Below are positions 1 through 64,000 of a stretch of DNA of 64,000 nucleotides, in pieces. A program made the translations under genes and the position numbers. Source of the DNA: Gamsiella multidivaricata. Lineage: Eukaryota > Mortierellomycota > Mortierellomycetes > Mortierellales > Mortierellaceae. Each line of letters begins with the position of its first letter. Position 1 is the stretch's first letter. The stretch covers positions 975,573-1,039,572 of the forward strand of contig NW_026251710.1 in assembly GCF_025024155.1 (NCBI RefSeq), given 5' to 3'. The notes beneath the pieces were generated by a model. It had not been told where the DNA came from and did not search any database. It saw only the letters and a program-made list of their open reading frames with translations.

Positions 1-21
1 TACAGGAGTAAAATTTTTTAC

Positions 22-1142
22 CGTTTCCTGGCTTGAATGTTATCGCGCCGTTCTTTCCCATTGTCAATGCATTCCATTTGCAGACGGCGAAACGTAGACC
101 AAAGTTCCTCGTATTGCAGCATCTGGTGGGACTGAGCTTGCTGCACATGCTGCAATGGTGTCTGCTTATGGTGCACAAACACCTGTAGAGAGGTCGCAAA
201 GGTCAATTTCTTGTCGTTTTTGAGAATGACACGACTGTTCGACAGGTACTCTTGCACCATCTCAGCTGGATCTAGAATTAAAAGGCAGGCAGCAGCAACA
301 CAGTTAGAGTTGGAATTTGTTTACAAGAACACGCTAGAGTCTTTCGGTTGAACGCTAAACATTACCCTCTCCCTTTAACTGCTTAATGATACTGAAATTC
401 GTTACACATCCCAATGAAGGAACGTTGGCGTTGTAGTCGTTCGATGAGACCACACCCAAGACTATGAGTTGCGTCCTGTTGATTCCAAGAGTAGTCAGGA
501 CATCGGGGACGTTGTACGCAAGGATGCGTCCTCTTGATATTGGTCGCCAGATGATCGAAATGTGTTGGTAAAGGAGCATATCACTGTCTCGCGATAGGAC
601 AACGTCTCCGGGCAAACAGTCTTGCGCAATTTTGAGATCCGCCTCGGTCGGGCACACTTCTACAGACCACCCTCTCTGTTGTAAATACGCTGCAAACGCT
701 TGTCGAGCCTCGAATGTCCAATAGAACCCCTTCGCCAAGTTTTTCTTCAGGCGAAAAAACAACTGCTTCCTCACACGCAACTTCTCCTTCACCCGAACCT
801 TGAGTACGTCGATGTCGCTCTCAACCAACTTTAAAGCCTTCATACGGTTGTTTTGCCGACGCTGGTGTGTCAAATCCTTTTCCTGACAGGGAGTGCCATC
901 AAGGTACAGAGCGAGTTGGTCGGGGTCGCGAACTTCTGTATTTCTCTCTCGACGATCGAGTGGGCAGTATCCATGTCGTGGAACGAATAGGCTTGGCGGA
1001 TAGTTGAGAAGTGGGTGCCTTGTATATCCACGTGTAACTTGGAACCGTTCTGAAGATGACTGGAGAGAATGTATCGTCCGTCGAGCACCTCAGCTTCATA
1101 GCCTTTCTTATTCAGAAAAGGCCAGAGGCCCTCAATGCCCAT
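22..1142 (-). pseudogene. FEN1/XPG-like flap-nuclease gene, copy 1, frameshifted and cut by the window edge
   Basis: Reading starts at the ATG at 1142 (MGIEGLWPF...), a typical XPG N-terminus with a VDIQG acidic strand. The sequence continues as YLDGTPCQEK, the second half of the XPG-N domain. Between 925 and 932 the frame moves by one base, so N-terminus and core are in different frames; this is a one-base deletion or a sequencing error. The core holds the XPG-I signature: EAD at about 645-652 and SRDSD at about 586-600, the metal-binding acids of FEN1-family nucleases. A 94-bp intron (272-365, GTAATG...CTAG, phase 1) joins to a second exon starting DPAEMVQEY. The exon appears to end at a donor at 21-20 and to continue off the left edge. 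Known family role: structure-specific 5' nuclease. The role of this variant is unknown. It lies head-to-head with the MULE transposase gene, 204 bp between start codons. A related copy lies at 60159-62008. Confidence 0.7.
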
Positions 1143-1345
1143 GATGGAGTTTAAGAATGAAGGAGTTTGAAGAATGAAGAATGAAGAAGTTGATTGACAA
1201 GAGTGCAGCAAGAATTCATTATTTTATTTGATTTCATCGTTTCACTGTGAGAATAATTTTCCCAGTTATTATTCATGCACCGAGAAGGTGTCTTACTCTC
1301 TATAAAACACCCACCCCTATCCATCTCCCCCCTGTGTCAGCGATC
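1143..1345. promoter_or_regulatory. shared divergent promoter of the XPG-like gene and the MULE transposase
   Basis: Only 203 bp separate the two divergent start codons. A TATA-like box (tctataaaac, about 1299-1308) faces the MULE gene, about 40 bp before its ATG. No clear TATA is visible for the XPG-like gene. The arrangement suggests a common regulatory segment, possibly internal to one mobile element; that is an inference. Confidence 0.45.
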
Positions 1346-4226
1346 ATGAACTCACTCAGAATTCGGGATGTCGCTCACTTCAGCCACGACTATGATCCAT
1401 TCATCCCACCAGCTCCGTGCGCTTTCACAGAAGGAATAGATCCTCTTCCCCTGCACAAAGATTTCACTACCCCAGAAGCCTTCCGTTCATTCTGGAAAAG
1501 AGAGCGCGAAAGAAGCCATTGGATTTTCGACTCTGAGAAACACTCCCGTGTGTGGTACAACTATGAGTCACCTCTGGGCAGCCTGCCTGTTGCCACCATC
1601 AAAGTAACTGGACGTCCGCCTCAATATGACTGGTCCATCAAACATCTGTGTCGATTCTCAGGGGTCGCAAAGAAGCAATCAGAGCATGGACAACGCGATT
1701 CGGTTCGTCAAAACTGCCCTGTCTTTATCAGGATCCAGAAGTTGCGCGGCGAAGAGAGAGTGCGCATTGAATACCACTGGCTGCACTCGCATGATACGGA
1801 CCCTGTATTTCATTCGGCTTATCCTCGAGGTCGAAATGAGCAAAAGTGGATAGAATCTATGGTTAAAGACGGTAGAAACTGGAGAAGCATAAGAGAAAAG
1901 CTGACACTAGCCAGCTCTCAGATAACAACGGTAAGATGTTACCTATTGCAGTCTGTTCTGTTATCTCACTATCCTCTTCTATGGAGCTAACGCCTTTGCA
2001 TACACTAGCTGGAGGCCAACCCGGAAGACCCTCGCCCCAAGTCCCTCCTTATTAGGTACGACGATGTCCGAAGCGCTATGTACCGACACAGGACTTTGGC
2101 ATACAAGAAGAACTATGATGTTTCTTTGAGTGTGAAACTTTGGATGGACACCATTCGGAAAGAGGGTGGCAAATCGCTATTTGATGAAGATGTAGCAAAG
2201 CTCGATGGCAAGAACTACATGATAGCCTGGTCTTCTTCATTCCAAATCAAGGTTCTCTTTGCATGTGCTCTCAGTACCTTTTCTTTGTTTTTATTTTTTT
2301 TTCCTGCTAATTCAAATCGCTCCTCTGTTCCCAATGTACATGTAGATCATGCAAGACAACGCAAACATTGCTTGTGATTCGACGCACAAGGTTGTCAAGG
2401 AACTCAGGCCGTTAGAAGGATCTGTCCAATCCGGGTACTTGTTTACTCTTCTGGTGAAGGATGTTCGCTCGCTCCAAGCGATACCTATCTCGTTCATGAT
2501 CTCGAACACGGAATCACAGTACGTCAACGCGAATGGAGATGCATAAAAGACAATGTTAGGTATAAAGACTGACAGCGACTGCATAACCACAGGTATCCGA
2601 TCATCGCATGGCTCTCGTGGCTGAAGAGGGAGTGCAACCTCCGGATGGAAAGGTTCATGGTGGACTGTGCTAAGACCGAACATCAAGCAATCAGAAGCGC
2701 ATTCCCGTGCGCCTCTATTTACTTGTGCCTCTTTCATGTCGCGAAACTATGGGAGGAGAAACTTCGGACAAGCACTTCCGTAAGGATAGAAAATACTAGG
2801 GAGGGCATACAGTCATATCTCTCAAACCATTAACACGACTCTTTCTCGCGCAATTCTAGATAGCAAATGCAAAACAAATGCGTCCGCTACTGCGAAAAAT
2901 ACGCGAAGCAAAAACCGAGGCTGATCTTGAAGAGCAATGGGAGCAGTTTAAAGAGCGGTTTCAGAATGCTGATGTACTCATCAAATACATGGAGAAGCAA
3001 TGGATCAACAAGGAAAGCATGCGCCGATGGGCACCTCTCTATCGTTCAGTAAGTAATCGAGATCTCAGCTTTCTGATCGCCTTGCGCAATAGGTTTGGGT
3101 CTGGGTATGTGATTGAGTAGACAAAGACTGAGATTCTATCATTTGGCAACGGTGCTCTTAAATAGCTGTGTGTAACAAGACGAAGGAAGTGAAAAAGAGA
3201 ACTAACTTTAATAATAATTACTATACACAAATACATATACATATACACATATACTATAACTACAAATCAAAGTCATTAACATACACTATCTCATTAAATG
3301 GCCTGGTCTACGATATGTAACTGGTCTTATTCTAGTCAATTTGTTAACGTTGAAGCACTTTATTCATTTGAAATAGCACCATCAACATATTAACACAAAT
3401 AACCTTGTGGAGCGATGGCATCGAAACCTCAAGCAAAACTTTCTGGCGGGAAAGCGCAACCTGCGAGCCGACGAACTCATCTACATCCTGCTAGGTGTGG
3501 TGGAAAGCCAGTACCGCACCACATACTTCAAGATCACAAGCGGCCTTCAACCCCGTCGCCTAACATTCCACGAGGAGGCACGGCGTAAAAAGGCCATCCA
3601 AGTTGATTCGGCTCGGGCGAGAACATTGATCGACATTACTAAGTCTGTGGAAGGCTTGATCTCTGTGTTGTCGTTTCAGACCCCGCCTGAGGCGCAATAT
3701 GCTATCGATATATTGTCGGACAAATGGCTCCGCTCCTGTTCTTGCCCTGACAACGAAAAACACGGTCTACCGTGTAAGCACATGTTCTTGGTATCGAGGA
3801 TCTATCCAGGGTTCCAAGTGTGCTTTGACAACAATGCAACTGAGCTTAACGGGACAGTCAATTGACGAGAATGAGGAAACCGTCCTGGAAGAGGATTATG
3901 GCCCTCCGTTAGAGGAGTTTCTCTCTCCGAATCTACTTCAACAACTACAAGCAGCACGAGAGGAGGAGGAGCAGCGACTCCAAGCCGTGCGACAACAGGA
4001 GATGCAGGAAAAAAGAAGACGGCAGGAGGAGGAAAGGGCTCAAGTGATGTGGGAGTGTGAGGAGACAATTCGCCAGGCTTGGATGGAGCTTGGTCGAGTG
4101 GTTCACAATGGCAAGACCAGGAAGTGCACGGAGACTTACTTTGTTTCTGCGGCGGCACTCCTTCAGAAAGCAGTACGCGAGATAAAAGGAATAGATGAAG
4201 TTAATGCTGGTTCTCGCTGCCAGTAA
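1346..4226 (+). CDS. MULE (Mutator-like) transposase with SWIM zinc finger, multi-exon
   Basis: Proposed exons are 1346-1930, 2009-2251, 2346-2518, 2593-2779, 2860-3048, 3377-3817 and 3858-4226, giving about 728 residues; phases agree at every junction. The start follows a TATA box by about 40 bp. The MULE DDE core is recognisable: a first Asp in CDSTHKV (about 2373), a second in MVDCAKTEHQAI with a following FHV (about 2660-2740), and a Glu in INTNNLVERWHRNLK (about 3400). A C-terminal SWIM finger follows (SCSCP...GLPCKHMF, about 3730-3790), then a coiled, Glu/Arg-rich tail. Such enzymes cut and move Mutator DNA transposons. Oddities: intron 5 is 328 bp and AT-rich with an (ATACAC)n stretch, and the last intron would be only 40 bp, so a frameshift at 3818-3857 is the alternative. 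I found no clear terminal inverted repeats, so element ends are undefined. Confidence 0.8.
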
Positions 4227-4820
4227 ATTCTCTTAGTGCACATTCATTATTTCCGCACGCGAGAAAACAATAAAACCCAACGCTATTTCGAGCCAATCAG
4301 CGAGGCCAGACTACTACAAGCGCTCAATGACGTCGCTCCAGCCGCGTCTTGAATAGGGCTTCTGCACGCGTTCCTATCGCGTCTTCAAACGCGTTTAGTC
4401 TGAACGCGTCCTGTGTACCACGCTGTGATACTGAGGGCCAATCGGCCGATGTCGAGCTGAGGACGTTGGGCCATCCCTTGACCCCACTTAGAGCTGCGGA
4501 AATCTAGGGCAGACAGTCAAATCGCGTATAAACGCCTTATATAAGTCTACGCAGTCCTACGTCCGAAGGCACTGCAAAATGCTGTCCAGTCGGATAAATG
4601 GTTCTCTGCTCAGAGGCTCAGTCGTCTTCAAGTTGAACGTTGATTGACGAACGAGGGGTTCAAATCACGCAAGAAAAAGGTCGTCCGTACTTTCATTTTA
4701 TCCGTTCATGCCACAGGCATATTTTTTTTCGTGAGTATATAACCAACGATACTCGTCCAATCTTCTGTCCATTCTTCAAACAAAAACACCTCCCGAACCT
4801 TCTCAAGGACTATTCACGCC
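4227..4820. other. intergenic region with promoter of the epimerase gene
   Basis: No coding sequence seen. Several CGCG-containing words cluster at 4315-4410 (cgcgttcc, cgcgtcttc, cgcgttta, cgcgtcc). They may be a decayed repeat or the edge of the MULE element. TATA-like boxes occur at about 4540 (ttatataag) and about 4735 (gtatataacc); the second lies 86 bp before the next ATG and is the better promoter candidate. Confidence 0.4.
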
Positions 4821-5813
4821 ATGGTCAAAGTTCTCGTCATCGGCGCCTCTGGCTACATCGGCTTTCGCCTCTCGCAGCAGCTGCGCCGCAACAATCACAT
4901 CGTCTATGGCACTGCTCGTAGTGCCGCCAAGGAAAACCTTCTTCAAATCAACGAGATCATCCCCATCGTCGGAAGCATTGAGGCCGAGCTCCATCAGGCC
5001 GTGCCCTGGCTCGAAGCCGTCAGGACCGAGAATATCGAAGTCGTTATCGACCTTTCCGGCATCCAAACCTCTGTCAAGACCGTTCTCGAACCTCTCATTC
5101 GTCTTTCCAAGGAGCGTCAGTCTAGACACCTGCCCAAGATTGGCTTCATTTACTGCTCGGGTGTATGGGTCCATGGTTCCAGCACCAGCCCGACCAGCGA
5201 TCTCGCACCTGCAGGTCTCAAGGCCTCAGCGCACCAGCCCCCACAGTTGGTTGTATGGCGACCAGAAGTCGAGCACCAGGTTCTGGCTTCATATAATCAC
5301 CTCAACGCTGCTGTGATCCGTCCTGCTATGGTCTATGGAGGCACTAGCGATATATGGGGCCTTTATTTCGCGCAGATCTATCAAAGTATTCAGAACAACA
5401 CTCCCATTTCGCTTCAAGCAGACCCCACCGCCGCATTGTCGCTAATTCATGTGGACGATACCGCTTCCGCATTCGTGGCTGCCGTCGAGAAACTGGAGCT
5501 GATCGCCGGACGCAAGGACCAATACCCAGTGTTTGATTTGGCGACTTCACATGAGAGCCTGGCCTTTATCTTGACGAGGTTTGCACAGGAGCTGGGCTAC
5601 AAGGGCAAGGTAGAATTGACAGGTGTGCCTGAGGGAGATTCAATGCCGCAGTTGTTCATCCAGGCCTTCAATACAAGCATCAACGAGAGCAGCACAAGGG
5701 CACGGTCGCTTCTCGCATGGACTCCCACAAAGACAGGGATGGCCGCGGGGATGCACATCTACGCCAAGTCGTGGCTCGGAGGTTATCTTGAGAAGCAGAA
5801 GGCATCCAAGTGA
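4821..5813 (+). CDS. NAD(P)-dependent epimerase/dehydratase (extended/atypical SDR family)
   Basis: An intronless 330-residue protein. The N-terminal Rossmann motif is GASGYIG at residues 8-14, the form G-x-x-G-x-x-G of extended and atypical SDR proteins that bind NAD(P). A YCSGVWVHG segment (about residues 113-121) sits where the family has its active-site Tyr region. RPAMVYG (about 167-173) and SLIHVDDTASAF (about 210) are the usual substrate-lobe landmarks. Length fits the family. The substrate cannot be told from sequence; sugar-nucleotide epimerases, flavonol-reductase-like and NmrA-like proteins all share this layout. Likely cytosolic, as no signal peptide or membrane segment is seen. 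The start is the first ATG after a TATA box and a short leader. Confidence 0.85.
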   Translation: MVKVLVIGASGYIGFRLSQQLRRNNHIVYGTARSAAKENLLQINEIIPIVGSIEAELHQAVPWLEAVRTENIEVVIDLSGIQTSVKTVLEPLIRLSKERQSRHLPKIGFIYCSGVWVHGSSTSPTSDLAPAGLKASAHQPPQLVVWRPEVEHQVLASYNHLNAAVIRPAMVYGGTSDIWGLYFAQIYQSIQNNTPISLQADPTAALSLIHVDDTASAFVAAVEKLELIAGRKDQYPVFDLATSHESLAFILTRFAQELGYKGKVELTGVPEGDSMPQLFIQAFNTSINESSTRARSLLAWTPTKTGMAAGMHIYAKSWLGGYLEKQKASK

Positions 5814-6120
5814 GAGTGACCTCGCACCTCAGTAGGACAAGTCCTTTATGGCAGCTTCAGATATGAAAGACAATGATTTGCGGATTAAAAAGCTGTCTTG
5901 ACGAGCAGCTTCATGCATCTGGTTTATGAGCAGTATTCCATAGACATATTGTTCTACACAGCTTTGGTCAATCGATCTGACAGACTTTCTTAATCACCAG
6001 AGATGTATGTGTAAAGGGCGCTCTATCAGGTTAGTGAAATCTTGTCTGCCACGCGAGATGGACCCTAACCTTGATCGGCACTTTGTGGGGTCAACCCACG
6101 GCTCACAGCTTCTGTTTCCA

Positions 6121-6172
6121 CGGCTCACCCTGACCTGACCCTGACCCTGACCATGACCATAGACCATGACCA
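6121..6172. repeat. short CTGACC/CCATGA tandem array before the F-box gene
   Basis: Imperfect repeats of ctgacc and ccatga (ctgacctgaccctgaccc..., then ccatgaccatagaccatgac) run into the start codon region at 6166. They create several in-frame or near-frame ATGs, so the exact start of the next gene is uncertain by a few codons. Confidence 0.6.
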
Positions 6173-7929
6173 TGAAATCCCCCGCGACAATTGCATCAAA
6201 CCCATTGGACCTGCCAGAAATCCGCCTGCTAATCAGTCGATTCCTGACTGACAACACGCAAAGTCTTTACGCATGCACCCTGGTCTCCCGCGCATGGTAT
6301 GCCGATTTCATTCCTCAGCTCTGGCGCACTCTTCGATTCGATCGACATCTTTCCCACCATATAACGCCAGAGATCTTTCAGAGGCACGAGCATCTGATTC
6401 AGGAACTTGTCGTTAATGACCCCGACTTTTTCCTTGAGAATTACAACGGCGTCGGTTGTCGGAACATATCGCGTCTCATATACAAACCCCACGTCGCTGG
6501 ACATCGGTGGACCGTATCAACCTATATCACAGAAGCCGAGGCCACCCAGGAGCTCTCGGATGATCAAGTCACTGTTAGCGAAGATGAGGACAGTCAGTTA
6601 AACGTCGTGTTAGACATGGAACGGGATAGGAACAAGTTTCTTGATCTGATTGACCAACAGATCTCGCTTCGATATATCCATGACAGCTCTGGTCAAAGCA
6701 TGACGCCGCCCTCACTCGAGTTCACATCACGATATATCATGCAACATCGACCATTCCTTGCTTCTCTGTGCATCAGCAATTGGTCAGCCTCCACCCAGAT
6801 GATGAACATGATGATTAGGAACGCTCCTAACCTCGAACTACTCTCGCTGAAGAATGTCAAGATTTTCAAGCAGTCGAGGGTCAGGAACAGGTCTTTCGAG
6901 ATCCCAGACATGAACGACGAGAATGCCCTACGCTTACAACCGGAACATGTGCTGGATCTGCGACAGATCAAGATATTGGAGCTCGACTATCTTTTTCTGC
7001 AAATGGATCATGCTGAGATTCGTGGCGATAACGTTCAATCGATTGAGCTCATTGCCCGCAACTACTTTCTGCCGCGTAGCGCCTCTATCATAGGAGCCTT
7101 TAATTCAAGGAACTTCATTTGGACATTCCCCCAGACGAGCAGTTTGACATACACAGGCAGTAACGCTCTCTTGACGGACACTGAAATCGACAGGGCTATC
7201 TGCGGCATCTTTGCAGGTTCAGCCGCACGCAGCGTTGCTCATACTTCTCAGTCTCGCCATATCAAGGAGGTCGCACTCATGCATTGCGTACTTCCACGCT
7301 CGATCTATTCTGAAATCGTGACTCACCTGAGCGATGGGATTGAGGCTCTGGACCTTTTATTCTGCAATGGATTATCGAGTGCGAACTTACAGCAAATCAT
7401 GACCACTTGCGGTAATCTGCGAGTCTTTCAAGGGCCGGAGGAGACGATTTTCTGGACGAAGGACATGCTGAACTCAGGACGACCTTGGGCTTCATGCAGA
7501 TTGGAAACCCTTGTCGTCTTGGTTGGCACAGAAGTACGCGAAACGGGAGCCAGCAAATACTCTGGTGGCGATATCCATGAGGTGGACTGGATCTTCCAGC
7601 AGGACTACACGAGGCGGTGTATCGACTATATGTTTGAACAACTGTCCCGGCAAGAGTCGCTCGAAATCTTGGATCTCCGTAGCACTGGCGAGATTGGTTT
7701 CCATCGTGGTCTTGTGGGGATCCCGTTGACGCTGAAAGCCGGACTCGACAGGCTGAAGGGGTTAAAGAATCTGAAGAACGTGCTCGTGACAGGGTGGGAG
7801 AGCGAGATGGGTGCTGCAGAGGCGGAGTGGATGCTTACGCATTGGCCCCGGATCAAGAACGTCAGCAGGCATGGAGATGTAGACAGCACCGGTTGGCAGG
7901 AATTCATGCAGAATCTGACATTGATATAG
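6166..7929 (+). CDS. F-box protein with degenerate leucine-rich repeats
   Basis: An intronless 587-residue protein. Residues about 8-55 form an F-box (LDLPEIRLLISRFL, then YACTLVSRAWYADFIPQLWR), the motif that binds Skp1 in SCF ubiquitin ligases. The rest is rich in spaced Leu (NLELLSLKNVKIF, IKILELDYLFL, LEILDLRSTGEI), typical of the divergent LRR tail of fungal F-box proteins that recruits substrates. No close named homologue is recognisable. Large families of such proteins are common in Mortierella-type genomes (general knowledge). The start is set at the first ATG of the ATG-rich repeat; the second at 6172 is equally possible. Confidence 0.8.
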   Translation: MTMKSPATIASNPLDLPEIRLLISRFLTDNTQSLYACTLVSRAWYADFIPQLWRTLRFDRHLSHHITPEIFQRHEHLIQELVVNDPDFFLENYNGVGCRNISRLIYKPHVAGHRWTVSTYITEAEATQELSDDQVTVSEDEDSQLNVVLDMERDRNKFLDLIDQQISLRYIHDSSGQSMTPPSLEFTSRYIMQHRPFLASLCISNWSASTQMMNMMIRNAPNLELLSLKNVKIFKQSRVRNRSFEIPDMNDENALRLQPEHVLDLRQIKILELDYLFLQMDHAEIRGDNVQSIELIARNYFLPRSASIIGAFNSRNFIWTFPQTSSLTYTGSNALLTDTEIDRAICGIFAGSAARSVAHTSQSRHIKEVALMHCVLPRSIYSEIVTHLSDGIEALDLLFCNGLSSANLQQIMTTCGNLRVFQGPEETIFWTKDMLNSGRPWASCRLETLVVLVGTEVRETGASKYSGGDIHEVDWIFQQDYTRRCIDYMFEQLSRQESLEILDLRSTGEIGFHRGLVGIPLTLKAGLDRLKGLKNLKNVLVTGWESEMGAAEAEWMLTHWPRIKNVSRHGDVDSTGWQEFMQNLTLI

Positions 7930-8030
7930 AAAACATCGCCTCTCGGGCCACGCACAAATTTTAAATACTATATGGTCGATCTTTTCTTTATACTCTCCCT
8001 TCTCTTCGCGCCACCGATTCATTTATCTGG

Positions 8031-10363
8031 ATGTCACCCTTGCCCAATTCCCCCTTAAAGCGGCCCTACCCTTCAGCTACTGTCTTTGAGGGTACAGAGA
8101 TCGGTCATGAGCTGGACTACATACCATATGCAAAGTAAGCGCTCATTCCGGCCCTTGTGTCCAGTACTTGAACCAGAAAGGTTTATCTCACGACCAACTT
8201 TATCTTATAGGGCCTCGAAGACCTTCGTGAAACAAACAGGATACAGTACTAATACTTCGCCAGAGTATCAGGATCAATGGCTTTCCACTCATCCCGATGG
8301 TAATCATAAGTGATTCTGCCCAGTGCGTTCGCAAAAATCATCAATGAATTGCTTGAGAACTTGCGAATTTACTGGATTTCATAAATTGATTCTATAGACG
8401 CAAAAGTGCCGAGAATGGGCGAAGCAGAGAACGAAGATCACTCTTCACTCAGCACCAATCGAAGGTTCAGTGGCGTGGGTACTGCTTCAGAGAACACAGG
8501 AGGTAGCATCCATCCCTCGATGTCTCAGTCGCCCGTATCAGCAGTACCGAGCCATCAGGAGTTTGGGAATCCGTCGGAATTGAACTCCCTGTATCCCATC
8601 AACATGGGTGCGGGTTCGCATCAGACGCTACGGCAAAGGCAACTTCAGTATCAACAGCAACTGCAACAATTGCAGCAACAATACCAAAAGCAACAATGCC
8701 GATATCAGCATGACCAACAGGAGCAACAAGCCAGCGAGACAGAGGTCGTCCTTGAAATGCCTCCGCCTGCTCTGGGAAACAGGAAACCTCGAAATATGCG
8801 TAGATCTTCCAATCTGAATAACAAATACGCCCGGATGAAGGTATCGTATGCTATATTGAAGTAGAATGATAATGGATCAATGATACTATATAACTTTAGA
8901 TGCTAATATCTGTTCGTGTTGGGCGACAATAGCGCGATATGGAGCTGATGGTGCATGGAAGAACACCGAAACTAAGAGCTCAATATGGTCGATCATTCGT
9001 TGAATACGTTCCTGTTCTTTATTATGAACCGACAACTTGTAGCCAAGACCCTGGAGCACCTTTTGCTGACGCTTATGGCTCGGGAGCCCTCCCAACCTCG
9101 AGTCCGACTGCTCGCACTACTTTGCCACCATCGTCATACCATGTGACGCAGTCTGTTACACAGCCTTCAACCACGAAGCCCATTCAAAGAAGCCCGTCTC
9201 TCTCGTCTGGCAAGAGAGTCCGATTTGATGAAGTTGTTCCTCAAGTTACACCAGGATCTGTTTCCAATGCAAATTTAAGTGGAGGTGGTGGCGCCTATTC
9301 CACGCCTCACTTTCGTTTGTCCTCTGGATCAAGTCTGAGCAGTTCAGGACGAGCAGTTGGGAATAACTACGTACCTTACAGTGAACCAGGACGACAATTC
9401 CACGATGACGGATTCGGAGACGACTCAGAGTTCGAGAACCTGCTCCTTGATCAGGATCCATTTCTTGACGGTATTTCCCCTGTCGAACCTTTTCGGGAAG
9501 CTGTTATGACAACAGATTACATGCCGCCAGTGTTGCCACGACCACAGCCGCTCTCCAAGGCAACCTTCGATACAGCGTACCAACAGATGAATCGCGCTAC
9601 CGATTTGAGCGTTGGACAGCCCTATCATCATGCCCCGAGACCAGAAAGCATTCTGGACGACCGATCCTTGGCCATTACCGAACGCATCCATAAGATTGGG
9701 TCCGCGATTCGAGCCTCTGCAGCGGTAAACATTTCGCGATTTGGCGAAAAATTACCTCCTTCGATGGACATCCGACGAGGACGAGACCCAGAACAGGAAC
9801 GGGAACAACAGCGAATTCGACAACAATCGCGCTTCGCCCACCCTAGACCGTCCTCACCTAGTCAACCCAAATCGGTGTTTGCCAACTCTGTTGTGGTCCC
9901 CCATTCGGATATCGCAATCACATCTATGGACCATACCGCATCAACCGGGACAGAGGAGCCGGTTCGTGAGGATAAAAAACATGCAGCTTCAACAACCAAT
10001 CCTGCTTCTCACGGTGTGCACGATATCTGGGCCAACGATGCAAAAGTGGCTAATACTATTATTGCACAGTCGGATACTGCACTGACCACACCGACCACAC
10101 CTACCACATTGACGGACGGCATAGCAAAAAAATCGTCCAATGGTAATGCGGTACAGAACAACTCCAAGATAACAGTATCGCTATTGCATCAGCTCCCCGC
10201 CGTCGGCGAGAATGTCCCGCTTTCGACGTCCGTGGTTCCTTCTAGAGACCGTATCCGCTCTTCAAATGATGCGATAACCACATTTGTGACCACAGAGAGA
10301 GACTTCGACGAGAACTACATCACAGTTCTTGAGAAGGAGATTGAGGACTTGGCCGACCTTTAA
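8031..10363 (+). CDS. uncharacterised Q/S-rich protein, four exons, 688 residues
   Basis: Exons 8031-8134, 8211-8299, 8398-8840 and 8933-10363 join in phase (phases 2, 1, 0). The protein begins MSPLPNSPLKRPYPSATVF. It has a glutamine-rich coiled stretch in exon 3 (QQLQQLQQQYQKQQ region, about 8650-8730) and a Ser/Pro/Thr-rich, largely disordered remainder. An NMRRSSNLNNKYARMK basic patch precedes exon 4. KRVRFDE in exon 4 (about 9210-9230) matches the RVxF docking motif of protein phosphatase 1; that is a motif match, not proof. The C-terminus (ERDFDENYITVLEKEIEDLADL) could form a short amphipathic helix. I do not recognise the family. Spindle, polarity or transcription scaffolds would all fit this composition. 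Confidence 0.7.
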
Positions 10364-12127
10364 AAGTCTTGCTTTGATTTCATTCTTACTGCCGCCGCGT
10401 TTTTGCATGTGTTTTGTCCTGCTTGCATTTAGCAATAAAGCATATATCTTTGTCTCCACGCTGTATAATGAAAAAGCCCATTTTTGTGTGCTGTGTTGCT
10501 TGGTGTATGATAACATTTATCTGTGGGTCTCTTTGGAACTCGCCTTGTTGCCTCACTGAAGGCACCTGCTGTAAAGAATCGCAATGAGCAACATAAATAC
10601 GGACGCATTATTCTTCTAAGAACTCAAAACACGCTTTGCTTAAAGTATCTCGCAAGACTGGAGAGTCTCATCACCATTAGCTACGCCTATCATTCCACGA
10701 ACGACACCATAGCAGACGTCGACAATGACTAGTAGAGCGCGACTGGCTGGATTTGTCTTCTTGGATGACAGTAGGGACCCAAGTGAGTCGGAACGCTCTG
10801 CTTGTGCGATTGAAAGGGCGTGCATTGACAGCTAGGATAGCTAAGTTTTTTAAGAAGCGTTATTATCTCCGGCATGGCGTTACGCGATCAGTATGATAGA
10901 AATCCTAGAGTTCGAGATTAGGCCAGAACGAAGTGGAATGAGCGGCATACCACTGATCAAAGCCGGAGGAGCCCCGCGGGATTATCGAAGCGGCGTGCTT
11001 TCCGACGATGAGCCGATGGGCTATATTCGATGGCTGCAAACGCGTTAGGGACCTCAAATGTTCAGTCATAAAATGACACATGTAGAGGGAACATTGTGTT
11101 ATATAATACCTATGCATGCATGCATGCACGAAACATAGAGATACACGTATTAGGACAAGCGTCGCATATTTTTCTTATTTATTCAGTGGCCCTTCATCTT
11201 CATCGTAAAATATGTTCTCTGTCTCGTTCTGTTGGCATCATCTCTATCGTCCTTGATGGCATGCAAGTTCTTCTGCTTGCACTCTACTTTTTTTCTCTTC
11301 CTCCGTTTATTTCCACTATCACTTTCAAGATGGACGCTCCCAGGCACTGACTCCTTGCTTTAAGATCGATGGGCCTCTTTTTTTTTATAATCCTAAAATG
11401 CAACAAGTAGAGAAGAGCTGGACAGATCCGAATGTCCTTCTTCACCAAAGGCGTCAGGGAAGACATGGTCCGATGACAAAAAGCCCTCAGGGGCGGTTCG
11501 CGGTAAAGATCGGATACACAAAAATACGTGAAAAGGCGTGTCTGGCTCAGCCAATGGACTGATTTTACCACAACAACAGCAACAACGAAACCGGCTATCC
11601 GATGCACTCCTCATAGTCAATGAGTCGCGGCGAAGGTTCCATAATAAAAAAAAAAAGGGAATGGTTTCCCAGAAAAAACCGTCCATTTGTGGTCTTGCAA
11701 GGAGCTCCTTCATTGCGGGTAGATGTGAATGTTGCACAGGTACTCTGGAGGCCAGGGTCTATGTGATGCCATCGAGGCTGTGCACCGTCCAGGCCAGATA
11801 TACGCGTCGATAACTATGTCCCTTCAATGCAGTGCGAGCACCAAGTGCAAACCCATTCATTATACTGCCGACAAAGGCTTTTTTTGCTATTACACATTTC
11901 ATCGTTTGGTTCAATCCTCACTCTTTATTTCATTTTCACATTGACGTTTGCTGATTCTAAGGTGACTAAGGTGTGGGGTTCGAAGCGATACATACAAAGG
12001 AAAGTGGATTGGCTTGCCATCAGTCAGTCTTACTTGGGAAAGTAAAGACTGTGCAGGGTACACCGCGGGCAGGTTGCAAGCCATGGTACCCCAGAAAAAA
12101 CCACAAGGGAAAAAAAGTTCGGCTTTT

Positions 12128-12447
12128 GACCTTCTTATTTTTTTTTGGGTATTTTTTTGTTTCTCAAATTTTTTTTTCTTTTTCTTGTTCTTGTTCTTTT
12201 TTTTTTCTTTCTTGTTTTGTTCTTGTTCTTGTTTTTATTCTTATTCTTTTTCTTGTTCTTGTTATTTTTTTCTTTTTTTGTTCTTGTTCTTGTTCTTGTT
12301 CTTGTTCTTTTTTTGTTCTTGTTCTTGTTCTTGTTCTTGTTCTTTTTTTTTTCTTTTTTTTCTTTTTTTTTCTTTTTTTTTCTTTTTTTTTCTTTTTTTT
12401 TCTTTTTTTTTCTTTTTTTTTCTTTTTTTTTCTTTTTTTTTCTTTTT
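12128..12447. repeat. 320-bp pyrimidine tract, (TTCTTG)n then (TC)(T)8 decamers
   Basis: The plus strand is nearly all T and C with a few G. The first half is built from ttcttg/ttgttc units. From about 12350 to 12447 a strict 10-bp period (tctttttttt) repeats about nine times. Apparent long reading frames here (poly Phe/Leu or poly Lys/Glu) are artefacts. Confidence 0.9.
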
Positions 12448-12807
12448 ATCATGCCATTTCATTCTTACCTTGTCTCCCTTCCGTGTACCTACTTTAGCTT
12501 TTCGCATTCAACCAATAAACAAGTGTATAAGAATGTGTGAGAATGTGTATGAGTGTTTGTGTGCAAGTGTGCGCAAAGTGAAGGACGGAAGACGAAATGA
12601 TTCCGTGTGGCAGGCGCGGCGAATGGATTGTGATATGGAAGATGCAAAGTGGAAAGCGGAGAGGTGTAAGAGCGGGGAGATGAAAAGGCGGAGAGGGGAG
12701 GTAGATCTTTATCTGTGTCACTTACTTTCTTGGTGGTCCGTTCGCTTGCCGCCGTGGATGCACCCTAAACATTGATGTGCAAGAGAAAGAAGAAAAAAAG
12801 GCAAAAC

Positions 12808-12872
12808 AATATAAAAAAATATAAAATATAAAATATAAAATATAAAATATAAAATAAAATATAAAATATAAA
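12808..12872. repeat. AT-rich tandem repeat (TATAAAA)n
   Basis: About nine units of ataaaatata/tataaaa follow one another with small slips. This is simple-sequence DNA. Confidence 0.85.
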
Positions 12873-13669
12873 AAAGAATGAAAGAAAAGCCCTCCGTATA
12901 TCAGACAGCCTTTGTATTCATTGGCGATCTAAAGAGGCCTTGAGAAATAGAGCTGTTCATCATGTCACGGAAAGAAAGCAGCTCCACAAGAATAAGCAAA
13001 ATGCACCTTGGCTGGCCCTCAAATGTTGGTCAGATAGCCTGTACTCAATCCGATCGCCATCTGTATAAAAGAAGGCAAACAGCGGCACAAAGATCCCTCT
13101 GGCCGAGAAAATAGCTTTAAAGGGGGACAATGCGCAAAGAAAAAACCACAGAACCGTGGAAAAAGAGAGGCCCAAACCCATTAGCCAACACCCAAAGCTG
13201 TCCCCCGGAACTCTCTCTTTTTTTTTTACTTCAGCCGTTGGATCAGACCACATATGGAAGGCCATCATGTCCAGAAGAAACGTGGAGCCCTCGTCTCAAA
13301 AAGAATGCAATCCGTCAATCAAAAGCGCATCTTCCTCTTCCAACTCTCTAGGGCTCGGATCGCTCATCCTTGTTCATTGAAATCCCCACCCAAAATACCA
13401 AAAAAACAAAAATAAAATAAAAATAAAAGCAAAAACAAAAGCAAAAGTAACAGCAGAACAGAAAAAAAAAGGGCCAAAGAAAAGGGTGGCAAATGGTCAC
13501 AAGCGTGTTTTAACCAAATATGGTGAGCAACTGCAAGACAAACTCATGTTTTCACTTACCTCGAGGTCCCACTCGCAGCAGGAGACGTCTGAGCATCAAC
13601 CGGCTGTCACAGGTCTGCAGCCCTTGAATGGTTGTCTCTTGGGAGAGGAGACCAGGCACCTAGCAATAA

Positions 13670-14360
13670 CGAAAGAAGTAAATAAAGAAAGAGATGGAAC
13701 AGGGGAAGGTGAAGGGGTAGGAGAAGGAGAAGGAGAGAGAGAGAGTGTGTGTGTGTGACAGAGAGTATTAGAAACAGTTGACACAAGGGATTCGCTGCGT
13801 AAGTGAGTGTGAGAGAGAGATACAAGTGCAGAGGAACAAGACTGAGGTGGACAAGAGTGGGAGAGAACAGCGAGAAAGAAGGGGCGAGAGACAGCAGAAG
13901 TGAAGGACTGAGGGTGAAAGTAAGAGTAGCTACAGCAGGGATAAAGGTGGAGGAGAAGGAAGGAGAAGAGCTTACCTTGAAGACCGGGCGAGAGAAGATG
14001 GGGGAGAGAAGAGAGAAGAGAGAAGAGAGAAGAGAGAAAAAGAGGAAGGCTCCGATAGACATTCCCTCCTCAGACAGACGGTAAACGTCATCACTGCTAT
14101 CTGCAGTGCTTCCTATCGACGTAGTCTCTTCGAGTCTTTCACATGAAAGAAAAGGATATAGTGACAGACAGCACGGAGACAGTGAACAGAGACAAGTAAG
14201 GAGATAATGGTGGCAAAATAAATCTGGCCGGTGACCTATCGGGACATGAAATATACTTTCGCGGTAAGACAGCCTGGTCTTGGCAGCAAAGGAGCAGAGA
14301 GAGAGAGTGAGGGAGTGAGAGAGAGAGGATGAGAGAAAGAGAGGAAGAGAGGTCTCCTTT
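13670..14360. repeat. purine-rich (GA)n / GAGAGAA tract
   Basis: The plus strand is dominated by G and A. Blocks include ggagaaggagaaggagagagag followed by gtgtgtgtgtg (about 13710-13757), a gagagaagagag block (about 13985-14045) and gagagagagtgaggg (about 14295-14350). The minus-strand reading of this block gives long Leu/Ser-rich frames that I do not consider genes. Confidence 0.85.
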
Positions 14361-14939
14361 GATGAGCATACAGGCATGGAAAAGATAGTAAGCAATAGAC
14401 AGAAAAGACATGGCAAAAGTAGTACCACCACAAGAGTGTATTTTGTGAGTGCAGCCAGCACGTCTATTTAAGCAGCCGATGATGTACTTGGGAGTGCACA
14501 AGGATAAAAAGGCATAAGGCACAGGAACAAGCAGCAAGGAAAGAAAACGAGTGAAACAAGAAAAAAACGGCTACAGCGACGATGACCATAAAGGTCACAC
14601 ACAGCAATACTATCCTCTTGCAGCACTATGCGGGCATACAATAGTCCCTAAAGACAATACACCGTGGGTATGTTGGACTCGGACCAAATTGTCTATTCCA
14701 ACATAACCAGTGCTGGCTGCATCCTCTCCAGCTTTTTTCCTATTTCATCAAGTGCTCACATACGGCTGTGCTGCATCCACTCCTTAAGAAAATCAGCCTG
14801 CTACAGACAACACCACCAAATGGGCACACGTCGCAGCTGTGGGCAGTAGCACTGGAGTGGCCAAAAGGGCTGTCAGTAACGCCGCACGCGTCCCTCTCCA
14901 AGGATTGTCCATGTTTATGCGCATACTCTGCAGCACTTC

Positions 14940-15665
14940 ATTTCTTCCCTATTAGTGTAACCATACAGTCGCGGTAAAAATGGGCGCAGTCCACAATTTC
15001 GAAATGTCCCTCAGAAATCTGAACCCAAACCTTATTTAAGATGGCGTAGCAGCTTACGACCTTCAGAAGAAACAGAGAAAGGGGATGATGCCGCTGACGA
15101 CAGAAATCGCTGTCGCCGGTTTGCACTCGCCTCCAGGACAAAGGAGAGTGGAAACAATATTGATATAGCCGGTCACAGACCTTTCCATATGCTGTCACGT
15201 CCTCAAGAGCTACACCTTCCGCTTCCTTTTTACCCACCCCAAAGTGGTCGAAGACATGTGTGTAGGTCTTTATGGCAAGGTGGCTGCCTAACGCCAGAAT
15301 TGTGCCTACCTCTTCCACGATGGTGTCACTTGATACCATCAAGATCGTGCTCTGAAAGCGGCTAGAACTTGGCCGTCCCAAGATCTCGCCAGTCACGGCG
15401 ATACCAGCACTCCTACCCGCAGGACGCCCTGCTTGTTCGATGCTGACCCTCTTACAAGGAGCGCGAAGAGAGAGGGAGAGAGCAAGGATCTTCCAATTCT
15501 AGTGCCATAACTGGGCACCCCTCCATTATTGTTCGTCCACATTTGTAGGAATGTAGCAGAAAAAAGTCTGACCTGCCAATCCGTCGCTGTGTCTGGATAT
15601 GTGTTCGGAGGACTGGTATAATAGTTCTTGACGCCCATGCAGAGATAAGACTTTGTTGCCATCAT
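14940..15665 (-). CDS. possible uncharacterised gene, two adjoining frames
   Basis: Two minus-strand frames with protein-like composition abut. The upstream one (15665 leftwards) begins MMATKSYLCMGVKNYYTSP; the other runs on as TGEILGRPSSSRFQSTILM to a stop near 14938. A frame change falls near 15390-15440, where an intron or a frameshift is needed. The second frame has a mixed hydrophobic/charged pattern (IVEEVGTILALGSHLAIK) that looks like folded protein, not repeat shadow. I recognise no family and could not settle the exon borders. Confidence 0.3.
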
Positions 15666-15854
15666 TCTTTCATGGAGAGACCCGTTTCACCAAATACATC
15701 GAGACGGCTTGACACATGAAAACCAACATAATAATGTTTGAAGAAAAATAGCGAAGACACACCCCAAGTGCGCGTTTTACATACGGTAAGTAGGTAGCGG
15801 TCAGCGGAAACGCATCCCAGTCTTGATTAACACCCCAACACTTTGCTGTCGTTA

Positions 15855-16320
15855 AAAAACGGTATGTCTATCCTTCCTCGGCGCCCTCTTTGTCCTCGCT
15901 ATCGCCGCTGTTAGTGCGATTACTAACGGCGTTTATCGCATCTCGAAACTCAATGGCGGGCTGCTTACCCACAGCAGTTCAGAGCCTAGCTCTTCTATCG
16001 TCCTGCTGCGTCCTCATGGAAAGCCTGGAATCCATGATTGGGAGGCTCAGAACTTCAATGATAGCGTCGTCGCTATCCGCAACCTGGGTTTGGCTCTCTA
16101 CCTTCCCTCAGGGGGGCAGAGAGTAGGTGCTCGTGTTCGATTCTGGGAGCAAGCAGGGGTAGATTTTAGAAGCCATCGAAGAAATCGAAGAAATCGAAAG
16201 AATCATTGTCCGTTTGCCTAGCACCCGAGACCCCGAATTGGATCTTGACCGCAATTACGGCTGATCAGGATTTTCCTATTCAACTATGGGGTTTCTACGC
16301 TCTGGAAGACTTCTGAAGCA
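15855..16320 (+). pseudogene. decayed small secreted protein, beta-trefoil-like family, copy A
   Basis: One frame reads a signal-peptide-like core (FLGALFVLAIAAVSA), then ITNGVYRISKLNGGLLTHS and VVAIRNLGLALYLPSGGQ. Another frame continues with IIVRLPSTRDPELDLDRNYG. The spacing and the NGVYRI...GGLLT opening resemble small fungal beta-trefoil proteins such as the I66 protease-inhibitor fold; that assignment is tentative. No ATG is in frame (a TAA lies just before), and a frame change falls in a gaagaaatc repeat near 16170-16200, so it looks dead. A related relic lies at 29983-30482 on the other strand. Confidence 0.5.
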
Positions 16321-16721
16321 ACGGAGTTAAATCTCAATGGTGCTCGATCCGCCAGTGGAGTCCAAGGTTGTCACTCCCGGCTCCAGCATGTCAATAGCTT
16401 CCTGAACGATAATCTTTGGTCCAAGGGATATTTGAAACCAGATGCGATAAAACGCGTGGTTTACAAAAAAGTGAGAAAGGACACTGTTCAAGATGCTTTG
16501 AAGCGGAGATGTCAAGTTGAAGCACAGGCCATGGTTACCCTATCTACCCACTGCCCGTAGCCATCCTGGTTGCATTGACACGGTTTAAATTAGAATTGAT
16601 GGCGCTACTTCTTCACTTACAGAAATCAGCTGCGCAGAAAGAAAAAAAGAAAAAAAAAGCCGTTGTCCCTTATCGTCGTCCCTTCGCTTGCTCCATCCGT
16701 CGTTCTCTCCATAACTCCCCT

Positions 16722-16735
16722 CCTATTTAAATAAC
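16722..16735 (+). promoter_or_regulatory. TATA-like element before the 16.9-kb gene
   Basis: tatttaaata sits about 220 bp before the first ATG candidate. The intervening leader is pyrimidine-rich, as for other genes in the window. Confidence 0.4.
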
Positions 16736-16945
16736 CTGTCGCCTTTCTTTTCAGTCTCTTTCCATCTTTCCGCACTCCCTACCATCTTCTTCCTCTTCAC
16801 CCATCTGTCCTTCCCTTCGCATAACCCTCCTCTTCTTGTGTAAGGAGCACAAAGCCTAGGCTCTTGGAGACCCAACCTCGTCTTGAAGAACACTCTCCTT
16901 CTCCATACCAACCACAGTCCCTCTTACTTATACCTGAGCACAAGC

Positions 16946-17806
16946 ATGAGCATGAGCATAAAAACCACGCCGACCAAAGATCTGTGCCATCCCTGCGATC
17001 ACGTACCCGTGCAAAAGCCTTTACCTCCACCTCCAGCGCCTCGCTGCTCTACTATCACTGGCACAAGCGTCTGCAGCAGCCGCAGATCCTCTGTTTGTAG
17101 CCGCTCTCACTCAACCATCAGCCGACCGCCGCTCAACGCGACAATCATTGCCGCTGCTGCTGCCGCCGTTGCTGCTGCGACTACCATCACCAGCACCACT
17201 ACCGCTACTGCTAGCAGTAGCACTACATCTGCCACCCCAAAGTATCGCCCCTCCGTGATCGCTGCCGGATACGATCGACCACTTTCACGTATGCCCCCGT
17301 CCATGAGCATGCCGCCCTCGTCCTCCTCCATGCTCGTCAAGCACAAAGCCCCGACAAAGTCCGTCAAGCTCCGTCCTTCCACTCCGCATTCGCTCCCAGA
17401 CCCACCCCCGGTCTCGTCCGCTCTCTCTGTTTACGGCGGATGCCATTGCGGTAGCAGCACCTGTCGCTGTTGCGAGCGCGACGTCATTTACGAAGGGCTG
17501 CGTCGCGACCTTGCGGACGCAGAATTCGAGTACGAGGAGTGCATCTGCCTCCCGAGGGGCTGCACCAGGAAGCCCGAAGACCCGCCTGAGAACTGCCATC
17601 TGCAGCGACTGTGGTACTATGCAAAGGATCTTGCGGACTACATGATGGCCGTTGAGCAGTATCTGGATGATCTGCAGGAAGGCTTGAAGGCCCATGTGTG
17701 CGAGAAGATGAGACGAAGGGAGCGCGCTGAGGCTGAGGAAAGAAAGTTGAAACACGAGTTGGAGATCGTCAAGGCCAGGGCCTTGTATCTGACTTCGGAC
17801 AAGTAG
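16946..17806 (+). CDS. uncharacterised protein with Cys cluster and C-terminal coiled coil
   Basis: An intronless frame of 286 residues from the ATG at 16946; it is open 21 codons further to an ATG at 16883. The N-terminal two-thirds is Ser/Thr/Pro/Ala-rich with an Ala run (IIAAAAAAVAAAT). A cysteine cluster follows (GGCHCGSSTCRCCERD, about 17436-17485, then ECICLPRGCTRK about 17537-17570), which could bind zinc. The C-terminus is a Lys/Glu/Arg-rich helix (RRRERAEAEERKLKHELEIV) predicted to form a coiled coil. No family recognised. I prefer the later start because the first 21 codons are leader-like. Confidence 0.65.
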   Translation: MSMSIKTTPTKDLCHPCDHVPVQKPLPPPPAPRCSTITGTSVCSSRRSSVCSRSHSTISRPPLNATIIAAAAAAVAAATTITSTTTATASSSTTSATPKYRPSVIAAGYDRPLSRMPPSMSMPPSSSSMLVKHKAPTKSVKLRPSTPHSLPDPPPVSSALSVYGGCHCGSSTCRCCERDVIYEGLRRDLADAEFEYEECICLPRGCTRKPEDPPENCHLQRLWYYAKDLADYMMAVEQYLDDLQEGLKAHVCEKMRRRERAEAEERKLKHELEIVKARALYLTSDK

Positions 17807-18212
17807 TAGCGCAAACTGCCTTTTGTTGGATCCTCCGGGAAATGTGGTCTGTGCGTCAGTGTTTGCGATGCGTAAAGACGCGCTGTGAGAATTCGTAGTA
17901 GAGGAACATCAGTATATCCTAACCACAATTAAAGCAAAAGCGGCGCGTTTGAGATAGCGCGTTGCCAATATCGTTTGTCCATTGTACGGCATTTGTGGAC
18001 ATATGTCGGGAATATATATAACATTCAAAACCGCCCACGAATATAAAACGTGGATCAGTAGAGGTGGTGCAGATTTAGACCCGACTCTGAACGTATTTTT
18101 TTTCCTTCTCCTTGACAAAGGTGGTTTTTTTAAAAGGGCAACTACCTTTTGGCATCAGATACACAACAAAGCCTTTTACGACCGACCACAATGCTCTATT
18201 CTCTTGAACAAA

Positions 18213-19786
18213 CTAATGGATGATAACATCCCTCTCGCCCAGCTTCATGAAATATCTACAGGATGCAAGCAACGCCTTTTTATCTTCCAATCCACGTCCA
18301 ATAAAAACAACTTTTCCAGCACCGACCAACTCCTCCTGACCAGGCTGAGTTACTGCCTCCTTGACATCGTACAACTCTTGCACTCCCTGGATCACGACCT
18401 TGGTCCCTGTCGGTCGATCCGAAGGCTTGATGATGCCCTTGACACGCAAAATATCCAGCTTCTTCGGATTCGTTGCTGTCGGCGCGGGTGCATCTGGAGC
18501 TGATCCGTTGTTCGGAGATGATACGCTGGCGCTGGGGATTTGATGCTCCCACAGTAGCATTTGAAGCCAGTGCTCAAACAGCTTCTGATCGACAGTCGGT
18601 GTGTTGAAGGTTAATGTCGTTGTCTTGATCGACTACTTGGAAGGAAGGAAGGACGGTCGCTTTGGTGAATGAAGCGAGATTTAAAGGTCTACATAAAAAG
18701 AAAGCGTAGTACTGCGATGATCCGACATCTTACCTGATCAAGGTGTCCTGACGGCCCCTCGCTGGTGTGCTCATGCCCACATCCTTCACCGTGCACATGG
18801 TTCGGGTCATCATAACTATGATCGTCCGTTGTTGATGCTGTCGATTCTTGCTGCTTCAACGCTAAGTCCGCTTGCTCTAGCTCCTTGGCTCGGACGGCAT
18901 CAAAGGCTGCGATGTCTAGTACAAATCTCAGATCGACCTTTGAGTGTTGCGTCCGTACGATCTGTGCGACACCGTTCATGGCCCTGCAATCTTCCTCCAG
19001 CTGATTTACTTCTTGCTTGCTGACAAGGTCCGTCTTATTGAGAATGAGCCGATCTGCCATAGCAATCTGTTTTGCAGTCTCATTCAAACTTCCATCCTCT
19101 TTCTTCACTTCAAGTTCCTAGTGTGTTGTAGAGAACTTCCTTTTTAGAACCTTCCTGGTAAACGCCTTGATCAACCAAGTAAGTGCGTGCACTGAGAAAC
19201 AGGCGTGTACCTTGCGGATGTTTCTCGAATCGACAAGGGTGACAATCCCATCCAGGTAAATATCGCTACCCAGATCATCGTCCATCCAAAAGATGGATGC
19301 GATTGGACCTGGGTCGGCCAATCCTGTCGTTTCCAGTAAGATGTAATCAAACTTGCCCTTTTTTTTCATTAGGTTCTCGATCGCTAATACACCATTGTCC
19401 TTCACCGTACAGCACAGACATCCGTTCTTGAGCTCCAACCACTCTTCAACGACCTCCCCTCCCATCCCGACATTCATGGCCTGGTCGATCCCACCCGTGT
19501 CTCCAAACTCGTTCAGAATTACAGCCACTTTGAAGTCGTGTTTCTCCGTCAAGATATAGTCCAGCAAAGTCGATTTGCCTGACCCCAGGAACCCGGTAAT
19601 GATCGTGATAGGGATCTTTTTCGTGGACATTCCATCCGCTACGGTCGCCGTTGAGTCCTCCTTCGTTGTTTCAGGGACAAATGCTTGGGTATCGATCAGA
19701 TCAGGCATCTCTTCATCGTCCTCTTGAAGGCTGTCGACGGTCAAGGGAACCGCCAGGGGCGGGCATTCGTCTTCAGAATTGCTCAT
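18213..19786 (-). CDS. ZNG1: Zng1-type zinc chaperone, CobW/COG0523 GTPase
   Basis: Three exons (19786-19211, 19117-18734, 18632-18213; phases 0) encode 459 residues. Walker A is GFLGSGKST (residues 65-73). The CxCC metal site is C123-L-C-C126 in [13 protein letters not shown] (about 219-222) is the guanine-specificity motif. A His-rich metal-binding loop [11 protein letters not shown] follows, and the last exon holds the CobW C-terminal domain (TLTFNTP...ALLWEH-type pattern, ending [15 protein letters not shown]). This family hydrolyses GTP to deliver zinc to client enzymes. Near the N-terminus CPPLAVP (residues 8-14) matches the CPxLxVP motif by which Zng1 docks on methionine aminopeptidase 1. 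That pairing is known for the family and inferred here. Likely cytosolic. Confidence 0.93.
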
Positions 19787-20077
19787 GCTGCTCCTTGTTC
19801 CTGTGCTTAGGCGGAATGAGCGATTTGGTTTCTGTGAATGAGATGCAGGAGTGTGAGAATGTTAATCAAAGTAAGGTTCCCTCCATGACGCACTTTTATT
19901 TTAGCGGCGGTGACGGAGGCGAAAGTGACCTGAACCCTTAAGGCTGTCATCGTCGCTGCCCTGTTTAGGTGAAACCGGGACCCGAGGTCCTGAGATCATT
20001 ACACTTGCAACTGTCCATTTATTATTTATCATGTAATTGATTCTAAAAGGGTTTATCATATGCTCAGCGGCATTGCT

Positions 20078-21905
20078 TCACCAGTCGTCGCCCTCGTCTT
20101 GGAGATTGGTCACCGCACCGATAGCGAATAGTGCCACGTTGGTCGTCAGATGCATGCCCAAGCCCGTGTACAGGCCACGGACACCCCAGGCAGAATACCA
20201 CGGTCTATGTGTCACAGTCGTTGTCACCACCTGCCCATCCGCGTTCTTGACCGTCCTTGAAATCCGCTTATGATGTCCTCCTTCCTCCTTGACGATCCTG
20301 TACACACAATCCACCATTCCATAGTAGGGTCTCTTGCGTGTCTCAACAACGGTGCGGAGTTTCTTGGATCCAGGAGTACGCTTGCCGTCCTTGTACTGGA
20401 TTTGGATCTGAAGACGCTTTCGAACAGTCTCGATCGGCAGACGGATCAAAAGTTCAACTGTGTTCAAGCCCAATTCCGCCAGCGAGTAGAGGACCGGAGA
20501 GTCCGCAGCAGATAATTTGAGGACTCTGTCGATGATCAATGGAATCGAGTTGGAGAGAAGTGGCGTCAACATGTGGTAGATGAGGGTTGGGAACAAGTTG
20601 ATGCCTCCCCATAATGCTGACACGCCCTCCTCCTGGATGATGGTCGTGATACAATTGATCATGCCGCTGTACTTGCGCTGCAGCGGGTTTGCAGTCTGCA
20701 CAATTAATCTATATGGATGGCAGAATAACATGTTAACAAGAGCCGAAAACACTATATAATTCGCGCCATCGCTGGATCTCAAAATATCTTGGATTCATAC
20801 CGCGTGCGAACAAGCTCCAGGGGCGAGAGGATGAATCCAACGACAAGATGGCTGGTCACCATGGTGGCAATGTTAGGTCCGACGTTATCCAAGTGCACCA
20901 AAGGAATTGTGTCGTCGTAAAGATCAAAGGTGTCGTTCAAAGTCGCCTCCAATGTTGGCTGGGCAAAGAGGTGCAGCATTTCATAGATCCAGTTGGTATA
21001 TTGACCTATTGACAAGGTAAACAAAATGCAGCATAAGATAATCAATCATCCCAATCCCTATTTTTCAAGAGACGTGGAGAACAACATGATCTTATTGTCA
21101 CCCACCCTTCCAGAGACACAACCATCCCTCGGTTGAGTGTTTTCCAAGGTCGGTGACCGCCTTCCAGACACCTCCCTCAATGGGCGGCAGCTGATAAGCA
21201 GGTCGACTTTCCTCATCGTAAACACTTCTTCTGAAAGCATATCCCGATGATCCTGAAGTGGACTGAGAAATCGTTGTCTCCTCGTACCTAGAGCGAGTAG
21301 GCACATAGCCGTCGTGACCCAAGTTGCCGGTGCTGCTGCTGTTGAGGTTGCCATACTGATTGGAGTAGTAGCTTCCTGAACTGGAAGAAAGAATGCCTGT
21401 GCGTTCGTAGTACTCCCGTTCTGCTTGCTCCTCGCGAGCTCTCCGTTGCTCCTCCTCGCGTTTCGCCTGGATATGAATAACAATAAGAGAAAGTGTGAAT
21501 AAATGTACAGTGCATTATCTTCGACCCAATGAAGAGCGCGGACCGCATGAACCCCAATCATAAAGTGACGTTTACCTGCTCAGCAAGGTCCTCGTCATCG
21601 CCGTTAAAGCCGTCGTCGTTAGGCAGATACTGGACCTGCAGGAGGGTTTGACCGGCCTCGAAAGGCGCCGCTATTGCCAAGGTTCCGTACTTGAGTAGTC
21701 CATAGCTGGCGAGCTCCTTCGCTGCAGCCTGTGAGCTAATCTCGTTCTGTGAGGCGAGATCATCTTCCAGAGTTGTCGATGAGAGCGTGTTGTTGTAGTA
21801 TGACTGCAAGGGCGAGTCCGAGCCGGTGTAGTATGGGCGGAGTGGGTTGGGGCCGTTGGCGTTGGGTGTACCTCCAGGTGGAGGAAAGCTGTAGCGTGAG
21901 GACAT
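20078..21905 (-). CDS. UGO1: Ugo1-like mitochondrial outer-membrane carrier-family protein
   Basis: Exons 21905-21576, 21466-21106, 21005-20801 and 20708-20078 join in phase (0, 1, 2) to give 508 residues. The N-terminal half is hydrophilic with a charged coil (AKREEEQRRAREEQAER). The second half has degenerate mitochondrial-carrier repeats: GFILSPLELVRTR, then IRLPIETVRKRLQ, the P-x-E/D-x-V-R signature. WKGQYTNWIYEMLHLF and LWGGINLFPTLIYH are typical of Ugo1. In yeast Ugo1 links Fzo1 and Mgm1 for mitochondrial fusion. The start is the second ATG (MSSRYSF). It is divergent from the RnpA-like gene with 159 bp between start codons. Confidence 0.88.
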
Positions 21906-22064
21906 GATTGTCGAGGTGGAGCTGACTCGTTGCAAGGGCGGAAGGATGCTATGAAGGAATGGGAAGTGCTCGGGAAGTCGCGTTTATTCATGGCCTTGAG
22001 CCGGTTGGTGCCCCACCAGACCCAAAATGGAAATTAAACTTCGCAGCAATCGCACACCATCTTT
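21906..22064. promoter_or_regulatory. 159-bp bidirectional promoter between two mitochondrial genes
   Basis: The Ugo1-like gene (minus) and the RnpA-like gene (plus) start within 159 bp of each other. Both products are expected in mitochondria, so coordinated transcription is plausible. No strong TATA is visible. Confidence 0.5.
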
Positions 22065-23643
22065 ATGTTCTCCTTTGCTGTCATGGGCCTTTCGCCGCTA
22101 AGGAGTCAATTTGTGGCACGGCATTGGTCAGTCCTGGATCTGTACCATCTACTCCAGTCTCCTTCAAGAACTCGCCCACTGCAGCAGTCGACTGTTTTCA
22201 CGACTCGATCTAACTCGACACGCTCGGGTTCACAGGCACCGTTAGAAAGAACTGTACGACCGTTAAAGACAAATACAACCTACAGAACAAATAGCCACGG
22301 AGGTAGCTCCTACCGGAATGAACCAGGAAGCGATAGACCAGCTTTTCAAAGAAACGGTGCCCAAGGAAAAGATCGCAATGGATCAACAAATAGTTCGTCA
22401 AGATATGCATCCAGGGAATCATTCAAGGAAAGGAGCCAGATCCCAGCGATCCCTATACCAACAAAATTTCGAACTGTACCAGATACAGAAAGGGTACGTT
22501 ATCGCACACGAGTACTTTTTTTTTGTTGCTTGCGCTGCCTTTATCACTCAAGACAATCGACTCATGCAATTACCGTATATTTGAATCCAATAGATCGAGG
22601 GGATGGACAAGGAGAGTGTACAGGAGCTGTTTACTAAACGGTCTGGGGCCTATTCGTTGAGTAACGAGGCCTTCAGTATCAAGGCTACCCGCATGCCCTT
22701 CCGAGAGCCACCACCACGTAAGAAGTCAAGGAAAGAATTTGCTCTGCACCTTGTTTTCCACCACTTGGTATTATACTGACATAAATGTGCGCTATATAAA
22801 CGTTCGACATTCTTTGCTGTAGCTGATGTTCCGGTCTTTGTCCAGAAAGCCGCGATGGAGTATAATTACGCTATGACGAGATACAATCAGGAGCAACAGG
22901 AACAACAGGAGAAAAAGGAGCAACAGAAGCAACAGGACGAGTTCGCTGCCAAGGCTCCATCCTCATCTTTAACACCCTCAGCTTCGTCATCACTCTCTTC
23001 CACGACATCGAATCTCGAGCCACCGACGCTGCCCCTCCCGATTTTACAGTATCAACTTCGCAACGTTCGGCTATACCCAGAGTCCGCCATGTCACCGCAC
23101 CCGCCCTTCCGTGTGACATTTGTCGTCCCCAAAAAGACTGTATCCAAGTTGGCTACGCATCGTAACCTGGTCAGGAAGAAACTCACAGCCGCGGTAGAGG
23201 CGGTCTTCCGTGAGCATGCCCGACCAGGTCATGAATTCTTGATTTTTGCGAAACGGGAGTGCATGACAACAACGCAGGAAAAACTGGTGCAGTGGATGAA
23301 GAGAGACTTGACGAATCCCGCTTTGTATGGAGGTCGAGCTACTCGACAGAACACCAGAGACAGTGGCTTCAGCAAAACTGACAGCAAGGACTACAACAAG
23401 GGTATGGAAGGGCCCGGAACTGGCAATCAGGGTGGCGGAAAAAAATTGGACAGCCACAGGACGGTAACCGTGCGCTGGAAGAACAATCGTCCACCATTGT
23501 TCAAAAAATGGTGGAAGCACGCCTTGCCCAACCCACTTGGACGCACCCAGCAGAGCGATGCCTATCTTGACCAATATTGCCTTCCTCCTCAAGAGACGCC
23601 GTCACCGGACAATGAGGATCCAGCAAAGCTCAAGAAGCAATAA
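22065..23643 (+). CDS. RnpA-like ribonuclease P protein component, probably mitochondrial
   Basis: Exons 22065-22493, 22594-22717 and 22823-23643 join in phase (0, 1) to give 457 residues. The N-terminus (MFSFAVMGLSPLRSQFVAR, then Ser/Thr/Arg-rich) looks like a mitochondrial presequence. After a Gln-rich stretch, residues about 278-350 match the bacterial RNase P protein fold: RVTFVVPKKTVSKLATHRN, RKKLTAAVEAVF and HEFLIFAKRE. The RNxxRKKL helix is the RNR-box-like part that contacts RNase P RNA. The C-terminus is basic and Trp-rich (RWKNNRPPLFKKWWKH). Expected role: helping cleave the 5' leader of mitochondrial tRNA precursors. The match is by pattern only, and a mitoribosomal or other RNA-binding role remains possible. 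Confidence 0.7.
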
Positions 23644-23978
23644 CCACATGTTGAGCGCATTGTTGACCAATAATAAACATAGATTTATTTAGTATTATCG
23701 GTTCATTAGCCGTGCGATTTTGGGTGTAACAGCTCTTAAAGAACACTCTTTATGGTGCAGGATCCTGAGATGCTGTAATAGGATCTTCGAATGAAAAGCA
23801 AGTGGCGTTGGCTAGAACAGCCAACGACCGAATTTTGGACAAGACCTCTGGAGACTCAAGTACGGATGCTGGCAGCAATGGATATGACGTCGGCAAATGC
23901 TATCATGAGCAAGGAGCAAAGATCAAGGAATGAAAAGGATGAGAAAAAATACTGCGGACAAAACTCGGTGGAACCTAT

Positions 23979-26900
23979 TCAGCAGTAGATAAAGCATGGC
24001 CGTACCTTGGGCTCTGTGAAAGCAGTATGGACCTTGAGGATGATGGAGCAGAGCGCAAAGCGAATCATAAACTGGCGCAAGAACTCGTCTTGCAAGAACC
24101 TTCGTACCGATTTGTCTATGTGATTTCCAAGATAGTTGAAAGCGCCAAGGATTAGTGCTCGAAAGATGCCACCGCTGGTAGAATATACAAAAAGATCGCT
24201 TCTGGTTACCTAGGGGTGCAGTAGCCATTAACTCTGCAATCTTTCCTTCTGCCTGTGAGATCAATCCGGAGCACTGCTCCCATGTGTCTGGGCTGATCTG
24301 CTGAATGCCACAGATGAAGCTAAAAGCAAGCAGAGGTGCGTGCAAAAATAACGTAAAGAGTCCACCGACTTGGGATGTATCTAGTATCAATCAAATGGTC
24401 TCAGTTAGTTTATAAAACAGCTTCAAAGCACGCACTTAAGCCCTAGTTCATTACTGGGCATTACCCGGGATAGAGTCTGGGTATTCAGTTGGCGACAGAA
24501 GACTCATGAATGGGTAGTTGAAAACTCGGGGCATCTCCTAGAATATGTAGATAAAGTGATACAATGGTTTTGTGAGGTGACAGTGGGAACGTAAAAGAAT
24601 ACCTGTCAACTTTGTCTGCCACGTACTGCAAATGCCACGCTGTTGTTGCTGTCTACAATTAAAAACATAGGCTTTCTTGTAAACGGGAGCAGGTCGCCAG
24701 GGTGCAGACAATGCGTAATGCTCTGCTGCTCTGGATCAGAGTTGTCCGGTATCTTGCGAGAGTTGGTTAATATACCACCGTGATATCCTGTTATAAATCG
24801 AATAAAAGCGTATGTTAAAAACAGTAATTGAACGATCCCAACAATAAGCAGTAAGATTCTGCTAGGACGCGCTACCTTTAGTACCAGAGTGGTCTGGTAC
24901 AGGTCTCTTTGAACCATCCGCAGAAAGGTATATAAGCAGAGCCGAGTCGTTGGATACCTCCTGTTAAGATAAAACAGAACAACGGTTAATCCTTCATTCC
25001 AAGTTGATTTTTACAATGCTGTAGCACAATGACATGTCCAGACAGGGTCATACCCGGAATGCTGTTGCAAGAAAAACCATGAGCTGGCTCAATGCTGGTC
25101 GGTAGAGCAGATACTTGTGAGGGTTTGGCCGTTTGGTGAGCTTATCCGCCCTGCGTTGAGCGATTGTCGACTCCTCATTCGGCTCTTCCTTTATAGATGG
25201 GTTTGGGCTATTGATATCGCTTGCCGCCCCTGCGGCAACTGCAGAGACCACGGCACTTGGCACAGTATCCTTACCTGCTCCATCCGCCGTGCCTCGTATC
25301 TGTGACGTTTCCCTCTCTGAACAAGGTCGAAATATGGTAAGAAAGAGGTGATCTGATACGCTTATTGTGAGGGCAATTCTGCAGATTAGCCAACTTACCA
25401 AGGGATTGCAGTATACGGTACATATCAATCGTCAGTTCAGAAAATTTGATTTGGTTGTGCGCATTGCCCACAAGGATGGCCTCCTGAAGCCTGAGCTTGG
25501 TCGACGAGGATCCCTCCTTGTCCAAAGCTGCGGAGATAGCTTTGCTCGTCTGCAAACGCCTAGCCACCGGCAAATAAGTTCCTGCAGGATTGATAGGATG
25601 GAGTCGCTTTTCGGCCTAACGCTCCAAATATATCGTGAAATTCACGTTAGCGGGACTCCAGTATAAATGGCCAGTGGTTTCACGTTCACAGGTGGCCTTA
25701 CATCGGTGAAGGACGAGATTTCTTGGACAACGAGCTGCCATTCTGCAGCATCGGGCGGTCTGTATATCGCGATGTACTCCTTTACTAGCGCTGCCAGCTC
25801 GTCCTTCAGGGTGGAGATGATGTCGCGATTGTTGAGCAGCAGACAAACGACTGTAAATCGCGCGTAATAGCGGAGTTTCTTGATCATTAATGCTGAGCTG
25901 TTTCCGTTCAACAAGATAATGTCAGTAAAGATTGGTCATCTCAGCACGCAAGCACAGACATCACAATTCATTAAACGCACCTCTTGATCTCAGAAATCTC
26001 ATTGAAGTAGCGTCTCTCGCGGATTGCATCGTAAAAGACGTACGACTCTTGTAAATAATTCGTTTCGCTCGTGCGTAGACTAGTATCCCCACAATGTAAC
26101 GCAGGAAATGGTTAGACATCTACTCTATTTTTTTGTTTTGTATTGTCCGCATGCGCATAAGATTCACTTTGCCCTGAACAAGCCGGACCCTTTTCCGCTG
26201 CCACTTACTAGTAATGATAGTATAGCTGTCCGATCTTGGAGGCGATCTCGCCAACTTCCCATCGTTTTAATCCATAACTGTTCTCCAGAACGAACCTATC
26301 GCGATTAGAAACACGAATCGTATTAGCAGTGGGATCGAAGTGTTCGCATGACAATAATCTACAACCCACATAGGACGTACCGATTTTGCTGCTGAAACCT
26401 CCAGAGCTGTGCCATGGAATGAGATGAGTGACGATGAATATCAGATCGAAAATAAGCACCCATATGCGGACAGTACCTTAGAAAAGATTTCAAAGGTCTT
26501 TTGGAAATAAGGCTGCCATTGCTTGGATCCAGTCGGTGGAAGGTCCCTGTCCATAGATCACAAAAAAATAAAGCGCCGGTTAAACAGAGGCTTCGGTCTT
26601 CCTAGCAATGCGTTTTTGGGAAACACGCATTCAGTCCTCCTCCCAAGGTAAGTTTCTGTACCTCAGTCCTGCAAACAGTTGTTGACTCTTTTCCAGCAAG
26701 TACTGGAACTCTTCCACCTGTGCCCATGGTACAAGCAATTAGTGGGGTGCCATACTTTTTTTATTCTGTTTGAGTACAGCCTCTTTGCGCGGCATGGGAA
26801 CATACCACTGTCTGATTCTGACGCGCAATCGCCTCTGCTGTGACAGCATTGGTCGAGACGACATCTTCCATCGGCACTTGGTCTGGTGCGACTCCAGGAT

Positions 26901-27012
26901 TAGGCGCACTGCTGACTACATTGGTAGTTGTTGGAGGGACAGGCGTGTTCGTGCCTGTAATGGAGCCGAGGGCTGATGAGGCTTGCTGAGGAGCAGAGGA
27001 CGAGGCCTCCAT
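23979..27012 (-). CDS. SCAI: SCAI-family protein, about a dozen exons
   Basis: The reading starts at 27012 (MEASSSAPQQ..., low complexity). Strongly conserved SCAI blocks follow, separated by short introns: FQYLLEKSQQLFAGLR (about 26650-26710), DLPPTGSKQWQPYFQKTFE (about 26490-26550), NSYGLKRWEVGEIASKIGQLYYHY in two parts (about 26215-26290), TSETNYLQESYVFYDAIRER (about 26020-26075), SALMIKKLRYYARF and EWQLVVQEISSF (about 25710-25910), GNAHNQIKFSELTIDMYRIL (about 25400-25470), LPFTRKPMFLIVDSNNS (about 24640-24700) and DTWEQCSGLISQAEGKI (about 24235-24300). It ends ...RPCFIYC at 23979. In animals SCAI represses MRTF/SRF transcription and acts in double-strand-break repair. Its fungal role is unknown to me. 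I did not fix every splice site. Confidence 0.88.
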
Positions 27013-27658
27013 TGTCAGTTTGCTGGTTGTGAGAGGATATGAGGGTCGATAGCGGCAGGGTTGTTGTCGGCAGAGTGAAGGTCAAAAAAGGTGGACCATG
27101 GTTGCCATTGGTGACTGTTTACACTTCGTCCTTTAAAAAAAACGCGCGTTCGTGTCTCAGGAGCACACGGATCTCAGGGGCGCAAATAACCTTAACGACC
27201 GGATACCAAACGCTTATCTGGGACCCTTCTAGCGTAGGATCCAGTCAGCTTGTGAGCAGCCAATAATAAAACGCGTTTTTTTTTTTTTTTTTTTGGCTGT
27301 TGGCTCCCTCGGCGCAACTGGCCAACGGATCTAGGACGCATAGACGTTTAGGATGAGCACAGAAAACCGGCGTGAGATGGAATATAGATCTTCACATCGG
27401 CTGTGAAGACGCAGGACGCTGCGATTGCGAAAGGGTCGCCTCCATCGACTTATGATGATTGCCATCCACAAAGATTTTAAAGTCGTCTCCTGGATATATG
27501 GGAATGCGGAATATCCCCATAGCTCTCTCTTTTAAAAACTCGAGTCAGAACCTATTGGGGAAAATTTTTTTTACCTCCATTCCACTCCATATCTCACGCA
27601 TGTTTTAGTTCGAGAAATATATCACATATAAAATTTTTAGGAACACATTTACAGCGGC
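27013..27658. other. divergent intergenic region between SCAI and the aspartic protease
   Basis: No coding sequence seen. It contains a run of about 17 T at 27277-27294. gctgttggctccctcggcgc follows. AT-rich DNA (atatatcacatataaaattttt, about 27617-27640 in part) lies just before the protease start and may serve as its promoter. Confidence 0.4.
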
Positions 27659-29663
27659 ATGAGACTGGTTCCCCTCACTATATCCTTCGGACCAGGTATC
27701 CATGCGGCCGGTATCCAATCACCATGCGTCAAATCACCCACTCCTGCTTCATTCATTCGTTCTCGTAGAACAGAGATAGTCATCAATCTCGCACGCGCCC
27801 TTGGCATCGTGTTATCTGTCGTCGGCGTCACTATGATTGTCGTTTGGGTGGCTACGCCCGCTCGGAGATTGTGGGGCAACTACCCAGATCCATCCACAAC
27901 GCCTCCTGAACCCACCTTTCAGTCTTGTCACCACAACAAATACGAGCTTCCGCCAACCATCGATCCACCCATCCACCTCTCCGATGGTCCCCATACGCCA
28001 GAGGGTGCGCAATTATTTGAAGTGGAAATGTCAACCAGTGAAGCGACAGCTACCAACAGCTTCATTTGCGACGAATCTTGTCAAAATAAGAACTTGCTTG
28101 ATGCCCTGTCAAGAGTCGCCATTTACAAGAAACGCTACTCCACGCGATCCAAAATATTCTCAATCGCCTTTGCCGAGGAGACACATCTAGAGAATGAGGA
28201 GCGCTCTCTCCGCGAGCGTACTGTCCATTTTTTGAAACGGTCCAACATCCACCCGGAGCGCGACGATGCCTGGGAAATGCTTCAGAATATGAAGGCAAAG
28301 AAGGACAGTCCCAAGAAGGAAGAGGATCAGCACAAGGAACAGAAGGATTACCGCAAGAAGAGGGGCATACAAAACGAAAAAAAAGGTTTTAAAAAGGACG
28401 GCACAAAGCATCACGATAATAGCGAGAATAAGGGTAACAGAGGCAGTCCAACACAGGCAACGACCAACCAATACAGATACGATCCTCAGGTGATCATCCA
28501 GCTCGATACCATTGGTACTGTCAGCGGCTACTACGGCAAAATCCAGGTTGGTAACCCAAAGCAGACGTTCAATGTCGTGTTCGATACGGGTTCGAGTGAC
28601 CTTTGGATCCCATCCTCCAAGTGCATCGAAGAAGGGTGTCTCTCTCATCAACGTTTCAATGGCCAGAGCTCTTCCACCTACGCCAGCACGGTCCCTGTTC
28701 TTCCCTTCGAGATCGAGTACGGTACTGGGAAAGTGACGGGTGTCGTCTCAGAGGACATTCTTACCCTTGGAGGCATCCGTAGCAAGGAGCCCATTCGTTT
28801 TGCTGAAAGCCTGACATCGAGCACTCTCTTTGGACGCGCTGTATTTGATGGCGTCTTTGGATTGGCATATCAAGAGATGAGCAGCTCTGGACAGCGACCA
28901 CCGTTCTTGGCTATGTTGGAGCAGCATGTCATCAAGAAGGGCATGTTCGGATTCTTCATGGCTCGCGGCCGAGGCGAGCTCGCCTTGGGCGGATACGATT
29001 CATTGAAGATCGAGGAGGACAGTTTGAAGTGGTCCAAGGTCGTCAAGAAAGGTTACTGGGAGATCAATATGGACAAGGTCAAGAGCGACAACACCGATTT
29101 ACTCAAGACTCCAGCCCATGCCATTGTCGACACTGGTAAGATGTTTGCGATCTGTATGCTGTAAAGATATCCACTGCTAAAATTTAAATGCTAAGGTTCA
29201 AATGCTGGTATCTAATAAGATACCTCATTCATATTTGCAGGGACGACCCAGATCATCATCCCCGTTGACCTTGCACGTCATTTGCACTCCAAGTTCCTTC
29301 CTGGGGCTCGGCACATCCACGACGGAATATACTCTGTGCCCTGCCACGGAAGGAACATGCCCACGCTCCACATCCAGATTGCTGGAGAGGTTTATGAGGT
29401 GCCTCCAAGTCTCTATACGCTCCAAGAAATCGCACCTGGCCGATGCATGAGCGGCTTTGCGGGCGAGGAGGTCGACGGTACCGCATGGATCCTAGGAGAT
29501 GTTTTCCTTCGCAGTGTTTACTCTGTAAGTCCGTCCTTCGTTCGCGAACGCCCACAAGGTCAACAGTTTTTCGCTGGTCTAACTGAATAGTATTCTGGTG
29601 TTACTGTAGGTCTATGATTTCGACAATAACCGTATTGGATTTGGCAGACTTGCTTCCACCTAG
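27659..29663 (+). CDS. pepsin-family aspartic protease with N-terminal membrane anchor
   Basis: Exons 27659-29135, 29241-29524 and 29610-29663 join in phase (1, 0) to give 604 residues. Residues about 38-65 form one hydrophobic segment (LARALGIVLSVVGVTMIVVW), suggesting a type II anchor in the secretory pathway. A Lys/Glu-rich spacer (about 205-270) is a likely propeptide or stalk. The A1 peptidase domain has both catalytic motifs: DTGSSDLW (Asp309) and, across the first splice, DTGTT (Asp491). The flap Tyr lies in [35 protein letters not shown] is the usual C-terminal block, split across the second splice. It could act in the vacuole, Golgi or cell surface. No GPI signal is seen. Confidence 0.9.
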
Positions 29664-29982
29664 AAGATGGCCAGCTGTATTCAGCAGAAACGCGCTCATT
29701 TATCGTCATATATCCTCTGCATATTCCCCAAAGTCTTGCTTTCTTGCAAGCACCCTGTGTTTTGCACCCATCATAAAGACATACTCGTGTACACAATCAT
29801 CCACTCGCTTTATCTATCTGAGCGCCTTCGCTGCTTTTTTCTGAATCCTTGCAACAGTTTATTGTATGTAGGGTATTAGTACGAAATCTGGCGGATAGAC
29901 TGTAGTAATAGGTAAGCAATCAAGTATGCTATGGTAGTAAGGTTATACGCGTTCTTACCCTCCGTGGCTGCTTGGGAGCGCT

Positions 29983-30482
29983 TCAATTCGCCAGCCTCTC
30001 GAAGATCCACTCGTTTCTACGTCCGGTATCAGCATTGTTGATGCCGGCAAAAGGTGGAAAAACCAACAAGGGAGATATACCAAGGACTAACTCCTGGCCA
30101 TTATGTATGGCTGGAACACGGATAAGGAGATTGTTGGGGGCTGTGCCCCGCTCCAAGAACCACCCATGCTCGTCCTCTTTCATGCCAGCAAAAGAGTGAG
30201 GAGAAAACTCATCGGAGCAAGGTAGAAACCTGACGCAGGATCGCGGATAGTGACTATGCCATCCGCTTTGTTCATGACCTCCCACGTCTGGGCTTGCGGA
30301 GGTCCTCCGCGAGGCTCGAGGATAAGACGGCCATTGGTTCCCTAACTCCGAGTAAGGGTCAGCTGTTCGGGGGATTTTATGATACGATACAGGCCGTTAG
30401 GGATGGCCACGGCGGTCGCAAAACCGATCTGGATCAGGACCAAAATGACACCCAGGAGACATAAAAGTGTGGAGCGGGACAT
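29983..30482 (-). pseudogene. decayed small secreted protein, beta-trefoil-like family, copy B
   Basis: Reading from the ATG at 30482 gives a clear signal peptide (LLCLLGVILVLIQIGFATA) and IPNGLYRIIKSPEQLTLTRS, then an in-frame TAG. The frame continues with LILEPRGGPPQAQTWEVMN and GIVTIRDPASGFYLAPM. The end (GMKEDEHGWFLERGT... to EWIFERLAN) is in another frame, so there is at least one stop and one frame change. The opening IxNGxYRI and the order of motifs match the relic at 15855-16320. Tentatively a beta-trefoil inhibitor-like secreted protein; function unproven. Confidence 0.6.
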
Positions 30483-31581
30483 TGTCTACGGAAAGTGGAA
30501 AGTTGGACTGTGGTTAACATGAAGATCCTTTTCATAGATGTGGAGAAGATACGAGAGCTGTGGGGGCTCAGTATTATGTTACCTTTTGAGGCGGAAGAAG
30601 ATGTAAGTGATGGTTCAATGCGGAGATTTGGTGGTGAAGGCTAAGAGGGGGCCAACGTTGCCGACTCGCTATTTATGCGAGAGGGTCTTCAGACTAGGCC
30701 GCTCCAACCTGGCCATCTTGGATAACAGGGACGTTACTTTCTTTCCCAACTTCATCTACCGGAATGGGGAGGATAAAAGAAACAGCAACTTGTGGTGTAT
30801 ACATCTATATCGGGAATGAACCACAAGCCAGGAGTACAGTGCGGATGAGAGGGAGAAAGAGATGGAAGGAGGGAGGGGGAGAAAGGGATGGAGGGAAGGG
30901 GGAGGATGAAGAAGAGCGTCAGCATGCATGCAAAGCGCCCTGGCGACGGAGACGACTCCTCGAAAGGCTCGGCGTCTCTAGGGAATATGCGCGATTGACA
31001 CGCACCTAGGCCAGTCCTAAAACCAGATGACAGTGGAGGACGAGCAGGAGGATGAGGAGAACCGCATTGCAGGTTGCAGCGTAGCTGATAGTGCTGGGGC
31101 ATGAACATAGACGCGCTGAAGATGGCCGGGCCCGTCAACTTTCCCGCGGGCCAACAAATGTATAAACAAGCCGGAGCGCTACTATCCTGGGCAACAAAAT
31201 GCCAGCGCAAATAATTTCGTTGCCACTGTGAGGGTATTTCCTGTAAACCAATTTCAAGGTTCACTTTTTTACAATAGCCAAAAACATAAGGAAATGTGGC
31301 TTGCTGTGAATTTTGTGGATGATCGCAGTAGCCAGGTAGTAGTGCATCAAGTGGAACTCATAACCCAGCAACAAAGCAGCGACGCCATATGTCATACCCT
31401 TACTCGTTACATTTTTTAGAAAAGGTCGGTGAAAGCAGTCAGACTCGGTCTGCTATTCCCCGTTCTGTCCCTCCAATCGAAGATGATGGCCCATGCTTTT
31501 TATTCTGAAGTACCTGATAGCGTAATAGTCTGGCACTTCAATGCGGCCTCTTTAAATTTCTCTGCTGCTTGACTCTCTTGC
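30483..31581. other. intergenic stretch with purine-rich block
   Basis: No convincing gene. A purine-rich block (ggagggagggggagaaaggg type, about 30845-30915) gives a Pro/Ser-rich minus-strand frame that I consider a shadow. The Crypton left end probably lies somewhere in 31200-31580, but Cryptons lack inverted repeats, so I cannot place it. Confidence 0.3.
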
Positions 31582-34500
31582 TTGTACGTAGCCGAAGCGC
31601 AAGATCACTATTACGACGATGAGGACGATGAGGACGACGAAGTAGACGAGGAGCGCGCGCTGTACGAGAGTGCATGGACAGAGGGTGAAGGCGGTACCAC
31701 AATAACGGCACACATGGCGCAGGAGACACAACATACGCAGCACCGGCACCAGCATACTGTCAGATCCCCCTCCTTGCCATTACATCAACCTCAGATGCCG
31801 TCCGTTCCGCCCTTGCAAATGGGGCTCGTGCCGGAACCAATATTGCGAAAGAGAAAAGCGAGGCAGCAGCAGCTGGCAGACAACACCAATGGAACGACCA
31901 GCGAGACTATCAACCAGCGCGTCAGCGACGAAGCGGCTTGGCCTATTGTCCAACAAGTAGAATTGCCTAGGTCGGAACTGGAGTGGGCCAGGATCAATAA
32001 CAGAGAGGAGGCAGATGCTGTCTTCGTTGCCCAACAAGTACGCCGCGCCAACTTACACCGATCCACCCAAAAAGCATACGACAAATACCGAGAGCATTGG
32101 AAAGTAAGATGGTCTTTATTTTAGCCTTAATTCAAAGCAGAGTGCTGTTGGTTCTGTCCTTAATTTTTATCCGATTTATCCCCATTCACTCTGCCTTAGG
32201 CCTGGTGTACGCGCCATCGCTACAGGGACGAGTCTGTAACGAACTCACGCGCTGCGCGATACTTTAAGGAGTGCTTTGGGGAAGGCGACTCACTGAACCC
32301 TGATGTTCAACCTTTGCGCAAAAAGAAACCGCGGACCGATGCGCTGACGGACTACTACATGCCCGAGACGGTTGATTTCTACATCAAGGCTGCTGTTGAT
32401 CTATGGACAGAGCAGGCAACTTCGGCACCAAATGGAGTGTGGCAGGGAGCAGAGACATCCCCGCGCAAAATAGCCAGGCCATTCATGGAGGCGTACAAAA
32501 GAAAGATCAGTAAGCTGATATATTGCTGCATATGCATGTAGCCATGCTATTGTTCTGCTACTAAACTACTTTAATAAATATTATCAGGCTCCCTCACAAA
32601 AGCGACAAAGCTCCAAGGTCTCAGGATCACAGAGGGTTACAATGCCCAAGGCTTCAAGCGCATGATGAAGTCGTTCTGGACACGTAACTATGTTCAGCTC
32701 GATCAGAAGAGCCGCCGAAAGCTCAATGGACTCCGCGACCGGCTAAACTTATCGTGGACCCATTTCATGATGTGTCGAGGAGAAAACATGCGGATGGCTT
32801 TGCTGCAGGACTTGAACTTCCATGCATTCGAGTTCAGCGATGCCACAGGACAGTTCACCCTGGGTGTTGTCCTCACGATGCTCCAAGGCAAGATGAACGC
32901 AGATGGGAAGTTGCTCTATGGTGTGGTCGTGCGGAACAAGGACGTTGAGATATGCCCAATGGGTTCCCTTGCCTTTTATTTGTTTGAGCTCTTCATGGTA
33001 TGAAGGTACAGATGGTGTAAGACCCTGTCGATGAGGATCTTCAGCAGTTATTAGAAAGTAACATGCCTACTTTTTTAACATTTTAGGATCCACGCACATG
33101 TCCTGATTTTAGCAAGCCAGACTGGCCAAGCAACTACCTGGTGTTTGCGCGTAATCCCGGCCAGCAGATGTCCTCCTCCACGCACTACTCTGCTCAAAAG
33201 TCGGAGATGCAAGCTGCCAATGTGCTGTCATCCAAGGCCACTCATGCCGGCCGCCGAGCTGGAGCACAGCAAGCCCAATCAGCCGGGGCTACAATTGAGG
33301 AGATTGCACAGCATGGAAATTGGCTGCATCAACGAGTTGCAACACATTATTTGAGCGAGATTCCAGAGCGTGTCCCTCTCAAGCTGGCAGGCTTCACACA
33401 TGTTCAGGAGCGGTTTTGGATTGCCAGGAACACAGCCATCCCACCAGTCGAGCTTCAAAAACTCGTGTTTCCCGTTCTGAACAATGCATATCCTGACAAG
33501 GTCTGGGAGACCTGGATGGAGAACATCATGATGGAACAGGACGAATACAACAATCGTGGACTGGATCAGAGGCTTGTGGCAAATTACCCGCAACATGATT
33601 CGCAAAAGATCAAGTTTTTTATCCTTCTGGCCCATTTGCGCAAGGTCATCTTGCAGGATGCTGCAGCTCTCATGGAAATTAATGGTGACCCACACTGTCA
33701 GTACCACCTCCACCGGATCTTTCATAAACCAGTCTTCAGGCTACCCATGTTCAACGAGTTCCGGGCCGCTTTGCGCGAAAAGATGGCTACGTCAAAGATG
33801 GCTACGTCAAAATCGCCTATCTCAGATAGCCTCCTTGCCAATGCTCCCGCCATTCAACATGGGCTGCGGGACATTTCCGAGAAGATGACAGTCGCGACAA
33901 GCTTGCTTAAAACAATACCCACTACAACCGACATGCAGCGCGATAGGGACGTTTGGTCAGCGTCAATAGCACGACAAGTGAACCACATGAGGAGCGACAT
34001 GGTCACTATGCACAATGGCATGATAACAGTGAACAATAATATAGGCAGCAGCTTGATCTCATTTCACAACGTTTTAAAGCAGATGTTGGCCACTGTATCT
34101 GAAACTGTGGCTAGAACAGAGCTTACGATAGTACAGATACCAGCAATGCCCTTTGCGTCAGAGATGTTGCCTTCAACACTACAACAGCCAACACAACAAC
34201 TGCAGCCACAGCCATTACCGCCATCGGTTCAGGATCAACCACGGTCGCCACTGCTATCTCGGTTGCCATTTACGGAGGATGAATCACATTATCCACCGCC
34301 ACATTCTCCACCGCCACATTCTCCACCACCACATTCTCCACCACGTTCTCCGCCACCACTTTCACAGCCTTAGTTGCCCTCAATGGAGGCCGGGCCAGTC
34401 AGGGACGATCTTGTGGCCTTAGCAGAGCAACTGGCATGGCCTCGGGACAAGCCCGTCATCTCCTCGTACACCATGAAGGACCGTCCACGTACCATCGATC

Positions 34501-34900
34501 CAATTTGGCAAGAATGGTTTCATGGTGTTGACGGGGAACCCTCGATCTGGCGAATGAACAAGTACTACAAGTGGCGCAAGGATGCCAGCGCTGCTGTGCG
34601 AAAGCATTATGGCTTCAATCGGCTGGTCATTGAGTCAGTATTGAAGGCTATCTCGGAGGCATAGGAGCCGGCGTTGGATCTGAGAAAGGAGGCTGGATTA
34701 CTGGTCGTTAAACAAAAAATCGCGCGAGCTGGTTCCCTCAATCAATACTATTTACAGCTTAACCGTGATATCGCAGCAGAGAAGGCGCTTCAGAAAGCAT
34801 GGCCTCAATAAATATCAACGTGAAAGCCCAACTGAATGATGCTATTGTAGGCTTATAGGCTAACAATGGGCATCATGCCTACTTCATTAAGAACTTGTAT
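31400..34900 (+). mobile_element. Crypton DNA transposon (approximate limits)
   Basis: Limits are rough and set around the recombinase gene. Crypton elements insert by tyrosine recombination and have no terminal inverted repeats, so the ends cannot be read from one copy. The two TAG codons suggest this copy is inactive or makes a protein lacking the GCR1_C part. Confidence 0.55.
31582..34811 (+). pseudogene. Crypton tyrosine recombinase with GCR1_C DNA-binding domain; two in-frame TAG codons
   Basis: Exons (from about 31582 or the ATG near 31711)-32103, 32200-32509, 32588-32997 and 33087-34811 join in phase. Exon 1 has an acidic stretch (DDEDDEDDEVDEE) and the core-binding region. Exon 3 holds the first catalytic Arg (MMCRGENMRMALLQDLNFHA). 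Exon 4 has a KATHAGRRAG His-x-x-Arg and HGNW...THYLSEIP with the Tyr nucleophile, the R-H-R-Y layout of Crypton integrases. After a Gln/Pro-rich linker (PPPHSPPPHSPP repeats) comes a GCR1_C-type domain (DPIWQEWFHG...MNKYYKWR). TAG codons interrupt the frame at 34371-34373 and 34662-34664; each would be Gln if CAG. Coding then continues to TAA at 34809-34811. No intact start upstream of 31582 is visible. Confidence 0.8.
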
Positions 34901-35975
34901 GTCGCGACGCGCGTCGATGGAGCCTTGTGTTCTATCCAATTGAGTCTATCCAATTAAATCTTAAGCAATTCAATCGCCTATACATTCTCGTATTCTCAAA
35001 GAGGGGATGGATACTTGGAATCATGTGAGCAGTGATTGCTATTTCGTTTGTGAATATTTGACTAGGCGTGATTTGTGAACACTACATACTGAATTGAATG
35101 GAATAGTTTCCATTTCCGGCCTGCGGAAAAATTATACGTACAACATCAGCTACAGGGAATTGACCCTTCGACGCGCTCAGGAATATCTCTATCATTTGTC
35201 ATGGATTCGTGTAAGCAAAAAATAAAAATAAAATGCTGCAGGCGACGATAGGGCTTTAGGTGAGGTGAGAGGTTTCTTTGATGATGGCGGTGTTCACCAC
35301 CTCATCAACTCATGGTGATAGCAATGCAAGGCACATGGGTGGCATGGCCCTGTTCCCTCTTCATTGTACGTAAAAAATTGGGTTGAATTAAATTTTCATA
35401 CTCAAAAGAGTATTTGCGCTGGCATTTTATGTCCAGGACTCTATGCCGCTCCAAGACCTGGCTGCGTACACGCAGGCCCCGGGAGAGCAGCAACAGCCTG
35501 AAAACACATGGACACCTCAGCTAGCAGCAAAGCAGAACAAGAAGTTCGAGGAATCTAATCACGCGAGATCGGGTGAAGTGGTTGGTAGGGACTGGAGCTT
35601 GCTTTAGTCAAGCCGCGAGACGCTTCAAGATGATCTATCTCAAGTGGCGAGAGACCCATCTGGGACCCAGAATGGGTGGACCAGCGTCTTCTTTGTCTTT
35701 TTTGTCTCTGTTCTCGTTTACTCCCTCCGTCCAAGAGCACTCTTAGTAACGATGGAATAGGCTAAACAGCAGGGATTAGCAATGCAGGACTGACAGTAGA
35801 CTACACCGTCGTCTTTCTTCTCAAGGTCTGCTTGAAAATAGAAGAGGATAGGATAGACATATCAATCTCCTATCGTTACATGTAGGCCACTCGAGAGGTG
35901 AGTAATATGAGTAGACGAGTGTGATGCCTGATCTCCAGAAGCGGCGTGCAGACTATGGGACTATGGAGGGGTATA
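34901..35975. other. intergenic region left of the pogo element
   Basis: Mostly AT-rich with no recognised gene. Two short minus-strand frames (35305-35493 and 35555-35740) have no family signature. The last bases before 35976 read gtata, supplying the TA target of the next element. Confidence 0.4.
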
Positions 35976-36123
35976 CAGTCCTCTCTCATTTTCGGTACTT
36001 TTTTTCGTCGAAAGTGAGATCGCTAAAGATTCCAGCGATTCTATTGGCTGGAGGGGCATTTTCAGTCAATCAGAGTACTCTATATCTAGGCTCGTAGCAC
36101 TCTGCCCTCCATCATCCCCATCC
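35976..36123. repeat. left terminal inverted repeat of the pogo element
   Basis: Matches the reverse complement of 38940-39087 over 148 bp with a single difference (G versus A at position 20). Degenerate CATCCT repeats extend inward on both sides. Confidence 0.95.
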
Positions 36124-36220
36124 TCATCTTCATCCTCATCCTCATCCTCATCGCCACCGCTCCTAGGCGTACTGATTTCAATATATGTATTTTTTTTATG
36201 CAAAGGGATATCAATAAATA

Positions 36221-38849
36221 TCATCGTGGCATGACTACTCTGGTGTGTGCTGGCTTGACGGTCTTGCTTGCTGGCGGAAAACGTTTGTTGACCCGCGCTT
36301 GCTCGACGCGCAGAGCTGCCTTCTTCTTGTTGAATGCCTCCATCTTGGATCTGTAGTCTTCGGCGAAGGACGTACGGTAGCTCTTTGAGGCGTCATCCAT
36401 GCGTTTGCTCATGAGAGTATCTGCAAGCAGCTCCACTTGTTTCCTGTATCGCCTGTGCTTCTTTGAGGTCATCAAAACTGCAGCGGCACTCAATAGATTG
36501 ACGATATTCTCGCCAACAGCTTTGTCCCCTGTGACCTCCTCCTCTTCACTCTCCCAATGCTCGTCGATAGATCCTTCCTCCTCAGTCGAAGTTGTTTGTG
36601 GTCCCGACTGGTCAGTGTCAGAGTACTCTGAGGAAGCCAATTGCTCGACTCGGCTCATATAGACGCGGCTGTGTAAAGGCTTGTTGATATGTTTGGGCTT
36701 CAGAGGAGACCCTCTGTCGTTGGTTACCACCAAGAATGGATTGGGCACCACCACGAAATCGTCGTCTTCCGCGCCTTCGCCATCACTTGTGCTCTCTAGC
36801 CAGTCGCCATCCAAAAGCTCCGAACCCGTCTGTAGTGACAAGAAGAAGGACATGAAATCGGGGTCCTTCTGTAGTTGATCAATGACTTCGCATATGTAAG
36901 GCGAGCCATCCAAAAGTTTCGCGGTTGAAGCCAGCAGCTTCTCATGGCTCTCAAGAGCACCCATGATTGAAACACCTCTTGATATTGCTGACGAAGAGCC
37001 ATCTTCTGGGACGAGGGCGTTTTGTTCCGCGGCGTCCATTAAAATATCTAGGACTGGCGTTGTTGACGAGCCGCTCTGACCTTGGTCTCTGCCACTCACT
37101 GAGTCGTGGTAACCCTGCACCCTGAACCGATGGAGAATGTTTTGCTGGGTCTCCTTGAGCGCCGCAACCACCTCCTCTTCTAAACAAGTGTGCGTTGAAA
37201 GTTGCTGTTTTTGGGCCTCGCCGAAAATGGGGACGTGTCTGAAGCAGCTCCGGATGGACTTGCCTTCCACCTCGTTCCAGGCAGCAGCTATCATGTGCCA
37301 TCCTTCGAGGTTGGACACCCTAAAAGACCCATCCTTCTTCGACTTCATGGCCTTGTCGACTGCCTTGGCCCTCCTCGTGTTTTTTTTTCCCTTGCTGGCC
37401 GCTTTAGGAGGCGCATTGGGGTCTGGCACTGGCTGGGAGGATTTGAAGACACGTAACTTTAGGATGAGATTACGATACCGCCTCTTGAAAACAGCAATGA
37501 TTCCTGCGTCCAGGGGCTGTGTTACTGATGTCGAGTTCGGCGGCAGAAGCAGCAGTTTGATGTTCGGAAAATCGACACTGCACCGTTCTACCACTGCATG
37601 GCATGATGCATTGTCGATGAGCAGGACCACGCGCCGATCAGGGTCCTCCGCGACGATGTCCTGCTGGAACTGGCGCAGCCAGTGGGTAAAGGTATACTTG
37701 GTCATGTAATCTGCTCGCTTGTTAGTCTGCCGCTTCTGCGCCTGGGTATGCTGTGAAGTGGCCTCCTGTTGCTGGTGTTGTGTATTGCCAGGTGCGCCAT
37801 CTTGTCCACTAGCGTCATGATGCTGTTGCTGGGCGACTGCCGCTGCTTTAGCTGCCTTGGACTTGCGTGGTTGCTTTGCAGTATCCCATGGCATGACATC
37901 CACCAAGCGCTGCAGCGTTTCATCTTTCCTGAAGCCAGAAGCAAGGTTTTCGCCTAAATGGATCCAAATATGATCAACATGGCATCCAGCATAAAAAAAT
38001 AAAAATAAAAATAAAAATAAACCATGTCTCTCCTCGTTCCGAATATCAACTTCTGACAGGATACTTACTGAGAATAAAAGGCTTTCGCTTGTCGCTTCCT
38101 GTGGCATTGGTGCAGAAGAGAATGGAGACGCGCGATGCTGGAATGGCTGCTCCGGCCTTCATCTCGACATCGAGCGTCCAACTTGAGGTGGTCTGCAGGT
38201 AAAGGCCAGTCTCGTCGGCGTTGTAGATGTCATTCAGATCATAGGTCGCAAGAATTGACTTGAGACCCTCCACTTGCCCCGCTATCGCATCCCAATCAAC
38301 CGACCCTGCCTCGCCCATCAGCTTATGAAACGACAGTCCCCAGGTGGCCTTGAAACTGGCTACCCAACCGGACGAGAATCTAGGCTTTTCAAACGTGAGT
38401 GGTCCATTTCTTTCCACAAGCAGGTCGTATACCTCTCCTGCAAGCAACTGTAACAGCCATTGATCTACCGGCACGTTCATTTTACGGAGACGTTGGATCT
38501 CCTGGTGAAGAATCGTCTCGACTGGATAAAACTCGCGGATGTGGGCTTTGGTGTAGCACCTTGTATCCAAAGAGCCGGTAGGCATTTTGTTGATAAAAGG
38601 CCTCATTTTTATGAGTCGGGTGATCGTTTTAGGTGGCAGCTTGTTAGCCGTCTCAAAGTCTTTCATTGATGGTGATAATTCTGGTACAGGATTGCCAAGC
38701 AGGTCCTGATAGCCTCTGTGAAAGATATCCCAATTGTCCATGATCCGCTTTTTGCTAGCAAGTGTCCAACTACCGCGACCTGCGTCCGACAATGAAGCGT
38801 CCTCGCTCGACTTAGGTCGGTCCAGCGCGTCTGCAATCTTAGGAAGCAT
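36221..38849 (-). CDS. pogo/Tigger-like DDE transposase
   Basis: Two exons (38849-38069 and 37953-36221, phase 1, intron 115 bp) encode 837 residues. The N-terminal part resembles CENP-B/Tc5-type helix-turn-helix DNA binding (HREFYPVETILHQEI-like region and RFSSGWVASFKATWGLSFHK). The DDE catalytic core has YNADETGLY, LLIDNASCH and QPLDAGIIAVFKRRY, giving DD-about-30-D spacing between the last two. A Gln/Ala/Lys-rich insert lies between the first and second Asp. The C-terminal third is acidic (VTGDKAV, EEEEV) and then basic. The enzyme would cut at the flanking 148-bp repeats and insert at TA. The ATG at 38849 (MLPKIADAL) is preferred, since the open frame upstream runs into the inverted repeat. 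Confidence 0.9.
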
Positions 38850-38939
38850 GGGTAGAACGTGGTGAGAGGGATTATGGAGCACTGGTACTGGCGATGCTAG
38901 TGATGCTGGGAACGCTGGCGAGGATGAGGATGAGGATGG

Positions 38940-39087
38940 GGATGGGGATGATGGAGGGCAGAGTGCTACGAGCCTAGATATAGAGTACTCTGATTGACTG
39001 AAAATGCCCCTCCAGCCAATAGAATCGCTGGAATCTTTAGCGATCTCACTTTCGACGAAAAAAAGTATCGAAAATGAGAGAGGACTG
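38940..39087. repeat. right terminal inverted repeat of the pogo element
   Basis: Partner of 35976-36123. The outer end reads ...gaggactg then ta, the TA target duplication. Confidence 0.95.
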
Positions 39088-39507
39088 TATAGTCTACAAA
39101 CGCGCGAAGGAGTTTGTCGTGGTCTAGACGTCAACAGGTCCGACAAACGGCCGCCAGACCCAGAAACAGGTTGCAAACCTTAAAAACGGCGCTGTTTGTG
39201 GAGGCACAAGATGGTCCGACGAAATCGATTGGTCCATCTGCCCACCCTTAAGAGTAAACAGAGATGATTCATCGCTCGAAGGGACTGGCACCTGAGCGAG
39301 TGATATATTACCCCAGCTCCAATCCTAGGCCCTCTTTTCTTCTCTTTTTCATACCTCCACTCTTCCACTTCACCTTGAACCAACCCAGCCCTCCACATCT
39401 TTCTTTTTTATCGCCCACTCTCTTTTGTCCACCAACGACTCTGCCTTTTTTATTTTTTTTATCACTTCCCCGTTTTTCTACCACCGACTTTACATACGTT
39501 ACCCACA

Positions 39508-39528
39508 ATGGCCTCCTTCTCCGCTTAA
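39508..39528 (+). promoter_or_regulatory. uORF1 (6 codons) in the leader of the bZIP gene
   Basis: ATG GCC TCC TTC TCC GCT TAA, encoding MASFSA. It lies in a long pyrimidine-rich leader, 384 bp before the main start. It is the first of two upstream frames, a layout known from GCN4/CPC1/ATF4 genes. Confidence 0.6.
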
Positions 39529-39582
39529 ACGCCAGTACACCTTCGTACACACTTCAACAGCAGAATATCTTACAACAGAACC

Positions 39583-39597
39583 TTCAATAACAACAAT

Positions 39598-39632
<35 letters not shown>

Positions 39633-39633
39633 C
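39583..39633. repeat. (AAC)n microsatellite in the bZIP leader
   Basis: About 16 units of aac/aat in a row between the two uORFs. An unstructured CAA-type leader is known to favour ribosome scanning. Confidence 0.9.
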
Positions 39634-39703
39634 CCAACCTTTACCTTTAACAATACATTCCACAACCTTTAACGGTTCACGCCCCATACAACAACTAGCC
39701 AAG

Positions 39704-39808
39704 ATGGTTTCCCCAATTATTATCCCCAGTTCAACTATTGACATCATCGTAGCCAAATCCATTATCGTCCCCAAAGTAGTAGTCGCCTTACTGCCCTTAC
39801 AGTCCTAA
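39704..39808 (+). promoter_or_regulatory. uORF2 (34 codons) in the leader of the bZIP gene
   Basis: The frame begins MVSPIIIPSSTIDIIVAK and ends ...ALLPLQS, terminating 83 bp before the main ATG at 39892. Its ATG context (aag atg g) is good. It would block the main frame unless ribosomes bypass it, as in general amino-acid control. Confidence 0.6.
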
Positions 39809-39891
39809 ATTCCATCAATTGAATCCTTTCAAGTTCTCTACCCGCCTTTGAAGTACCCTTATCTCAAAATACCCATTTATCTCTCCCAAAA

Positions 39892-40997
39892 ATGGCCACT
39901 ATCGATTTCTCCATGTTTGATACGACCAACGTCAAGATGTCAAAGTCGGCAGACGCTTTAGAGTCTGCTCTTGCTCAGCGTAAGTTTGGTTTTTCAACTG
40001 AAAAAAAAAGAGCCATCTTAATCGTCACTCAATAAATCTTGCTAACAGAAAATATCTATCACATCTATTAAACTTTATCATTTCAATAGTCAGCAAGAAT
40101 ACTTCCTTCGGTAACGATTGCAGCTCTGGCGACCTTTTTGTCCCTTCACCCAACACTGGCAACGGATTCGACGAATGGCTCGCTGCAGATTTGGCGTTCA
40201 GTGCCCTTTCCAGCGACGAATCATCCTCGGGCTCGTCTAGCCCTTTTTCGGCGTTGGAGGACTCCCCCGTGCTCGGCTTTGACTCGTTTGGATCCTCGGT
40301 CGGCCCCTCGCTCTTTGACATATCCATGGGTCTTCCCACCGTGTCTTTTAGTAGCGAATTGCCAGCCTCTCCCGTCCAGACCAATGCACCAGCCTCGCCT
40401 GTACTTCCCATGCTGACTTCCACAGCTGTCCAACAGGCTGCTGCAGCACTCAACATTCCCTGGTCTGCTGAACTCGAGTCCGCAGTGATGGCTCAGGCCG
40501 TTCTGGGTGCAGCTGCACCTGTGTCCGCCATGCCCGCTGCTCAGCCCATTGCTTCGCCCGTTTTGGCTCCCAAGGCCGAGCCCGTGGAGAAGGGATTTCC
40601 CTCGGCATCATCGTCGCCTGCAGTCTCGCGCGCTGTCTCTGCTGAACCTGAGGCAGACTCTTTGCCTGCGGTCGATGCTTCCACTACGCCTGTATCTCGC
40701 AAGAGCAAGAAGCGTCAATTGACGCCCGAGGAGGAGGCAGAGGAAATCGTCGCCAAGCGCGCCAAGAACACGGACGCTGCTCGACGCTCCCGTCTCAAGA
40801 AGTTAATTCGACTTGAGGGTCTGGAGGCCAAAGTGTCCGACCTGGAGGCTGCCAACAACGCTCTCAACATGAAGATTGCGATCCTCGAAACCGAGAAGAA
40901 CGGCTTCCTTACCAAGGACACTGAGCAGACCGCTCGTATTGCCCAGCTCGAAGCCCAGCTCGCTGAGGCCCATGCAGCCCTGACCAGCCGTGCTTAG
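39892..40997 (+). CDS. GCN4/CPC1-like bZIP transcription activator
   Basis: Exons 39892-39979 and 40090-40997 (phase 1) encode 331 residues. The N-terminal half is acidic and Ser-rich with aromatic/acidic activation-type clusters (FDEWLAADLAF, FSALEDSPVLGFDSFG, LFDISMGL). The C-terminal bZIP has KRAKNTDAARRSRLKK as basic region (about residue 250) and a leucine zipper (LEGLEAKVSDLEAANNALNM). The N-x-x-A-A-R-x-S-R form is that of the GCN4 family, which turns on amino-acid biosynthesis genes in starvation. The leader carries two uORFs, supporting translational control. APS kinase, a frequent target of such factors, lies 7 kb downstream, but that may be chance. Confidence 0.88.
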
Positions 40998-41496
40998 GTT
41001 TTTTCTTTTTTTTTCTTAGTAATTTGCGTTCATTTTTCGCCCTTGTCTACCCAATCCTCTGTGCGTGCCATAATACCAGAGTAAACAATGCCAATAAAAT
41101 TATTCGGCTTCAGAATGCGTTCGCTACTACTGTGCAGTGATGTTTTAACGGGAACAAAACACTATGGAAGAGAATAACCTTTGCCCCTAGGGGTCTGTGC
41201 AAAGGTGTGGCCTAACCCGTTGATCACGACGCGCCGTTCAATAGCAATATGGCCAAGGTGCGAGAAACTGTAGGAAACGCAAACGTTTCGTCCGCATGGT
41301 GTAGACGACGTCAATCGTCAGGCTATATGTTGCTGCAGTCGTTAATATTTTGACAGTTCTAGTCATCATCAAATACCTAATCCTCTTTTTTGCATAGATT
41401 GAAAGCGCTGCTGAGAAGAATGTAATATCACCGTAGTGTTTGATGACCGAAACGTATATTTATTTCTTTTTCTACATAGTCTAGGATGTATCTAGT

Positions 41497-44400
41497 CTAC
41501 AATTCCCCCGCCTGCTTGGCAAGCTTGTGAAACAGGGATGTCTCTCTATGAATTAATGCCTTTGGTGAGTCATACTCGACCACACATCCCTGGTCTAGGA
41601 CAAGGATCTTGTCTGAATCCATCACGGTCTTGATACGATGTGCAATGGTAAGGATAGTCCTATCTTTGAACTCTGTGCGGATGGTTCTCTGGATCAGCTC
41701 GTCGGTCTCGACATCAACAGCAGACGTGGCCTCATCCAAGATAAGGATCTTGGTCTTGCGCAGAAGAGCTCGCGCAAGGCAGATCAACGACCGCTGGCCA
41801 ACCGAAAAGTTCTCGCCGTTCTGAGAGACCTCAAACGACAACCTGCCTGGCAACGACGAAATGTGGTCCTTGAGATGAGCACGCCCAAGGGCTTCCCACA
41901 GGACTACATCCTCTAGTTCTTGAAAAGGATCAAGGTTCTCGCGAATTGAACCAGCAAAAAGGACGGGTTCCTGCGGAATAATGGCAAGTTGCTGGCGGAG
42001 ATCCGCGAGGCCGAGGGTGGAGACGTTAATGCCATCGATTTCAATCTTCCCGCCGTCGATGTTTTCTTCTTGTCCGTTGTCTGCATCGTCCGTCGTGCTG
42101 TTCGACTCGATTGGTCTGCCGCTGTTATCAGAAGCCCTGGCCCAGTAGCTGTTTGCAGCCTCCACCATCCTAAACAACGCCAACGTCAAGCTGGACTTGC
42201 CTGCGCCTGTCCTACCGACAATACCCACGCGTTCCTCACCGTCGACCACAAATGAGACATGCTTCAGCACTAAATCCAGGCCCTCTCTATATCTAGTAGA
42301 GTAGTCCACAAACGCAATAGATCCACGCTGTGGCGGCCAGCGACTTTGTTCCAACGCCCATCCAGCTTCTGAATCTGGGTCCGTCCAAAGTGGTGCCTCC
42401 GTCTTCATCTCGGCTAGCTCCTGAACTCTTTCGACACTGATAAGATGTGTGAACAGATCGCAATACGTCCTCGTGAACCAGATCAGCGATTGAGAAATGT
42501 TCATTGCAAAGCTCAGCGCCAGTCCTGCAGTTGCCGCATCCACCACGGACCTGCCGTTTCCATCAACGTCCCGAGTTGCCAACACGAACCAAAGTGAGGC
42601 CATCAGGGTCACCAAACAGCTCATGAGCTGCGTCTGAATCTCGACCCATCGGATACAGTATCCAAGTGCCACATAGACATTGGTATGCAAATCGTTCTTC
42701 GCTGCGTTCGCCTGGATAAATCGGTCCTGCAGGCCCATCGCGCGGATGGTCGAAACTCCCCCGAGGGTCTCTTGAAAGTGCTGGAAGATGGGCGATTTTG
42801 TGACCTGGAACATGCGTTTGCAAGCACGTGAGGCGTGCAGGTAGTAGGACTGGATGGTACGGTAAGCAGCGAACATGAAGGGTGCAGCGAACAAGAAGAC
42901 CGGTGTGGTTACAGCGACGACAGTGAGCGATGCGAGCAGACTGACGGCCTGCAGTGTCGCTTCAAAAAGTTTCGCCGGCAGGCGGTCATCAATTGAGGCG
43001 ATGTCGCTTGAAACGCGGTTAATAATCCGGCCAAGTCTAGGGGATGATATAAGCTTAGCAAGCACACTAAATGAAATATGAATGGAATCAAAAACAAAAG
43101 TAAGCGGGTCCGTGGCAATAATGACTTACGGTGTTGTATCAAAGAACGCAGGAGGCAAACGCATGAGTGTCGCCATCAAGTGTTGATGCAGCTGTTTAGA
43201 AGCACGAATTCTGGCCACCGCAAAGGCGACCCAGAAGAGAACGACGCAAGTACCCACGTGGGCAAAGGTCAATATCGTGAAAACGAGAATAAAAAACCAG
43301 AGTGATGGTGGATTTTCGTCGCTGTTTTCCTTGCTCGTGTTAATCCAGTGCTTGAGCCATAGGTTGGTGCTAACCAGGCAGATCTGTGTTAAAACATGGA
43401 GCGCGATCACAATCGCCGTGTACTTGTAGGAGCTGCAAGGACGCATATCGAGGAAGAAGATGGTTGCGTTAGAAGTACAATATACTAGCCTGCTGGCACA
43501 AATGCAATACCAGATCTCGAACAGATCAAGGTGATTGCAATGAACTTACAAAGCATCTAGGTAGCCCTTGACAACACTCATTCGGACATCTCCGACCTCG
43601 ATCTTCTCAGCCGCAACGAGCTGCGCGCTCGTATTTCTCCTGGCGCCCTTATTTCTATTATCCCTTTGCACCTTTCCCTTGGCCACATCTTTGACCGTTC
43701 CTTCTCCTGTGCTTGCCTGGCTGCTTGTTTCAGTATCGCTCGCCGCCTGTTTTGCTACGATACCAGATGACTCTGCCGTCCTTCCAGTTCGAGACGCACC
43801 AGTAGACTCGACCTGAACGGCTTCCGCTGCTGCAGTAAGTTCCTCTCTATGGGTAACAGAGTATTCCTTGATCAGCTGGCCAAAGACTCCTTCTGCGACC
43901 ATCAGCTCCTCGTAACGCCCATCTTCTTCCACTCGGCCATCTTTAAGAAGAATGATACGGTCGACTTGCTGCAGGTGGTGGATTCCATGAGTGACCAAGA
44001 TCCTTGTCTTTCGGCACAACAGACCTTGTGGTCCGACCACGTTCGTCCACAGATGTTGGTCCACATGAGCATCAACGGCGCTTAAAGGATCATCCAGCAA
44101 ATAGATGTCCGCATCGTCATACACCGCTCGAGCTAGTGACACTCGCTGCTTCTGTCCGCCCGACAAGTTGATACCACGCTCGCCAATCTCGGTCAAGTCT
44201 CCCGCGGGCAGCATCTCGACATCTGGTTCAAGTCCGCAAGCGCGTAGGACACGGTAATAACGATCGTGGTCAAAGTCCTTGCCAAACAGGATGTTCTCGC
44301 GCAGAGTTGCATTCAAGATCCAGGCTTGCTGAGGCACATATGCAATCCGTCCGATCGTCTTGATATGGCCCTGAACCTTGTACATCTCTCCGATAATGGC

Positions 44401-47119
44401 GCTTATCAGAGATGACTTTCCTTGACCGATGCGTCCCACCACAGCAACCAAAGATTCATTGTCGATAGACAGCGAGATTTTCTTCAAGGTCGGCATAAAC
44501 CCTGTGTTGCGTCCTCTCGCCTCTTCTTCCTCCTGTTCAAATAAAAGACCGCGAGCTTCGTCCGCTTCATCAATCTCCTCCGCGGTGCTTGCATCGATAA
44601 TCTCCTGCTTCGTCCACGCGAACGTTCCATCCCGAATCAACACAAGCGGTTCGTCTGGCTGACGCTTCGAAATATCAAGCTCGCGAACGATAGCATCCTT
44701 ATCCGTCTCTTCCTGAAACAAAAAGTCCTGAATTCGTTGGGTACTCACCAAGAGGCTGACCACCGACGTGATCGCCTCACTTATGCTGGTAATGGGGGTC
44801 TTGAGCATTGCAAAGAGGGTCATGCTCACGAAAACTGCCTGCGGAGAGAGTTCGATGGGTGTGAAATCGGGACCGCCCCACGCAGCGTACACAGAGAGTG
44901 TGATAAGGCAGACGATAACTGTTGAAGAGGAAGATATAGTGGACATGACTGCAGATACCATTCCCATCCGGCGAAGTACGCCGAGTTCACGGTTGCGAAC
45001 GTTAAGAATTTTTTTTAGGAAAGGACTCTCCCTATTATATAAAGAAAAGAGATAAGTATTGCCGGTAGCAAAAAAAAAAAAAAAAAAAGAGCGATGGAGC
45101 TTGTGCTTACCAGGCATAGAGCTTGACAACTTTGATAGCAGAAAGCGTTTCCGTGGTGAGGCGGATGCGCTCGTCCATTTGGGTCCACTTTTGACGCTGT
45201 AGCTTGCTGAAGGCCCTGCCGCGCCAGATCTGAAGTGGTGAAAGGGCCACCAGTACCAGCAGGCCTATTCCAGCACTCCATCCTAGCAATAGATATACTA
45301 AAGAATCAAAGGATAGTCAGTATCAGGTCCTGAAGGAATTTTCTTTTGATCACTCGCTCCACATTCACACCTACATAGCCAGATTCCGATAGCAATCTCG
45401 GCTGGGATCGATATTCCCATGGTCAAGAAAATAACGCCATCTCCCCAAATATCCGCATCGACAGACATATGGTTCGTAATCGCGCCTGTTGTTGACTTTT
45501 GTTTCGCTCCTGGAGACAATCGCAGAGCTTTCCGGTATACCATAGAGATCAAGGCTGCTCGGACTTGGAGTCCGCACATCACATAATATTGCCGGGTTAC
45601 GACCAAGAGTACGGCATTCGCGAGCCCAGCCAAGAACATAGCTATGGCCAGCGTGAGGCCATATTCAAGGCTTGTTTTGTAGCTCGAGCCGTCAACGGTA
45701 TTGGTGTAGCCGGATACATCGATGCGGGATGGCTCGATGTCAGGATGAGCATATGCCGACTCTCTTTCATGCTGAATATCTTGAAAATACGCCAGGAGAA
45801 GACTCAAGATGGCCGGAACCGCATAGTTTGCAAATACTCGTGATAGGCGTAGAGCGACCATTGCAGGCATTTTAGGCCTGTAAAACCGTAAAATTACTCG
45901 GAATAAGGAAGGTGCGGGGGCGTGTCCTAGATTCTGGGAGCTCCATCCCGCTCTGTGCTTCGCTTTTGCGCTTTGGGTAGCCCTGGTCCAGTAGTAGTTG
46001 AGTCGTGCATGAGCATTGGATGACACAATACTGTCAGGCAACAGGTTGGCGACATCATCCGGCGTTAGGGTCCTCTTGACAGAGCGTGAGATGATCGACT
46101 GGTAGAAGTAATAGGTGACCTGGGAAAAAAGATTGGCTTTCTCGTAAATAGTTGCGGTGCTTGCTTGCTGGACTTTGGTGTGTCCGCGGGGCCATGCCTC
46201 TACAATGAAACCGAGCAGAAGGGATGCAATCATGGCCCATATCGTGATCAACTGCAGCGAGACCTCGGTTGATGTTTCAGAAAGGATGTTGAGTGTCCTG
46301 GCATGGATTGACAGGGCAGAAATGGACAGCACATAATACGAAAATATGAGGTCGGACGACCGGATAGTGTATAAGTGCTCGTAATAGTTGAGGAAGACCG
46401 CAAGACCCTATACATTTAACAACATGCAGATTCAAGTCCAATGCATTAGCCCAGATGTCCAGATAGTTCAGCCTCATAATTACTCTGCTTGCTCCCGCGT
46501 ACCCATGCAGACCCTAACGCGAAATAGCCAGTAATGGCAGCCGGAGATGGTTCACTCGACTGGATGATCGACAACAGGGCACTGACAAAGGCCGATAGTG
46601 CTGCTGTGCCCATGAAGATCTGTGTGGGCCAATAGATCAGGCCGGTTCTTCCCAAGCCATGGAGTTTGCGTTCTCTCTTCAGGTAAATGACGCGAGCCAC
46701 GAACGATACCAAGGCCAGGACCGAGAGTAGACCTAGGAGCACGCTACAAGAAACCAGCGAAGAATTATGGCCAAGCGTCATTGTGAGTCACCTGTTGAAT
46801 ACCATGTAGCGGTTCAGTTGCTTAGCTTTCTTCATACCAGTACTCAAAGCAAAGCGTGAAACCAAATCTTCCACGGCTTGCTGGGCCCTACATGATGTAT
46901 GAAAGGAAGCGCAGAATTGTCGTGGCGGCACTTAAGTGAGTTGCATGCAGACATATATTTTCAATCGACGGGTGCAATTATAACTTGATCGCTCGCAAGC
47001 GCACTTAATAAACTTACCCAGCCTTCCGGCAGTCGACAGAAGGAGTCCTTAGACAGGTTCGACTTTTCCTCCAAGTTGCCCTCGAGCGCCAGGAGAAACG
47101 GTTGCTGTAGCGTTTGCAT
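41497..47119 (-). CDS. ABCC (MRP/Yor1-type) full ABC transporter
   Basis: Eight exons join in phase: 47119-47018, 46887-46838, 46743-46503, 46407-45375, 45297-45111, 45031-43550, 43432-43130 and 43036-41497, giving 1645 residues. The start is MQTLQQPFLLALEGN. An N-terminal TMD0 (FTLCFEYCVLLGLLSVLALV...) marks a long MRP. NBD1: Walker A GRIGQGKSS (about residue 738), LSGGQKQRV (about 824), Walker B IYLLDDPLSAVD with Asp instead of the catalytic Glu. NBD2: GRTGAGKSS (about 1406), FSVGQRSL in place of LSGGQ, LILDEATSAVD (about 1560). One degenerate and one catalytic site is normal for ABCC. Likely vacuolar or plasma-membrane export of glutathione conjugates or drugs; substrate unknown. A 19-A run (45070-45088) lies in intron 5. 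Confidence 0.94.
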
Positions 47120-48244
47120 AGGAAAGATCTCTTACTTTTACACTGAAAACGTGATGCCAAAGAAATCAAGGCGGGAGGATGACGAGTGTTTTGCCTTCTT
47201 CCTTGCCGGCGTCGATGCTTAAATATGGACTCTTTGCCATTGTTTTTGTACTGGTCGACTTTTTTGTGCCACGTACTCTCGTCTATTTTTACGAACAATA
47301 ATGCAAATCCCTCAGTCGTTTACTGCGGTCCTTCCTGTGTGGCTCGCGCCGCTTTTCCGATGCTACCTTCCCAGAAAAAACCCTCCTTAAGCGTAATGAG
47401 CTTCCGGCGGAATGGCTCACTAATTCTAATGCCCTCGCTATCATGGATGGAGGAGGTGTAAATCAGTCATATCTGAAGGAAGGCATGTTAAGAATGCGCT
47501 GACTAAACAAGACGAACTTATAAGGGAAGTTTCATTAAGTGCCGTACAAAGCGGAAACCTGTGCTGTGTAATATAGTTGCTCCGCCCGCTGCAATTATGT
47601 CAGAGGGTCATTGTGTGGGCAAGGTAAAAAGATAATCTAAAGATATATCAATGCATTAGGGACGTAAGGAATGCATACCCTCAACTGGCCATTGGTCCTG
47701 ATCCATTCTCTTTTTTGGTATGACTTCCTTAAGGCCTACCAAACTTTAGGACGAGGTTTAAGTTGTACAAGTTGTTGCTAAGGCACGGATGCTTCTGCAT
47801 CCCGTATGCAGGGCACAGCTGTGTTGGTCGCGCAGGATATGGTCAAGAAGACGCGACTTTGCAGCACGATGGAATATCTAGAATTCAGGGCCTCAAGATC
47901 AGAGAAAGAAGGGTGACTGTGCTGTGGGGACGGGGCACACCAGGTACGGATTCGAGCCAGCCAATCAGGGGCGAGATGGATGAGAACATAGATGGGCCGA
48001 AGTGCGCGCTCGGTCTCTGCAGTAGCAATTACGGCAAAGCACCTATAATCCTATAGCGCCATCGCATCAGATCAAGATATTGATGTTTTCTTAGTTTTCT
48101 CCGGTTTGCTTCCTTGCGCTTTTTTTTTTCTTGCATCTCATTCATCTTGCATTCCTTCTCACTGATCCTTCTTCCTCATTCATTCGACCTTAACCAGTCC
48201 GACGCCCTTTGCCTCAACTTACAGACGTACATCAATATCACACA
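47120..48244. other. divergent intergenic region between the ABC transporter and APS kinase
   Basis: No gene seen. It holds a copy of the word cccagaaaaaacc (about 47370), also found at 11668 and 12090. A pyrimidine-rich block (about 48085-48200) leads into the APS kinase start. Confidence 0.4.
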
Positions 48245-49417
<1,173 letters not shown>

Positions 49418-49832
49418 AAAATACACTCCTCTTATTAGAATAAAAACTCTCCGCTGCACTTTTAGGTTTTGCCACCATTTTGCCACTAAAAAAGACGAGG
49501 GGGGCATTTCCTTTTTTGTCCCCGCATTGTGCTGGGCCGTGTGTTCTGCACGGGAAAAGAAAAAGACGCATGAATGCAGTGAAGATGCAGCACCCGCAAC
49601 AGCTGGACACCCTCCCACTCGTCCGTCGAGTTCAGTTGCCCCTGACCCTGCCTCGCTCGCCGACTCTTTCTTCCTACCAGCAGCTCTCACGCTCGCCTCG
49701 ACCGGGCCGCTCTTTTTCTTCCTTTTTTTTTTTTTTGTTCATTCCTCTTTCTCTTTTCCTCATCACTTTTTCTTTTTCCACCTCCTCACGCCCTCTCCTT
49801 CCTATTGTCCATACCCACAACACTTAAGCAAC

Positions 49833-51203
49833 ATGAAGCCCCAAATCGGCCAATCCAAGCTATCTATCCTAAAGCATGCCCCTACCGTCCACCGCAAACG
49901 CCGTCCTATCGAACTCCGCCAGAAGCACAGCACCCTCACCCGCTCAGCAGAAACACCTTCCTCTTCCTCTGCAGGGCATGCCGATACTCCTGGGATCCTC
50001 CGCCGCACCGGTCCTGGCCATCCGCCGTCCTTACTCCGTCGACAAACGACCCGCCAAAGGTCCTTTATGGACCTTGACCTGCCCTCGCTTCGTGCGCTGC
50101 GTCGTGAGCCCTCGATGATGGAACTAGATCCTCCCTCGACCCTGTTCGCCCCCACACCAAGCCCATCTCATTTCACGCCAGGACCCTGGGCATTTTTCCA
50201 AGCAGCCGAGGCTCAGCGCGAACAGCGGCGTGCCCAGATGGAGTTCTTGACGAGACTGCAGGAATTGAGAGTGAGGGATGAGCAGACATTTGTGCAGTTG
50301 ATGGCTGGATTCGCGAGAGAGTGTCCGGTGCAGTTTGGACAGCTGACAGGCTTTATGAAGCGGATGGAGATAGAGATGGAAATGTCTCAACAACAACCGC
50401 AGCAGCATTCGTTCTTCCAACCGCACCAGCAGCAGCACCAACAACAGAGGCAACAGGTCAATGATGTGTGGGCAAGGATGGTGAACAGTCGCGAGTATAA
50501 TGGTACAAAGGTGGGTCTATTGGCCTTGGCCCAGGCATATGGAGGGCAGATCCAGAGTCACTCGGGTCATCCTCATGAGCATTTTCAGCAGCAACAACAG
50601 CACCAAAATGCTGGCCGTGGTGGCCGTGGTGGCGGTCGGGGTGGCCGTGGTCGTGGCAACAACCACGGCGGCAGAGGAACAGGCCGCGATAGCGGTGCTG
50701 GTGCCATGAATGGCCAACAAGCACGTCTACCCAATGTACCCTCCTTGAGGCGAGGCAAGACCTTCCAGCAGCAGCAGCAAGCCCTCCAACAGCTCACCGC
50801 GTATCAAAGACATCTCTACCAGCAAGTGCAGCAGCTGCATCAACAGAAGCAAGGATGGCAAGGGTCCGGTTTGAACTCCAATGTGACGATCCCAATGGCC
50901 CATGAGTTGATGCAGTATGCAGCCATGCTTGCAGGAGACGGAAATACAAATGCGATCCCCCCGCTGTTGACAAGTATGCCTTCACCAACGTCCTCAATTG
51001 CCTCGAGTCCGGCGTCCCCGATTTCACCACTGGGGCTCGGTAGTCTGATGGCCCAGCGGCAGCAGCAGCAGCAACAGCAGCAGGTGTATCTTCAGCAGCA
51101 ACAGCAACAAGATCCTTTACAGCTAGCAGCGATGAATATGCAGCTGAACATGGGATCTTCGCGGCGGTCCCGCTACAAGCCTCCACCAGTTCGAACACAT
51201 TAA
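49833..51203 (+). CDS. RGG-box, Q-rich low-complexity protein
   Basis: An intronless 456-residue protein starting MKPQIGQSKLSILKHAP. It has Arg/Ser-rich N-terminal repeats (ILRRTGPG, LLRRQTTRQRS), a helical middle (FFQAAEAQREQRRAQMEFLTRL), several Gln runs (about 50390-50460, 50585-50610, 50770, 51060-51110) and an RGG box (RGGRGGGRGGRGRG, about 50618-50660). RGG plus polyQ suggests RNA binding and condensate formation; that is inference. The open frame upstream of 49833 reads a pyrimidine-rich leader and is not included. Confidence 0.7.
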   Translation: MKPQIGQSKLSILKHAPTVHRKRRPIELRQKHSTLTRSAETPSSSSAGHADTPGILRRTGPGHPPSLLRRQTTRQRSFMDLDLPSLRALRREPSMMELDPPSTLFAPTPSPSHFTPGPWAFFQAAEAQREQRRAQMEFLTRLQELRVRDEQTFVQLMAGFARECPVQFGQLTGFMKRMEIEMEMSQQQPQQHSFFQPHQQQHQQQRQQVNDVWARMVNSREYNGTKVGLLALAQAYGGQIQSHSGHPHEHFQQQQQHQNAGRGGRGGGRGGRGRGNNHGGRGTGRDSGAGAMNGQQARLPNVPSLRRGKTFQQQQQALQQLTAYQRHLYQQVQQLHQQKQGWQGSGLNSNVTIPMAHELMQYAAMLAGDGNTNAIPPLLTSMPSPTSSIASSPASPISPLGLGSLMAQRQQQQQQQQVYLQQQQQQDPLQLAAMNMQLNMGSSRRSRYKPPPVRTH

Positions 51204-51308
51204 TTCTTTTTGTTGCCAGACAGAAACACATGCTATACGATTTCTTTCTTTTGTAAGTAGTCGTTTTATTGAAGAAAAAACGCGTATTGGTCGCAGTCCT
51301 TCTTTGTT

Positions 51309-51746
51309 CTACTCTACGCGAAGGAGTTGGACTGACTCGATCTGGAATCCACTCTTCGAAGTACTATTTTTGAATATACAACCGTAATAAAACCAGATAT
51401 CAGCTTTAACGTCTTGAGCCTATGACAAACGAAACATAGATACGTTGTTATTACTCGCCTGGAATGGTTCTGAATCTGGACCAACACGCCTCCAACATTG
51501 CCTCCTTCGATGTCAAGTTCGCCGGGCAGGGTTAGTGTGAAGAATCCCTGGACATTGGGGTTATATCCAGGCGTTTCTTGGAGAGCCACAGCCTCTTGAA
51601 GATTCTTGGGTCGTCCCGGTACACTGCCGGGTCGGTCCGTATGCTGCATTAGCTCTTGTACGTTCGTGGGCTTGAATGAAATATCGGGGGTGCGGTTCTT
51701 GGACAGAGCATCTGACAGCGGGTCCTATTTGAAGAATGGCCCCACC

Positions 51747-51777
<31 letters not shown>

Positions 51778-52256
51778 AAAACTGTCAGTGCTTGAGTTCG
51801 CTTTCCATCCTCAAAGGGATCGGTTAATTTAAATAATCAACCTACCTCGTTCTTATTGAACACAATGGCACGGAATTCAGTGCCAGCAACGACCGCCTCC
51901 GATGCGGATCCGTTCAGGTTGATTCTCCAGTGGACACTGTACCGTCCAGTCTCGGAGGGCGCATTGGCGTCTCGAAACATGGCCGCGACGTCCAGCCAGG
52001 AGACCGAGACGAGGTTTGCAACCTTGATGTCGCTCCCAGGGCTCAATGGGTGGTGGATAAGCTGCCAAGAGATCTGCTCAATGTCCTCCGTCGCCGGTTT
52101 GGGCTTACGATCATCGTGCATATGCGCGATGTTCATATCTGTCGCGTAGATTGTCAAATCTGGATGCAATATCCATAGAATAGGTTAAAGTGCTGCCCTA
52201 ATACATTCTGGGCATTAAGCAACCATTCCCTTGGGCTTACTTTTAGAGGCTGTCAT
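51309..52256 (-). CDS. small uncharacterised protein, PP2-like pattern
   Basis: Four exons (52256-52241, 52159-51846, 51724-51455, 51419-51309; phases 1, 0, 0) encode 236 residues from MTASK. The central part VANLVSVSWLDVAAMF, RYSVHWRINLNG and VAGTEFRAIVF, plus GFFTLTLPGELDIEGG and the ending SGFQIESVQLLRVE, have the order of beta-strands seen in PP2-type lectin-like domains. In plants and fungi these occur alone or after an F-box. The match is weak. Intron 2 contains a run of about 25 A on the plus strand (51750-51774). No signal peptide. Confidence 0.65.
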
Positions 52257-52511
52257 GGTGAAGTGGGAGTGTGAGGGATGGAATGAAGTGAATGAGGCGA
52301 TGAATTGGGAAGGGATGCAAGAAGAGGAGGAAAAGACACGGAAGTACCTTCCACACAGAGTTGCGCCCCTGAACTCATTCTGCAGCTCAAATCAAAACTA
52401 CAGCATCATTACACTTTCGATGCTATTCGGATTATGCCAGGGGTTTCTTATCTTTAGCATTGAAAGACGACTATGTGGTCTATGGCAGAAACAGCCCTCC
52501 TCCGCCTCCCC

Positions 52512-55153
52512 CTAGAGCTCCTCGTCCTCGTCATCTGCTTCCTCTTCCTCCTCTTCAGCGGGGCTGGCACTGCCCGCGCCACTTCCCTCACTTTCCCTGT
52601 TCAGCGATCGCGCCAGTGTGCCTGGGCTTGGTAGTCTTCCTGGATTGTCAGTGCCCTGTGCATCTTCTTCAAACGCTTGGTCCACCTCCATGTCCGACCC
52701 GTCCAGCACGACAGCGCCAGGATCAGTTCGATGGCTATGGTAGTAGTGAGGAGCACGATGGTGAGGGTGTTGGAGGACAGGAAACCTGGTTGGTGATGAA
52801 GGACCTGGAAAGGAAGAGCTCGACCGTCCTGAGTCCTCAAGAAATACCAGTGGCCCTTGCGTCGATTCCTCGAGTACACCCTCCATATCCGCAGGCCCAT
52901 CCGCCTCTACCCCTTCTTCTCCCTCGGTCGCAACTGCTACCTCTGCCGCCGCTGCTGTTGCTAGGGTCTCCAGCGGTTGATCCCCTGTGGCCTGCGTAAT
53001 CATTCCTGCATCTGTTGCCAACATGCCACTGCTCATCTGCGCCAGTATCGTTGCTGCCGTAAGCGAATGCAACATAAGGGAAGACTCCTGCTCGTGATCT
53101 GGTCCGTCCAAGGCAATAGCATCCGCGGCCAGAGTTGCCCTTCCATAGCTCGCCCGCAGGCTTGCCAGACTGGCCTCCGAAGGAAGCATGACGGGATTCT
53201 CCTGCATATAGCTCCTGAGGTCTCGAACACCCTTTCCTGAAAACACACAAAAGACCTCACGCTGGTGAGCTGTAAACTCTGGCGGCGGTGCGCGACAAAA
53301 CCTTTGATAATTGGGCGAAATAAATGCGTGCACACCCGTAACAGATAAGTGCGTCAGTTTAGAGCATTGGGTAACGAGGGCCGCCACTGCACTCTCGGAC
53401 AGATGGATGCAGTACGACAGGTGCACTCGCTCCAGGGACTGTGCCAGGACCTGCGAGAGCAACATGGCGTAGATGCCATGATCCGTGATGTTCGAGCACT
53501 TGACCAATCCGATCCTGCGCAACTTTGGCAACTGTGCCAACGCAAACAGAGAGGCGTCCGTGAGCTTGGTACAACAGGCGAGATCCAGATATCGTATCCT
53601 CGTACAATGCTGTGCTAATGTAGCCACAAGCCTGTCTGTGATCTTGACACAATGGCCTAGATGCAGATAATGCAGATGTTTGCCCAGGGTCTTGATCACA
53701 CTGGCACCGGTGTCCGTGATCTTGTCGCACTTTGTGAGGGCCAAACTCCGTAGACGCGGTGCAGCTGGGATGATCCTGATGAGCGTTTCGTCCGTGATGA
53801 GCGAACATGATGTGAGGTTGAGAATACGAAGCTGCTCAAATCGATGGGTTGAGGGGTGGATCGACGCGAAGGCCTGGTCGGAGATGTGGGCAAGGAGCGT
53901 CATGTTGATGTCACGAATCTGGGGGAGATTCTCAAAGATAGAGTGGACGGCGTCGCTTGACACCAGGTTGCAGCTGGTCATATCAATTTCAATCAACTGC
54001 GGACAATTCCCTGTCAAGGTTAAGATAGACCGGTCGGTCAACAACCCACATTGACTCAGCTTTATCTATTTTCGTAAAGATGTGCAAAAATGAGATGGAA
54101 TAAAAAGAAAAACTAGTATTAGCCAAAGACAAGGGGCAGGACCGAGAGCAGTATGGGCAGATCTTGATCTGTCACAAGTAGGATCCATCATGGGGGGGGG
54201 GGCCAAAGAGAATGTGCAACTCATAGAAACAATATTCATTGAGGTCTTACCCGCTTGAGCTGAGGACAGCTCGTTGCTATCCTGACCACAGAGTCGTCCG
54301 TGATAGACGAGCACGAACCCAGGTAAAGGGTGTGCAGCCGAGGACACCCTCCCGCAACACTCTCCAACAGTGCATCAGTTATGGCAGGGATCTCGGATAG
54401 ATCGAGTGAACATAATCCTGCGCAATTGGACAGGATCCGCCTCAGGCCGGCGTCCGTAATGTTGATACTTCCTGCAAGCAAGAGTCGCTCTAGGCGCGAG
54501 CACAATGCAAAGTGTCCCAGAATCAAATCAGTCAAGTCCGGAGCCAAGAACGAAAGATTGAGTCGGCGAATGTAATCGGCATATGGGAAGACAGTGTTGG
54601 GTCCAGCCATGGCCTGCACCATCCTTTCTGCAGTCGCAAAGGTCGAAAGAGAAGGTTTTGACCAGAGCAGATCCATTCCGCAATTGCACCACATCTTGCA
54701 GACCAGAATTGCAGAGCGGAGGTCGTGTGCTGATACCAGGAATTTGAAGATGTGCACAATGAGTTCTGGCGGTAGATTAGCGTATGAAAAGTTGCGCTTG
54801 TGGTCCTGAGTTAAGGGAGGAATGCAGTTGTCGGTAGTGTTGGGCATAGCAGTAGTTGTAGCAGCTGCGACGATGGCAGCAGTAAAGGTTGTGTTGTGAG
54901 TGGATATGGACAATGAAGCCTCATCACGCGGACTAATTGAACACGCGTCCGTGATATGTCCATCCTTGCTCATGACCATGACCTTGTCCGAGTCCCTTAC
55001 ACCTGTGCCTAAGAGGAGGGATGAACATGAGGACGACGCCGAGGCCCATAATACATCTGAAAAGTTTGCTATGGATAGGTCTTTGTAGGGCCCTGTGCAA
55101 GCTGTATCGGCCCTGGCCATTGTGGGTTCGGACGAATCGAGAGAACGGTCCAT
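52512..55153 (-). CDS. GRR1: Grr1-like F-box/leucine-rich-repeat protein
   Basis: Two exons (55153-54251 and 54065-52512, phase 0, intron 185 bp with a run of G) encode 818 residues. A Ser/Thr-rich N-terminus precedes an F-box (YANLPPELIVHIFKFLVSAH, then LVCKMWCNCGMDLLW). About a dozen Cys-containing LRRs follow, each of the form L-x-x-L-x-L-x-x-C-x-x-I-T-D (LYLGSCSSITDDSV, LHLGHCVKITDRLV, LDLACCTKLTDASL). After the LRRs, FTAHQREVFCVFSGKGVRDLR matches the Grr1 C-terminal block. The tail is acidic (EEEEEEADDEDEEL). In yeast, SCF-Grr1 degrades G1 cyclins and glucose-signalling regulators. Yeast Grr1 is longer; the core agrees. Confidence 0.9.
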
Positions 55154-57282
55154 TGTGAACAAGGGCGGAGTAAAACAAGGCGGGAAGTACCAATTTCTAA
55201 TATGGCAGAAAAAAAAACGAGCAATTGTCGCTTGCGTTGCAAAGGAGGCGTGAGGATGGGATTTGGAGGCGCTATGGTGTCGTCTGTTTGCCTTTGTGGA
55301 GAGAGGGATTTGGCGAAAGGCACAGCAAGCAAAGGTCTTCCTTGTAGGAAAATAGAGGTGTGAGATTGTGGGGTACCAAAGGTGTGAGGTGTGTGGACTA
55401 ACAATGAAAAGCAGAGGCCACCAAGAAGTGCGCAACAAAAAAAAAATCAAGAAAAGCAAAGTAAGGGCGAATGCGCAAAAAGCGGGGTTGAATCTGAATG
55501 GAGTTGAATGACGGAAAGAAGGAGAGGTGGAGAATGAGGAAGAGGAGAAGAGAAAGGTGAGGTGTGCGTTCCACCATTGTCCTTTGAACTTTGAAAAGGA
55601 GGTAGGGCAAGTAACCAAAAGAAAAAAAAGTTAGGGGGCAGCCAGCAAGTAACCCTTACTCCCCAAAAAAAAGTGTTTAAGGCTTTCCTAGACAGTAGCT
55701 GACACTTCCCCCGTGGCGAATGCGAATCAGATCCATCCATCCATTCCATGTCATCACCATCGCCATCGCCATTTCCTTCGCCAGCAGCGTCTTCTTCCCA
55801 TTTATTTGTATGGCCTCTTCGTTTTTTTCAGGAACGCGACTTTCATTGGTCGGTCTATTGCTTGCCACCAACTCTTTGCTTTCAGTTCCTCGCCTGACCG
55901 CTAATGTTTTTACACTACCTGTTTTCGTTCGCCTCCCTCAATCTACTCCAAACACAGATTGCAGGTCAAATACCGCAAACGATCTCTATTGATCATCACG
56001 GCTTTTGTGCTCTATTTTTGTGGAGAAATCGGAATAAATAAAGTGCCATGCACAGTAAGAGTGCAAGCTTCTGCATGTATCTGCACTGCATGCATATATC
56101 CTTTTGAAAATCCATGTTAAATAACTAACAGGAGTCGTCTCAAGAGGCGGAATATCATCAAACAATTAGACAATGGATAAGTCTTTGTCGCCCCTGGATT
56201 TCTTTTTTTGTTAAACCAGATGCGTCCCCTCCGCGCACTGGCCAATTTTCCTTTTTTTCCGCTCCGTGGCTTCCTTCCCAACAAAAGCATGGCAAAATTC
56301 ACTGCTTGAAATACAGCATACAGCGTACAGCCTAGCACACAGCTGTGCCTCTTTGCACCTTGCCTTTGCAAGCCTACGGATCACCAGCGCTAAGAATAAA
56401 ACTGATCTTCCGCAGCATATTCTAGGTCATGTGCTATATAGGCCATACCAGACTAGTTCCCTTCACTCCCTCCGAAAAAATAAGATGCATTCAGTGCAAA
56501 ATAAACCTTAGGTTCGGTGAGAGATTGGTGGGTTAAAGATCCCGAAAGATAGGGAGGGTACGAAGACAAGATAGCAGATGAATAAACGGTTTTAACACTA
56601 AACGTGAAGGGTCTTTAATAGAAAAAGACAATTAATTGGTCGAATAAATCTACCATATCAAGTGAGTATCTATCCCATGCCAGGAGGAGCCAGGAGGGAC
56701 CTAGGCATCAAGTTTATTTCAAGTATATAGATCATGTTTTTGTATCTACAGCAGGATTATGTCGAGAAAGTTCGTCGTGTATGATGATCGACACGGTAGT
56801 GGAAGTACAACGTGTGGCAGAACAATATATGGAATTAAGGCGATCGTCATCGGCGAAAGATAACAAGGGAGGAAGGCGCAGTGAGAACAAACGGGATATA
56901 GAAAGGGTAGGTCCAACGTGGGCGAAGCATTTAGAAACGGTGAACGATGGTAAATAGGACTAAGGCATAGAAAATAGAAAGCGGCAGAGAAGGAGATGGA
57001 CTATTTTAAACGCGAACCCTCAAAGACATTAGATCTATTGAAGGAAACCTGTAGGTGGGTCAGAAAACGACGGAGATGGATGAAAGCAAGAACCTAGGCA
57101 CATTTTTTTTAACATAAATCCACATGAGCACGAGACGCATGGTCTGCAAGCAATTTTTTTTTTCTCGAGTCGATTGACCCTACTACAGTATCTGTCTACC
57201 CAAATCAAGTAAAAAAGTGACTGGTTAGAATTCGGGTGTTCATGCATGTTATTTTTTGTATGTTGAACTTACAAACTTTGAA
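55154..57282. other. intergenic region between Grr1-like gene and Fanzor gene
   Basis: About 2.1 kb without a gene. The first 500 bp are the pyrimidine-rich leader (on the minus strand) of the Grr1-like gene. No frame in 55.7-57.2 kb has recognisable protein features. The far end may belong to the Fanzor element, but I found no inverted or direct repeats that would mark its boundary. Confidence 0.4.
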
Positions 57283-57300
57283 AGAGGGTTCCGACCCCCT
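57283..57300 (-). other. perfect 7-bp hairpin just downstream of the Fanzor gene
   Basis: On the minus strand AGGGGGT CGGA ACCCTCT forms a 7-bp stem (one G-U pair) with a CGGA tetraloop, 50 bases after the Fanzor stop codon. In TnpB and Fanzor systems the guide RNA is encoded beside the nuclease gene, so this is a candidate piece of it; a chance hairpin or 3'-UTR element is equally possible. Confidence 0.35.
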
Positions 57301-57349
57301 ATGATTATGTTGATGGCATGAACTTGGTAAGCTGGTACTGGTTCTGGAT

Positions 57350-59875
57350 TTACGACAGACACACGGTGGCAATGTTCTCAGAGCCGACAATATCGCGATC
57401 AAAGTACATTTGGCAGCTTCGGCAGTACTTTGACCGCCTCTTGTCGGACTCCAAGAACGCCATACACTGGTCACGAGGGCACCGAGCACTGGTGTAGTAC
57501 TCGTGCACCCCGACCACAGTGTGTCCCATAGCCTTTGCCTATCAGCAGCGTCAAGGAACAAACAAAAAGGTGAGAAAAAGTTGCAGTGCGGATGAGAGAT
57601 GGTATGCCACCCTTTTTTTTTTTTTTCCTTCTTCTTACCTTGCCGACAAATTTCTTCTCGAGTGCGCTATGCTTGCTTGGCAGGCCAGTTTGCGAATCAA
57701 AAGAGCCCAATTCTATTGCAAACACCACTTTTACACCATCCTTCGAGCTCAGCGGCTGACCAACAAAGTCCTTGCTGACGGCGAGGTGAAGCAAGGCCGC
57801 AACTGCGTAGTCATACGTTGCCTGTTGAGCCTTTTGAAGATCCCAGCGCTTCCTTAGCATCCACTGACTGTTGTAAAAGTTAAAAAGGCGGATTCTCGTG
57901 GCGGTCGCGGCGGTGCCGTCCGTGCTAGGCGCCTCAAGGTACGCCAGATATTCCTCGATCTTCTCCACGGTAAATGAGGGCAGTCTTGCCTCAAGAACAT
58001 CAATGCGTGTCGCGGCCTTCTGCTTTTCTAGGAGACGCTTGAAGAGCATGTAAGGCCTGTAGAAGAATGCCCTGCGGATTTGTAAAGACTCTCTTTTCGT
58101 AGGTAAGGCGGGGTCGATTCTTGTCGCTGTCATTGTGTAAACCTCACCCGGGTCAATGCCGATGACCACAGTATCGCCTGGTGGACAAGTGCCAGGAGAG
58201 TTGAAGCGCACCTCCACGTTTTCTAGGATCTTTGAACTTCGCTTCCAGTTGATGGCGTTGCGTGTGACATCGATCGTATCTGCGCCTGACGTTGGACCAG
58301 ATGGAGCTCCTGAGCTGGATGAGGACGAAGCAGTCGCAGTAGGGTCTGTGGGTGGCAGTTGGTGTATCGACAGCCTCTGCCGCTTTGAACTTTCTGGCGT
58401 CGAAGACGGGAGCGTGATGTGTTTCTTCTTGACGGGTCCCGCCTTAGCTGCGACCGGATCTGTACCAGATTCGTCCCCTCCACTTTCAAGAAACGCGTCG
58501 TCGAGGTCATAGTCACCGTCAACATCGTGGAACAGGGTCACATCCTCGTCGTCGTCGTGTTCTCTTTCATCGTCGTCATCGCCCCTGATGCTTTGGCGGG
58601 GCGCTCGGCGTCGTGTTGTCGTTGTGTCATGCGCAAGAAGATGCAACACCAGTCCGTTCGTGCAGATGATGCCCCGAAGCTTGAACCTTGTGTGGTGCTG
58701 TCTGTCACTCTGAAGCGAAACCTTCCTGTAATACCCGTCAAAGCGCGTCGCCGAGTCCAGTCTGTATAGCAGCTTCTCGATGAGGATCCCTTTCTTGCCG
58801 ACGACCTTGGCTTCCGCAGCGTTGGATGTTGTATCGCTCAGCATTCGGACTATAATTGGCCGTGTCGTATTGCTTGTATAGAATAAATGGACAAGGTCCG
58901 CCTCTAACAAGAACACGAAGCCAGCTGCAAACTTTGCCTTGACAAAGTCTGCAAACATGCGCTTCTCGGTATTCTTTTCGAAGAAGTAGTCAATCGAATT
59001 AACAGTTTCGGGGCGCTCTTCATTCTCGGAAAACTATTAAAGAAATTTGAAGAGCTAATGGTCAACACTAGTGCTCCGAAAAGCAAGGAACACAACGGAT
59101 ACATCTTGCACACTCTTTAATATACCTTTGCGCCATAGTAATGGACTCGGACTGCATTGTAGACTGCCGCAACAGCAAGCTTCGAGACCGTCGAAGGGAA
59201 CATCTCTGGTTCTCGTTGGCGAAAGGGGACAAAGCCGGTGAGCGTCGTGTACGCATCAAAGACACGTCGGGCATGGGCGGCTGTTGGTTGTGGTTATGGT
59301 TGTGGTTGTGCCTGTGCTTGCGGTTGCGGGACGCCAGGGACCAACGGCGTATTTCGAACGCTCATCCTGCGCGCAGGGGCAACCGATACTCGAACAGCCT
59401 GAGAACATCGTCCTTCTTGACCACTGCACAAGAGTGTGTTGAGTGCAAAGTAGAAGGCCTTGCTGTCGATAATGTCTAAAATATCCTCCTTCCGCTGTGT
59501 CACATCTGTCACTGTGTCCTTGGAACGAACAAGCCGCGCGATATCCAGTGCAATAGCCTCGTACATATGCATCTGGATCGCGTTAAGGATCGCAACCGTT
59601 GAACGTAGCCTGTCTGAAAGGAACCTGCTTTCTGCAACCGAGATCTGATCCATTCGCTTTATGTTGGCCTGGATACTCCCCACAGTGAGTGCCTTGGTTA
59701 TATGCAGCTTGCGGAGGCGGCGGTCCGCTGCAGTTGCAGAAGTGGGTCGTGGATTCGATGGGTCGGCAGAGCCCACCCCTTTCCGTTTTCTCGGCAGTGC
59801 CCCCTTCTTCCTCTTTTTCTTGTTCTTCTTCTTCACGACCGCCTTCCGAGTCTTGACGGGAGGTTTTGCTTTTGG
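57350..59875 (-). CDS. Fanzor (eukaryotic TnpB-like RNA-guided nuclease), one in-frame TAA
   Basis: Exons 59875-59126, 59033-57639 and 57538-57350 join in phase 0 (introns of 92 and 100 bp). RuvC-I: VVIGIDPGEVY; RuvC-II: FAIELGSFDSQTGLPSKHSAL; zinc finger CPRDQC...CRSC; RuvC-III: FDRDIVGSENIA. With numbering from the ATG at 59653, the acids are about Asp470, Glu617 and Asp690, so the D-E-D site is complete. EYYTSARCP before the finger is a Fanzor/TnpB hallmark. Upstream of 59653 the frame stays open with a Lys/Arg-rich NLS-like stretch (KKKNKKKRKKG), but no ATG is found there; the first exon may be missing or the start lost. A TAA at 59294-59296 interrupts a CAACCA repeat linker (CAA expected). 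Known family function: omega/fRNA-guided DNA cutting linked to transposons. Intron content suggests a Fanzor1-type gene. Confidence 0.9.
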
Positions 59876-60110
59876 CTGTGGGCGATCGTGAGGTACGGCA
59901 GTCGAGAAGTGTGACGCGGTCGAGGGAGGAAGGTGTGGATATCAAGAGTCGAGTCAACCACGGATCAAGATCAGGAGTAAGTTGACAAGACTTACGAGTC
60001 GTGGGGGGCTCGAATGTTCGAAAGGCAGGGTAGGCAGGTAAGTGTATTGAAGAAGAATGTTTATTTGTGTGGTCGAGACTCCGGAACTAATCTTGGAGGG
60101 GAACACACTC

Positions 60111-60122
60111 CAGCTTATATAG
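60111..60122 (-). promoter_or_regulatory. TATA box of the Fanzor gene
   Basis: Minus strand reads TCTATATAAGCTGGAG. It lies about 240 bp before the Lys/Arg-rich coding start and about 40 bp after the stop codon of the XPG-like gene copy 2. Confidence 0.55.
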
Positions 60123-60337
60123 AAAAATAAAGATAAAAAAGGATGCGTCTAGATCTCTTCAGGCATGTAGAGTATCTAGCGCGTTATAAAGTATGGAGTA
60201 CCCGCGTGAGCACTTGGTCATCCATTGTAAAGGATCTAGGCTTCTAGGAAAATGGTTATTAGCCTTGACGAGCGCGTAGGAGACGCGTTGTTGAGAATAA
60301 CCTTTTTTAAAAAAGAAAAGTAAAACGAAATTGGCGA

Positions 60338-60355
60338 ATCGGACTCGCCGTAAAT
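60338..60355. repeat. target-site duplication of the LINE, downstream copy
   Basis: atcggactcgccgtaaat on the plus strand, identical to 61227-61244. It borders the poly(T) run (60355-60372). Confidence 0.93.
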
Positions 60356-61226
60356 TTTTTTTTTTTTTTTTTATTGACGCCAGATCCCCCCAGGCGTGCA
60401 GGCGTGCCACAGGCTGCATTGTCCAAGCCTCGGCTTGGACTGTCAGCCGGCCGATAGTTACCTAAAGATAGCTATCAAGAGGCCCCCACTAAACTAATGT
60501 AAAATGAGGAACCAAATACCTATGGTGCACATTCTGAGTCGTATGGTTTCTAATACTTGAGCCGGGGCCCAAAACCGCTACGCAACCTGTCGGGTCCGAT
60601 GGGTCCTCTCCTAGTCAAGATCACGGGCCAATATGAATTTTATCCTCCTTCCTCTCTCCATCTCGTTCAACACCACCTTTCCCTGGAGATGGTCCACCAA
60701 GCGGCTGTCTGCTCTCCTCCTCGCCGCTGTCGTAACCTCCTCTTGGGGCTGTTGTCTCACAAAGCCCTGGGTCTCACCTCCTACCTGGACCCCGGCTTTC
60801 TTCATCCTCGTGCATATGCCCTCGGACTTTTCCCATGCCACTGTGGCACTACATCGCTCCTTCCATAACTCCTCTCGGCCAAAAGCCTCAACTCGTTCTA
60901 CAAAACGTCCAACCAGGTAGGCCGCGATACTCTTCGACGTCTTCAAGAGTAGCGCCCAATCCGTTGTCAGGAACTTTGGTATGAGCCCGTGATATATGTC
61001 TGTCGTTGTCCATAGCCTGGTAGGCGGTGCTGCCTGCTGTACGTTTTCTTGACTGCTCACTCCTTCTCCTTCTTCCTCGTGGACATTCTCTCTGTCCTCG
61101 CCACCATTGTCCCTGTCTCGCCGCTCCTCCAGCAGCCTTATCCAGTCATCATCCCGCGTATCCACCATCGTTTCCACTCCCCGGATATCACGCAGACTCC
61201 ACCAAAGGGTGTCTAACTCGCACGGG
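60356..61226 (-). mobile_element. 5'-truncated LINE (non-LTR retrotransposon) with poly(A) tail
   Basis: An 871-bp insert flanked by the 18-bp direct repeat ATTTACGGCGAGTCCGAT (minus strand). It ends in about 17 A on the minus strand directly before the second repeat copy, the signature of target-primed reverse transcription. The first 616 bp (to 60611) keep an open frame for the C-terminus of a LINE ORF2-like protein: LWTTTDIYHGLIPKF and ELWKERCSATVAWEKSEGI, a W-K-x-R-C...W-E...G-I pattern seen after the RT in fungal LINEs. About 240 bp of 3'-UTR follow. The reverse transcriptase is missing, so it is a dead copy. It sits in the coding exon of the XPG-like gene copy 2. Confidence 0.85.
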
Positions 61227-61244
61227 GATCGGACTCGCCGTAAA
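61227..61244. repeat. target-site duplication of the LINE, upstream copy
   Basis: atcggactcgccgtaaat on the plus strand, identical to 60338-60355. Removing the insert and one copy restores a single uninterrupted frame of the XPG-like gene across the site. Confidence 0.93.
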
Positions 61245-62008
61245 TAGAGTGAGCAACCGTGCCAAGGTTTGGTCACGGGAGCAGCCACACTTTTACAAGA
61301 AGTCAATCGATTGTCGTGGTAGGGTCGATTTCTTGTCTGAAAAGATCGGCCGGAACTGGCTCCGCTTTGAGTTCCTCGCAACGTAGAAGGGAACCGCACT
61401 AGTAAATATACGCATACATCGCCATGCAAAAGGTGTTAGAGAACTTGATATCTGTACAACGCGTGCGTGAATGAAGTGGTGTCGCACTTAAATTACCTTC
61501 TATTCTACTCGCATGCTGATATGCAGCGACGGCAAATCGCTGCAGCTTGAGGTGCTGGAACTGCGGTTCTGCACTGTTGAAATCAAAGCCGAGCATGTCT
61601 TCATCGGCGGCCTCATCTCCTGGCTGCAGTTGGAGCACTTTCTCCTCGAGATCCAAAAAGATGTCTTCCGATGGCTTGAATCGGCCCTGGTCGATAACCT
61701 CGTGGGTTTTGATGGCTGCCATGAATCTGTAAGCATCGAGCATATGGCTAATATCGGGCGACTGGGGTAGAGCGCGGATGATCTCCAAGTTGCGAACTAT
61801 TCCAAGGCCGGGAATGTTCTCGGTATAGTCGTTCTTGGACACGATGCCCAGTAACGTCACATAGTCTGCGCTGGGGACGTGAAGTGCATTGGTAACACTC
61901 TCCTTGGTATACAATGCATAGGCCAGGCCGTGGAAGATCGGCCGCAAAACCTTGGTGACCGACGGATATATCAACAGATCGGAATCTGCTGACACCACGA
62001 AGCTACCG

Positions 62009-62609
62009 TGTAATAGCAACAAAAGGAAGGAAGGAACAAGTGCAGGAACAAGAGGACACGAGGTAGGAACACGAGAGGCAGGGGACAAGAGACAAGGGCT
62101 AGAACGGATGATTTTTATTATACAGAGAGATAGAGGTATTTATACTAATATACAGGGGGCGCAGTGGTGGAGGCGCTGTCAGGAACAGACTTGGAAGAGT
62201 GGTATATGTGTTATGGAGGAGACAGACAGTGGACAAGGTAAGGAAGAAATGTATTGCAGACTGAGGTTATATGCTATGGATTCTATGGCTCTATTTATGT
62301 GTTTCTAGGATTCTTGGTCAGGGTACTCGGATGGCTACTACGGGACGCGAGGTATATTTGCTAGGAATAGCACAAAGGTATGGATCTGGTGCAATGGTTC
62401 TAGACGGGCCGGACAATGGTTCTAGGCGGGCCGGATAATGGCAATATCAATAAAGATACTTCGTTGAACATATGTTGATCGAGCATACGGTGGCAGAGGT
62501 ACGCGTGCAAGCGCGTGAGCGCGTAGAAGCAGTCACAAATCAATATGAGCAATTGTGTGCGCAGCTCAACTGTCACTCTGCACCACACGCTATGGTGCTA
62601 TCCGTGACA
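62009..62609 (-). repeat. 3' LTR of the gypsy element (601 bp)
   Basis: On the minus strand it starts TGTCACGGATAGCACC and ends CTATTACA, the TG...CA rule. A polypurine tract AAGAGAGGGGAT (62610-62621) lies just upstream. A TATA box (TATAAATA, 62137-62144) and, about 20 bp on, a polyadenylation signal (AATAAA, 62114-62119) define promoter and end signals. A 22-bp tandem duplication (tggttctagacgggccggacaa-type unit, twice) lies at about 62394-62440. Confidence 0.85.
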
Positions 62610-62619
62610 ATCCCCTCTC

Positions 62620-64000
62620 TTAGGAGCGACTTCCAGGAGCGACAGGAACTGGACCGGGCTTTGCTGGATACTGGCGATGGAACTCAGCAATGAGCTCTGG
62701 GCAGTGTGAGACATTTGCAGCGGGTTCCCAAGATCTCTCATCTGGAGGAAAGTCTTTCCAATCGACCAGGTACTGTAACTTGCGGTTGCGCAGTCGTGAA
62801 TCCAAGATGACTTCGACCTCATACTCGATCTGACCTTCGACTTCGACAGGTGGGGCAGGCGGTGCGCTACGGTTCGGAATCTCATTAGCCTGATGAGGCT
62901 CTAGGAGAGACACATGGAACACAGGATGTATTCGTGCCATGGAGGCAGGGAGCCGGAGTCGGAAAGCACGAGTCCCTACGTGTTCGAGGATCTCGTATGG
63001 CCCCAGCTTGCGGTAGTCAAGCTTGTCGGAAGGGCGCGTGGTCTTGATGTGTCGCCTCAAGAGCCAGACTTTATCACCAGGTGCAAAGTCGGGGGGCGCT
63101 TGGACATGCTGATTGAAGTAGCGAGCCTGGGCTTCTTGCGCAGCGCCGATATGGAACTTCAAGTCATCCTGCAGTCCCTTCAACAGCATGATTCGGGCAG
63201 AGGCGGCAGGTGAGTGGCGGGACACGCGTGGGATGTGGATGCTGAACCGAGGGTGGTATCCATACAAGGCCATGAACGGAGTCTGGTTCGTCGAGGAGTG
63301 AACGGTATTGTTGTACGTGAACTCGGCTAAGGGCAGGAGTCTGGACCAGTCGTCTTGCTGATAGTTCAAGAAGCAACGAAGGTATTGCTCAAGCGTTGCA
63401 TTGGTTCGTTCGGTTTGGCCATCAGTCTGTGGATGAAAAGCCGTTGACAAATTCTGTTTGACCTTTAGGGCTTCCATAAGCGAACGAGTAAACTGGGCGG
63501 TGAATGTGGTGCCACGGTCGGAGACAATATCGTCGGGGAGACCGTGGGCACGGACGACTGTGTCTAGGAACAGGCTCACTGTGCCGGCAGCATCGACCTC
63601 GTCATGCGTAGCAACGAAGTGGGCCATCTTGGTTAACCTGTCCACGAAGACTATGATGGACGTGAATCCATGGGACGCAGGCAACTGCGTGATGAAGTCC
63701 ATGGAGATTGAGGACCAAGGGCTCTCTGGTATAGGTAAGGACTGAAGGAGGCCATAAGGCTTGTGATGGACAGACTTGTTCCTCTGGCACGTATCGCAGG
63801 TACTGACAAAACGTTTCACATATTGGCGAAGGCCTGGCCAGTGATAGGTTCGATTCACGAGCTCGAATGTCTTCAGGAGGCCAAAGTGGCCTGCGGTGGG
63901 GTCGTCATGGCAATGGACCAGGATATCTCGGTGAATGTCATCGGCGTCGGGGACATAAATTAGGCCTTTGTAAAACAGGAGGCTATCCTCAATGGCGTAG
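62620..64000 (-). CDS. gypsy pol, integrase with chromodomain (partial)
   Basis: An open frame from the right edge to a stop at 62620, about 460 residues. An HHCC zinc-binding module (HDDPTAGH...CDTC) is followed by the DDE integrase core: MDFITQLP (first Asp), IVSDRGTTF (second Asp) and GQTERTNATLE (Glu). KLGPYEILEHVG is the GPY/F module. A chromodomain follows (EYEVEVILDSRLRNRKLQYL, DWKDFPPDERSWEP), which in chromoviruses steers integration to particular chromatin. No frameshift or stop is seen, so this copy may be recent and intact. The ATG/GTG at 63858 is not a real start, as the frame is open to the edge. Confidence 0.93.
   Translation of the reverse strand, partial: YAIEDSLLFYKGLIYVPDADDIHRDILVHCHDDPTAGHFGLLKTFELVNRTYHWPGLRQYVKRFVSTCDTCQRNKSVHHKPYGLLQSLPIPESPWSSISMDFITQLPASHGFTSIIVFVDRLTKMAHFVATHDEVDAAGTVSLFLDTVVRAHGLPDDIVSDRGTTFTAQFTRSLMEALKVKQNLSTAFHPQTDGQTERTNATLEQYLRCFLNYQQDDWSRLLPLAEFTYNNTVHSSTNQTPFMALYGYHPRFSIHIPRVSRHSPAASARIMLLKGLQDDLKFHIGAAQEAQARYFNQHVQAPPDFAPGDKVWLLRRHIKTTRPSDKLDYRKLGPYEILEHVGTRAFRLRLPASMARIHPVFHVSLLEPHQANEIPNRSAPPAPPVEVEGQIEYEVEVILDSRLRNRKLQYLVDWKDFPPDERSWEPAANVSHCPELIAEFHRQYPAKPGPVPVAPGSRS

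Follow-up and report, generated by a model that had tools for sequence, protein, structure and literature searches.

Does the Fanzor-like sequence of this locus belong to an intact nuclease gene, and does it represent a new Fanzor system? Read from its letters, it had been described as a nuclease gene with a complete RuvC site. We addressed the question in the window, i.e., the whole stretch of 64,000 nucleotides that was analysed, located on contig 93, and in the 37.5 Mb genome to which it belongs. Copies and loci are given below as C and L numbers, proteins as P numbers.

The window copy is a relic of a larger gene

As the original prediction had it, Fanzor-like coding sequence is present on the minus strand, at 57350–59909, in three exons separated by two short introns with GT..AG ends (Table 1); the splice sites are predicted from motifs. 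This coding sequence is not due to chance, since the protein of exon 3 has 13 further places in the same genome, with 78–93% identity. The IDPGE, EYYTS and DRD motifs and the CPRDQC...CRSC finger are all present. However, the proposed limits of the gene had to be moved at both sides. Instead of starting near 59875, the gene extends upstream past the first intron into an XPG-like exon, up to 62008, while the stop codon taken as its end is premature, 15 codons before the stop of C139, C171, C115b and others. In the DNA alignment, this position is a sense codon in 11 of the 12 other aligned copies, C27 having a stop there too.

Furthermore, removal of the introns does not leave an open frame, as exon 2 contains an in-frame TAA that had gone unmentioned. 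The same exon holds a 1,388-bp piece unique to the window, missing in 12 other close loci that align on both its sides (C50 aligns partly); because it runs from TG to CA between two CTTCT repeats, we identify it as a solo LTR. The N-terminal half of the XPG-like domain is missing, with the break at 62008, and a genome search with the XPG exon gave no row matching residues 1–173 beside the window copy on contig 93. Two retrotransposon insertions, an internal stop, an early stop and a first domain whose N-terminal half has no genome row therefore make the window copy a dead relic with at least four lesions. For this copy, the description as a nuclease gene with a complete RuvC site was wrong, one of the three acids named being also non-catalytic (see below). 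We consider the assignment to the family and the relic status practically certain.

Table 1. Positions in the window of the features of the XPG-Fanzor copy, of the insertions and of a second locus.
Feature	Position	Strand	Remarks
Second, more distant XPG-Fanzor locus: XPG-like N-terminal part, seemingly with one frame change	353..1142	(-)	Fanzor part left of window, contig 93: 972743-973180
Element 3′ end with its terminus; candidate guide-RNA scaffold	57184..57349	(-)	End identical in 10/14 loci
Exon 4 (predicted): EYYTS E 57500-57502, CPRDQC...CRSC zinc finger, DRD 57392-57400, premature TAA 57350-57352	57350..57538	(-)	
Intron 3 (predicted), 100 nt, GT..AG	57539..57638	(-)	
Exon 3 (predicted): REC/WED and RuvC-I IDPGE (D 58152-58154); non-catalytic E of AIELG 57711-57713	57639..59033	(-)	
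Intron 2 (predicted), 92 nt, GT..AG	59034..59125	(-)	
Exon 2 (predicted), remainder: basic linker and start of Fanzor WED/REC; in-frame TAA 59294-59296	59126..59909	(-)	
Solo LTR inside exon 2, 1,388 bp, TG..CA	59910..61297	(-)	Direct repeats CTTCT at 61298-61302 and 59905-59909
Exon 2 (predicted), first part (linker)	61298..61398	(-)	
Intron 1 (predicted), 98 nt, GT..AG, between XPG and Fanzor exons	61399..61496	(-)	Splice motifs common with C166, there also 98 nt
Exon 1 (predicted), 3′ half: XPG/FEN1-like domain, SADSD and NDYTENIPGLG motifs	61497..62008	(-)	91% identity to C139 XPG-exon residues 174-346
Ty3/gypsy chromodomain retrotransposon at the XPG-exon break, truncated by window end	62009..63999	(-)	Pfam rve, Integrase_H2C2, SH3_Tf2-1, Chromo
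Ty3/gypsy putative 3′ LTR, TG..CA	62009-62609	(-)	LTR-like end adjoins homology break at 62008
Ty3/gypsy frame: integrase, Tf2-1 SH3 and chromodomain	62620-63999	(-)	

The Fanzor half is of type 1

The family call itself was right. In the Foldseek comparison, ranks 1–7 are all Fanzor1 proteins (VIA ranks 1–7 likewise) and the mimivirus Fanzor2 follows at rank 14, which indicates a Fanzor1 fold rather than that of Fanzor2 or TnpB; the model of the whole protein is of middling quality (pLDDT 64, pTM 0.44). By sequence, a profile of the fused proteins described below matched SpuFz1 weakly (E 0.017), and exon 3 of the window, searched alone, found no Fanzor in the PDB. The Zn-ribbon/TNB domain PF07282 scored above its curated cut-off in 8 of the 12 proteins scanned (P0001–P0005, P0013, P0015 and P0017); P0016 was slightly under it (25.7 versus 26.3) and P0006–P0008 gave no match. 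Overall, the Fanzor half of the family protein is complete, comprising WED, REC, RuvC and zinc finger, and it may cleave DNA under the guidance of an omega-RNA.

As for the three RuvC acids, those of IDPGE and DRD were correctly read. DPG of RuvC-I is found in 13 of the 17 aligned proteins covering it, the others having DSG, EPG, GPG or DLG, and the DRD of most proteins is GRD in C166. On the other hand, the glutamate of AIELG is not the RuvC-II acid. Of 18 proteins in the alignment, 16 have G in its column, the exceptions being C166 with K and P0003 with C; among the 14 close loci, the column is occupied by G in ten, E in two (the window and C175), K in one and R in one. The Fanzor features named by Yoon et al. 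(PMC10711439) are DPG and a glutamate, Ealt, which precedes the zinc finger by six residues. A glutamate six residues ahead of the zinc-finger cysteine is present in 15 of the 16 proteins covering this region, P0008 being without the cysteine, and in the window this glutamate is the E of EYYTS. The distance from DPG to this glutamate (172–200 residues in the 10 proteins measured) is longer than the 120–160 residues of the Fanzor search pattern of Yoon et al. (PMC10711439).

An XPG row lies upstream of most Fanzor loci

Searching the genome with the exon-3 protein gave 79 rows, collapsed by hand into 56 loci, 14 of which belong to the close family (window included) and 42 are more distant. An extra copy on contig 25 (C25) retains the XPG exon and reaches the ends of the element at both sides, most of its Fanzor exons being gone. 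All 13 close copies compared carry lesions, namely in-frame stops in 12 of them and, in C115b, a shift of frame between pieces. With the XPG exon as query, 93 rows were obtained, or 83 once second pieces were dropped. At 33 of the 56 Fanzor loci (13/14 close, 20/42 distant) an XPG row is located no more than 6 kb upstream, on the same strand, the chance expectation being 0.007 per locus, about 0.4 in 56; the remaining XPG rows may include host genes of the XPG family, e.g., RAD27 and EXO1.

These numbers bear on one alternative, namely that the element encodes an ordinary Fanzor1 of one domain, next to which the XPG domain lies by chance. The 23 loci without an XPG match within 6 kb upstream, and the varying 5′ ends of the copies, would fit this explanation, but it accounts neither for the excess over expectation and its near completeness in the close loci nor for proteins with both parts in Mortierella, Podila and Benniella. 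It is thus refuted for the family of the window, and we give it hardly any weight; a distant family could still be without the domain.

Elsewhere in the window, a DDE_1 transposase ORF is located at 36221–38107 on the minus strand (Pfam E 9.3e-23). Rfam and tRNA scans of the window gave nothing at the thresholds used.

The upstream domain resembles XPG and FEN1 nucleases

Other copies extend upstream beyond the homology retained in the window. The open frame of C139 starts with MGIRGLYSTLKKRGL and includes IHIDG, RTEADTCIA, SADS and KNDYTENIPGLG. In the PDB, the sequence matched by this exon is yeast Rad2 (E 8.8e-6); for the profile of fused proteins, the matches on this side are Rad2 (2e-4), an XPG/FEN1 chimera (0.0026) and EXO1 (0.0038); the fold is that of XPG/FEN1. 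Pfam XPG_N, XPG_I and XPG_I_2 never scored above their curated cut-offs (best 18.3 versus 24.2 bits, in P0003; XPG_N 14 versus 22), and the XPG score of the second locus in the window (355–873) is 22.3 versus a cut-off of 24.2. Because of these scores, we call the domain XPG/FEN1-like and do not file it as a member. It differs from the FEN1, EXO1 and Rad2/XPG nucleases in the same sub-cut-off scores and in being part of a Fanzor; in addition, what we take to be their EAE motif has D as second residue here.

The acid positions, which presumably correspond to the FEN1 metal site, are acidic in every aligned protein covering them (DLxG 10/10, DG 10/10, ExD 9/9, DSD 11/11, ND 14/14), and alignments with Rad2 include the later positions as well. 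L047 has Q in place of the E of its EAD pair. From these features, the domain is predicted to be a 5′ nuclease. Alternatively, it could be a DNA- or RNA-binding platform devoid of nuclease activity, attached to an otherwise ordinary Fanzor. XPG relatives with other roles exist, e.g., MKT1, and both the acid lost in L047 and the Pfam scores would agree with such a role; the retention of the acids across the aligned proteins argues against it, if their assignment to the metal site is right, and we consider the platform rather unlikely.

Both halves are predicted to form one protein

In C166, the reading frame continues through three exons, of 1040, 886 and 1365 nt, into a last one of at least 200 nt, which was followed for 200 nt, short of its stop; the introns between them measure 98, 92 and 106 nt. 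With the stop of the first exon read as X, this copy was used as query and eight proteins were found, three of which cover 100% of it, namely two from Mortierella alpina, P0001 with 1,186 aa and P0003 with 1,121 aa, and one from Logan, P0002 with 1,183 aa. Three protein searches gave 17 proteins in total, 15 of them with a named source (Mortierella alpina, M. antarctica, Podila verticillata, P. humilis, Entomortierella and Benniella, all Mortierellaceae genera); these named relatives are annotated as hypothetical or unnamed, and in other species the fused genes are predicted models. No relative external to the Mortierellaceae was present among the named matches of these searches, which relied on short exact words and, in two cases, scored the approximately 8,000 best candidates. 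An IMG/VR scan for viral relatives gave 101 pattern matches, none of which was confirmed.

The MG.. start of the XPG-like domain is visible in C166 and in nine of the 17 proteins (P0005 and P0009 after extension, P0006 with an internal gap), whereas P0004, P0008, P0012 and P0014 start inside the domain, and P0010, P0011, P0016 and P0017 at its end or later. The sequence identities of the two halves correlate (r 0.88, 55 pairs); as the pairs share ancestry, this value speaks for joint inheritance, not for interaction. Median dN/dS values of exons 1, 2 and 3 are 0.49, 0.56 and 0.53, respectively (78 pairs each, from 13 close copies), and constraint, diluted by decay, appears to be of the same order on both halves.

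Could the element instead carry two genes, one for an XPG-like nuclease on its own and a neighbouring one for the Fanzor, which predictors have wrongly merged? Read-through of the first donor site meets a stop at once, and the unspliced transcript would give the XPG part alone; moreover, P0010, P0016 and P0017 start inside the linker or the Fanzor part, although partial gene models explain this equally well. Several findings speak against two separate genes. The gap between the two parts is just 98 nt in C166 and in the window, with intron signals in both. Exon 2, which begins with the linker, shows 40–41% identity with P0003 in C142, C175, C139, C166, C27 and C115b. No methionine occurs between approximately residue 345 and the first Fanzor strand in six of nine proteins, which leaves this stretch without a start codon. 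Finally, in the distant locus L047 a single open frame spans the XPG-like domain and a basic linker, and Fanzor exons with VDPGE come after it. Two merged genes are accordingly an improbable explanation, and the XPG-like domain (~345 aa), the basic linker and the Fanzor1 very probably constitute a single polypeptide. The earlier proposal of a candidate new Fanzor system is right in this sense, for a reason that could not be seen by its author: an XPG/FEN1/EXO1-like domain in apparently the same polypeptide.

Element ends, mobility and candidate guide RNA

The element boundaries, previously said not to be evident, emerged from the comparison of genome copies that had been recommended. The 3′ end AGACAGATACTGTA, at 57184 in the window, has one change in C142. 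Past it, each copy has a flank of its own; only C139 and C171 remain alike, for another 3.5 kb. On the 5′ side, C171, C139, C142 and C25 extend to the same end, (T)ACTGTGACGGTATTTGC, and the two ends are 6.1–6.3 kb apart in the three copies measured. The remaining copies start elsewhere, their 5′ ends being variable. Separately, homology of L010, L019 and L013 (contigs 115, 175 and 126) begins only further in, some 1 kb from the 5′ end of the longest unit. L014 and L015 (contigs 139 and 171) are 98% identical over 9.7 kb, from the element 5′ end to 3.5 kb past the usual 3′ end, with different 5′ flanks, a pattern possibly due to read-through transposition.

The 3′ end has what we take to be a Tc1-like look. 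Inverted repeats of the Tc1/mariner type with a TA target duplication were considered and rejected, the 5′ end not mirroring the 3′ end. More generally, no terminal inverted repeats of the Mariner/Tc1 or MuDR type were found, since (T)ACTGTGACGGTATTTGC and AGACAGATACTGTA are not inverted relative to each other, among the few copies that keep both ends. The 5-bp TAATG in C142 is the only possible target duplication, no empty site was found in the same genome, and no transposase was detected; upstream of the XPG start, the ORF examined, on the minus strand of L009, matches no Pfam family. Saito et al. (PMC10432273) detected no transposase between the repeats of the SpuFz1 elements.

The last 200 bases of copy C171 fold slightly better than shuffled sequences (z -1.78); just 1 of 45 consensus pairs shows a double change, and the covariation term, being positive, lends no support. 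On such weak evidence, we regard the element 3′ end as a candidate guide-RNA scaffold only. A 75-bp solo 3′ end with 97% identity is found on contig 99 (392661–392735), which has no row in the Fanzor search; it is reminiscent of the “ghost” loci of SpuFz1 (PMC10432273) and is possibly a ghost guide-RNA locus.

A possible cut, resect and copy mechanism

The computation has yielded the family with its copies, open frames or gene models in which both parts are fused, a fold for each part, and active sites with conserved residues. From these data we infer, tentatively, a mechanism of cut, resect and copy. Nucleases of the TnpB family are thought to retain their elements by cutting the sister copy and forcing recombinational copying (Saito et al., PMC10432273). 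In the family described here, the fused protein would bind a guide RNA made from the element 3′ end, and its RuvC site would cut the allele without the element. The XPG-like domain would then degrade or trim the 5′ ends, by EXO1-like resection or FEN1-like flap removal, and repair would be pushed to homologous recombination with the element-bearing copy, by which the element is copied. SpuFz1 cleavage leaves 5′ overhangs (PMC10432273), and it is ends of this kind that would be attacked by a FEN1/EXO1-type domain in the same polypeptide.

Alternatively, the XPG-like domain might serve to process the guide RNA, or the strand displaced in the R-loop, instead of resecting ends. SpuFz1 and GtFz1, however, work with guide RNAs and have no such domain (PMC10432273), and we rate this role about as unlikely as that of a binding platform. 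Resection remains the role that we favour, and the locus as a whole is probably best explained as a degraded copy of a Mortierellaceae XPG-Fanzor transposable element whose mechanism may be cut, resect and copy. The window copy is itself incapable of this mechanism. For the family, one may conceive, a little more cautiously than for the mechanism itself, a natural “cut-and-resect” homing, in which a transposon-borne RNA-guided nuclease would bring its own 5′ nuclease and each guided break would be resected and repaired by copying of the element, at dozens of loci and in several divergent families of a Mortierellaceae-like genome.

Relation to known systems and meaning

The nearest known Fanzor1 proteins are SpuFz1 from Spizellomyces punctatus (PDB 8gkh/9cey) and PpFz1 from Parasitella parasitica (PDB 9cf0). 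The family of the window differs from them in size (about 1,120–1,500 aa), in the additional N-terminal nuclease-like domain and in the ends, at which no inverted repeats were found; most Fz1 proteins have 600–700 aa and a conserved domain order (PMC11423790). The MCi-2 Fanzor1 elements of Mucor circinelloides resemble the family in having a common 3′ part with the Fanzor, variable 5′ parts and no inverted repeats (Bao and Jurka 2013, PMC3627910). Their target duplications measure 11–12 bp, whereas at most one 5-bp case occurs here, and a word search of that paper gave no mention of an XPG domain.

In the open-access literature, to which our search was largely confined, we found no report of a natural fusion of a Fanzor with an XPG or flap nuclease, nor any paper combining Fanzor with XPG, or XPG with Mortierella transposable elements. 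Word searches of PMC3627910, PMC10711439, PMC10432273 and PMC11423790 (not all terms in each) found no fused nuclease. PMC10711439 uses “fused” for tags only, PMC12719977 mentions Fanzor, FEN1 and flap endonuclease in unrelated places, and the passages of PMC11521923 on Fanzor, exonuclease and domain architecture concern engineered fusions. A Fanzor and a flap/exonuclease-like nuclease in one protein appear, within this literature, to be a combination without a previous report.

Fusions of this kind have been made by engineering. T5exo-ErCas12a is reportedly an RNA-guided nuclease joined to a 5′ exonuclease, and both this exonuclease and that of EXO1-Cas9 presumably belong to the FEN1 superfamily. 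The EXO1-Cas9 “exonuclease editor” likewise combines an RNA-guided nuclease with a 5′ exonuclease, and it raises homology-directed repair and reduces end joining (PMC11107001); it is man-made, whereas the protein described here is that of a natural mobile element. The XPG-Fanzor is thus a natural counterpart of the engineered Cas9-exonuclease fusions, and the family is a source of large Fanzors with, to judge from their sequences, a probable second activity. As to what Fanzors do for eukaryotic elements, a Fanzor with an end-processing nuclease of its own would allow the cut-and-copy idea to be tested directly, since one protein holds two active sites, each of which can be disabled.
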